Source: Acidimicrobiia bacterium
GTDB lineage: Bacteria > Actinomycetota > Acidimicrobiia > Acidimicrobiales > AC-14
NCBI GenBank assembly: GCA_023265045.1
Contig: JAHFUQ010000029.1
Location: forward strand, 1-34,415
Reading direction: 5' to 3'
Length of the DNA: 34,415 nucleotides
Positions within the stretch are counted from its first letter, which is position 1, and the number at the start of each line of letters is the position of its first letter. Positions 1 to 34,415 of the stretch are shown here, piece by piece. Position numbers and translations under genes: made by a program. The notes under the pieces were generated by a model, which was not told the DNA's origin, ran no database searches, and worked only from the letters and a program-made list of their open reading frames with translations.

Positions 1-140
1 ATCAGCCGGCGGCGGTCCTTGATCCACCGCAACAGCTCGCGGTGGCAGACGATCTTGATGGCCCGCAGCTCGCTGGCCAGCCCGGTGGGGGCGCGCCGGA
101 TCGGCGCCACCGGCAGCGAGGGCGGCGCCGGCGCAGGCAC
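1..140 (-). CDS. ABC-2 type transporter permease, N-terminal fragment
   Basis: This minus-strand frame is open to the window edge and lies directly downstream of the ABC ATPase, so only the N-terminal part of the protein is present. After a Pro/Ala-rich stretch it reads LASELRAIKIVCHRELLRWI, followed by a basic KDRRR segment. This matches the cytoplasmic lead-in before the first membrane helix of DrrB/ABC-2 type permeases. No ATG is available; a GTG at 138-140 is the simplest start, but the frame is open further upstream and a non-canonical start nearer the ATPase stop is possible. The expected role is the membrane half of a drug, lipid or polyketide exporter paired with the ATPase. Identity rests on position plus about 46 residues, so the family is likely but the exact start is not. 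Confidence 0.6.
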   Translation of the reverse strand, partial: MPAPAPPSLPVAPIRRAPTGLASELRAIKIVCHRELLRWIKDRRRL

Positions 141-166
141 GCCCGAGGTCGGGGTGGACGTCGTCG

Positions 167-1162
167 TCAGCGCCGGCCCCCCATGCCGCGGAACATGGCG
201 GGGATCTCGGACCCGGCGGCGCCCTCGGCGTCGCGGATCGTGCGCCCGGTGTAGGCCATGAAGACATCGTCCAGGGTGGGGCGGGTCACGCTCACCGACC
301 GCACGGCCACGCCCAGGTCGGCGAGCAGCCGGGGGACGAACTGCTCGCCGTCGGCGACCTGCAGCGTCAACCCGTCCGGCGTGGTGGCCACGGCCAGCCC
401 GAATTGCGCCGAGATGGCGGCGGCGGCGGCGGTGTCGTCCGCCGTCACGAGCCGCACCCGGTCGGTGCCGATGGCCGCCTTGAGCGCCTGGGGCGTGTCC
501 AACGCCACGATCTGGCCCGCGTCCATGATGGCGATGCGGTCGCAGTGCTCGGCCTCGTCCATGTAGTGGGTGGTGAGGAAGATGGTGAGGTCCTCCTGGC
601 GGCGCAGCTGTTCGAGGTACTCCCAGATCGACGCCCGGGTCTGGGGGTCGAGGCCGACGGTGGGCTCGTCGAGGAACAGCACGCGGGGCGAGTGCAGCAG
701 CCCCCGGGCGATCTCCAGGCGGCGCTTCATCCCGCCCGAGAAGACCATCACGTCCTTGTCCCGCCGGTCCCACAGGCCGACCAGTTCGAGCACCTGTTGC
801 ATGCGGGTCTCCAGCTCGGCCGCGGGCACGCCGTAGAGCTGGCCGTGGAAACGCAGGTTCTGCGCCGCCGACAGGTAGGTGTCGAGGGTCATGTCCTGGA
901 ACACGAGGCCGATCTCGCGGCGGACGTCGTCGCGCTGGTCGACGACGTCGAACCCCGCCACCGACGCCCGGCCGGCGGACGGCCGCAGCAGCGTGCAGAG
1001 CATGTTGATGGTGGTGGACTTGCCGGCGCCGTTCGGGCCGAGGAAGCCGAACGTCTCCCCGGCTTGGACGTCGAAGGACACGCCGCGCACGGCCTCGACG
1101 TCGCCGAAGCGTTTCTCGAGGCCCGCGACCCGGATTGCAGGACGGCGGTCAACCATTGGCAT
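167..1162 (-). CDS. ABC transporter ATP-binding protein, DrrA-like
   Basis: This is the cytoplasmic ATPase of an ABC-2 exporter, about 331 residues, the usual length of the DrrA/daunorubicin-resistance group. In order it shows Walker A GPNGAGKST (about residues 42-50), a Q-loop (LVFQDMTLDTYLSA), the signature FSGGMKRRLEIARGL, Walker B VLFLDEP with D-loop GLDP, and the switch histidine in LTTHYMDEAEH. A C-terminal regulatory extension with TRPTLDDVFMAYTGR is typical of the DrrA branch. I chose the ATG at 1162 because a TATAGT -10 lies 5 nt upstream, fitting a leaderless mRNA. A TTG at 1168 and an ATG at 1156 are alternatives. The permease follows immediately downstream, and a MarR gene is divergent, so substrate-responsive repression is likely (inference). 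The substrate cannot be told. Confidence 0.93.
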   Translation of the reverse strand: MPMVDRRPAIRVAGLEKRFGDVEAVRGVSFDVQAGETFGFLGPNGAGKSTTINMLCTLLRPSAGRASVAGFDVVDQRDDVRREIGLVFQDMTLDTYLSAAQNLRFHGQLYGVPAAELETRMQQVLELVGLWDRRDKDVMVFSGGMKRRLEIARGLLHSPRVLFLDEPTVGLDPQTRASIWEYLEQLRRQEDLTIFLTTHYMDEAEHCDRIAIMDAGQIVALDTPQALKAAIGTDRVRLVTADDTAAAAAISAQFGLAVATTPDGLTLQVADGEQFVPRLLADLGVAVRSVSVTRPTLDDVFMAYTGRTIRDAEGAAGSEIPAMFRGMGGRR

Positions 1163-1164
1163 TT

Positions 1165-1178
1165 CCAACTATAGTGGG
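1165..1178. promoter_or_regulatory. Palindromic divergent promoter/operator between ABC ATPase and marR
   Basis: CCAACTATAGTGGG is an imperfect inverted repeat (the complement reads CCCACTATAGTTGG). Its centre gives TATAGT on both strands. On plus, TATAGT (1170-1175) ends 6 nt before the GTG of marR at 1182. On minus, TATAGT (1173-1168) ends 5 nt before the ATG of the ATPase at 1162. Both spacings fit leaderless transcription from overlapping -10 elements. The symmetry also suits a dimeric MarR operator, so repressor and both polymerases would compete for the same bases (inference). Confidence 0.6.
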
Positions 1179-1181
1179 CGT

Positions 1182-1616
1182 GTGGACGCTGCGTCTGGTC
1201 TTTTTCTCCTGTCCAAGGAGCTGCGCCGCCATATGCACGAGCTCATGGCGAACGAGCAGTGGGCCATCGACGCCGGGTTCCGCCCGCCCTGCCTCGGCGT
1301 GCTGGCGGTCGTCGCCGACCGCCAGCCCGTCTCCCAGCGCCAGATCAGCGACCGCCTCGGGCTGGACGCCAGCGACGTCGTGGGCGTGCTCGACATCCTC
1401 CAGGGCGCCGGCCTCGTCGAGCGCCGGCGCGATCCTGAGGACCGCCGCCGCCACGCCGTCCTGCTGACCCCTGCGGGGGAGAAGGCGGCCGCCCACGTCG
1501 CCGCGCTGCGGGCCTTGGCCGAGGACCGCACGCTGGGGGCCCTCGACGCCGACGAGCGCAAGCAGCTGGCCCACCTCGTGCACCGAGCCCTCAACCACAC
1601 CGACGTTTCCGCGTAA
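1182..1616 (+). CDS. MarR-family transcriptional regulator
   Basis: A 144-residue winged-helix regulator, the normal MarR length. The N-terminal helices (LSKELRRHMHELMANEQWAI) would form the dimer interface. The DNA-binding part reads VSQRQISDRLGLDASDVVGV then LQGAGLVERRRDPEDRRRHA, which is the MarR recognition helix followed by the wing with its D-x-R-R-R basic tip. C-terminal helices complete the fold. The GTG at 1182 is chosen because translation then begins right after the -10 TATAGT. It is divergent from a DrrA-type exporter, the classical arrangement for ligand-released repression of a drug pump, with the shared palindrome at 1165-1178 as the probable site. The ligand is unknown. Confidence 0.9.
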   Translation: MDAASGLFLLSKELRRHMHELMANEQWAIDAGFRPPCLGVLAVVADRQPVSQRQISDRLGLDASDVVGVLDILQGAGLVERRRDPEDRRRHAVLLTPAGEKAAAHVAALRALAEDRTLGALDADERKQLAHLVHRALNHTDVSA

Positions 1617-1658
1617 TTGGGCCTTCTGGCCCCCAACCGCGCGGGCTCCTCGCCTGGT

Positions 1659-2078
1659 TCAGGAGTCCCGCAGCGACTCCTTCCAGGCGCGGAAGCGCTG
1701 GTGGACGGCGCCGTCGGCCCCGCGGCCCTCGCCGGCCCCGTCAGGGTGCAGCCGGTAGGTCGGGCGGGCGGGCTCGGCGCCGTCGCGCCCGTCCGCGACG
1801 GCCATGTACCGGGCCTCGCCGCCCGCCGCCGGACCGGCTCGCCACAGCAGCCACCGGCCGATCCGGCGGATGTAGCCGACGGCGTCGTGGCCGAGGTCGG
1901 ACCCCAGCGCGAGCAGCTCGGGCGGCGCCTCGATCCAGGCGGTGGCGGGGATGAACCGGTCCCGCACGGGCGTGGGCGGCAGGTCAGCGGTATGGCGGGG
2001 CGTCGAGTCGACGGGCAGGTCCTCGCGGAGGGGCACGTCAGAAGCATGGCGCGGTGCGGTACCCTGGGGATGCATCAT
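1659..2078 (-). CDS. Hypothetical protein
   Basis: I do not recognise this family. The frame codes for about 139 residues from an ATG at 2078 (a second ATG follows at 2075). It has a Pro/His-rich N-terminus, then an ordered-looking core: FIPATAWIEAPPELLALGSD, GHDAVGYIRRIGRWLLWRAG and GGEARYMAVADGRDG. The C-terminus is hydrophilic and ends HQRFRAWKESLRDS. There is no signal peptide or membrane helix. The core (Trp/Arg-rich, with an ARYMAVA strand) has the look of a small alpha/beta domain. The gene is convergent with marR and divergent from the DEAD-box helicase. The reading frame stays open upstream to 2150, but that extension would overlap the helicase start and has poorer codon choice. I am fairly confident it is a gene and have no evidence of function. 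Confidence 0.6.
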   Translation of the reverse strand: MMHPQGTAPRHASDVPLREDLPVDSTPRHTADLPPTPVRDRFIPATAWIEAPPELLALGSDLGHDAVGYIRRIGRWLLWRAGPAAGGEARYMAVADGRDGAEPARPTYRLHPDGAGEGRGADGAVHQRFRAWKESLRDS

Positions 2079-2143
2079 TTCGGGCTGCTCGTGAATCTTC
2101 TCCGATCGGTCTGTACCAGCTGTCAACCGAATCGGGGTTTCGC

Positions 2144-3280
2144 GTGTCATTTGAGTCCTTGGGAATTTCGCCTGCGGTCGTCCGCTCGCTGGCCGAGCGG
2201 GGGATCGTGGAGCCGTTCCCGATCCAAGCGGCGACGATCCCCGATCTGCTCGCCGGGCGCGACGTCTGCGGCCGGGCCCCGACCGGTTCCGGCAAGACGC
2301 TGGCCTTCGGCGTGGCCGTCGCCGCCCGGGTGAAGGACGCCGCCCCCCGCCGGCCCACGGCGCTCGTGCTCGTCCCCACCCGCGAGCTGGCCACCCAGGT
2401 ACGCCAGGAGCTGTCGCTGCTGGTTTCCCGGCGGGTGGGCGTCGTCGCCATCTTCGGCGGCGTGGGCTACGAGGCCCAGCGCCGGGCCCTGGCCAAGGGT
2501 GTCGGGGTGGTGGTGGCCTGCCCCGGCCGCCTCGAAGACCTCCTGCAGAACCGGGACCTCAGCCTCGACAAGGTGCAGCTGGTCGTGCTCGACGAGGCCG
2601 ACCGCATGGCCGACATGGGGTTCCTCCCCTCCGTGCGGCGCATCCTCGACCAGGTTTCGGCCGACCGCCAGACCATGCTGTTCTCGGCCACGCTCGACGG
2701 CGATGTCGACGCCCTGGTCAAGCGCTACCAGCGCGATCCCGTCCGCCACGAGGTCCCGACCGACCCCACCGACGGTGAGCGGGTGCTCCACGTCAAGCAG
2801 CCGACCGCTCGCAACGACAAGGTCGGCGCGACGGCCGAGCTGATCCGCACCCACGGGCCGACGATCGTGTTCTGCCGCACCCGGCGCGGCGCCGACCGGG
2901 TCGCCCTCCAGTTGCGGGGGCTCGGCGTGCGGGTGGCGGCCATGCACGGCTCCCGATCCCAGAGCCAGCGGGAGCAGGCGCTGGCCTCGTTCGCGGCGGG
3001 CCGGGTGGACGCCCTCGTCGCCACCGATGTGGCCGCCAGGGGCATCCACGTCGACGGAGTCGGCTGCGTGGTGCATTTCGACCCGCCCGAGGACGCCAAG
3101 GCGTACACCCACCGCTCAGGGCGCACCGGCAGGGCCGGCGCCGCCGGGGTGGTCGTGTCCCTCGACCTGCCCGCCGCCGCGGCGGGCCCGCCTCGACCGG
3201 CCGCCGCCGGGCGCCCCAACCCGGCGAGCCGCAACCGCCGCCGGCGCGACACCCGATCTTCCATGGCGCGGGTGCGGTAG
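2144..3280 (+). CDS. DEAD-box ATP-dependent RNA helicase
   Basis: A 378-residue SF2 RNA helicase that would remodel RNA duplexes or ribonucleoproteins in the cytoplasm. In order: the Q-motif region (SFESLGISPAVVRSLAERGI then PFPIQAATIP), motif I APTGSGKT (about residue 45), Ia PTRELATQ, the GG element IFGGVGYEAQ, motif Ib CPGRLEDLL, motif II DEAD (about residue 149), motif III SAT, and in the second lobe IVFCRT, ALVATDVAARGIHV and HRSGRTGRAG. The short C-terminal tail is Pro/Arg-rich, a common RNA-binding extension. The GTG at 2144 places the conserved SFESLG at the N-terminus as in homologues. A longer GTG at 2054 is possible but adds a non-conserved stretch. The downstream SHOCT-like gene starts 4 nt after the stop, so the two are probably co-transcribed. 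Confidence 0.95.
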   Translation: MSFESLGISPAVVRSLAERGIVEPFPIQAATIPDLLAGRDVCGRAPTGSGKTLAFGVAVAARVKDAAPRRPTALVLVPTRELATQVRQELSLLVSRRVGVVAIFGGVGYEAQRRALAKGVGVVVACPGRLEDLLQNRDLSLDKVQLVVLDEADRMADMGFLPSVRRILDQVSADRQTMLFSATLDGDVDALVKRYQRDPVRHEVPTDPTDGERVLHVKQPTARNDKVGATAELIRTHGPTIVFCRTRRGADRVALQLRGLGVRVAAMHGSRSQSQREQALASFAAGRVDALVATDVAARGIHVDGVGCVVHFDPPEDAKAYTHRSGRTGRAGAAGVVVSLDLPAAAAGPPRPAAAGRPNPASRNRRRRDTRSSMARVR

Positions 3281-3284
3281 GCCT

Positions 3285-3548
3285 ATGTCACGCCGCCGAA
3301 CCACCTTCGGAAAGCTTGAGCGCGACCGGGCCAAGCAGGCCAAGAACCGGGCCAAGCAGGAGAAGAAGGCCGAGCGCGCCGAGCAGGCCGAATCGGCCCC
3401 CGACGCGCCCGAGACGAGCGACGCCGATCAGGCCGCCATCCTCGCCGCCCTGGCCAAGGTGCACGCCGACTTCGACGCCGGCCTGATCAGCCTCGACGAT
3501 TTCGAGACCCGGCGCGACGAACTCACCCGCTCGCTGCACATCAGCTAA
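3285..3548 (+). CDS. Small SHOCT-like domain protein with basic N-terminus
   Basis: An 87-residue protein starting at the ATG 4 nt after the helicase stop. The first half is strongly charged and helical (KLERDRAKQAKNRAKQEKKA and an Ala/Glu-rich continuation), which could bind nucleic acid or form a coiled coil. The second half, LAKVHADFDAGLISLDDFET followed by RRDELTRSL, fits the SHOCT pattern of a short helix, a G-x-I-(S/T)-x-x-[DE]-[FY] turn and a second helix. SHOCT modules usually sit at protein termini and mediate oligomerisation; a free-standing one behind an RNA helicase might be its partner (inference). It is convergent with the UvrD-like gene. Confidence 0.75.
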   Translation: MSRRRTTFGKLERDRAKQAKNRAKQEKKAERAEQAESAPDAPETSDADQAAILAALAKVHADFDAGLISLDDFETRRDELTRSLHIS

Positions 3549-3584
3549 GCACCGCTGCCCTGCTGCCCGCGCCCGGGCCGGTCG

Positions 3585-3665
3585 CCAGAGGTCGGCCACA
3601 TGTACGACCAGAGGTCGGCCACATTTACGACCAGAGGTCGGCCACATTTACGACCAGAGGTCGGC
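3585..3665. repeat. Tandem 23-bp repeat duplicating the 3' end of the UvrD-like gene
   Basis: Three full units and one partial unit start at 3585, 3608, 3631 and 3654, with exact 23-bp period. A unit reads CCAGAGGTCGGCCACATTTA plus CGA on plus; copy 1 has one change (ATGTA for ATTTA). On minus each unit holds the last codons of the helicase gene (ADLWS) plus its TAA stop, so the gene terminus has been repeated downstream. There are no spacers, so this is not a CRISPR array, and 23 is not a multiple of 3, so readthrough would shift frame. Confidence 0.9.
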
Positions 3666-5708
3666 GAGCATGGCGTCGACGATGGCCACGCCCACCGGCT
3701 CGCCGGCGGTGAGCCCCCCGATATCGCCCCCGGCCGGCGCGCCGACGTGTTCGACGTCCATCAGCGCCTGCACCTCGGCGGTCAGGAACCGGCTCACCTC
3801 GGCGAAGGAGTGGATGTCGTCGAGGCGGTTGCGGTGCTTGTGGTACCGGAGGGGAACATCGATCTCCAGCGCGTCCCGGGCGCGAGTCACGGCCACGTAG
3901 AACAGCCGCCGCTCCTCGGCCAGCGCCTCCGTGTCGCCCGTGGCGAGATCGGAGGGGAACATGCCGTCGGCGGCGTGGATGAGGTGGACGACGTCCCACT
4001 CCCCGCCCTTGGCCGAGTGGACGGTGGACAGCACGAGCCAGTCGTCGTCGAGCGACGGCGGGCCGGCAAAGTCGCCCGTGCTCACGGGCGGGTCCAGCGT
4101 GAGGTCGGCGACGAAGCGGCCCCGGTTGGGCGCCAGGGCCGCCTGCTCGGCGAGGCGCTCCAGGTCGCCCAGCCGGGCGGCGGGCGCGTGGTAGCGGCGG
4201 CGGACGATCGGCGCCAGCCATTCCCGCAAGCGGTCGACCTGCGCGCCGGGCGGAGGGGGAGGATCCTCGGCGCAGTCGGCCAGCGCTCGGCGCAGCGCCG
4301 CCAGCTCGGCTCGTCCCGCCTCGGGCGCGGCGGGCGCGGCGGCGAGGAACCGGGCCAGCGGCGTCGCCGCCCCTGGGTCGCCACCCGCCGACCCGCCCAC
4401 GCCCAACTGCTCCATCATCCGGCGGGCCGTCGCCGCCCCGACCCCTTCGAGCAGCCGCAGCACGCGGAACCACGCCAGCTCGTCGAACGGGTTGTCGAGC
4501 AGGCGCAGGAGCGACAGCAGGTCCTTCACGTGCGCGGCCTCGAGGAACCGGAGGCCGCCGTACTTGACATAGGGGATGCGACGCCGCCCCAACGCCAGCT
4601 CCAGCGTGTCGGCGTGGTGGCCGGCCCGGAACAGGACCGCTTGCTCGCGCAGCGCCACCCCCGCCTCGCGGTGCGCCAGCACCGAGTCGCACACCGCTTC
4701 GGCCTGGGCGCCCTCGTCGGCGCACGTGCGCAGCACCGGCCGGCGCCGGCCCGGCCGCTCCGACCACAGGCATTTGGTCGCGCCCTCCGAAGCGTCGGCC
4801 AGCACCTGGTTGGCGACGGCGAGGATCGGCGGCGTCGAGCGGTAGTTGTGCTCCAAGCGCACGACCACCGAATCGGGGTACCGCGTGGGGAACTCGAGGA
4901 TGGCGGCGGTGGTCGCGGCCCGGAAGCCGTAGATGGCCTGGGCGTCGTCGCCCACGGCCGTCACGCCCCGACCGCCCGGCCGTAGCTGGTCCACCAAGTC
5001 GGCCTGCAGCGAGTTGACGTCCTGGTACTCGTCGACGAGCACGTGGTCGAACAGCCCGCCCAGCACGCGGGCGCCGATCTCCGACCGGCCCAGGGCGCGT
5101 ACGAGCAGGAGCAGGTCGTCGAAGTCGCACAGCTGACGCGCCCGCTTGCGGGCGGTGTACGCCGCGAACACGGCGCGCATCCCGTCGAGGTCGTCGCCGC
5201 ACCACGGGAACGAGCGGGCCACGACGTCGGACAGCTTCACCTGCGCGTTGGCCACCTGGCTGACGATGGCGGCGAGGGTCTCCTTCTTGGGGAAGCGGGA
5301 CCGCCCGGGTTGCACCAACCCCAGGGCCAGGTCGTCGCGCACCATGCCGATCAGCTCGACGCTGTCGGCCGAGTCCAGCAAGGAGAACCCGGGGTCGAGC
5401 CCGATCAGCTGGCCGTGGCGGTGCAGCAGGCGCTGAGCGACCGAGTGGAACGTCCCGCCGATCACCCGCGCCGCCCGCGCCGGGTCGGCCACCCGGCCGG
5501 CGCGCACCAGCATCTCCGACGCCGCCCGCCGGGAGAACGTCAGCAGGCAGATGCGCTCGGGCTCGACGTCGCGCTCGAGCAGCCACGCCACCCGCGCCGC
5601 CAGGGTCGCCGTCTTGCCGGTGCCCGCGCCGGCCAGCACCAGCAGCGCCCGGTCGTCGTGCTCCACTGCGGCGCGCTGCTCGGGGTTGAGGTCCGACGTG
5701 TCGAACAT
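3648..5708 (-). CDS. UvrD/PcrA-like SF1 DNA helicase
   Basis: A 686-residue 3'-5' SF1A helicase of the UvrD/Rep/PcrA group, acting in DNA repair or replication restart. In order: the Q-motif area LNPEQRAAV, Walker A AGAGTGKT (residues 26-33), Ia LLTFSRRAASEM, Walker B VDEYQD (225-230), motif III GDDAQAIYGFR (253-263), motif IV NYRS (289-292), then in lobe 2 motif V STVHSAKGGEWDVVHLIHA and motif VI EERRLFYVAVTRAR. All catalytic motifs look intact. The start is the ATG at 5708. A TAGCGT -10 at 5723-5718 lies 9 nt upstream, inside the gap after the pirin gene, so it may be transcribed with almost no leader. The stop lies inside a 23-bp tandem repeat that copies this gene's own end. A tail past motif VI (RFLTAEVQALMDVEH onward) is family-variable. 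Confidence 0.94.
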   Translation of the reverse strand: MFDTSDLNPEQRAAVEHDDRALLVLAGAGTGKTATLAARVAWLLERDVEPERICLLTFSRRAASEMLVRAGRVADPARAARVIGGTFHSVAQRLLHRHGQLIGLDPGFSLLDSADSVELIGMVRDDLALGLVQPGRSRFPKKETLAAIVSQVANAQVKLSDVVARSFPWCGDDLDGMRAVFAAYTARKRARQLCDFDDLLLLVRALGRSEIGARVLGGLFDHVLVDEYQDVNSLQADLVDQLRPGGRGVTAVGDDAQAIYGFRAATTAAILEFPTRYPDSVVVRLEHNYRSTPPILAVANQVLADASEGATKCLWSERPGRRRPVLRTCADEGAQAEAVCDSVLAHREAGVALREQAVLFRAGHHADTLELALGRRRIPYVKYGGLRFLEAAHVKDLLSLLRLLDNPFDELAWFRVLRLLEGVGAATARRMMEQLGVGGSAGGDPGAATPLARFLAAAPAAPEAGRAELAALRRALADCAEDPPPPPGAQVDRLREWLAPIVRRRYHAPAARLGDLERLAEQAALAPNRGRFVADLTLDPPVSTGDFAGPPSLDDDWLVLSTVHSAKGGEWDVVHLIHAADGMFPSDLATGDTEALAEERRLFYVAVTRARDALEIDVPLRYHKHRNRLDDIHSFAEVSRFLTAEVQALMDVEHVGAPAGGDIGGLTAGEPVGVAIVDAMLADLWS

Positions 5709-5732
5709 GCGTTCGCCACGCTAGCAGGACCG

Positions 5733-6686
5733 CTACCGGCGGTACGCGTGCGGCATCAGGGCGTTCGGGGGGATGACGCCCAAGCGCCCGGCGCGGTAGT
5801 CGTCCATGGCCTGCTGCAGCTCGGCCTTGGTGTTCATGACGAACGGGCCGTACCACGCCACCGGCTCACGGATCGGCCGGCCGCCGAGCACGATGACGTC
5901 GAGTTGCTCGTCGGCCCGGATCGACAGGTGGTCGCCGGCGCCGAACACCGCAAGCTGCCCGCCCGCGACCCGGTCGGCCCGCGGGCCCACCGTCCCGGAG
6001 CCCGACAGCGCGTAGACGAGCGCGTTGAAGTCGGGCCGCCACGGCAGGTACAGCCGGGCGCCGGGCGAGATGGTGGCGTGCAGGTAGGTGATCGGGGTGT
6101 GGGTGTCGCCCGGGCCCGTGTAGCCCCCGACGTCCCCGGCGACGATCCGCACCAGCGCCCCCCCGTCGGCCGACGACACCAAGCCTGCCTGCGCCCCCTC
6201 CAGGTTCTGGTAGCGGGGTTCGACCCACTTGTCCTTCGCCGGCAGGTTCACCCACAGCTGCAGCCCGTGGAAGACGCCCCCGCTCTGCACCAGCTCCTCG
6301 GTCGGCGTTTCGATGTGCAGGATGCCGCCGCCCGCGGTCATCCACTGGGTGGCGCCGTCTTTGATCAGCCCGCCGCCGCCGTGGGAGTCCTGGTGCTGGA
6401 AGTCGCCCTCGATGATGTAGGTGACGGTCTCGAACCCGCGGTGCGGGTGCCAGCTGGTGCCGCGCGGGTCGCCCGGCCCGTAGTCGACCTCGCCCATCTG
6501 GTCCATGTGGATGAACGGGTCGAGCCGCTCGACGGGCACGCCCGCGAACGCGCGCCGCACCGGGAAGCCCTCGCCCTCGAACCCGCGAGGCGCAGTGGTG
6601 ATGCTCACCACCGGACGCTCGACATCGCCCTCGACGGGCTCGTCCAGGCGGGGCAGCGTCAAAGTGTCAGCGGTCACGGCAGGCAT
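5733..6686 (-). CDS. Pirin-family cupin protein
   Basis: A 317-residue bicupin of the pirin/YhhW family. The N-terminal cupin holds the metal site WHPHRGFETVTYIIEG (His80, His82) and GGGILHIETP (His124, Glu126), matching the H-x-H ... H-x-E ligands of pirins. The C-terminal pirin half (GARLYLPWRPDFNALVYALS and IVLGGRPIREPVAWYGPFVM) is complete. Characterised members include quercetin 2,3-dioxygenases and redox-sensing regulators, so substrate and role here are open. The start is the ATG at 6686, preceded by AAGGGG 5 nt upstream; a GTG at 6692 is less likely. It is divergent from gabD1 across 53 bp, so the two may share control. Confidence 0.92.
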   Translation of the reverse strand: MPAVTADTLTLPRLDEPVEGDVERPVVSITTAPRGFEGEGFPVRRAFAGVPVERLDPFIHMDQMGEVDYGPGDPRGTSWHPHRGFETVTYIIEGDFQHQDSHGGGGLIKDGATQWMTAGGGILHIETPTEELVQSGGVFHGLQLWVNLPAKDKWVEPRYQNLEGAQAGLVSSADGGALVRIVAGDVGGYTGPGDTHTPITYLHATISPGARLYLPWRPDFNALVYALSGSGTVGPRADRVAGGQLAVFGAGDHLSIRADEQLDVIVLGGRPIREPVAWYGPFVMNTKAELQQAMDDYRAGRLGVIPPNALMPHAYRR

Positions 6687-6739
6687 CGGCACCCCTTACG
6701 ATCGATTGCAGCGGGTAGAACCCCGGCAGGAGGTCGCGT

Positions 6740-8125
6740 ATGCCCATCGCCAGCGTCAACCCCGCCACCGGGGAGACCCTCAAGGAGTTCGACGCCCTGT
6801 CGGCCAAGGAAGTGGACGAACGCCTGGCCCGCGCCGCCGCCGCGTTCGCCACCTACCGCCTCACGACGTTCGCCGCCCGCGCCCGCTGGATGCAGGCGGC
6901 CGCAGAGATCCTCGACGACGAGCGCGACCACGTGGCCGCCATCCTCACCGCCGAGATGGGCAAGCCGATCAGCCAGGCGCGCGCCGAGGTGCAGAAATGC
7001 GCCAAGGGATGCCGCTTCTACGCCGAGCACGCCGAGGCGTTCCTCGCCGACGAGCCCCTCGCCCGCCCGGCCGACGTGGGCGCCGCGCACGCGTACGTGC
7101 GCCACCAGCCCCTCGGCCCGGTGCTGGCGATCATGCCCTGGAACTTCCCGTTGTGGCAGGCGATGCGTTTCGCCGCGCCGGCCTTGATGGCCGGCAACGT
7201 GGGCCTGCTCAAGCACGCCTCCAACGTCCCCCAGTCGGCCCTCTTCCTCGAAGAGCTGTTCCAGCGGGCCGGGTTCCCCGAGGGTGTGTTCCAGACCTTG
7301 CTCATCGGCAGCGAGCACGTCGAGGCCGTGTTGCGGGACCGGCGCGTGAAGGCCGCGACCCTCACCGGCAGCGTGGCCGCGGGGCGAGCGGTGGCGGCGA
7401 CCGCCGGCGGCGTCCTCAAGCACACGGTGCTGGAGCTGGGCGGCAGCGACCCGTTCGTGGTCATGGCGTCGGCCGATGTGGCCAAGGCGGCCACGGTCGC
7501 GGTGAAGGCCCGCACCCAGAACAACGGCGAGAGCTGCATCGCGGCCAAGCGGTTCATCGTCCACGAGACGGTGGCAGACGACTTCGAGCGTGCGTTCGTC
7601 GCGGGCATGCGCGCCCTCACCGTGGGCGACCCCATGGACGAGGCCACCGACGTCGGTCCGCTGTACAGCGAGCAGGGACGGGATGACGTCGAGGTCCTGG
7701 TCGCCGACGCGGTCGAAAAGGGGGCGACGGTCTTGTGCGGCGGCGAGCGGCCGGCCCGCCCCGGCGCCTACTACCCGCCCACGGTCGTCAGCGGCGTCAC
7801 GCCCGAGATGCGCATGTTCGGCGAGGAGGTGTTCGGACCGGTCGCCGCGCTCTACCGCGTCAACAGCGTCGACGAGGCGATCGGGCTGGCCAACGCCACG
7901 GACTTCGGCCTCGGCGCCAACGCGTGGACGAACGACGAAGGCGAGCGGGAACGCTTCGTGCGAGACCTGGACGCCGGCCTGGTGTTCGTCAACGGGATGG
8001 TCGCTTCCTACCCCGAGTTGCCGTTTGGCGGCGTGAAGGACTCGGGCTACGGCCGCGAGCTCTCCTCGCACGGCATTCGCGAGTTCTGCAACGTCAAGAC
8101 CGTCTGGATCGGAGGTGGCTCGTGA
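6740..8125 (+). CDS. gabD1: NAD(P)+-dependent succinate-semialdehyde dehydrogenase
   Basis: A 461-residue aldehyde dehydrogenase that would oxidise succinate semialdehyde to succinate in GABA degradation or the alternative TCA route. It follows the actinobacterial GabD1 type almost motif by motif: MPIASVNPATGET, KCAKGCRFYAEHAEAFLADE, IMPWNFPLWQAMRFAAPALM (catalytic Asn135), LELGGSDPFVVM (general base Glu232), NNGESCIAAKRFIV (nucleophile Cys266), and the C-terminal SYPELPFGGVKDSGYGRELS then HGIREFCNVKTVW. Length is normal. An AGGAGG sits 6 nt before the ATG. The VOC gene overlaps its stop by 4 nt, so the two form an operon. The symbol comes from recalled similarity to mycobacterial GabD1. Confidence 0.93.
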   Translation: MPIASVNPATGETLKEFDALSAKEVDERLARAAAAFATYRLTTFAARARWMQAAAEILDDERDHVAAILTAEMGKPISQARAEVQKCAKGCRFYAEHAEAFLADEPLARPADVGAAHAYVRHQPLGPVLAIMPWNFPLWQAMRFAAPALMAGNVGLLKHASNVPQSALFLEELFQRAGFPEGVFQTLLIGSEHVEAVLRDRRVKAATLTGSVAAGRAVAATAGGVLKHTVLELGGSDPFVVMASADVAKAATVAVKARTQNNGESCIAAKRFIVHETVADDFERAFVAGMRALTVGDPMDEATDVGPLYSEQGRDDVEVLVADAVEKGATVLCGGERPARPGAYYPPTVVSGVTPEMRMFGEEVFGPVAALYRVNSVDEAIGLANATDFGLGANAWTNDEGERERFVRDLDAGLVFVNGMVASYPELPFGGVKDSGYGRELSSHGIREFCNVKTVWIGGGS

Positions 8126-8463
8126 TCACCGGCGCCCATGTCCTGCTGTACACGCCCGAGCCGGAGGCGGTCCGCGCCGTGCTGGGCGAGGTGTTCGGTT
8201 TCCGGTCGGTCGACGCCGGCGGCGGGTGGCTGATCTTCGCCCTGCCGCCGGCGGAGGCCGGCGTGCACCCGGCCGAGCGGCCGAGCCACGAGCTCACCCT
8301 CATGTGCGACGACCTCTCGGCCACGATGGCCGAGCTCCAGGCCAAGGGCGTCGCGTTCAAGGGCGACCCCCACGACGCGGGCTGGGGCATCACCGCCACC
8401 ATGGTGCTGCCGGGGGCGACCGAGATCATGCTGTACCAGCCTCGTCACCCGACAGCCATCTGA
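8122..8463 (+). CDS. VOC (glyoxalase/bleomycin resistance) family protein
   Basis: A 113-residue single-module vicinal-oxygen-chelate protein. It starts at a GTG that overlaps the TGA of gabD1 (GTGA), with GGAGG 6 nt upstream. The beta-alpha-beta-beta-beta repeats are visible: AHVLLYTPEPEAVRAVLGEV, FRSVDAGGGWLIFALPPAEA, HELTLMCDDLSATMAELQAK and a closing GITATMVLPGATEIMLYQPR. His in SHELTLMCDD and Glu in TEIMLYQPR sit where metal ligands lie in glyoxalase-fold enzymes. Translational coupling to GabD1 suggests a job in the same pathway or protection from reactive carbonyls (inference). The substrate cannot be called; antibiotic-binding members share this size. Confidence 0.85.
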   Translation: MITGAHVLLYTPEPEAVRAVLGEVFGFRSVDAGGGWLIFALPPAEAGVHPAERPSHELTLMCDDLSATMAELQAKGVAFKGDPHDAGWGITATMVLPGATEIMLYQPRHPTAI

Positions 8464-8574
8464 AGTCCAGCTCCGCGCCGAGACCTGCGCCGCGTCCCTC
8501 CTTCTCCGGCGTCGGCCGCACATTCGGCGTCGAAATGACCTCTGCGGTCGCCTCGACGCCACGGAACCTCCCCG

Positions 8575-9684
8575 CTAGCCGGGGTCGGCGAGCCGGAGGT
8601 CCAGCTCCCCGCCGAGGAAGGCGGCCAGCCGCTCGGCTTCCGTCTCGGCGGCCTTGCGCGCCCACGCGGGCAGCGGTAGGAACGGCTCGATCCTGACCAC
8701 GACCCGGCTGCCCGTGCGCTCCGACCTCCACAAGCCCTGCAGCAGCCCCCCGACCAGCAGCACCGGCGAGAGCCACCCCTGGGGCCGGAAGACCTTCTTG
8801 CGGTGCTCCGGCGCGGGCAGCAGGTGCTCGGCGTGGGGGCTGGCGTTGATGACGTAGGGGTCGAAGGCGGGCAGCAGCCGCACCGTCTTGAGGGGGGCGA
8901 GCTCGTCGGGCTCGACGCCGGCCGGCATCCAGTGGGGGACGCCATCGACGTCCACCGCCACGACCTCGTCGCCCAGCGCCGCGATCAGCTTGCCCGCCTG
9001 CGCCGGGGACAGCCCACCCCACCAGTGGGCGTAGTCGACGCGGGTCGCGGGGCCGTACGCCGCCAGGTACCGCCGGGTGACACACCGCGCCGCGTGCTCG
9101 GGCTCGGCGGGGGGACCGAGGTCGAGCCATGTCTCGGGGTGCGTGAAGCGGACGTTCTGGCCGGCGTTGGGGCCGAAGCACAGCTCGCCGCGGAACGCCG
9201 ACGGCTTGAGCAGCGACCCCCAGCTGGTCGCCACCTTGGGGGAGACGGCCGCCGCCAGCCCCTCCCGCGTGAGCAGCTGGCCGCGCAGGGCTTTGGGGAC
9301 GGTCTCGAGGATGTGGCTCATCTCGTCAGCGGTGAGCCCGAAGCCGCGCAGCCAGCTTGCCGTGAAGTAGTGGCGGCGCTGGCTCAACGCGGCCTGGAAC
9401 GTGCGGTACTCGGTGGTCGCCAGCAGGTGCAGCGTCCCGCGCATGGCCCACGTCTTCACCAGCGTGCGGTCGTCCCACAGGGCTTGGGCTACGCCGGCGC
9501 CGGGCGGGAGGCCGTCGGCCCGCGCCCACACGCTCAGCTCCGCCGAGGACATGACCTGGGCGTGGAGCCCGCCGATGGCGGAGGCGACGGCCACCGGGTC
9601 AGCGCACGGGCGGCGCTCGTCGAGCCAGTGGCGCCGGGCCCGCCACGCCGCCGCCTGCTTCCAGGTCAGCTCCTGCGGGGCCAC
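8575..9684 (-). CDS. Winged-helix HTH_42 protein, AlkZ/YcaQ-type DNA glycosylase-like
   Basis: About 369 residues with the layout of the HTH_42 superfamily: tandem winged helices then a beta-barrel. Characterised members (AlkZ, YcaQ) are DNA glycosylases that unhook interstrand crosslinks or bulky alkyl adducts. The N-terminal ELTWKQAAAWRARRHWLDER is followed by AIGGLHAQVMSSAELSVWAR. His41-Ala-Gln43 occupies the place of the family's (Gln/His)-x-(Gln/Asp) catalytic motif. WAMRGTLHLLATTEY and LLPAFDPYVINASPHAEHLL then HRKKVFRPQGWLSPVLLVGG are further family signatures. The GTG at 9684 is chosen since it starts the conserved region; it overlaps the synthetase stop by 19 bp, so the two genes are co-translated. 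Members occur as self-resistance genes in genotoxin clusters, but many are of unknown role. Confidence 0.82.
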   Translation of the reverse strand: MAPQELTWKQAAAWRARRHWLDERRPCADPVAVASAIGGLHAQVMSSAELSVWARADGLPPGAGVAQALWDDRTLVKTWAMRGTLHLLATTEYRTFQAALSQRRHYFTASWLRGFGLTADEMSHILETVPKALRGQLLTREGLAAAVSPKVATSWGSLLKPSAFRGELCFGPNAGQNVRFTHPETWLDLGPPAEPEHAARCVTRRYLAAYGPATRVDYAHWWGGLSPAQAGKLIAALGDEVVAVDVDGVPHWMPAGVEPDELAPLKTVRLLPAFDPYVINASPHAEHLLPAPEHRKKVFRPQGWLSPVLLVGGLLQGLWRSERTGSRVVVRIEPFLPLPAWARKAAETEAERLAAFLGGELDLRLADPG

Positions 9685-12344
9685 CCGCCGAGGATAAGGT
9701 CCGGCGCGGCCTCGGGCGCGGCGAGGCGGAGGTGGAAGGCGCCCACGCCGGCGTAGCCCTGGAGGAGGTCGGGCGAGCAAGCCGAGCCGTCGGCGGTGAG
9801 CCGGTACGCGCCGGGCCGGTCCGGGTCGGCGAACGCCTGCAACCGCCGGGCGCACGCCCGCGCGCCCTCGAGGTAGCGGTCGTCGCCGGTGAACTGGTAG
9901 GCGTCGATGAGGACGCTCCCCGCGCCCGCCTCGCCGCAGCAGAGCCCGCTGCGCAGGCGGACGTCGCGATCGGCGAGGACGGCGCCGAGCGCGCCCGCGG
10001 CCTCCTCACGCCGCCCGAGCGCCATGAACAGCGGCGCCATCCCCCCCGCCCCGTGGCACTGGGCTTGGGGGCCGGGCGCGCCGTCGAGCAGCATCGGCCA
10101 TCGGCGCGTGCCGCCCCCAGCCACCGCAGCCTGCTCGACGAGGAGGTCGGCGGCGTCGGATGCGACGGAGCGGTAGCGCTCGTCGCCCGTGGCCACGCCG
10201 AGGCGCCACAGCGCCAGGCCGACGCCCGCGGCCCCGTGGGCGAACCCGAGGAACGGGCGGGCGGCGCGCGACGGGTTCACCGACGCCACGTTCCAGTACA
10301 CCCCGGCGCGGCCCTTCGGGCGCACGGCCTGCGCCACGACGTCGTCCGCGGCGGCGCAGGCGGGGGCCAGCCAGGCCCGGTCGCCGGTGGCCGCGGCCAG
10401 CTCGACGAGGAACAGCACGAGCCCCGCCGATCCTTGCAGGACGTCGACGGTAGGCACATGGGCCCCCACGAGCCGCCGGGCGCGTAGCTCGGCCGCGGCC
10501 AGGTACCCCGGCTCGTCGAGCAAGGCCGCCAGCCGGATGAAGAACAGGCCGATCCCCGCCTCGCCGCAGTGGAGCCCCGGCGCGGCGCGCCCCCGGTCCC
10601 AGGGAGGACGGGTGAGCCCGCGGGCCGCGCCGCGGGCGGCCTCGCCGTACGCCGCGCCGCCGGTGGCCGCGGCCAGGCCGGCGAGGAACAGGGCGACGCC
10701 GGCGGTCCCGTTGTACAGGTCCGGGCCGTAGAAGTTCGTGCCGGGGGCGCCGGACGTGCGGGTCGCCCACCGGAGCCCCCCGTGGCGCTCCTCGGCCTCG
10801 GCGCACAGCGCGTCGCCCACGCGGCGGGCGACGGCGAGCGGGTCCTTATCCTCCACGGGCGCCGCCACCGGGCGCAAGGGGCGCCCCGGCGCCGGCACCG
10901 GCGCCGGGGCCGGGAGCACTTCGTCGATCAGCGCCAGGGCGCGTTCGAGCTCGCCCAATGCGTCGCCCATCGTCTGGTAGCGGTCGGCGGGGTCCCACGC
11001 CAGGGCGCGATCGATCACGGCCGCCACGGCGGTCGGGAAGGACGGCCGCAGCTCGCGCACCGGGGGGAGGGGACGCGGCCCCGGCTCCGCGTCCCCGTCC
11101 CCGCGCGCCGCCGGCCCGCACGCCAGCCGGTGCAGCGTCGCGCCCCAGGACCACACGTCGGCGGTCGGGTGCGGCGTCGCCCCGTCCCACTGCTCGGGCG
11201 CGGCGGTGGAAGGCGTGCCCAGGGCGCCGACCACGGAACGGTCGGCGGCAGTGTCATAGGCCAGCCCGAAGTCGACGAGGCGGTAGTCGCCGGCCGGGGT
11301 CAGGATGAGGTTGTCGGGCTTGAAGTCGCGGAACACGATGCCGACGTCGTGCAGGTGGGCCAGCGCCCGGGCGGCGCCGAGGGCCAGCGCCGCCAGCTCG
11401 CCCAGCGGGACCTCGGGCCGCTCGATGGAGTCGAGCCGCACCGTCGCGCCTTCGATGTACTCCAAGACGAGGTACAGGTTGCCGTCGAGGGTGAACCGGC
11501 CGTAGGAGCGCGGGAGGAAGGGGTCGCCGTCATGGGCGGTCAAGAGCGCGGCCTCGTTCTCGCCCCAGGAGCTGGCGTCCCGGCCGTCGTCGTCGAGGCC
11601 GACGTCGTGCCAGATCTCCTTGATGAGGCACTGGCGAGCGGGCCGGCTGCCGAGGTCGAAGGCGCGGAAGACGCCGCCGCGGTAGGAGCGGTAGAGCGCC
11701 TCGACGATGAGGTAGCGCCCCGCCAGCGGCGCCTTGCGCGCCGGCGGCGCCACGTACACGCCCGCCGCCACGAACGGGTCGGGGATGCCCGGGGCGGGCG
11801 GGTTGTAGAACTGCAACCGCCAGTCCTGGTCGACGCGACCATCCGGATCGTGCAGCTCTCCCCGGAACGAGCCGTAGCGGTAGTGCACCAGCGAGCGGGG
11901 CCGCAGCGGGCGGTCGGACGGCACGCGCGGACCGGCCAGACCCGCAGTGGCATCGGCGAGAACATTGTCGAGGGCGACGGCCAGGCGCACGGCTTGTTCG
12001 TCGGACGCCGGGTACACCGTCAGGAACTTGCCGACCTGCGACGCGCCGTAGCCCCCGCTGTTGAGCACGAGGAGCCCCCGTGCGGTGGCGACGGCCTTGA
12101 AGGCGACGCCCTCGGCCAGCAGGACGGGCAGGGCCCGCTCCAGCACGGCCGGCGCCGAGTCCACGCTCGCCGAGACGTGCAACTTCCATCCCTGCTCGGG
12201 GGCCGTGGCGGCGGCGAAGAGCTGCTCGGTGAACAGCCCGGTGGTGGTCGCCCACGGCACGACCTGAGCGAGGATCCGGCGCACCGGATCCCCGCCCGAG
12301 GTGGTCTCTTCCGCCGCGCCGCGCCGTTCCTGCAGTTCGATCAC
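9666..12344 (-). CDS. Class III/IV-like lanthipeptide synthetase (lyase-kinase-LanC)
   Basis: A three-domain enzyme of about 892 residues that would phosphorylate Ser/Thr of a precursor, eliminate phosphate and add Cys thiols to form thioether rings. Residues about 30-200 are the OspF-like lyase (GWKLHVSASVDSAPAVLERA, GASQVGKFLTVYP, VHYRYGSFRGE). About 215-480 are the Ser/Thr kinase (LIKEIWHD lysine, VFRDFKPDNLIL catalytic loop, VDFGLAYD). About 510-890 are LanC, with seven GxxG toroid repeats such as GTAGVALF, GEAGIGLF, GAAGVGLA and GYAGVGAF. LanC zinc positions are present (Cys763 in QCHGAGG, Cys802-Cys803 in GLCCGEAG; His703 in GFAHGAAG), which favours class IV over class III, where they are missing. 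The usual Cys-His pair is Cys-Cys here. The start is a GTG 4 nt after the precursor stop, without a clear SD, suggesting coupling. Confidence 0.88.
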   Translation of the reverse strand: MIELQERRGAAEETTSGGDPVRRILAQVVPWATTTGLFTEQLFAAATAPEQGWKLHVSASVDSAPAVLERALPVLLAEGVAFKAVATARGLLVLNSGGYGASQVGKFLTVYPASDEQAVRLAVALDNVLADATAGLAGPRVPSDRPLRPRSLVHYRYGSFRGELHDPDGRVDQDWRLQFYNPPAPGIPDPFVAAGVYVAPPARKAPLAGRYLIVEALYRSYRGGVFRAFDLGSRPARQCLIKEIWHDVGLDDDGRDASSWGENEAALLTAHDGDPFLPRSYGRFTLDGNLYLVLEYIEGATVRLDSIERPEVPLGELAALALGAARALAHLHDVGIVFRDFKPDNLILTPAGDYRLVDFGLAYDTAADRSVVGALGTPSTAAPEQWDGATPHPTADVWSWGATLHRLACGPAARGDGDAEPGPRPLPPVRELRPSFPTAVAAVIDRALAWDPADRYQTMGDALGELERALALIDEVLPAPAPVPAPGRPLRPVAAPVEDKDPLAVARRVGDALCAEAEERHGGLRWATRTSGAPGTNFYGPDLYNGTAGVALFLAGLAAATGGAAYGEAARGAARGLTRPPWDRGRAAPGLHCGEAGIGLFFIRLAALLDEPGYLAAAELRARRLVGAHVPTVDVLQGSAGLVLFLVELAAATGDRAWLAPACAAADDVVAQAVRPKGRAGVYWNVASVNPSRAARPFLGFAHGAAGVGLALWRLGVATGDERYRSVASDAADLLVEQAAVAGGGTRRWPMLLDGAPGPQAQCHGAGGMAPLFMALGRREEAAGALGAVLADRDVRLRSGLCCGEAGAGSVLIDAYQFTGDDRYLEGARACARRLQAFADPDRPGAYRLTADGSACSPDLLQGYAGVGAFHLRLAAPEAAPDLILGGWPRRS

Positions 12345-12348
12345 CGGA

Positions 12349-12699
12349 TCAGCAGGCGAAGCAGAAGCCCATGACCTCGGGCATGGCGCCGGCGCCCGCG
12401 GCCCCGCCGCCACCGATGCCGCCGCGGGCCGCGGCCTTCGTCTTGGTCCAACCGTCGGGGTAGGTCGCGACCGTGTTCTTGGTGACCTCGGCGGCGCGGC
12501 CCATCAGGTCGAAGCCCACCGTCTCGACTCCTGCGAGCCGGCGCAGGGCGTCCTCGTCCCCGGCGGTCAGGGCGACCACCTCGGTGGGGCTGAGGTCTTC
12601 GCCTTCCAACGCCGCCTCAGGGTCGTTGGTGAGTTGGTCGCGGAACGCCTCGTCGCTGTTGACGCGTTCCAGGATCCGGCGCAGCGCATCCTCGGACAT
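12349..12699 (-). CDS. Lanthipeptide/RiPP precursor with NHLP/Nif11-like leader
   Basis: A 116-residue precursor directly upstream of the synthetase. The leader MSEDALRRILERVNSDEAFR then DQLTNDPEAALEGEDLSPTE and a run of acidic helices fits the NHLP/Os1348/Nif11-related leaders, where DEAFR-x-x-L-x-x-DPEAAL is diagnostic. The C-terminal part holds Thr60, Thr73, Thr76, Thr79, Thr85 and Thr87, a Gly/Ala-rich spacer (GGIGGGGAAGAGA) and the end MPEVMGFCFAC with the only two cysteines, Cys113 and Cys116. There is no Ser or Thr in the last 29 residues. The start is an ATG with GGAAG 7 nt upstream. No dedicated transporter or protease lies nearby. Its identity as the synthetase substrate is inferred from adjacency and leader type. 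Confidence 0.85.
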   Translation of the reverse strand: MSEDALRRILERVNSDEAFRDQLTNDPEAALEGEDLSPTEVVALTAGDEDALRRLAGVETVGFDLMGRAAEVTKNTVATYPDGWTKTKAAARGGIGGGGAAGAGAMPEVMGFCFAC

Positions 12700-12815
12700 G
12701 TGTGTTCTTCCTTTCGTCAGGTGCCGCTCTCTAGACGAGGAAGGTGAGCCGTGGTTACAGCGACGCGGTGCGGGCGGACGGGCGAGGACCGAGGCGGCGC
12801 GGTTGCGAGCCGCGT

Positions 12816-13871
12816 TTAGAAACCCAGCTTCGTGGTGCTGGTGGTCGACGAGGCGGGGACTGTGGTGGAGGAGGTGGTGGGCGGCGGCGTCGTGGACGTC
12901 GACGTGGGGACGGTCAGCGGCGGCGTGGTCGTCGGCGGGATCGTGATCACGGGCACGTCGGGCGGGGGCGGCGGCGGAGGATCGGGCGCCTTCTTGGGCT
13001 CGTCGGGCGGCGCTTCGATCTCGGCCGCCGACGGGCCGTTGCCGACGACATAGACCAACGTGCCGGACGGCACCTCGGCGTAAAGCGGGGCCGACGAGTA
13101 CATCGGCACCCGCACGCAGCCGTGGGACGCGGGGTACCCCGGGATGGACGGCGAGCCGTGGATGGCGATGCCGCCGTAGAAGTACATCGGGTCCCAGAGC
13201 TCGCCCAGGCGGCTGACCTCGAGGCCCGACGCCTTGCGCCCGATGCGGAACGTGCCCGTCGGGGTGATGGCGGTGTCGCACTCACCGTCGACGCAGTAGT
13301 GCTCGCCGCTGCCGGTCGACACCGACAGGACACGGGTGAGCGCCCCGCCCTTCCACAGCAACAGCACCTGGCGGTCGAGGTCGATCTCGACCCGGTTGGG
13401 GGCGCCGCCGGGCACGACCGGGCCGGGCGGCGAGGCCTTGGCCAGGGCGTCGCGCAACGCGTCGCTGTCCTCGCCGGTGCGCTTCAGGCCCTCGACTTTC
13501 TGGAAGGCCATGATCGTGTAGTAGGTCCGCGACCCGGCGAAGCCGTCGATGGGGCCGATGTCGTACCCGAGGCCGGCGAGGCGCTGTTGCAGGGCCTTCA
13601 CCGAGGGGTCGCCTTCACGCGGCGGGGGCGCCGGCGCCTCGGTGGTCGGCTCGGGAACGGCGGTCGTGCTCGTCGTGGGTTCGGTGGCGATCGGGCGCAC
13701 CGCCGTCGTCGGCGCCGTGCTGGAGGACCCGGGCCCGGCCAGTTGGTGGCGCGCGTCGAAGTCGCTGCCGCGGGTGGCCACGGCATACGCGCCCCCTCCA
13801 ATGAGCACGAAGAGGCCCCCGCCCAGCGCCAGGGCCTTACCGACTCGTGTGCGCAACAGTCCGCCGCTCAT
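12816..13871 (-). CDS. L,D-transpeptidase with peptidoglycan-binding domain
   Basis: A 351-residue envelope enzyme that would make 3-3 crosslinks or anchor ligands in peptidoglycan. It begins MSGGLLRTRVGKALALGGGL with one N-terminal membrane segment (FVLIGGGAYAVAT), then a Thr/Pro linker, a PG_binding_1 module (VKALQQRLAGLGYDIGPIDG then TIMAFQKVEGL), and the YkuD domain. The catalytic motif reads AIHGSP ... YPASHGCVRVPM, with nucleophile Cys252. A long C-terminal tail is almost only Pro, Thr, Ser and Val, as in wall-spanning linkers. The ATG at 13871 is preferred: it puts the hydrophobic segment near the N-terminus and lies downstream of a good promoter at 13930-13958. It is not obviously linked to the lanthipeptide genes downstream. 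Confidence 0.92.
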   Translation of the reverse strand: MSGGLLRTRVGKALALGGGLFVLIGGGAYAVATRGSDFDARHQLAGPGSSSTAPTTAVRPIATEPTTSTTAVPEPTTEAPAPPPREGDPSVKALQQRLAGLGYDIGPIDGFAGSRTYYTIMAFQKVEGLKRTGEDSDALRDALAKASPPGPVVPGGAPNRVEIDLDRQVLLLWKGGALTRVLSVSTGSGEHYCVDGECDTAITPTGTFRIGRKASGLEVSRLGELWDPMYFYGGIAIHGSPSIPGYPASHGCVRVPMYSSAPLYAEVPSGTLVYVVGNGPSAAEIEAPPDEPKKAPDPPPPPPPDVPVITIPPTTTPPLTVPTSTSTTPPPTTSSTTVPASSTTSTTKLGF

Positions 13872-13929
13872 GCTCTCTTGGACGACCGGGGAAGTGGAAA
13901 CGTTCCGTCCCAGGGCATTCGAAGGGGTG

Positions 13930-13958
13930 AATCTAGCGGGTCGGGCGACCGCCGCCAA
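13930..13958 (-). promoter_or_regulatory. Promoter for the L,D-transpeptidase gene
   Basis: On the minus strand TTGGCG (13958-13953) and TAGATT (13935-13930) are separated by exactly 17 bp. This is a good vegetative sigma layout and predicts a leader of about 50 nt before the ATG at 13871. The leader contains the small dyad GGAAACGTTCC (13896-13906). A perfect actinobacterial-type DnaA box, TTGTCCACA, lies just upstream at 13963-13971, but it is single. Confidence 0.6.
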
Positions 13959-13973
13959 CAGGTTGTCCACAGC

Positions 13974-14011
13974 GGGCTGCCCGCCGGCTGCCCGCCGGCT
14001 GCCCGCCGGTT
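13974..14011. repeat. Short 11-bp tandem repeat
   Basis: Three consecutive copies of GGCTGCCCGCC (period 11), then a decayed fourth (GGTTGCGC), fill the gap between the coiled-coil gene's 3' end and the L,D-transpeptidase promoter. The repeat is GC-only slippage-type sequence with no obvious function. Confidence 0.75.
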
Positions 14012-14015
14012 GCGC

Positions 14016-17000
14016 TCAGTCGAGCAGCCCGAGGCCGATGGCGTCAGCGTCGCGGGTGAACAGGTCGCCCACGATCTCGGCCGCCCGGGCCTCGACCGAC
14101 GGGTCGGCGGGGCGGGGTCTGCGCGTCCGTTCGGCCTCGTCATCGGCCTCGATCCGGCCGGGTTGGGCGGTGACCCGCTGGCGGCGGCGGTCGAGCTCGT
14201 CCCACTGCGCGGAAACTTGCTGGCGGGCCTCGACGAGCATGTACTCGGCGTCGCGCTTGGCGTCCGCCAGCAGCCGGTCGGCGGCGGCGGCCGCGTCGCG
14301 CAGCGTGCGGGCCGCCTGCTCGGCGGCCTCGGCGCGCATGAGCACGACCTCGCTCTCGAGTCGCTTGCGCTCGCGCTCGACCTGCTGTTGGGCCGTCCGG
14401 TGGGCCTCGTGCAAGACGTGCGAGCGCTCGGCGATCGTCCGGCGCTGGAGCTCGCGGGCCTCTTCGTCGGCCTGGGACAGGAGCGCCTCGACGTCGCGGG
14501 TGGCCGACGCGCGGGCCGAGGCCACCAACGCCCGCGCCGTCTCGGTGGCTTCCGCCACCAGCTCGCTCGCCCTTTGCTCGACCGCGGCGTGCAGCTTGGC
14601 GGCGGCTTGGTCAGCTTCGCTCAGCCGGCGCGTCTTCTCCCGCTCCACGCCCGCTTCCGCGTCCTCGATGATGCGCCGGGCCTCGCTACGGGCGACGCCG
14701 CCGATCCGCTCCGCTTGGGCGGTCGCCTCGGCCAGCCGAGCCTCGGCGTCGGCGTGGGCGCGGTCGAGCACCTCCTGGGCGCGCACGGCGATCTTGCCCT
14801 GGGCCTCGGCCAGGCGCCGCACGGTCGCGTCCCGCAGGACCTCGGCCTCGGTCGCGGCCGCTTGCACGATCACAGCGGCCTCTCGCTCGGCGTCGGCCGC
14901 GGCCACCTCGACCAGCTGCGCCGCCTCCTCGCGTGCCGCGGCCAGCTCCCGCTCGGCCTGGGCCCGGCTTTCGGCCAGGGTCGCCTCCGCTTGGCGCGCC
15001 GCGTCGGAAAGGAGCCGGCTGGCTTCCTCCCGCCGCGTGGCCGCCTCCTCGTCGAGCTTCTGGCGGTTCGCCGCCCGCTGGCGCGCGTAGGTGGTTTCGG
15101 CTTGCTGGCTCGTGCGCGCGGCGACGTCGTGGGCCGCGCCCAGGATCGCCGTGACCCGGGCATCGGCGTCCGCCTCGGCGGCGCGGACGATCTCGGCCGC
15201 TTGCTGGCGAGCGGTGGCGAGGACGCACTCGTGCGCCGCCTCGGCCGCCTCGGCGGCCTCGACCCGCGCCTTGGCGACCAGCTCGTCGCCGCGCCGGCGA
15301 GCGTCGAACATGGCCCGTTTCACCGCGGACTCGGCTTCCGCCCGCAGGGCCGCGACCTGGCGTTCGGCCATGGCCTTTCGCCGTTCGGCTTCGGCCTGAT
15401 CGGCTTGGCGCAGCGCGGCCAGCGTCTCCTCGGCCTTGCGAGCCGCAGCCTGCTCCATTTCGGCGACCCGGCGGCCACCCTCTGCCTCCGCCCGCGCCAA
15501 CACCGCCTCGGCCGCGGCGGCGGTCTCGGACGCCAAAGCCTGCGCCGCGGCCGTCCCGGCTTCGACGATCGCTTCGGCGTCGGCGCGGGCCTGCTCGCGG
15601 GCGGCCTCCGCCTCGAGGGCGAGCGAGGCGCGCACCTTGGCCGCTTCGACGTCAGCCTGGGCGCTCGCCGCCGCCAGCAACTCGGCTGCGAGCTCCTGGC
15701 CATGCGCGGTCGCCTCGCGCTCCGCCCGTTCGCGCACGGCCGCCGCCTCGGCGCCAGCCGTGTTGAGGAGCTCGACGCCTCGGCGGCGCGCGTCGGCGAT
15801 GACGCCCGCAGCCACCTGCCGGGACACCTCCGCGGCTTCCTCCGCCTTTTGGCGGCGCCCTTCGAGCAGATGGAACACCTCGTCGACGGCCTGCGCCTTG
15901 AGCCGTTCGGCTTCCTCGGCGGCGCGGGCCAGGAGCTGGGCGGCCTCGGCGGCAGCCTCCGCGGCGGCCTCCGCCTTCGTCTTCTGCGCCTCGGCCTCAG
16001 CCGCCTCGCGCGCGCCGGCCGCGATCTTGCCGGCCGCTTCACGCCCGCGCGCGGCCGCCTCCCGCTCGATGCGCAACGACTCCTCGGCGGCTGAAGCCCG
16101 GGACGCCTGTACCTCCGCGATCGCCCGCTGGCGGCGCGCATCGGCGGCTCGTGTCGCGCTGGCGGCGACGGAGGCGGCGCCGGCCTGCGCCTCTTCCACG
16201 ACGCGCGCCGCTTTGGCGTTCGCGGCGTCGACGATCTTGGTTGCGCCGCGCGCCGCGTCCTCCTCCGCCCGGGCCAGCTTGCGCTCGATCTCCTCCCGGG
16301 CCTGCGCCGCCATGGCCTCGGCCGCCCGCTCCGCCTCGGCCCGAGCCTCGTCGATGACGCGTTCGCGATACGCGTCCGACTGGCGCTCGAACTGCGCCCA
16401 CGCGTCGGCCACCAGCGCGGCAGCGGCGCGCCGTGCGTCGGCGAGCACCTTCGCGCTGGCCTCCGATGCCTGGGTCCGGAGGCTGGCGTTCTCCGCCGCC
16501 GTGGCCATCCGGGCCTCCTCGACCGCTTCGGCGACGAGCGCCGCGGCTCGGCCGACGGCCTCCTGCTCGATGCGCGCCGCCTCCACGCCTGCCCGGGCCG
16601 TGCGCTCCTCGGCCACTTTCACGGCGGCGGCGACCAATCGCTCCCCTTCGACGGTCGCGGCCCGGATCAGGTCCGCCACGCGGCCGGCGGCGGCCTGTTC
16701 GTCCTGTGCCGTGCGGTGGTCGAGCTCCGCCTGCGCATGCGCGGTCATTGCCGCGGTTTCGCGCTGGGCGGCGGCTCGCACCGCTTCGGCTGCCTCGGCG
16801 GCCTCGGCGCGGGCCGCGGCGAGGGTGTGGGCGCGGGCCTGGGCCGACTCGCGCTCGAAGCGAGCCCACGCCTCCTCGACGATGGCGGCGGCGTCGTGGT
16901 GCGCGGTCGCCAGCAGCCGTTCCGCCTCGCGCTCGGCGTCGGCGCGCGCCTGGGCCGCCGACGCCTCGAAGCGAGCCCATGCCTCCTCGACGATGGCGGC

Positions 17001-17192
17001 GGCGTCGGTCTGCGCCTCGACCCGGGCGGCGGCCAGCAGTTCCGCGCCCGCCTCCTCGGCCTGCGCCCGCGCCTCGGCGCGCAGCGCCTCGCACTCGTGG
17101 TGGATGCGCTCGGCTTCCTCGTTGGCGGCCACGAGCACCTTGAACGCCTCGAGCTTGCTCTGCTGCAGGACCGCATCCTCGTCGTCCACCAC
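14016..17192 (-). CDS. Giant Ala/Glu/Arg-rich coiled-coil protein
   Basis: About 1,058 residues, nearly all heptad-like helix rich in Ala, Glu, Arg and Gln, with almost no Pro or Gly before the C-terminus. No catalytic domain is seen. An internal duplication near the N-terminus repeats AAAIVEEAWARFE twice, with a third related copy AALVADAWAQFERQS. Turns such as AKVLADARRAAAAL and EAERLLATAHHDAA recur, as in scaffold or SMC-arm-like filaments. The C-terminal 70 residues become charged and Pro-containing (RRRQRVTAQPGRIEADDEAE) and end in EIVGDLFTRDADAIGLGLLD. I start it at GTG 17192, 5 nt after a TAGCAT -10; an ATG at 17243 would add residues with rare codons and overlap the start of the divergent HerA-like gene. 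Possible roles are a cytoskeletal or polar scaffold or chromosome organisation (inference). Confidence 0.85.
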   Translation of the reverse strand: MVDDEDAVLQQSKLEAFKVLVAANEEAERIHHECEALRAEARAQAEEAGAELLAAARVEAQTDAAAIVEEAWARFEASAAQARADAEREAERLLATAHHDAAAIVEEAWARFERESAQARAHTLAAARAEAAEAAEAVRAAAQRETAAMTAHAQAELDHRTAQDEQAAAGRVADLIRAATVEGERLVAAAVKVAEERTARAGVEAARIEQEAVGRAAALVAEAVEEARMATAAENASLRTQASEASAKVLADARRAAAALVADAWAQFERQSDAYRERVIDEARAEAERAAEAMAAQAREEIERKLARAEEDAARGATKIVDAANAKAARVVEEAQAGAASVAASATRAADARRQRAIAEVQASRASAAEESLRIEREAAARGREAAGKIAAGAREAAEAEAQKTKAEAAAEAAAEAAQLLARAAEEAERLKAQAVDEVFHLLEGRRQKAEEAAEVSRQVAAGVIADARRRGVELLNTAGAEAAAVRERAEREATAHGQELAAELLAAASAQADVEAAKVRASLALEAEAAREQARADAEAIVEAGTAAAQALASETAAAAEAVLARAEAEGGRRVAEMEQAAARKAEETLAALRQADQAEAERRKAMAERQVAALRAEAESAVKRAMFDARRRGDELVAKARVEAAEAAEAAHECVLATARQQAAEIVRAAEADADARVTAILGAAHDVAARTSQQAETTYARQRAANRQKLDEEAATRREEASRLLSDAARQAEATLAESRAQAERELAAAREEAAQLVEVAAADAEREAAVIVQAAATEAEVLRDATVRRLAEAQGKIAVRAQEVLDRAHADAEARLAEATAQAERIGGVARSEARRIIEDAEAGVEREKTRRLSEADQAAAKLHAAVEQRASELVAEATETARALVASARASATRDVEALLSQADEEARELQRRTIAERSHVLHEAHRTAQQQVERERKRLESEVVLMRAEAAEQAARTLRDAAAAADRLLADAKRDAEYMLVEARQQVSAQWDELDRRRQRVTAQPGRIEADDEAERTRRPRPADPSVEARAAEIVGDLFTRDADAIGLGLLD

Positions 17193-17197
17193 CGCCA

Positions 17198-17234
17198 ATG
17201 CTACGAGGCGCCGGTTGAGCGCGATGGCTACGTT
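17198..17234. promoter_or_regulatory. Divergent -10 elements for coiled-coil and HerA-like genes
   Basis: TAGCAT on minus (17203-17198) lies 5 nt before GTG 17192, and TACGTT on plus (17229-17234) lies 7 nt before ATG 17242. Both fit the TANNNT -10 with leaderless spacing, so the two genes appear to be transcribed back to back from a gap of about 50 bp. No convincing -35 hexamers were seen. Confidence 0.45.
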
Positions 17235-17241
17235 CGGCTGC

Positions 17242-18804
17242 ATGCCCAAAGACCCCATGCCGAAGGACGCCGGAGCCGAGGACTTCCCGAGCCGGATCGC
17301 CAAGGCGTACACCAGCGAGGGGGCGGCCCTCGAGCTGGGCCGGGCCATGCGCGACGGCACGACCTATCCGGAGGCGGTCGTCCAGGTGCCGGCGGCCATG
17401 TTGAACCGCCACGGCCTGATCGCCGGCGCCACCGGAACGGGCAAAACCAAGACGTTGCAGCTGATGACCGAGCAGCTGTCGGCCATGGGCGTGCCCGTGT
17501 TCGTATCGGACGTGAAGGGCGACCTCACCGGCCTGTCGCGTCCGGGCGCCCCGAGCGAGGGGCTCCAACGCCGGGCCACGGACCTGGGCGTGGAGTGGGC
17601 GCCCAATGGGTTCCCGGTCGAGTTCCTGTCCCTTGGGGGCATCGGCCCGGGCGTGCCGTTGCGGGCGACGGTGTCGGCCTTCGGGCCGCAGCTGCTCGCC
17701 AAGGTGGTCGACGCCAACGAGACGCAGGCGTCGTCGCTGTCGCTTGTCTTCCGCTACGCCGACGACCACGGCCTGGCCCTCCTCGACCTCGACGACCTGC
17801 GCGAAGTCCTGAAGTACTTGACCAGTGACGACGGGAAGGCCGAGCTGGAAGGCATCGGCGGCCTCTCCTCGGCGACCGCGGGCGTGCTGCTCCGCCAGAT
17901 CGTGGAGCTGGAGGACCAGGGCGCGGGTGCGTTCTTCGGCGAGCCCGAGCTCGACGTCGCCGACCTCCTGCGCACGACGCCCGAGGGGCTCGGCGTCATC
18001 TCCTCGTTGGAGCTCGCGGCCGTTCAGGACAAGCCCAAGCTGTTCTCGACGTTCCTGATGTGGATGCTCGCCGAGCTGTTCCACGAGCTGCCCGAGATGG
18101 GCGACGTCGACAAGCCCAAGCTCGTCTTCTTCTTCGACGAGGCGCACCTGTTGTTCGACGACGCATCGGAGGCGTTCCTCGATTCGATCGCCCAGACGGT
18201 CCGGCTCATCCGTTCCAAGGGCGTGGGCGTGTTCTTCGTCACCCAGTTGCCCGACGACGTCCCCGAAGAAGTGCTCGCGCAACTCGGCAACCGCGTGCAG
18301 CACGCGCTGCGGGCGTTCACCCCTCGGGACGCCAAGGGGTTGAAAGCAGCAGTAACGACCTATCCCAAAACCGACGACTACGACCTCGAGGAGGACCTCA
18401 CCCAACTGGGCATCGGCGAGGCGATGGTAACGATCCTCTCCGAGCGCGGCGCGCCGACGCCGGTCGTGTGGACCCGGCTGTGCCCGCCCCGTTCGTTCAT
18501 GGGCGCCATCGAGGCGGAGGCGGTGGAGGCGGAGGCGAAGGGCAGCCCGATCTGGTCGAAGTACGCCGAGGAGGTCGATCGCGAGTCGGCGCGCGAGAAG
18601 CTGGCAGGGCGGTTGGCGGAGGCCGCCGCCGCGAAGGCGGAGGTCCCCAAGGAGGCGCCGCCGCCCCAAAAGCCCGCCCAACCCAAGGGAAAGGGTAAAA
18701 AGGACGAGAACCCGGTGGCGGGATACTTGAAGTCGCGTGAAGGCCGGTCGATGATCAACACCGTCGCGCGGGGCGTCTTCGGACTCTTGCGCAAGCGGCG
18801 CTGA
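17242..18804 (+). CDS. DUF853 HerA-like DNA-translocase-type ATPase
   Basis: A 520-residue member of the HerA/FtsK-type ATPases of the DUF853 group, thought to act on DNA as ring translocases. The conserved N-terminus IAKAYTSEGAALELGRAM is followed by MLNRHGLIAGATGTGKTKTL (Walker A, about residues 62-69), SDVKGDLTGLSRPG, a Walker B PKLVFFFDEAHLLFDDA (about 292-306) and VFFVTQLPDDVPEEVLAQLG with HALRAFTPRD (sensor region). The C-terminus has a Lys/Pro linker and ends in SMINTVARGVFGLLRKRR, the usual DUF853 ending. ATG 17242 gives MPKDPMPKD; a second ATG at 17257 is possible. It is divergent from the giant coiled-coil gene, so an ATPase-scaffold partnership is conceivable. Confidence 0.92.
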   Translation: MPKDPMPKDAGAEDFPSRIAKAYTSEGAALELGRAMRDGTTYPEAVVQVPAAMLNRHGLIAGATGTGKTKTLQLMTEQLSAMGVPVFVSDVKGDLTGLSRPGAPSEGLQRRATDLGVEWAPNGFPVEFLSLGGIGPGVPLRATVSAFGPQLLAKVVDANETQASSLSLVFRYADDHGLALLDLDDLREVLKYLTSDDGKAELEGIGGLSSATAGVLLRQIVELEDQGAGAFFGEPELDVADLLRTTPEGLGVISSLELAAVQDKPKLFSTFLMWMLAELFHELPEMGDVDKPKLVFFFDEAHLLFDDASEAFLDSIAQTVRLIRSKGVGVFFVTQLPDDVPEEVLAQLGNRVQHALRAFTPRDAKGLKAAVTTYPKTDDYDLEEDLTQLGIGEAMVTILSERGAPTPVVWTRLCPPRSFMGAIEAEAVEAEAKGSPIWSKYAEEVDRESAREKLAGRLAEAAAAKAEVPKEAPPPQKPAQPKGKGKKDENPVAGYLKSREGRSMINTVARGVFGLLRKRR

Positions 18805-18829
18805 GCGAGGCGCACTACAGGGAGGAAGC

Positions 18830-19144
18830 ATGCCGGGGAAGTTCGTCGTCAAGAAGGGCACCACGGGCAAGTTCCGTTTCAGCCTGGTGTCCACCAACGG
18901 ACAAGTCGTCGCATCGAGCGAGTCCTACAACAGCAAGCCGGCGGCGATGAACGGGATCAAGGCGGTGCGCTCCCTGGCGGCTGACGCCCTCCTCGAGGAC
19001 CAGACGACCAAGGAGTGGGCGAAGGCCGAGGAAGAGCGCAAGGCCGCGGAGAAGGCCAAGAAGGCCGCGGCCAAGAAGAAGGCGGCGCCCAAGAAGGCCG
19101 CGGCCAAGAAGGCCGCCCCGCCGGCCCCAGCACCGGCGGAGTAG
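18830..19144 (+). CDS. YegP-like (DUF1508) protein with histone-H1-like Lys/Ala tail
   Basis: A 104-residue protein with a strong SD (GGGAGGA) before ATG 18830. Residues 1-55 match the YegP/DUF1508 module: GKFVVKKGTTGKFRFSLVST, NGQVVASSESYNSKPAAMNG and IKAVRSLAADALLEDQTT. Bacterial YegP proteins usually carry one or two such repeats; here there is one. From about residue 62 the chain becomes a Lys/Ala/Pro tail (AEKAKKAAAKKKAAPKKAAA), like bacterial H1/HupB tails, expected to bind DNA or RNA non-specifically. It follows the HerA-like ATPase by 25 bp and may be co-transcribed. A nucleoid-associated role is inference from the tail only. Confidence 0.88.
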   Translation: MPGKFVVKKGTTGKFRFSLVSTNGQVVASSESYNSKPAAMNGIKAVRSLAADALLEDQTTKEWAKAEEERKAAEKAKKAAAKKKAAPKKAAAKKAAPPAPAPAE

Positions 19145-19160
19145 CCGTCCCGGGAGCGGC

Positions 19161-19213
19161 GGGACTCGGCGAAAGGAAGCACGGGGCTCCTGTAGGGGGC
19201 TTCACCGAGTCCC
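19161..19213 (+). other. Intergenic stem-loop
   Basis: GGGACTCGG (19161-19169) pairs perfectly with CCGAGTCCC (19205-19213). Inside, GAAGC (19176-19180) pairs with GCTTC (19199-19203), with an asymmetric internal loop and a G-rich 18-nt apical loop (19181-19198). No U-tract follows, so it is not a classical terminator. It may protect the 3' end of the YegP-like mRNA, be a small RNA, or act upstream of the membrane-protein gene at 19306. I recognise no Rfam family. Confidence 0.55.
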
Positions 19214-19290
19214 TACCACTCCATATGTACGGACAACCTCGTCAGGAGCAGGCGTGGGCTTGAGCGCGAGTTTTGTGCTTTCCGGCCCGG

Positions 19291-20250
19291 CTACGGTCGT
19301 GCGCCGTGTTCCTCGGTGAGGACCTTCTTCCGCTGCTCGTCCTGGCCCTCGGCGGCGCGCTGGCCGTGGGCAATGCGCTCGCGCTCGTGCGCCCGCCGCG
19401 CGACGCCAAGCCCGGCGAGCTGGCCCGCGCCCCGGTGGGCCGGAGCCTGACCATGATGGTCATCGGCATCGTCGCCGCGCTGTGGGCGATCGCGAGCCTG
19501 GTCAGCTAGCGCCGCCAGCCGGCGCTGGGTGGTTCGTTTCAAGCGCGTCAGCTCGGTCCACGTGAACCGGCCCGGCAACCACCCCGTGGCAGCCACGACT
19601 GCGGTCTCCCGCATGGCGTCGTAGACGGGCTGGTCTTTGTGGTGCTGCCCGTCCAGCTCGATGAACAGGCCGAGCCCGGGCCACGCCAGGTCCAGGCGGG
19701 CGTGGCCCACCTCGAGCTGGCGGACCGGGTCGGGCAGTCCCGGCACGGTTCGCGCCAGCTGGACCATCAGCGTCTCGAGCAGGCTCTCGGTCGGGGGCGC
19801 GCCCGGCGGCCGGCGGGCGAGCACCCGCCGGATGCGGCCCCGCGCGGGCAAGTCGCCCAGCGCCGCCCGCCCCTTGCGCAACGCTGATTCGAGCGCCTGC
19901 TCCCAGGCGTCGTCGGTGAGCGTCGACGCCAAGTCGACGAGTGTTTGCAGGCCGTCGGCGCACCGCACGTCGCCCACCACGACCACCCGGTCCTCGGGGA
20001 GCGTGCGCCGCCGCAGCGGCCGGTCGTCCAGCACGACGCCGTCCAGCCCGTGCAGCACGCCCGCCAGCGCGCCGCTCGCCACGCCTCCGCTCGCCAACAC
20101 CCGCGCCCGCTGGCGGTCCAGCTTGCTCGGCTCCTCCGGCCCCATGGCGTACACGCCCCGCTGGACGCGCCGCCACTTCCCCTTGCGCTCGCCCCACCGC
20201 AGCGCGGCCGATGTCTCGCCTGAGTCCTCCGTTGTGAACAGGTGGCGCAT
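19291..20250 (-). CDS. DUF559-type (AbiEi-like) protein with readthrough C-terminal tail
   Basis: About 319 residues. The N-terminal region (ALRWGERKGKWRRVQRGVYA, then RARVLASGGVASGALAGVLH) is the winged-helix domain found in AbiEi-like antitoxins. The C-terminal domain (LDLAWPGLGLFIELDGQHHK, then FTWTELTRLKRTTQRRLAAL) matches the DUF559/Vsr-like endonuclease-like fold, with Glu in FIELDG as expected for the metal site. The domain should end near 19510, but the frame continues about 70 residues into low-complexity sequence antisense to a small plus-strand gene. Codon choice in that tail is poor, so the original stop was probably lost. TAG and TGA in the other frames lie right at the junction. 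Start ATG 20250 has a GGGGG 7 nt upstream. No cognate toxin is adjacent. Confidence 0.75.
   Translation of the reverse strand: MRHLFTTEDSGETSAALRWGERKGKWRRVQRGVYAMGPEEPSKLDRQRARVLASGGVASGALAGVLHGLDGVVLDDRPLRRRTLPEDRVVVVGDVRCADGLQTLVDLASTLTDDAWEQALESALRKGRAALGDLPARGRIRRVLARRPPGAPPTESLLETLMVQLARTVPGLPDPVRQLEVGHARLDLAWPGLGLFIELDGQHHKDQPVYDAMRETAVVAATGWLPGRFTWTELTRLKRTTQRRLAALADQARDRPQRGDDADDHHGQAPAHRGAGQLAGLGVARRAHERERIAHGQRAAEGQDEQRKKVLTEEHGARP
19306..19509 (+). CDS. Small two-helix membrane protein
   Basis: A 67-residue protein with two hydrophobic helices, LLPLLVLALGGALAVGNALA and LTMMVIGIVAALWAIASLV, joined by a hydrophilic loop VRPPRDAKPGELARAPVGRS. Third codon positions are almost all G or C, clearly better than in the opposing frame, so I take this as a real gene. 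It starts at GTG 19306, 8 nt after a TACGGT -10 (19292-19297), so it is probably nearly leaderless. It lies entirely within the 3' extension of the minus-strand DUF559-type gene. Function is unknown; the predicted location is the cytoplasmic membrane. Confidence 0.65.
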   Translation: MFLGEDLLPLLVLALGGALAVGNALALVRPPRDAKPGELARAPVGRSLTMMVIGIVAALWAIASLVS

Positions 20251-20270
20251 GCCAACCCCCGTAAGTACCG

Positions 20271-20319
20271 CGTTAGCGTCGTGATTTCGGCCAAAAAGGC
20301 GCGAATCACAGCGCTAACG
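20271..20319. repeat. 49-bp imperfect palindrome
   Basis: Outer arms CGTTAGCG (20271-20278) and CGCTAACG (20312-20319) pair perfectly, then GTGATT (20281-20286) with AATCAC (20304-20309), and a GCC/GGC step closes an AAAAA loop (20293-20297). It lies between the CooC-like gene's 3' end and the DUF559-type gene's start. It could be a terminator or processing hairpin, a protein-binding dyad, or a small mobile palindrome. No U-tract follows on either strand. Confidence 0.75.
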
Positions 20320-20326
20320 GCGCAGT

Positions 20327-20369
20327 GACTGACGGGGGAAGCTGACGGGGGAAGCGGGCGGGGGAAGCG
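20327..20369. repeat. Short G-rich tandem repeat
   Basis: Two units of CTGACGGGGGAAG (period 13) and a third diverged unit CGGGCGGGGGAAG run up to the 3' end of the CooC-like gene. On the minus strand these are C/T-rich tracts immediately after its stop codon. They are probably replication-slippage repeats. Confidence 0.7.
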
Positions 20370-20373
20370 GGTG

Positions 20374-21192
20374 CTAGTCGGCGTTGAGCTGGATGAGGCG
20401 GCGCTCGATGCGCGCCCGCTCGGCCAGTAGGGCGTTGCGTTCGGCCTCGGGGGACTCGATGAACTCGAGCAGGCCCTCGACCGCCGCCCTGACCGACGCC
20501 GCCTCCTCGGGGAGGATGGGCGTGCCACGGCGGTCGGCCAGCGGCACGTCGGCGTTCCACGGCACGATCCCTGCGATGGGCACGCCGAACTCGGCCGCCA
20601 CCTCCTCGTAGAAGGCGGCGTCCTGGGGCAGCTTGGCCTTGTTGCCCACCCCGGCGATGCGGGGGATGCCCAGTTCCTGCGCCAGCTCGATGGTGCGCGC
20701 CGCCGTCAGAATGGATTTCCTGGTGGGTTCCATCACCATCAGCAGGATGTCGGCGTAGGCGAGCGTGCCGCCCGAGCGGCTGAGGTGCTCGAGGCCGGCT
20801 TCCATGTCGACCAAGGTGATGTCGGCCATCTCCTCGATGGCGGACCCGAGGATGCTGCGCACGGCGGCGTGGCTCGTGCACGTGCACCCGGCGCCGGCCT
20901 GGTCGACGCGCATGGCGTGGAGCATCATGATCCCCGACGGCGTGGTCAGGGCGAACGTCTCGATCAGGCGCTCGGGCGTCCACTGCGCCATGCCGCCGAC
21001 GGCCAGCGCCCGGGGGACGATGGGCGCCGAGTTGGCGGCCTCCTCGGACAACCCCAGGCTGATGGCCAGGTTGGGGTTCGAGTCGGTGTCGATGGCGAGC
21101 ACACGTTTCCCTCGCGCCCGGAAACCCTCGCAGATGAGCGAGGACAGGGTGGTCTTGCCGACCCCGCCCTTGCCGACGATGCCGACTTTCAC
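20374..21192 (-). CDS. CooC-like P-loop ATPase (nickel/CODH maturation type)
   Basis: A 272-residue SIMIBI-class ATPase. Deviant Walker A GKGGVGKTT (residues 7-15), Walker A' VLAIDTDSNPNLA (32-43) and ITLVDMEAGLEHL match the CooC/MinD branch. Cys103 and Cys105 in GCTCTSHAAVRSIL form the C-x-C motif that in CooC1 lies at the dimer interface and binds Ni(II), which separates it from plain ParA/MinD. There is no amphipathic C-terminal helix of the MinD type. GTG 21192 overlaps the stop of the upstream 51-residue Cys-rich gene (GTGA). No CO dehydrogenase lies in the window, so the client metalloenzyme is elsewhere or different. Confidence 0.88.
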   Translation of the reverse strand: MKVGIVGKGGVGKTTLSSLICEGFRARGKRVLAIDTDSNPNLAISLGLSEEAANSAPIVPRALAVGGMAQWTPERLIETFALTTPSGIMMLHAMRVDQAGAGCTCTSHAAVRSILGSAIEEMADITLVDMEAGLEHLSRSGGTLAYADILLMVMEPTRKSILTAARTIELAQELGIPRIAGVGNKAKLPQDAAFYEEVAAEFGVPIAGIVPWNADVPLADRRGTPILPEEAASVRAAVEGLLEFIESPEAERNALLAERARIERRLIQLNAD

Positions 21193-21344
21193 CGCGCCCC
21201 CACCAGGTCGCCCTCAAGGGCGCGCAACCGGCGGTCGAGACGCTCGCGCCGGTCCTCCAGCTCACGCCGCACGTCTTGGACGGTCTTGTGCTCAGGCTGG
21301 CAGCAGCCGCAGCCGGTCTCTTCGACGACGCTCTCGTCCGCCAT
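21189..21344 (-). CDS. 51-residue Cys-rich small protein
   Basis: A short gene with a near-ideal AAGGAGG SD 5 nt before its ATG at 21344. It starts 11 nt after the glycosyltransferase-like gene's stop and overlaps the CooC-like start by 4 nt. The protein begins MADESVVEETGCGCCQPEHK. Cys12, Cys14, Cys15 and His19 make a compact C-x-C-C-x3-H metal-binding candidate. The remaining 30 residues form a highly charged helix (QDVRRELEDRRERLDRRLRA). I know no family for it. Translational coupling to a CooC-like nickel ATPase suggests a metal carrier, adaptor or regulator for that protein (inference). Confidence 0.75.
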   Translation of the reverse strand: MADESVVEETGCGCCQPEHKTVQDVRRELEDRRERLDRRLRALEGDLVGAR

Positions 21345-21355
21345 CCGGACCTCCT

Positions 21356-22753
21356 TCACGGGACGGGGACCACAACCGGTTCATTCTTGCGCATGTTCGC
21401 GGGGTTCGGGGGAGAGACCGTGTCATCGAGCCGCCGCGCGCCCGCGAGGGCGACCGCGGCGCCCATCGCGCTCAGGCCCATGAGCACCCCGAACAGCCCG
21501 GGCCGCCGGGCCGGCGGCATGGCCCGGCCCACGAACAAGTCCGCTCGGGAAACGAACCATTGCGCTTCCTTGAGGATCGGCGAGTACTTCCATGCGTACA
21601 AGTAGTTCTGCACCTCGCCGGCGGCGACCGCCTCGGGCCGCACCTTGTTCCAGTGGTGCTCGTACCCGATGCTCGCCCCCACGAGCTGGACGCCCACGCT
21701 CAGCGCCATGACCGCCACCAGCGCGATGCGCACCGTCGCCTGCCACCCCTTGAACTGGCGGACGACTTCCACCACCCCGACCGCCAGCGCGGGCATGGCG
21801 GGCACCAAAAAGCGCGGCCCCCAGCACACGCCCCCCTCCCACTGGCTCCACGACGCGAACAACAACGGGCGGGCGAGCAGGATCGCCCCGGCCGTCGCCG
21901 TCAGCACCGGGTCGCGCCGCCACGCCTTGCGGGCGCCTGCTGCGGCCACCAAAACCAGAGGGACGTACCAGAGCAGCCCGCGACCGGGGGAGATCAGCAA
22001 ACCCTTCAGTCCCCGCACGAACGGGTACGAGAAGCCGGCGGTGCCCTTGTAGCCGAGGCGGAACGGCGACCCGAAGCGCAGGTCGTTGTACCAGCCGCAA
22101 AACAGCAGGAACGGAGCCGCCCCGGCGGCGAAACGCACGACCGCGCGCCGGCCCCTCCCGCCCGCGAGCCACACGCCCGCACCGATGGCGGGCACCACGA
22201 GCAGGACGCTGTCGGTGCGGAAGAGCACGGTGGCGCCTGACGCCAGCCCGCCCACCAACGCGGCCCACGGCCGCCCGGCGCGGGCGGCGGCGACCGCCAG
22301 CAACCCCACCGCCACCAGCGCGGCGATCGCCAGCTCCGAGAACCCGGTCGGCACGTAGGGCAGCAGCATCGTCCCTGCCCCCACCAACAACCCGACGGTC
22401 AACGACTTGCCCCACGACAAGTCGAGGCGCCGGGCCAGGGCGACGACGGCGACCACCGCCAGCCCCAGGACCCACGCGTTGGCGGTCATGGCCGCGTTGG
22501 CGCCCCCGACGGCGTACGGGATGGCGAACAGCAGCGACATGCCCAGCCCGTAGCTGGCGTAGGGCGTGTTGAAGCCGAACTCGTCCTCGGTGACCCGGAC
22601 GTCGCCGTGCTCGACCAGGCTGCGGGTGACCTGCAACATGATCTTGGCGTCGTAGCTCTCGGGCCCGGGCCGGGTGAACACGAGGCCGAACGCGGCCGTC
22701 GCGACGAACGTGGCGGCGAGGACGACCAGCGGCAAGCGGCGCCGGATCAGCAC
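21356..22753 (-). CDS. Multi-spanning membrane glycosyltransferase-like protein (GT-C/GT39-like)
   Basis: A 465-residue protein with about ten hydrophobic helices. After the first membrane helix the loop TRPGPESYDAKIMLQVTRSL places an acidic residue (YDAK) where GT-C/PMT-type transferases keep the catalytic Asp. Further loops, such as FRTDSVLLVVPAIGAGVWLA, WYNDLRFGSPFRLGYKG and WSQWEGGVCWGPRFLVPAMP, fit bacterial polyprenyl-phosphate sugar transferases. The soluble C-terminal segment is short. The start is GTG 22753, 6 nt after a TACGCT -10 (22765-22760), a leaderless layout, so this is probably the first gene of an operon with the Cys-rich and CooC-like genes. The sugar and acceptor are unknown. 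Confidence 0.8.
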   Translation of the reverse strand: MLIRRRLPLVVLAATFVATAAFGLVFTRPGPESYDAKIMLQVTRSLVEHGDVRVTEDEFGFNTPYASYGLGMSLLFAIPYAVGGANAAMTANAWVLGLAVVAVVALARRLDLSWGKSLTVGLLVGAGTMLLPYVPTGFSELAIAALVAVGLLAVAAARAGRPWAALVGGLASGATVLFRTDSVLLVVPAIGAGVWLAGGRGRRAVVRFAAGAAPFLLFCGWYNDLRFGSPFRLGYKGTAGFSYPFVRGLKGLLISPGRGLLWYVPLVLVAAAGARKAWRRDPVLTATAGAILLARPLLFASWSQWEGGVCWGPRFLVPAMPALAVGVVEVVRQFKGWQATVRIALVAVMALSVGVQLVGASIGYEHHWNKVRPEAVAAGEVQNYLYAWKYSPILKEAQWFVSRADLFVGRAMPPARRPGLFGVLMGLSAMGAAVALAGARRLDDTVSPPNPANMRKNEPVVVPVP

Positions 22754-22759
22754 CGCGGC

Positions 22760-22765
22760 AGCGTA
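22760..22765 (-). promoter_or_regulatory. -10 element, leaderless start of the glycosyltransferase-like gene
   Basis: TACGCT on the minus strand is followed by GCCGCG and then the GTG start codon at 22753, so transcription would begin at or next to the start codon. The element sits in the 50-bp gap after the XRE-regulator gene. Confidence 0.45.
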
Positions 22766-22803
22766 CCGGCGGGCCCGGTCAGGTCATCGGCCGGCGCCCG
22801 CCA

Positions 22804-24594
22804 CTACCCGAGCGCCGCGTATGTCATGGGCTGCTTCATCATCGGGTTGCCGTTCTCGGCGAGGCCGATCAGCTTCTCCAACAGGTCGGCCACGAACTTC
22901 CGGTCCCGCCACTCGGCCGGGATCGCTTCCCACGCGCCGTCGAAGACTTGAAAGAATCCCTCGATGACGGCCGAATCACGGATCGTCACAAAGCGAGTTC
23001 CGGACCCATCCGGAGGTAAACCTACGAAAAACAATGCCGTCTGCGTGCACGACCAATACGACTTCCCGACCGGCACAGGGACCGCGTCGGGGGACTGGAC
23101 GAGTCCCACTTCGTACTGGGTCGAACTGCGCAGGAGCTCGACCACACCACGCATGTGTTCGATGCGATCCTCCTGCGTCAACTCCATCCCACCGAAGAGC
23201 GGATCGTGCTCGACGAAAAGCCGGCCGATGCTCCTGCGGTCGGGTTCGTCGGTCCCCGCGAGGTACGCATGAATGGCCGGGATCGTGCACAGGTGCTGAT
23301 TCAGGTCGATCGTGCTGGACTGAATCGCGTTCCACCTCCGGAGCCGGTTCTCGGTCAGCTTGTCGATGAGGGGAATCTGCTCGTCGGTCGCGACCAGCCG
23401 GAGCCGCGCGGCCAGCTTCAGGGTGAGGTAGGGCTGCATCGTCGCCGCCACCAGGCCCGACTTCAGGAGGACACGGCGGCCCCCTTTGACCGTCGCGTCC
23501 GTCAAAGCCTCGTCAAACACGACCTTCGCCGGAAGCGGCGTGAGCCATTTCCTGGTGTCCTCTTTCGACGCGATCTGGGCTGGCTTCGTAGGGCCTTTCG
23601 GGACGGTCGGCGGATCGTTCGAGTACAGCATTGTGATGATCCGGGTTGCCTTGGCGCGCAAGACGTGGGCGCCACGCGCCAGATTTCGGCACGCCTCGAG
23701 GTACGGCGTTTGCCACGGAAAGTAGGTGCCGGCGGTCCCATTGGCGTACATTTGGAGGACGCCTTGCCCGGGCGCAACGATGAGCTCGACCGCGGATTCA
23801 CCAGCTGACCCATCCGGCGACGAACCGTCACGGGGCAGTGCCAGCGGGAGATACTCGCGGCCGCGGCTGACCAAGGAAACGAGGTCGCGGACGCGGTCAA
23901 TCTGGCGATTGGTGTCCTCCTCGGGGGTCACGAGGTGCACGACCGTCCAACCATGGCCGACGGCGTCTTTGAGCGGCGACTGCCAGTCGAGGTCGGCGCG
24001 CTCGAGCGACGGCGACAGGACGAGCAGCACCGTGTCCAGCTCGGTGTCGCACGACTCCACCGGTTCCGCCGGCGCGGCCGGCGGCCCGGCGTCGGCGGCC
24101 CGCTCGAGCAGGGCGACCGCGTACTGGAGGCAGTGGGTCCGCCCCGTGAGGGAGTGGAACGAGTTGAGCGCGGGGGAGTGTTGCGCGCCCCCCTCGGGCT
24201 TCGCCCGCTCGCCACCGTGATCATCGTCGGCGGGCGACGGGTTCGCCAGTTCCTGGACGAGTCGGGTGGTTGCCCGGCTGGCCGGGCGTTTCATGCTCAA
24301 GGCCCGCTCGATGACGGCGGCGTCGAACGCCGCGACGAGGCTCGGATCGGCTGGCGGCAGCGCCGCCAACTGCTCGACCCAGTTCCGGCTGGGGAACTTT
24401 CGACTACTTTCGCAGTCCGAGATGTAGCTCCGCTGCACGCCCGTGAGCCGGAACAGCTCTGAGACCGATTTCCCGAGCGTTTCCCGGCGCCGTCGGAGCA
24501 GGTCGCCGAACAGCGGCGGCTCCTTCTCGCGGTTGAGCCCGCCAAGGCTCCCCGACCCTGAACCGCGATGCTGCGAAGACGATTCTTTTAGCAC
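22804..24594 (-). CDS. XRE-family regulator with large uncharacterised effector domain
   Basis: About 596 residues. After a polar N-terminus, FGDLLRRRRETLGKSVSELF then RLTGVQRSYISDCESSRKFP is a clear XRE helix-turn-helix (about residues 28-80). The remaining 500 residues match no family I can name. An acidic linker is followed by alpha/beta stretches such as DTVLLVLSPSLERADLDWQS, GWTVVHLVTPEEDTNRQIDR, VELIVAPGQGVLQMYANGTA and LGRGAH-type helices. A C-terminal block (VGKSYWSCTQTALFFVGLPP, RFVTIRDSAVIEGFFQVFDG) looks like a conserved sensor or effector domain. GTG 24594, preceded by a GGGGG run 8 nt upstream, is the best start. The promoter region carries repeated AGTG boxes, which suggests autoregulation. 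Confidence 0.75.
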   Translation of the reverse strand: MLKESSSQHRGSGSGSLGGLNREKEPPLFGDLLRRRRETLGKSVSELFRLTGVQRSYISDCESSRKFPSRNWVEQLAALPPADPSLVAAFDAAVIERALSMKRPASRATTRLVQELANPSPADDDHGGERAKPEGGAQHSPALNSFHSLTGRTHCLQYAVALLERAADAGPPAAPAEPVESCDTELDTVLLVLSPSLERADLDWQSPLKDAVGHGWTVVHLVTPEEDTNRQIDRVRDLVSLVSRGREYLPLALPRDGSSPDGSAGESAVELIVAPGQGVLQMYANGTAGTYFPWQTPYLEACRNLARGAHVLRAKATRIITMLYSNDPPTVPKGPTKPAQIASKEDTRKWLTPLPAKVVFDEALTDATVKGGRRVLLKSGLVAATMQPYLTLKLAARLRLVATDEQIPLIDKLTENRLRRWNAIQSSTIDLNQHLCTIPAIHAYLAGTDEPDRRSIGRLFVEHDPLFGGMELTQEDRIEHMRGVVELLRSSTQYEVGLVQSPDAVPVPVGKSYWSCTQTALFFVGLPPDGSGTRFVTIRDSAVIEGFFQVFDGAWEAIPAEWRDRKFVADLLEKLIGLAENGNPMMKQPMTYAALG

Positions 24595-24630
24595 GCGCCC
24601 GGCCCCCTGTGGATCATCCGCCCGCCACCA

Positions 24631-24680
24631 AGTGCGGACGCTAGTGACAGAAGTGATGGTGACGCAAGTGTCAAGTGTAA
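24631..24680 (-). promoter_or_regulatory. Promoter with tandem AGTG boxes for the XRE regulator
   Basis: AGTG occurs on plus at 24631, 24643, 24652, 24667 and 24674, with GGTGACG at about 24658, all in one orientation. On minus, TTGCGT (24667-24662), an 18-bp spacer and TAGCGT (24643-24638) form a reasonable promoter about 40 nt upstream of GTG 24594. The boxes cover the -35, spacer and -10, as expected for a repressor or cooperative operator. Confidence 0.5.
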
Positions 24681-24884
24681 ACCTCTCGGAGTGAGCGCAG
24701 CAACGCGTCGGGTGCTCATAGGGTGCCAGATTCCGTTCAGTCTCCGGGGAACTTACCCTCGATGCACCCGATCCGCTCGGGGCTGTGCCCTTGCGTTGGC
24801 CGGTCGGCGGCCGCTCCTGGGCGGGAAACCGGCCCTGCAACCTGCAACCGCCAGGCGCAGGTGGCGCAGCGCCGCAGGAGGTGT

Positions 24885-24890
24885 TAAGTT
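24885..24890 (+). promoter_or_regulatory. Extended -10 of the small-peptide transcript
   Basis: TGTTAAGTT (24882-24890) is an extended -10 (TGN + TAAGTT). Transcription should start near 24897, giving a leader of about 149 nt before the peptide's GTG at 25046. A GTG lies exactly at 24897, so a leaderless upstream ORF (24897-25175) reading through the leader is possible. Confidence 0.5.
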
Positions 24891-24896
24891 CCAGCC

Positions 24897-25048
24897 GTGG
24901 ACGCGGATCAGCAAGGCTCTAGGCAAGCCAGGCGCCGACCCGCGTTCCGTTCGGAACAGACGAGGGCCCGCGTGGTTCCGCAGGCCTCCCGCGTTGACAC
25001 CGGCAGTCTGTCACGTGGGCCCTCCAGAGTCGAGGAGGAGCCCACGTG
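24897..25048 (+). promoter_or_regulatory. Two-state 5' leader that can hide the SD and start codon
   Basis: Sequestering form: CACGTGGGC (25012-25020) pairs with GCCCACGTG (25040-25048) and CCTCC (25021-25025) pairs with GGAGG (25034-25038). This is a 14-bp stem with one bulged A and an 8-nt loop, and it hides both the SD and the GTG. Alternative form: GAGGGCCCGCGTG (24962-24974) pairs over 13 bp, with one G-U, with 25012-25024, freeing SD and start. Upstream, ACGCGG/CCGCGT (24901-24906, 24940-24945) encloses a GGCT/AGCC hairpin, and GTTCC-GTTC-GGAAC (24944-24957) follows, a possible sensor region. No known riboswitch class is recognised. Confidence 0.65.
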
Positions 25049-25183
25049 GATGCCATCGAGACCAAGGCCGGGGGGCGCTCGCGCGCCGTTGGCCTCAGAG
25101 TTGGCCTTGTCAGCTTCGCCGTTGTGGCGATCCAGGTCGCGACCGTCGTCACGGCCTGGGCCAATGGGTGCGTAAATGGTTAG
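25046..25183 (+). CDS. 45-residue single-pass membrane peptide
   Basis: A short gene starting at GTG 25046 with GGAGGAG 7 nt upstream. The peptide has a hydrophilic, basic N-terminus (VDAIETKAGGRSRAVGLR), one hydrophobic helix (VGLVSFAVVAIQVATVVTAW) and a short tail ANGCVNG with one Cys. Its SD and start codon are buried in a 14-bp hairpin, so translation should be off by default. It lies between two large regulators: divergent from the XRE gene and convergent, 7 nt apart, with the XRE-NB-ARC-TPR gene. Size, one helix and repressed translation resemble type I toxins or small membrane signalling peptides, but I recognise no family. Overlapping frames are less convincing. Confidence 0.6.
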   Translation: MDAIETKAGGRSRAVGLRVGLVSFAVVAIQVATVVTAWANGCVNG

Positions 25184-25190
25184 CGCGTAG

Positions 25191-27659
25191 CTAACTGTTC
25201 AAACGGGCCTTCAGCACCGGGGCCCGTGGGGCGGAGGCCGGGGCGGAGTCGCCCCGGCCTCCGTTCGGTTCGTCGTGCGCCAGGGCCACCGCGTCCTCCA
25301 GGCTCAACGTCCGGCCAAAGGCGAGGTGCCGGGTGCACGCGCCCCCGTCGAGGCGGCGACGGCAGACGGCCAGCGCCTCGGCGTGGAGGTCCTCGTCGTC
25401 CGCCAGCGAGGCCCCCAACCGCGCCAGCTCCGCCTCGGCCGCGCCCAGCAGCCGGGCGGCGCGATGGTGGCGGCCGTCGAGGTTGGCGAGCGTCGCCAGC
25501 ACGATCAAGCTCTCGGCGGCGCGCCGGCCTTCGCCCACGTGCCCGAACACGCTCAGCGCGTCGAGCTGTCGTTGCTGCGCCTCGGCGTGACGGCCCATGC
25601 GCATGGCGATGCGCCCGAGGGCGGCCTCGGTGATGGCGAGCCCGCGGACGTCGCGGAGGTCCCGCTGCACGCGGCGGCACGCCGCCATCCACTCGGTGGC
25701 CTCGGCGTAGTTGGCGAGCTGCTCGCTGAGAAATCCCAGGTTGCTGAGGCATCGCGCCTCGTTGAAGGCGTCCTTCACTTGGCGGAAGAGCGCGGCCGAC
25801 CGGATCCAAAGGTCGCAGGCGCGATCGAACTCGCCCCGCCGTCGGGAGATCCAGCCTTGGCCGACCAGGGCCGACGCCTCTCCGCGGCGGTCGCCCAGCT
25901 CGAGGTAGCGGGCGAGCGCGTTGGCGAAGCAGTCGTCGGCCTCGTCCAGGCGGTCGAGTTGATCGGCGAGGGCGCCCTTGTTCAACCACGCGAGGGCAGC
26001 CACGTCGCTGAGCCCCAACTCGTCGGCCAGCGCCAACGCGCCGTCGAGCGCCGTCCCGGCGTCGTCGAACCTTCCGAGGACCCAGCCCAGGGAGCCGGCC
26101 GCGGCGAGGGCGGCGGCCCGGGCCGGCGTCGGCGCCGGCGCGGCCGCCAGCGCTTGGTCCAACCATCGCGCCCCCGTGGGCAGGGCGCGCAAGAGCAAGT
26201 ATCGCCAGAGGCAGGTCGACAGCTCGAGGGCGGCGTGCGGGTTGTGGACGAGCGCCCAGTCGAACGCCGCCCGCAGGTTCTCGAAGTCCGCCGCCAGCGC
26301 GTCGGCGCACCCAACCTGGTCGCCCCCGAGGAGCCCCTTGCCCTTGTCGGCTGCGAAGCGCAGGAAGAAGGCGAGGTGCGCCTGGCGGGCGCTTTCGGCT
26401 TCACCCGACTCAACGAGTCGTGCCAGGGCGAAGGCCCGGATCGTCGCCAGGAACTCGAAGCGGGGCCCGCCGGGCGCATCCGGCCGGGCGTTGAGCAGGC
26501 TTTGGCGCGACAGGCTGGCGAGATGGCGCCAACTGTCGCCGGTTCCGCAGACGGCCGTCGCGGCGTCGGCGCTGCAGCCGCCTGCAAACACGGCGAGGCG
26601 GGCGAAGGTTCGCTGCTCGTCGGCGTCGAGCAGGCTCCAGCTCCAACCGATCGCACTCGACAGCGTCGACTGGTGCGAGGGCAGGTCCACCGGCGCCACC
26701 CCGGCCGCGTCCATCTCGTCGAGGGTGAGGTCGATTCGGTTGGGGTCGGTCGTGCGCACCAGGCCGGCGGCGAGGACGATGGCGAGCGGGATGCCGTCCA
26801 GCCGGGCGCAGGCACGGGCCACCGCGTGGCGGTTGTCCTCGGTCAGCCGGAAGGGCGGCCACGCCATGACCGCCCGGGTGACGAACAACTCGACGGCCGC
26901 GCAGCCTGCGACCTCATCGAGCGACGCGCCGCCGTCGACGTCAGGCACCCGGAGCGGCGCCAGCGCGTAGAGGTGCTCGCCCACCAGCCCCAGCGGCTCA
27001 CGGCTCGTGACGAGCACCGAGATGCGGGGGGCCTCGGTCAACAGCCGGACGACGAATCCGCTCGCGGCCTTGACGTGCTCCCAGTTGTCGAGGACCACCA
27101 GGGCATGCTGGGGCCTCCAGTGGTTCACGACCGCGTCCGCCGGGTCGACGTCGTTGCGGTCGTCGAGGCCGAGCGCGCGCTGGATGTGCGACGTGACATC
27201 GCCCGCGTCCTGAATCTCGAGCAGCGAGATCCAGGACGCGCCGGAGAGGAAGCGCGCGTCGAGGCGGTTCGCGACCTCCATGGCGAGGCGCGTCTTGCCG
27301 ATCCCGGGCGGCCCGACGAGGGTCACGCAGCGGGCCGGCCCTGTCAGCATCGACACGATCCGCTCAACGTCGATGTCGCGACCGACAAGCGTGTCGGACG
27401 GCGAGGGAAGTGAGCTATGGCAGCCGCCGGCCGTCGACGCGTGCAGAAGCGTTTCCGGCGGTTGGCCGGCGACCTGCGACAGTCGGGCGAGGAACTGGCG
27501 CGACGGCGGCCGGGCGCCGCCCTCGATCTTCACCAGGTACGTGACGTCATAGCCGAGTGTGTCCGCGAGGTCCTTCTGGGTAAGGCGACGGTCGTGCCGC
27601 CACGATCGAAGCCACACGCCAAACTCGCGTTCCCGCACTGCCTCCGCGCCCCCCGTCAT
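25191..27659 (-). CDS. XRE-NB-ARC (STAND)-TPR transcriptional regulator
   Basis: About 822 residues. The N-terminal XRE helix-turn-helix reads FGVWLRSWRHDRRLTQKDLA then DTLGYDVTYLVKIEGGARPP. A STAND/NB-ARC ATPase follows: Walker A VGPPGIGKTRLA (about 116-123), Walker B ALVVLDNWEHV, sensor LVTSREPLGL and the GIPLAIVLAAGLV motif. The last 350 residues are TPR-like repeats (WLNKGALADQLDRLDEADDC, LVGQGWISRRRGEFDRACDL, CLSNLGFLSEQLANYAEATE). This AfsR/MalT-like design senses a ligand or partner on the TPR arch and switches by ATP. ATG 27659 is preferred, with AGGTGAGG just upstream, over GTG 27668. Its target and ligand are unknown; the neighbouring small peptide is a candidate ligand. Confidence 0.92.
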   Translation of the reverse strand: MTGGAEAVREREFGVWLRSWRHDRRLTQKDLADTLGYDVTYLVKIEGGARPPSRQFLARLSQVAGQPPETLLHASTAGGCHSSLPSPSDTLVGRDIDVERIVSMLTGPARCVTLVGPPGIGKTRLAMEVANRLDARFLSGASWISLLEIQDAGDVTSHIQRALGLDDRNDVDPADAVVNHWRPQHALVVLDNWEHVKAASGFVVRLLTEAPRISVLVTSREPLGLVGEHLYALAPLRVPDVDGGASLDEVAGCAAVELFVTRAVMAWPPFRLTEDNRHAVARACARLDGIPLAIVLAAGLVRTTDPNRIDLTLDEMDAAGVAPVDLPSHQSTLSSAIGWSWSLLDADEQRTFARLAVFAGGCSADAATAVCGTGDSWRHLASLSRQSLLNARPDAPGGPRFEFLATIRAFALARLVESGEAESARQAHLAFFLRFAADKGKGLLGGDQVGCADALAADFENLRAAFDWALVHNPHAALELSTCLWRYLLLRALPTGARWLDQALAAAPAPTPARAAALAAAGSLGWVLGRFDDAGTALDGALALADELGLSDVAALAWLNKGALADQLDRLDEADDCFANALARYLELGDRRGEASALVGQGWISRRRGEFDRACDLWIRSAALFRQVKDAFNEARCLSNLGFLSEQLANYAEATEWMAACRRVQRDLRDVRGLAITEAALGRIAMRMGRHAEAQQRQLDALSVFGHVGEGRRAAESLIVLATLANLDGRHHRAARLLGAAEAELARLGASLADDEDLHAEALAVCRRRLDGGACTRHLAFGRTLSLEDAVALAHDEPNGGRGDSAPASAPRAPVLKARLNS

Positions 27660-27894
27660 GCGCCTCACCTTCCACGTGCGTCGTTGCCCCCGGCCACGTC
27701 CGGTGACGAGCGCGCGTGGCGGTAGTGCCGCGAAAATGTCGTGCGCCGTCGCCTGACTCCCGTATTCCAGCGCGCCGCGGACTTGCAGTCAAACGCCCCC
27801 GGAAATGGGTTAGGGGATTTCCTTCACGGCGGCGCGCACCTAGGGGCTTCTCCTGGTTGTCTCAGTTTGTCTCTTCCGCGTCGAGGCCGGTGTC

Positions 27895-27907
27895 GGTGAT
27901 GATCACC
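27895..27907. promoter_or_regulatory. Perfect dyad, candidate operator
   Basis: GGTGAT-G-ATCACC is a perfect 6+1+6 inverted repeat about 240 bp upstream of the XRE-NB-ARC-TPR start and 700 bp upstream of the first LuxR gene. Its owner is unknown. Confidence 0.4.
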
Positions 27908-28526
27908 ACAACTCCGGCAACGACGGACGCGGAGTTCGGCGAGAGCGCGGGATGCCGGGGCCGAACGGCGATGGCACTGCCATTCCGTGCTCATCGCCGC
28001 GGCACGGACACCGCCAGGTGCCCTTAGGGGTAAGTATTTAATGAAGGTGGGCTGACAGAAATCAATCTCGGGTTGGAGTGGGGTCCTCGATGAAAGAACC
28101 GTGCGCTTTGCGCCCGCCAACTGCACCGTATACGTTGCCAACCTTTAACGGCGTGCGCTGGAACGGTGGCCGGGGTTCACCCGGCGGCGCGTGGGGAGGT
28201 GTGTCGGTCATGCCGAAGGTTGGCGCTCAACGGCAGTTGAGGCGCTCGGCGCAAGCCTGGGGCAGGTCTGCGCAGGTGGAGCGCCATGTTGGCGGGGGGC
28301 TGCCTTCGGCGCGGGTCCCTCACCGTGACCACGGCGGGCACGCCGGCGGATCGGCGCGGGGATGGAGCGGATGCGGGTGCGTGGCCCGCCAACCGCGGAA
28401 TGTCACCCCGGGTGCAAATAGTCTTTCCCTAGGGGTTGATCCCACCGCACTTACCGATCATGCGCGACTCATCGTCAGGCCGCGGCAACGCTGCGTTCAT
28501 TGGGAAGGGCGCGGTGCCCGGTATAT

Positions 28527-28556
28527 GTTGACGACAACTAGGGAGTTCCGTAGCGC
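28527..28556 (+). promoter_or_regulatory. Candidate promoter of the first LuxR gene
   Basis: TTGACG (28528-28533), a 17-bp spacer and TAGCGC (28551-28556) predict a start near 28563 and a leader of about 40 nt. The -35 lies inside the dyad GTTG-ACGA-CAAC (28527-28538), a possible operator. The -10 matches only partly. Confidence 0.45.
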
Positions 28557-28603
28557 AGGTTGGCTGGGGCGCACCGGTCCGGTATCGAGCGGGAGGACTT
28601 GAC

Positions 28604-29242
28604 GTGGTTGCGTGTGTCGGAGTTCAGCAGCATTTACGTCTGTTTCGCGACGGCCTCGGCCTGCTCTTGGACCAAGAGGACGACATCGAAGTCGTCGGCA
28701 TCGTGCGCACCGCGGAGGAGCTGGTGTCGCTCTGTAACGAGCGCCGGCCTGAGGTGGTCGTGCTCGACGCCGCCGCCCCCGACGGGGATGTCGCCCGCGT
28801 TGCGACCGCCCTGCACCGGGCTTTTCCGAGCATGAAGGTGATCGGGTTGACCGTGGGCGCACCGAGGCCCGCGGAGACTGTGCGGGCTCGCCGGTGTGGC
28901 ATCAGCGCGCTGGTGTCGCGCGCGGGCGGCATGGCCGAGATCCTGGGCGCCATCCGCAACACCAACCGCCACGTCACGCGGATGCAACCGCTCGCCGCGG
29001 CCGCGAACCAAGGCACGCCCCCGCCAGCCCCGACCGTGCTCACCGAGCGCGAGGTCATGGTGCTCAAACTGGTCGGCGCCGGCTGCACGTCGCGCGAGAT
29101 CTCCACTCACCTCGAGATCAGCCACAAGACGGTCGAGAACCACAAGCAACGTATCTTCCGCAAGCTCGGGGTGCAGAACCAGGCTCACGCGGTGTCGGTC
29201 GCGATGCGAGCGGGCCAGCTCCGGCCCGATCGCATCGGGTGA
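28604..29242 (+). CDS. LuxR-type regulator 1, degenerate receiver domain
   Basis: A 212-residue protein with NarL/FixJ layout. The GTG at 28604 has GGGAGGA 6 nt upstream. The N-terminal half follows a receiver fold (RLFRDGLGLLLDQEDDIEVV, PEVVVLDAAAPDGDVARVAT, MKVIGLTVGAPRPAETVRAR), but the acidic pair that should precede the first helix reads GVQQ, and the conserved Lys after strand 5 is missing (ISALVSRAGG). The Asp in VVVLDAAAP is kept. The C-terminal GerE helix-turn-helix is intact: LTEREVMVLKLVGAGCTSRE, then HKTVENHKQRIFRKLGVQNQ. Normal Mg2+-dependent phosphorylation looks unlikely. The second LuxR gene overlaps its stop by 4 nt. Confidence 0.88.
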   Translation: MVACVGVQQHLRLFRDGLGLLLDQEDDIEVVGIVRTAEELVSLCNERRPEVVVLDAAAPDGDVARVATALHRAFPSMKVIGLTVGAPRPAETVRARRCGISALVSRAGGMAEILGAIRNTNRHVTRMQPLAAAANQGTPPPAPTVLTEREVMVLKLVGAGCTSREISTHLEISHKTVENHKQRIFRKLGVQNQAHAVSVAMRAGQLRPDRIG

Positions 29243-29868
29243 CGTCGCCGCGGGCGTGTAGCGCCTTGTCGGCCGCGTTGGAGGAGGTTTCCCTCGCCGT
29301 GGGCCTCGCCGGCAGCCCCGGCTTGGCCATCGAGTTCTTCCGGCACATGCTCCGCACCGCGGGCGTCTTGGTCGCCGGGGAGGACACGGAGCCCTCGCTG
29401 GCGCGCGTGGCGGTGCTGGTCGATCCCCAGCCGGAGCACTGGACCGCAGCCAAGGCAGCGGCCCCTCCCATCGTGGTGGTCTTCAGCGAGCCGGCCAACG
29501 ACGCCGACGCATTGGACGCCCTCCTCGCCGGAGCGGAGGCGGTGCTCCACGGCAACAGCCCGCCCGCGGAGGTCCTCGCCGTGCTCGACGCGGTCGGCCA
29601 GGGTGGCACGGTCCTCGACACGATCCAGGCGCGGGCCCTCGTCGACGTGGCCCGTACGGCTGCGTCCCAAGCCCCCATCGCGCTGAGCAAGCGGGAGGGG
29701 GAGATCCTGGCGTCCATCGCGACAGGCGACGCGGTGAAGCAGACGGCGCGGGTGCTGGGCATCTCGCCGAAGACGGTGGAGAACATCCAGAGCCGGCTGT
29801 TCCGCAAGCTCGGCGTGCGCAACCGGGCCCAAGCTGTCGCCCGGGCGCACGAGCTGGGCATGCTCTGA
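29239..29868 (+). CDS. LuxR-type regulator 2, receiver remnant
   Basis: A 209-residue protein starting at GTG 29239, overlapping the previous stop (GTGA). The N-terminal 135 residues keep alternating strands and helices (ARVAVLVDPQPEHWTAAKAA, PPIVVVFSEPANDADALDAL, LAGAEAVLHGNSPPAEVLAV) but none of the receiver acidic or Lys residues can be placed. The C-terminus is a full LuxR helix-turn-helix: LSKREGEILASIATGDAVKQ, then SPKTVENIQSRLFRKLGVRN. It must sense something other than phosphate, or act through heterodimers with its neighbours (inference). It ends 77 bp before the third regulator. Confidence 0.85.
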   Translation: MTSPRACSALSAALEEVSLAVGLAGSPGLAIEFFRHMLRTAGVLVAGEDTEPSLARVAVLVDPQPEHWTAAKAAAPPIVVVFSEPANDADALDALLAGAEAVLHGNSPPAEVLAVLDAVGQGGTVLDTIQARALVDVARTAASQAPIALSKREGEILASIATGDAVKQTARVLGISPKTVENIQSRLFRKLGVRNRAQAVARAHELGML

Positions 29869-29875
29869 GCCCATA

Positions 29876-29936
29876 ACCCCCATGGCCGATAGGGGGCCAA
29901 CTCCCCTGGGCGCCCATCCGGACGAGTCCCTACCGT
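29876..29936 (+). promoter_or_regulatory. Promoter box of the third LuxR gene, ACCCC-GGGGG-TCCCCTGG type
   Basis: A 34-bp block (29876-29909) has ACCCC, then GGGGG 11 nt later, then TCCCCTGG 5 nt after that. TACCGT (29931-29936) follows 21 nt downstream as -10, and ATG 29946 is 9 nt further, so the mRNA is nearly leaderless. The same block with the same internal spacing occurs upstream of the Wzz/BY-kinase gene. The GGGG/CCCC arms form overlapping dyads such as AGGGG-N7-CCCCT. Confidence 0.5.
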
Positions 29937-29945
29937 TCTTGGTGA

Positions 29946-30611
29946 ATGAGCGGCCCGCGGGTTGTCTTTGCCCATGACGACCGGCTTGTCCTCGAGATTC
30001 TGAGAAGCGTCAGCGCGGGCCACGGTGTCGAGGTTGTCGGGGAGGCCTCGACCTACGCCGGCCTCGTTCAGGAGGCTGCGATCACGGCGCCCGACGTGGT
30101 CGTCGCGGCTGATCGGATCGGGGACTCGATGGTCGAGGACGCCCTCGACGCCCTGGCGGAAACGGGCGCCCGGGTCATCGTCATTTCGGCCGATCTTTCT
30201 CCCGACCGGCCCGGCTGGCTTCTCCTCCAGAACGTGGCCGGGTACCTCTCCTACGACACCGCCCCCGACGACGTCGTGAACGGCATCCTCGCCGTGGCGC
30301 GCGGCGAAACCGTGGTGACGCCCGAGGTGCTCGCGCTCATCCTCCATCAGTGGCGGCGCTTCCGATCGCAGCCCGTCGCCCTGGGCGCCCGGCGCCGGCC
30401 CGTCCTCACGCCGCGCGAACTTGACATCCTCACGGCCATGACCGACGGCCTCGGCGCCAAGGCGATCGCAGCCCAGCTCGGCGTGGCCATCAAGACCGTC
30501 GAGAACCACAAGATCCGAATCTTCGACAAGCTCGGCGTGCGGAGCCACGCCCACGCCGTCACCGTCGCGCTGGCCTACGGATTGGCGCGTGCGCCCGAGC
30601 CGTGTCCCTGA
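29946..30611 (+). CDS. LuxR-type regulator 3, atypical receiver domain
   Basis: A 221-residue protein. The receiver-like half starts VVFAHDDRLVLEILRSVSAG, so the acidic pair is present. The phosphoacceptor strand reads PDVVVAADRIGDS, with the Asp one position later than normal, and the conserved Lys position is Ser-Tyr (GYLSYDTAPDDV). The helix-turn-helix is intact (LTPRELDILTAMTDGLGAKA, then IKTVENHKIRIFDKLGVRSH). ATG 29946 lies 9 nt after the -10. The DUF4012 gene overlaps its 3' end by 10 nt, so this regulator and the DUF4012 protein are co-translated, linking the array to surface or polysaccharide functions. Confidence 0.88.
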   Translation: MSGPRVVFAHDDRLVLEILRSVSAGHGVEVVGEASTYAGLVQEAAITAPDVVVAADRIGDSMVEDALDALAETGARVIVISADLSPDRPGWLLLQNVAGYLSYDTAPDDVVNGILAVARGETVVTPEVLALILHQWRRFRSQPVALGARRRPVLTPRELDILTAMTDGLGAKAIAAQLGVAIKTVENHKIRIFDKLGVRSHAHAVTVALAYGLARAPEPCP

Positions 30612-32380
30612 CGGCCACCAGGCCGTCGCGCCTGCCGCCCGTCCAGACGCGGTCGAGAGGGCCGCGGATCGTTCTCCTCTCCGTGGCTGTGGCGGGGTTG
30701 GCCCTCCTGGCCGTGACGCAGCTCGCCGCCGCCCGTCGCCACCTGCTCCTGGCCCGGTCCGACCTGAGCTCGTCGCGCCAGGCGCTGGCCCGACGCGATG
30801 ACGCGGGCGCGACGGCGGCGCTCGATCGCGCCACTCGCAACCTCAAATCCACCCAGTCGGTCGCGTCCTCCCTGCCGCTCAAGGTCCTCCGGGTGGTGCC
30901 CCTCCTCGGCAGCCCCGTCCGGGCGTCGACGGCCGCCACCCGAGCGGGCCTCGAGGGCGTGGCCGCGGGACGCATCCTGGTGGCCGCCACCGCCTCGTTC
31001 CCCACCTCGGCCAGCGCAGCCGTCGACGGGCAAGACCTGTCCGCGTTCCACGCCGCCGCGACGCGCTCCGTCGGCGCCGTGGACGACGCCGATCGCCACC
31101 TCGCGGCCGCGTCCGCCGCCCTGGCTGGGCCGGCCGGCGCCTGGTTGCCGCCGGTCTCGGCCCCCGCTCGGGCCATGCGGGCTGAGGTCGAGCGGAGCCG
31201 AAGGGAGTTGGGGCGGGCGGCGAACGGCCTCTCGTTGCTCGAGGATCTGAGCGGCCCCAGCACGTCCGCTCGGCTGCTTCTTCTATCGCAGGACTCCCTG
31301 GAGCTTCGGCCCACCGGCGGCTATATCGGCTCTTACGGCGTGCTGGGGTTCGACCGCGGAAAGGTCAAGCTCGCCCAATACGCCGCCACCGAGGATCTGC
31401 CGGCGCCCAACCCGCCGGTCAAGCCGCCCGAAGGGCTGGCCCCGTACCTCCCGAGCTACTGGGCCCTCACGAACGTGAACTGGTGGCCCGACTTCCCGAC
31501 GACCGCCGCGGCGGCCGCCGAGATGTACCGCCGCCAGGGCGGAGGGAATGTCGACGGGGTGCTCGCCCTCACCGAGGCGGCCACGGCGCGCCTGGTCGGC
31601 GTGGTCGGTCCCTTACGACTGCCGAGCTACCCCCAGCCCGTGGTCGAGGCGGGCTTCGACGAGCGCGTCGTGCACGAGGTGGAGCTCAAACGGCCGCTCG
31701 ACAATCCCCGCAAGAAGTTCCTCGTCGAGCTGTCCGACGTGCTCTTCGAGCGCATTTTCGATCTGCCCGCCGGCCAGTTGCCCGGCGTGGCGACGGCGGT
31801 CAGCCGCTCGATCGGGGCGGGCGACATCCAGCTCTGGTTCAAGGACCCTGCTCGCCAGGCCCGCCTGGCCGGAACGGCCGTCGCCGGCGCCCTCCCCCAC
31901 ACGGATGGCGACTTCCTCATGGTCGCCGACGCCAACCTGGGGGCCAGCAAGGCCAACCTGGATCTCACCAAGGCGATCACCTACCGGGTCGACCGCGACG
32001 ACCAGGGGCGTCGGGTCGGCCACGTGCGCATCGAGGTCCGCAACGAGGGGCCCAAGACGGGCATCAACCCGTTCTACAACTCGTACCTGCGCGTCTACGC
32101 GCCGGAAGGCTCCCAGTTGCTCCATCCAGGGCCGCTCCAGGCGCAGCAAAAGGCGGCCGACGGCCCCTACGTGGTGTTCATCCAGCCCCTCATCGTCCAG
32201 CCCGAGACCACCGAATATGTGATCTTTGACTACCTGCTCCCGAGCCGGCTGGCGCACGATCGGTACCGTTTGACCTGGCCACGCCAACCCGGCACGACCC
32301 GTGACCTGCTCTCCGTCACCGTCGACGGCCGCCACGCCGAATCTGACGCGACACTCCGGCGACTGAACTTCACCCGCTGA
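30602..32380 (+). CDS. DUF4012 membrane-anchored protein
   Basis: A 592-residue protein. One N-terminal membrane helix (IVLLSVAVAGLALLAVTQLA) is followed by an extracytoplasmic helical region (residues 45-220) and then the DUF4012 signature SQDSLELRPTGGYIGSYGVL (about 228-250), with NVNWWPDFPTTAAAAAEMY and GVLALTEAATARLVGVVGPL. DUF4012 proteins are often next to exopolysaccharide genes in actinobacteria and cyanobacteria, but their biochemistry is unknown. The C-terminal part is rich in beta strands (FLMVADANLGASKANLDLTK, YVIFDYLLPSRLAHDRYRL). GTG 30602 overlaps the LuxR stop. A Wzz/BY-kinase gene follows downstream, so a role in polymer export or attachment is likely (inference). Confidence 0.88.
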   Translation: MSLTATRPSRLPPVQTRSRGPRIVLLSVAVAGLALLAVTQLAAARRHLLLARSDLSSSRQALARRDDAGATAALDRATRNLKSTQSVASSLPLKVLRVVPLLGSPVRASTAATRAGLEGVAAGRILVAATASFPTSASAAVDGQDLSAFHAAATRSVGAVDDADRHLAAASAALAGPAGAWLPPVSAPARAMRAEVERSRRELGRAANGLSLLEDLSGPSTSARLLLLSQDSLELRPTGGYIGSYGVLGFDRGKVKLAQYAATEDLPAPNPPVKPPEGLAPYLPSYWALTNVNWWPDFPTTAAAAAEMYRRQGGGNVDGVLALTEAATARLVGVVGPLRLPSYPQPVVEAGFDERVVHEVELKRPLDNPRKKFLVELSDVLFERIFDLPAGQLPGVATAVSRSIGAGDIQLWFKDPARQARLAGTAVAGALPHTDGDFLMVADANLGASKANLDLTKAITYRVDRDDQGRRVGHVRIEVRNEGPKTGINPFYNSYLRVYAPEGSQLLHPGPLQAQQKAADGPYVVFIQPLIVQPETTEYVIFDYLLPSRLAHDRYRLTWPRQPGTTRDLLSVTVDGRHAESDATLRRLNFTR

Positions 32381-32429
32381 GCCGATCCCCCGGGGGCATC
32401 CGCTTACAGCCAAAATCAGGGGCGAGGCG

Positions 32430-32435
32430 TAGGGT
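32430..32435 (+). promoter_or_regulatory. -10 element, leaderless start of the small secreted protein
   Basis: TAGGGT is followed by CAGCGC and then ATG 32442, a 6-nt gap that fits leaderless transcription. TTACAG at 32404 is a weak -35 candidate, spaced too far at 20 bp. Confidence 0.4.
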
Positions 32436-32441
32436 CAGCGC

Positions 32442-32882
32442 ATGCCCCGGACTCGCGAGGTGTCATTCTCCACACGCGGTCGCCTGTTGGCGGCGTTCAT
32501 CGCCCTCGTCGGTGTGATCGGCGTGTTCCTCGCTCCGGCTGCGAGCGACGCGGCCCCAACCCGGCGAACGACGACCACCAGGGTCGTCCGAACCACCACG
32601 ACGACGATCGCCCAGACCGCCGCCGACGACGTGCCGACCCTGGCGGCCGACACCATTCCGACGCTAGAGAGCGCCCCGGCCGACCAAGAGGCCGCGCTCG
32701 CGTCCCCGACGTTCACCTTCCCGACGTTCACCTTCCCGCCGTTCAACTTCCCGCCGTTGCCGCACTTCCCGGAGGAGTCCCAGCTCCTGCAGAACGTGTT
32801 CGCCAACATCCAGCGCATCCTGAGCCGGGTCTTCCAGTCGCTGTGCGGCCTCGTCGGCGGCAGCTTCTGCGCCTCACCCTGA
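32442..32882 (+). CDS. Small secreted protein with FTFP repeats
   Basis: A 146-residue protein with a signal peptide: basic start MPRTREVSFSTRGR, hydrophobic core LLAAFIALVGVIGVFLAPAA and a probable cleavage after AASDAA. The mature part has a Thr/Arg-rich linker (TRRTTTTRVVRTTTTTI), then a Phe/Pro repeat (PTFTFPTFTFPPFNFPPLPH) and a C-terminal amphipathic helix (LLQNVFANIQRILSRVFQSL) with two Cys (SLCGLVGGSFC) that could form a disulfide. I recognise no family. Its place between the DUF4012 and Wzz/BY-kinase genes suggests a cell-surface role (inference). It appears to have its own leaderless promoter. Confidence 0.75.
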   Translation: MPRTREVSFSTRGRLLAAFIALVGVIGVFLAPAASDAAPTRRTTTTRVVRTTTTTIAQTAADDVPTLAADTIPTLESAPADQEAALASPTFTFPTFTFPPFNFPPLPHFPEESQLLQNVFANIQRILSRVFQSLCGLVGGSFCASP

Positions 32883-32898
32883 GCGGATTCGAGGACTG

Positions 32899-32958
32899 AC
32901 CCCTAGGTAGGCCGGGGGGATACGTCCCCTGGTTGGCCTCGTCAGCGTTTCCTAGCGT
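32899..32958 (+). promoter_or_regulatory. Promoter box of the Wzz/BY-kinase gene, ACCCC-GGGGG-TCCCCTGG type
   Basis: A 34-bp block (32899-32932) has ACCCC, GGGGG and TCCCCTGG at the same relative positions as upstream of the third LuxR gene. TAGCGT (32953-32958) follows 20 nt later as -10. GGGGA-TACG-TCCCC (32916-32929) is a perfect dyad centred about 42 bp upstream of the predicted start, a typical activator position. Confidence 0.5.
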
Positions 32959-32993
32959 TCTGGCGACGGATCCCCCTGCGGAGGACAACGGCC

Positions 32994-34415
32994 CTGGAAC
33001 TGCGCGAATACCTCGAGATCCTCAAGCGCCATAAGTGGTTCATCCTCGAGGCAATCATCGTGGTGGGCCTGGCCGCGGGGATCCTCTCCAACCTCCGGAC
33101 GCCCCTGTACCAGGCGACCGCCCGGGTGCTGCTGACGCCCAACGACCCGAACCAGCGGCTCAACCCCGCCACTGGCAACGGCGCCGTCGGCAACGACCCC
33201 GACCGCTATGTGGCCGGCCAGACCAACATCGTGCAAAGCGAAGGCGTGGCAGCGGAAGCGGCGAAGTCGTTGAACGGCGTTACGGCCAGCCAAGTGGAGA
33301 GCAAGATTTCGGTCAGGCAAAGCGGCGAGAGCAACGTGCTCAAGATCTCTGCCACCGACCCCGATCCCGCGCAGGCTCGCGACATCGCTCAGGCCGTGGC
33401 CAAGGGCTACATCGAGAACCGCCGGCAGGCGGCCGTCGCCGGCCTCCAGGGCGCCGCTGACGACATCCAGGCCAAGCTCGGCCCCCTCCAGGCCCAGATC
33501 GCCCAGCTCGACACCCAGATTGGCGACGGCTCCACTGTGCCGGGCGCCAGTGCGGCCCTCATCTCCCCGGTAAAGCCCGGAAGCGCCGCTGGTCCCACGC
33601 AACCCGCCGTGCAGATTCCCGCTGGTAGCGGAACCTTGGGAGGCGCGCCGTCGACACAAGAGTCCCTAAAGGCCGCCCGCTACGCGGCCGCCGTGCAGTA
33701 CGAGACGCTCTACTCGCGCCAACAAGAGTTGCTCGTTGACATCAGCCTCAAACGCGGCGACGCCGAACTCATTGCCGACGCCAAGACCCCAGGGGCGCCG
33801 GTTAGCCCGCACCCCAAGCGTGACGCCGTCCTTGGGGTGATCGTAGGACTCCTGGTGGGGGTTGGTATCAGCCTGCTGCGTGAGCAGTTGAACGACAGGA
33901 TCCGCTCCGCGCCGGAGGTCGAGAAGCTCACCGGCCTGCCCTTGCTCGCCCAGCTGCCCCTTGACGAGGTCGCCGCCAAGGACCGCTTAGCTGGCTTGGC
34001 TATGGTGGAGCGCGCCGCCAGCCCGCTGAGCGAAGCCATCCGCTCGCTCCGGACCAGCATCCAATATCTCGGCGTGGACCAACCCGTTAAGGTCATTGTC
34101 GTCACAAGTTCGGCCCCCGGCGAGGGCAAGTCCCTGGTCGCGGCGAACCTTGCCACCTCGTTCGCCCAGGCTGCCTACCGCACGCTTCTCATCTCTGCCG
34201 ACCTGCGGCGATCGAGTATTGACACTATGTTCGGCGATCTGCCCCCCTCGCCGGGCCTGACAGGTGTCGTGGCGCCCATTCCGGCTTGCAATGGTGCGAG
34301 CCCAACGGCCGCCACAAACGGCCATGACCTCAACCGGGCGGCCAGTAAAGCTGCCGAGGCACTCGTAAAAACAGACATTCCAGGCCTTCTCCTCTTACCG
34401 GCCGGACCGACTCCA
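32994..34415 (+). CDS. Wzz/BY-kinase polysaccharide chain-length and tyrosine-kinase fusion, C-terminus cut
   Basis: 474 codons are open to the window edge. The N-terminal Wzz part starts ELREYLEILKRHKWFILEAI, with membrane helices at about residues 15-34 and 277-294 (VLGVIVGLLVGVGISLL) around an extracytoplasmic region. The cytoplasmic part is a BY-kinase/CpsD-like P-loop domain: SEAIRSLRTSIQYLG, Walker A SSAPGEGKSLVAANLA (about 371-386) and Walker A' LLISADLRRSSID (about 398-410). Walker B and the Tyr cluster are past the edge. No in-frame ATG, GTG or TTG exists between the preceding stop (32904) and the first helix. CTG 32994, 8 nt after GGAGGA, is the start. Walker A' has Ser401 for the usual first Asp. 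Confidence 0.87.
   Translation, partial: MELREYLEILKRHKWFILEAIIVVGLAAGILSNLRTPLYQATARVLLTPNDPNQRLNPATGNGAVGNDPDRYVAGQTNIVQSEGVAAEAAKSLNGVTASQVESKISVRQSGESNVLKISATDPDPAQARDIAQAVAKGYIENRRQAAVAGLQGAADDIQAKLGPLQAQIAQLDTQIGDGSTVPGASAALISPVKPGSAAGPTQPAVQIPAGSGTLGGAPSTQESLKAARYAAAVQYETLYSRQQELLVDISLKRGDAELIADAKTPGAPVSPHPKRDAVLGVIVGLLVGVGISLLREQLNDRIRSAPEVEKLTGLPLLAQLPLDEVAAKDRLAGLAMVERAASPLSEAIRSLRTSIQYLGVDQPVKVIVVTSSAPGEGKSLVAANLATSFAQAAYRTLLISADLRRSSIDTMFGDLPPSPGLTGVVAPIPACNGASPTAATNGHDLNRAASKAAEALVKTDIPGLLLLPAGPTP

Follow-up and report, generated by a model that had tools for sequence, protein, structure and literature searches.

A leader hairpin and a small predicted secreted-peptide gene convergent with an HTH-NB-ARC-TPR gene: a candidate signal and receptor pair in Acidimicrobiia

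The window analysed in this study, a whole stretch of 34,415 nucleotides, is contig G000:C24 of a draft genome of an Acidimicrobiia bacterium (4.3 Mb in 323 contigs). On its forward strand lies a small gene (25046-25183) with a GTG start, which encodes a 45-residue precursor, MDAIETKAGGRSRAVGLRVGLVSFAVVAIQVATVVTAWANGCVNG, that has a basic N-terminus, a hydrophobic stretch, an AWA site (25154-25162) and a six-residue tail, the codons at 25163-25180 specifying the predicted mature hexapeptide NGCVNG. Tail to tail with this gene, with 7 bp between the two stops, the reverse strand carries a gene (25191-27668) for an 825-aa HTH_31-NB-ARC-TPR (STAND) regulator, the predicted receptor. A 14-bp perfect GC-rich hairpin (25232-25263, forward strand) lies 3' of the peptide gene and within the 3' end of the receptor gene; it is the probable terminator of the peptide mRNA and was not called by the terminator scan because it has no trailing T run. 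The hairpins 3' of the peptide gene also give the best of the sub-threshold Rfam matches, to the ar35 sRNA (25166-25268, forward strand; 34.1 bits, gathering score 45), and this region is probably a terminator-like structure. Divergent from the peptide gene is a second HTH_31 gene (22804-24540, reverse strand), with an uncertain start codon. Further away, the product of a reverse-strand gene at 19291-20250 shows AbiEi-like (antitoxin) matches as well as DUF559 (nuclease-like) ones.

Upstream of the peptide gene, positions 25012-25025 (CACGTGGGCCCTCC) pair with 25034-25048 (GGAGGAGCCCACGTG) to form a 14-bp stem of 9 + 5 bp, in which both the SD (GGAGG, 25034-25038) and the GTG start (25046-25048) are buried. 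The same left arm can instead pair, through 25012-25024, with 24962-24974 (GAGGGCCCGCGTG) in an alternative 13-bp helix with one G-U. Both pairings had been described in an initial annotation of this DNA, and our base-by-base check bears them out and adds a bulged A25039 in the SD-burying stem, which was absent from that description. Folding of 24897-25060 gives the SD-burying state as the minimum free energy structure, at -79.3 kcal/mol, while the alternative state, when forced, reaches -69.7 kcal/mol, a penalty of 9.6 kcal/mol over the full leader. During simulated elongation, the best fold of nascent RNAs with a 3' end at 25026-25044 is the alternative, open-SD state, and by 25050 the SD-burying state dominates. 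None of 1000 dinucleotide shuffles gives an SD hairpin as strong, 1 shuffle in 2000 supplies the left arm with an upstream partner helix of 13 bp or more, and the 34-kb window holds no other competing pair with a helix longer than 10 bp; the whole leader has a folding z of -2.3. The results reveal that both helices are beyond chance and are not a by-product of base composition. Mutually exclusive helices, one of which frees the SD, are what marks a two-state leader, and the window has them. The Rfam search returned no family at gathering score for the leader, in agreement with the initial annotation, in which no known RNA class was recognised, and we identified neither a ligand domain nor a ligand-sensing RNA class in it. 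Two other proposals about this region fared less well. The upstream stems suggested as a sensor (24901-24957) are not distinguished from ordinary GC-rich folding, and the putative extended -10 (TGTTAAGTT, 24882-24890, forward strand) is weak. Of the six bases in its TAAGTT, 3 agree with TATAAT, and no promoter-like site emerged from the promoter scan, so the RNA start is putative. A leaderless 92-aa ORF from 24897 and a 167-aa ORF from 24691 were considered and are disfavoured as genes because they show no third-position GC excess (GC by codon position 0.64/0.72/0.72 and 0.69/0.71/0.64, respectively).

The ORF at 25046-25183 is a genuine gene and has acidimicrobiian relatives; its length of 45 residues and its GTG start are as given in the initial annotation. 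Sequence similarity among the relatives is weak, and it is the layout that is constant. At the receptor 3' end in G003:C28, G003:C38, G004:C48 and the window genome's own paralogue G000:C68 lies a small ORF that is antisense to the receptor gene and has this layout, and when tblastn was run position-blind with the window peptide alone, its sole match in G003 was the ORF adjoining the receptor gene. We also scanned 1.36 Mb of DNA blind, asking for a short ORF that carries an SD-like motif, basic residues near its N-terminus, a hydrophobic core and AxA followed by a short tail. This gave 8 matches, of which the 6 with a tail Cys all adjoin the six receptor homologues that score best. A new member among these, in G006:C9 (tail FPMCGY), sits on the divergent 5' side of its receptor gene; the rules of the scan were fixed once five members were known, so that only G006 counts as independent. 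There are thus six copies in four genomes of one family, and in every one of them the AxA is followed by a terminal stretch of exactly six residues that includes a Cys (NGCVNG in the window, EGCACG, NGCACG, EGCGCG, GPSCGC and FPMCGY). Even in G004, whose C-terminus reads AWAMAEGCGCG, a second AxA (AMA) keeps the tail at six residues. The relatives measure 36-58 aa, so that all precursors fall within the 10-100 aa range of RRNPP propeptides, and their putative secretion signal (basic N-region, hydrophobic core, AxA) was read by inspection and by script. In leave-one-out HMM searches against 23,652 ORFs, the two G003 peptides are securely related (E ~1e-10 to 1e-13), the window peptide (E 0.04-0.06) and that of G004 (E 0.004-0.02) are recovered weakly, and the G000:C68 peptide is not recovered, its membership coming from position and layout. 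The family is therefore drawn from sequence, position and constant layout together, similarity by itself being weak.

Between the two G003 peptide genes, differences by codon position number 7, 4 and 15 over the last 29 codons, a third-position bias that is expected of a translated and constrained C-terminus. Over the whole ORF they number 20, 18 and 26, and the first half of this pair is therefore without such a bias; the G003:C28 peptide may instead begin at the internal ATG (L033:1350) picked in the blind scan. At 80 more distant NB-ARC-TPR loci no ORF of this kind was present at the 3' end, a search of phages and plasmids found no such peptide, and the peptide profile gave nothing convincing beyond the five query members in 298 genomes; its matches in G113 and G144 were inspected and have another gene context. 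A DNA pattern for the C-terminus has real matches only in G003 (two) and G004, the other matches that were inspected being out of context.

The receptor and peptide genes are direct neighbours in six of six cases, the arrangement by which RRNPP pairs are recognised, and the TPR repeats expected of an RRNPP receptor are also present, with a TPR_12 match at E 2.9e-15 and a superhelix in the model. Homologues of the receptor are encoded in G003 (two), G004 and G006, with two more in the genome of the window itself. The AlphaFold model of the receptor, built from four sequences, has a mean pLDDT of 73.5, with most of the TPR part above 85. A fold search with this model returns 6mfv, a STAND protein that has a TPR sensor, along with the TPR domain of LGN/Pins in its peptide-bound form and the pheromone-bound Rap of phage phi3T, and at the profile level the NB-ARC region of the receptor matches AfsR. 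Since every copy has an AxA with exactly six residues behind it and a TPR regulator alongside, a secreted peptide is indicated. Oligopeptide-binding proteins number 19 in G000, 10 in G003 and 11 in G004; such OppA-type proteins are common and thus unspecific as evidence of import.

Another finding concerns the leaders of the relatives, for which the cost of opening the SD was compared with that at 179 control gene starts. This cost is 12.7 kcal/mol in the window (reached by 0.6% of the 179 controls; p 0.011), 11.1 kcal/mol in G003:C38 (1.1%; p 0.017) and 18.4 kcal/mol in G004:C48 (0%; p 0.006), and with the window left out Fisher's p is 0.001. The SD is thus buried in two of three close relatives, or in three of four close members when the window is counted, the remaining one, G003:C28, being without a clear SD. 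The hairpin sequences of G003:C38 (GCTCTCCC...GGGGAGAGC) and G004 (GACCTCCTG-ACA-CAGGAGGTC) are unrelated to that of the window, and recurrence with unrelated sequence makes translational control a fair reading. The SD-opening measure was picked after an earlier and wider one (-45 to +12, 43 controls), by which only the window hairpin was exceptional and G003:C38 and G004 were inseparable from controls; because of this, the occlusion in the relatives is moderate evidence. We conclude from these comparisons that SD occlusion is probably a real and shared property. In the most distant members, G000:C68 and G006, SD opening is ordinary and there is no SD hairpin. The leader of the G000:C68 peptide (L061, reverse strand) forms a long nested rod, with outer arms CTCGTCGAC/GTCGACGAG and an inner GCCGGGC-GAAA-GCCCGGC, which stops just 5' of the SD and leaves it uncovered. 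Leaders cannot be aligned across genera, and a DNA search with 24600-25260 in 148 relatives gave chance matches only, the best of them (G049, 84% over the SD region) lying within a hydrolase gene.

What is observed, then, is a gene family with a secretory layout, a constant six-residue tail, a shared gene neighbourhood and an unusual SD occlusion in three of the four close members. Any signalling or switching is inferred from this. We consider it moderately probable that the locus comprises a leader and a small secreted-peptide gene whose product is the signal for a receptor encoded by the convergent HTH-NB-ARC-TPR gene, the leader hairpin repressing translation of the precursor. In the predicted course of events, Sec would export the 45-residue precursor and signal peptidase I would cut after AWA to release NGCVNG, which an oligopeptide permease would re-import. 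The TPR domain of the regulator would then bind the hexapeptide, and binding would alter the NTPase state and the DNA binding of the HTH regulator at putative targets. The hairpin over the SD and start codon would keep precursor translation low, or conditional on a regulated opening, and in the window genome the competing upstream arm could hold the SD open during transcription. A fuller version of this reading, which we put forward only tentatively, is quorum sensing in Acidimicrobiia by a secreted Cys hexapeptide that is read by an HTH-STAND-TPR receptor outside RRNPP, with an SD-burying leader that controls translation of the precursor and has, in the window genome, a co-transcriptional open state. 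In the openly accessible literature we found no description of such an arrangement.

RRNPP systems combine a small precursor that has a secretion signal and a C-terminal signal with an adjoining gene for a TPR protein, mostly a transcriptional regulator (PMC10075063, PMC9765709). The window pair resembles RRNPP/RRNPPA systems (Rap, Rgg, NprR, PlcR, PrgX, AimR) in its small, predicted secretory precursor, its short predicted mature peptide and its TPR neighbour, and the return of pheromone-bound phi3T Rap in the fold search adds to the likeness. It differs from them in a receptor that spans 825 aa and carries an NB-ARC (STAND) NTPase flanked by HTH and TPR, in a host from Actinomycetota instead of Bacillota, in genes that are mostly convergent and in a peptide with Cys. 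RRNPP receptors are defined and detected at 250-500 aa (PMC10075063), and because the 825-aa receptor lies outside this range the window pair is not an RRNPP member; by analogy, it is best read as a pair that would work like RRNPP quorum sensing. AfsR/SARP and other STAND-TPR regulators of Actinomycetota share NB-ARC and TPR with the window receptor, and AfsR is, by profile, the closest bacterial regulator of known structure. However, the window receptor has an XRE-type HTH_31 in place of the SARP DNA-binding domain, and it has a dedicated small peptide gene alongside. According to the 2023 RRNPP survey, Actinomycetota signals are typically small molecules made by enzymes, and oligopeptides are the language of Bacillota (PMC10075063). 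If the proposed pair is real, it would extend peptide signalling to Actinomycetota, a phylum rich in STAND-TPR regulators, and would provide a natural ligand for receptors of a class in which few ligands are known. It would also mean that the RRNPP size filter conceals related systems, the RRNPP detector missing the HTH-STAND-TPR class on account of its size. The predicted six-residue tails are short enough for synthesis and direct testing.

The leading alternative for the peptide is that it is a RiPP precursor, since a radical SAM/SPASM maturase lies beside the G000:C68 paralogue. The Cys tail would then be a core peptide that a maturase modifies, with the TPR protein acting as cluster regulator or biosynthetic partner, on the model of cyclophane (HaaT-type) or ranthipeptide clusters. 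HaaA/HaaT cyclophane and radical SAM ranthipeptide clusters likewise place a TPR protein beside a small peptide gene, and in NCBIfam the receptor and its relatives score best against HaaT. However, the HaaT scores are 67-86 bits (66.7 for the window receptor) against a cut-off of 1125, and the window peptide has a single Cys. The maturase likeness is confined to the G000:C68 paralogue, where a PapB-like enzyme and a second Cys-rich C-terminus (ICTCNCIPVG) occur just upstream of the peptide; among the part of the neighbours that was scanned, no radical SAM protein was recognised near the window, G003 and G004 pairs. On this balance we regard a RiPP precursor as unlikely. The PapB-like radical SAM/SPASM maturase of G000:C68 lies at L064:10901-12355 (reverse strand) and is followed by an ORF (L064:10420-10944, reverse strand) with a lipoprotein- or Tat-like start and the Cys-rich C-terminus GACGSPIPPGAICTCNCIPVG, possibly a ranthipeptide-type cluster beside the paralogous peptide/TPR pair.

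It is similarly doubtful that the inverted repeats serve as DNA operators, bound by the HTH regulators encoded nearby, with the RNA hairpin arising as a by-product. Two HTH proteins are encoded next to the peptide gene, and the leaders of the window and of G003 contain CGTGGG/CCCACG half-sites, but no 12-mer is common to the upstream regions better than in shuffles. RNA occlusion fits better than a single operator because in G004 and G003:C38 the inverted repeat covers the SD with other bases.

A two-state RNA switch controlling the peptide, be it a riboswitch, a thermosensor or an attenuator, appears to us still less probable. In its favour are the two strong exclusive helices of the window and the open state through which the nascent RNA passes, and, as with SD-sequestering hairpins and translational riboswitches, SD and start are paired and an upstream arm can free both. 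Unlike a translational riboswitch, however, the window leader has no Rfam family, ligand domain or conserved alternative pairing. The SD hairpin recurs in relatives, but the competing arm is absent from G003:C38 and G004, where the best upstream helix has 5 and 4 bp, within the shuffle range; since the arm occurs only in the window, so does any two-state switch, which is without support outside it. A thermosensor at growth temperature is unlikely because the buried state is favoured by 9.6 kcal/mol. The mutually exclusive pairings of the initial annotation thus stand for the window itself and lack support in the relatives. The G003 paralogues share a foldable 76-nt leader block that is ~90% identical, above the 69% of their receptor genes and the 63% of their peptide ORFs, and under one of two possible registers a C-G pair in it is replaced by U-A. 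In the register chosen, however, RNAalifold counts zero pairs with both sides changed, and a covariance model of the block finds no match in the leaders of other members. The block (L033:1178-1253 and L054:4203-4278, reverse strand) is more conserved than the genes 3' of it.

Occluded SDs are also found in several type I toxin mRNAs, and the peptide is small with one hydrophobic stretch, but a type I toxin or other membrane-acting small peptide is very improbable given the constant AxA and six-residue polar Cys tail of all members, the pairing with a regulator gene, the lack of a PADLOC match for the peptide and of any recognised antisense RNA gene (mRNA from the convergent receptor gene could itself be antisense to the 3' end of the peptide gene), so that of the initial proposal of a toxin or signal it is the signal that fits.

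The divergent HTH_31 protein (22804-24540) has a large C-terminal region without a family, and its model (mean pLDDT 37.5) is uninformative beyond the HTH. In a search of 198 relatives and 286 genomes of the phylum, two partly overlapping sets, a homologue was found only in G004, at 40% identity and again adjoining the peptide gene, and the protein may be a target or partner.
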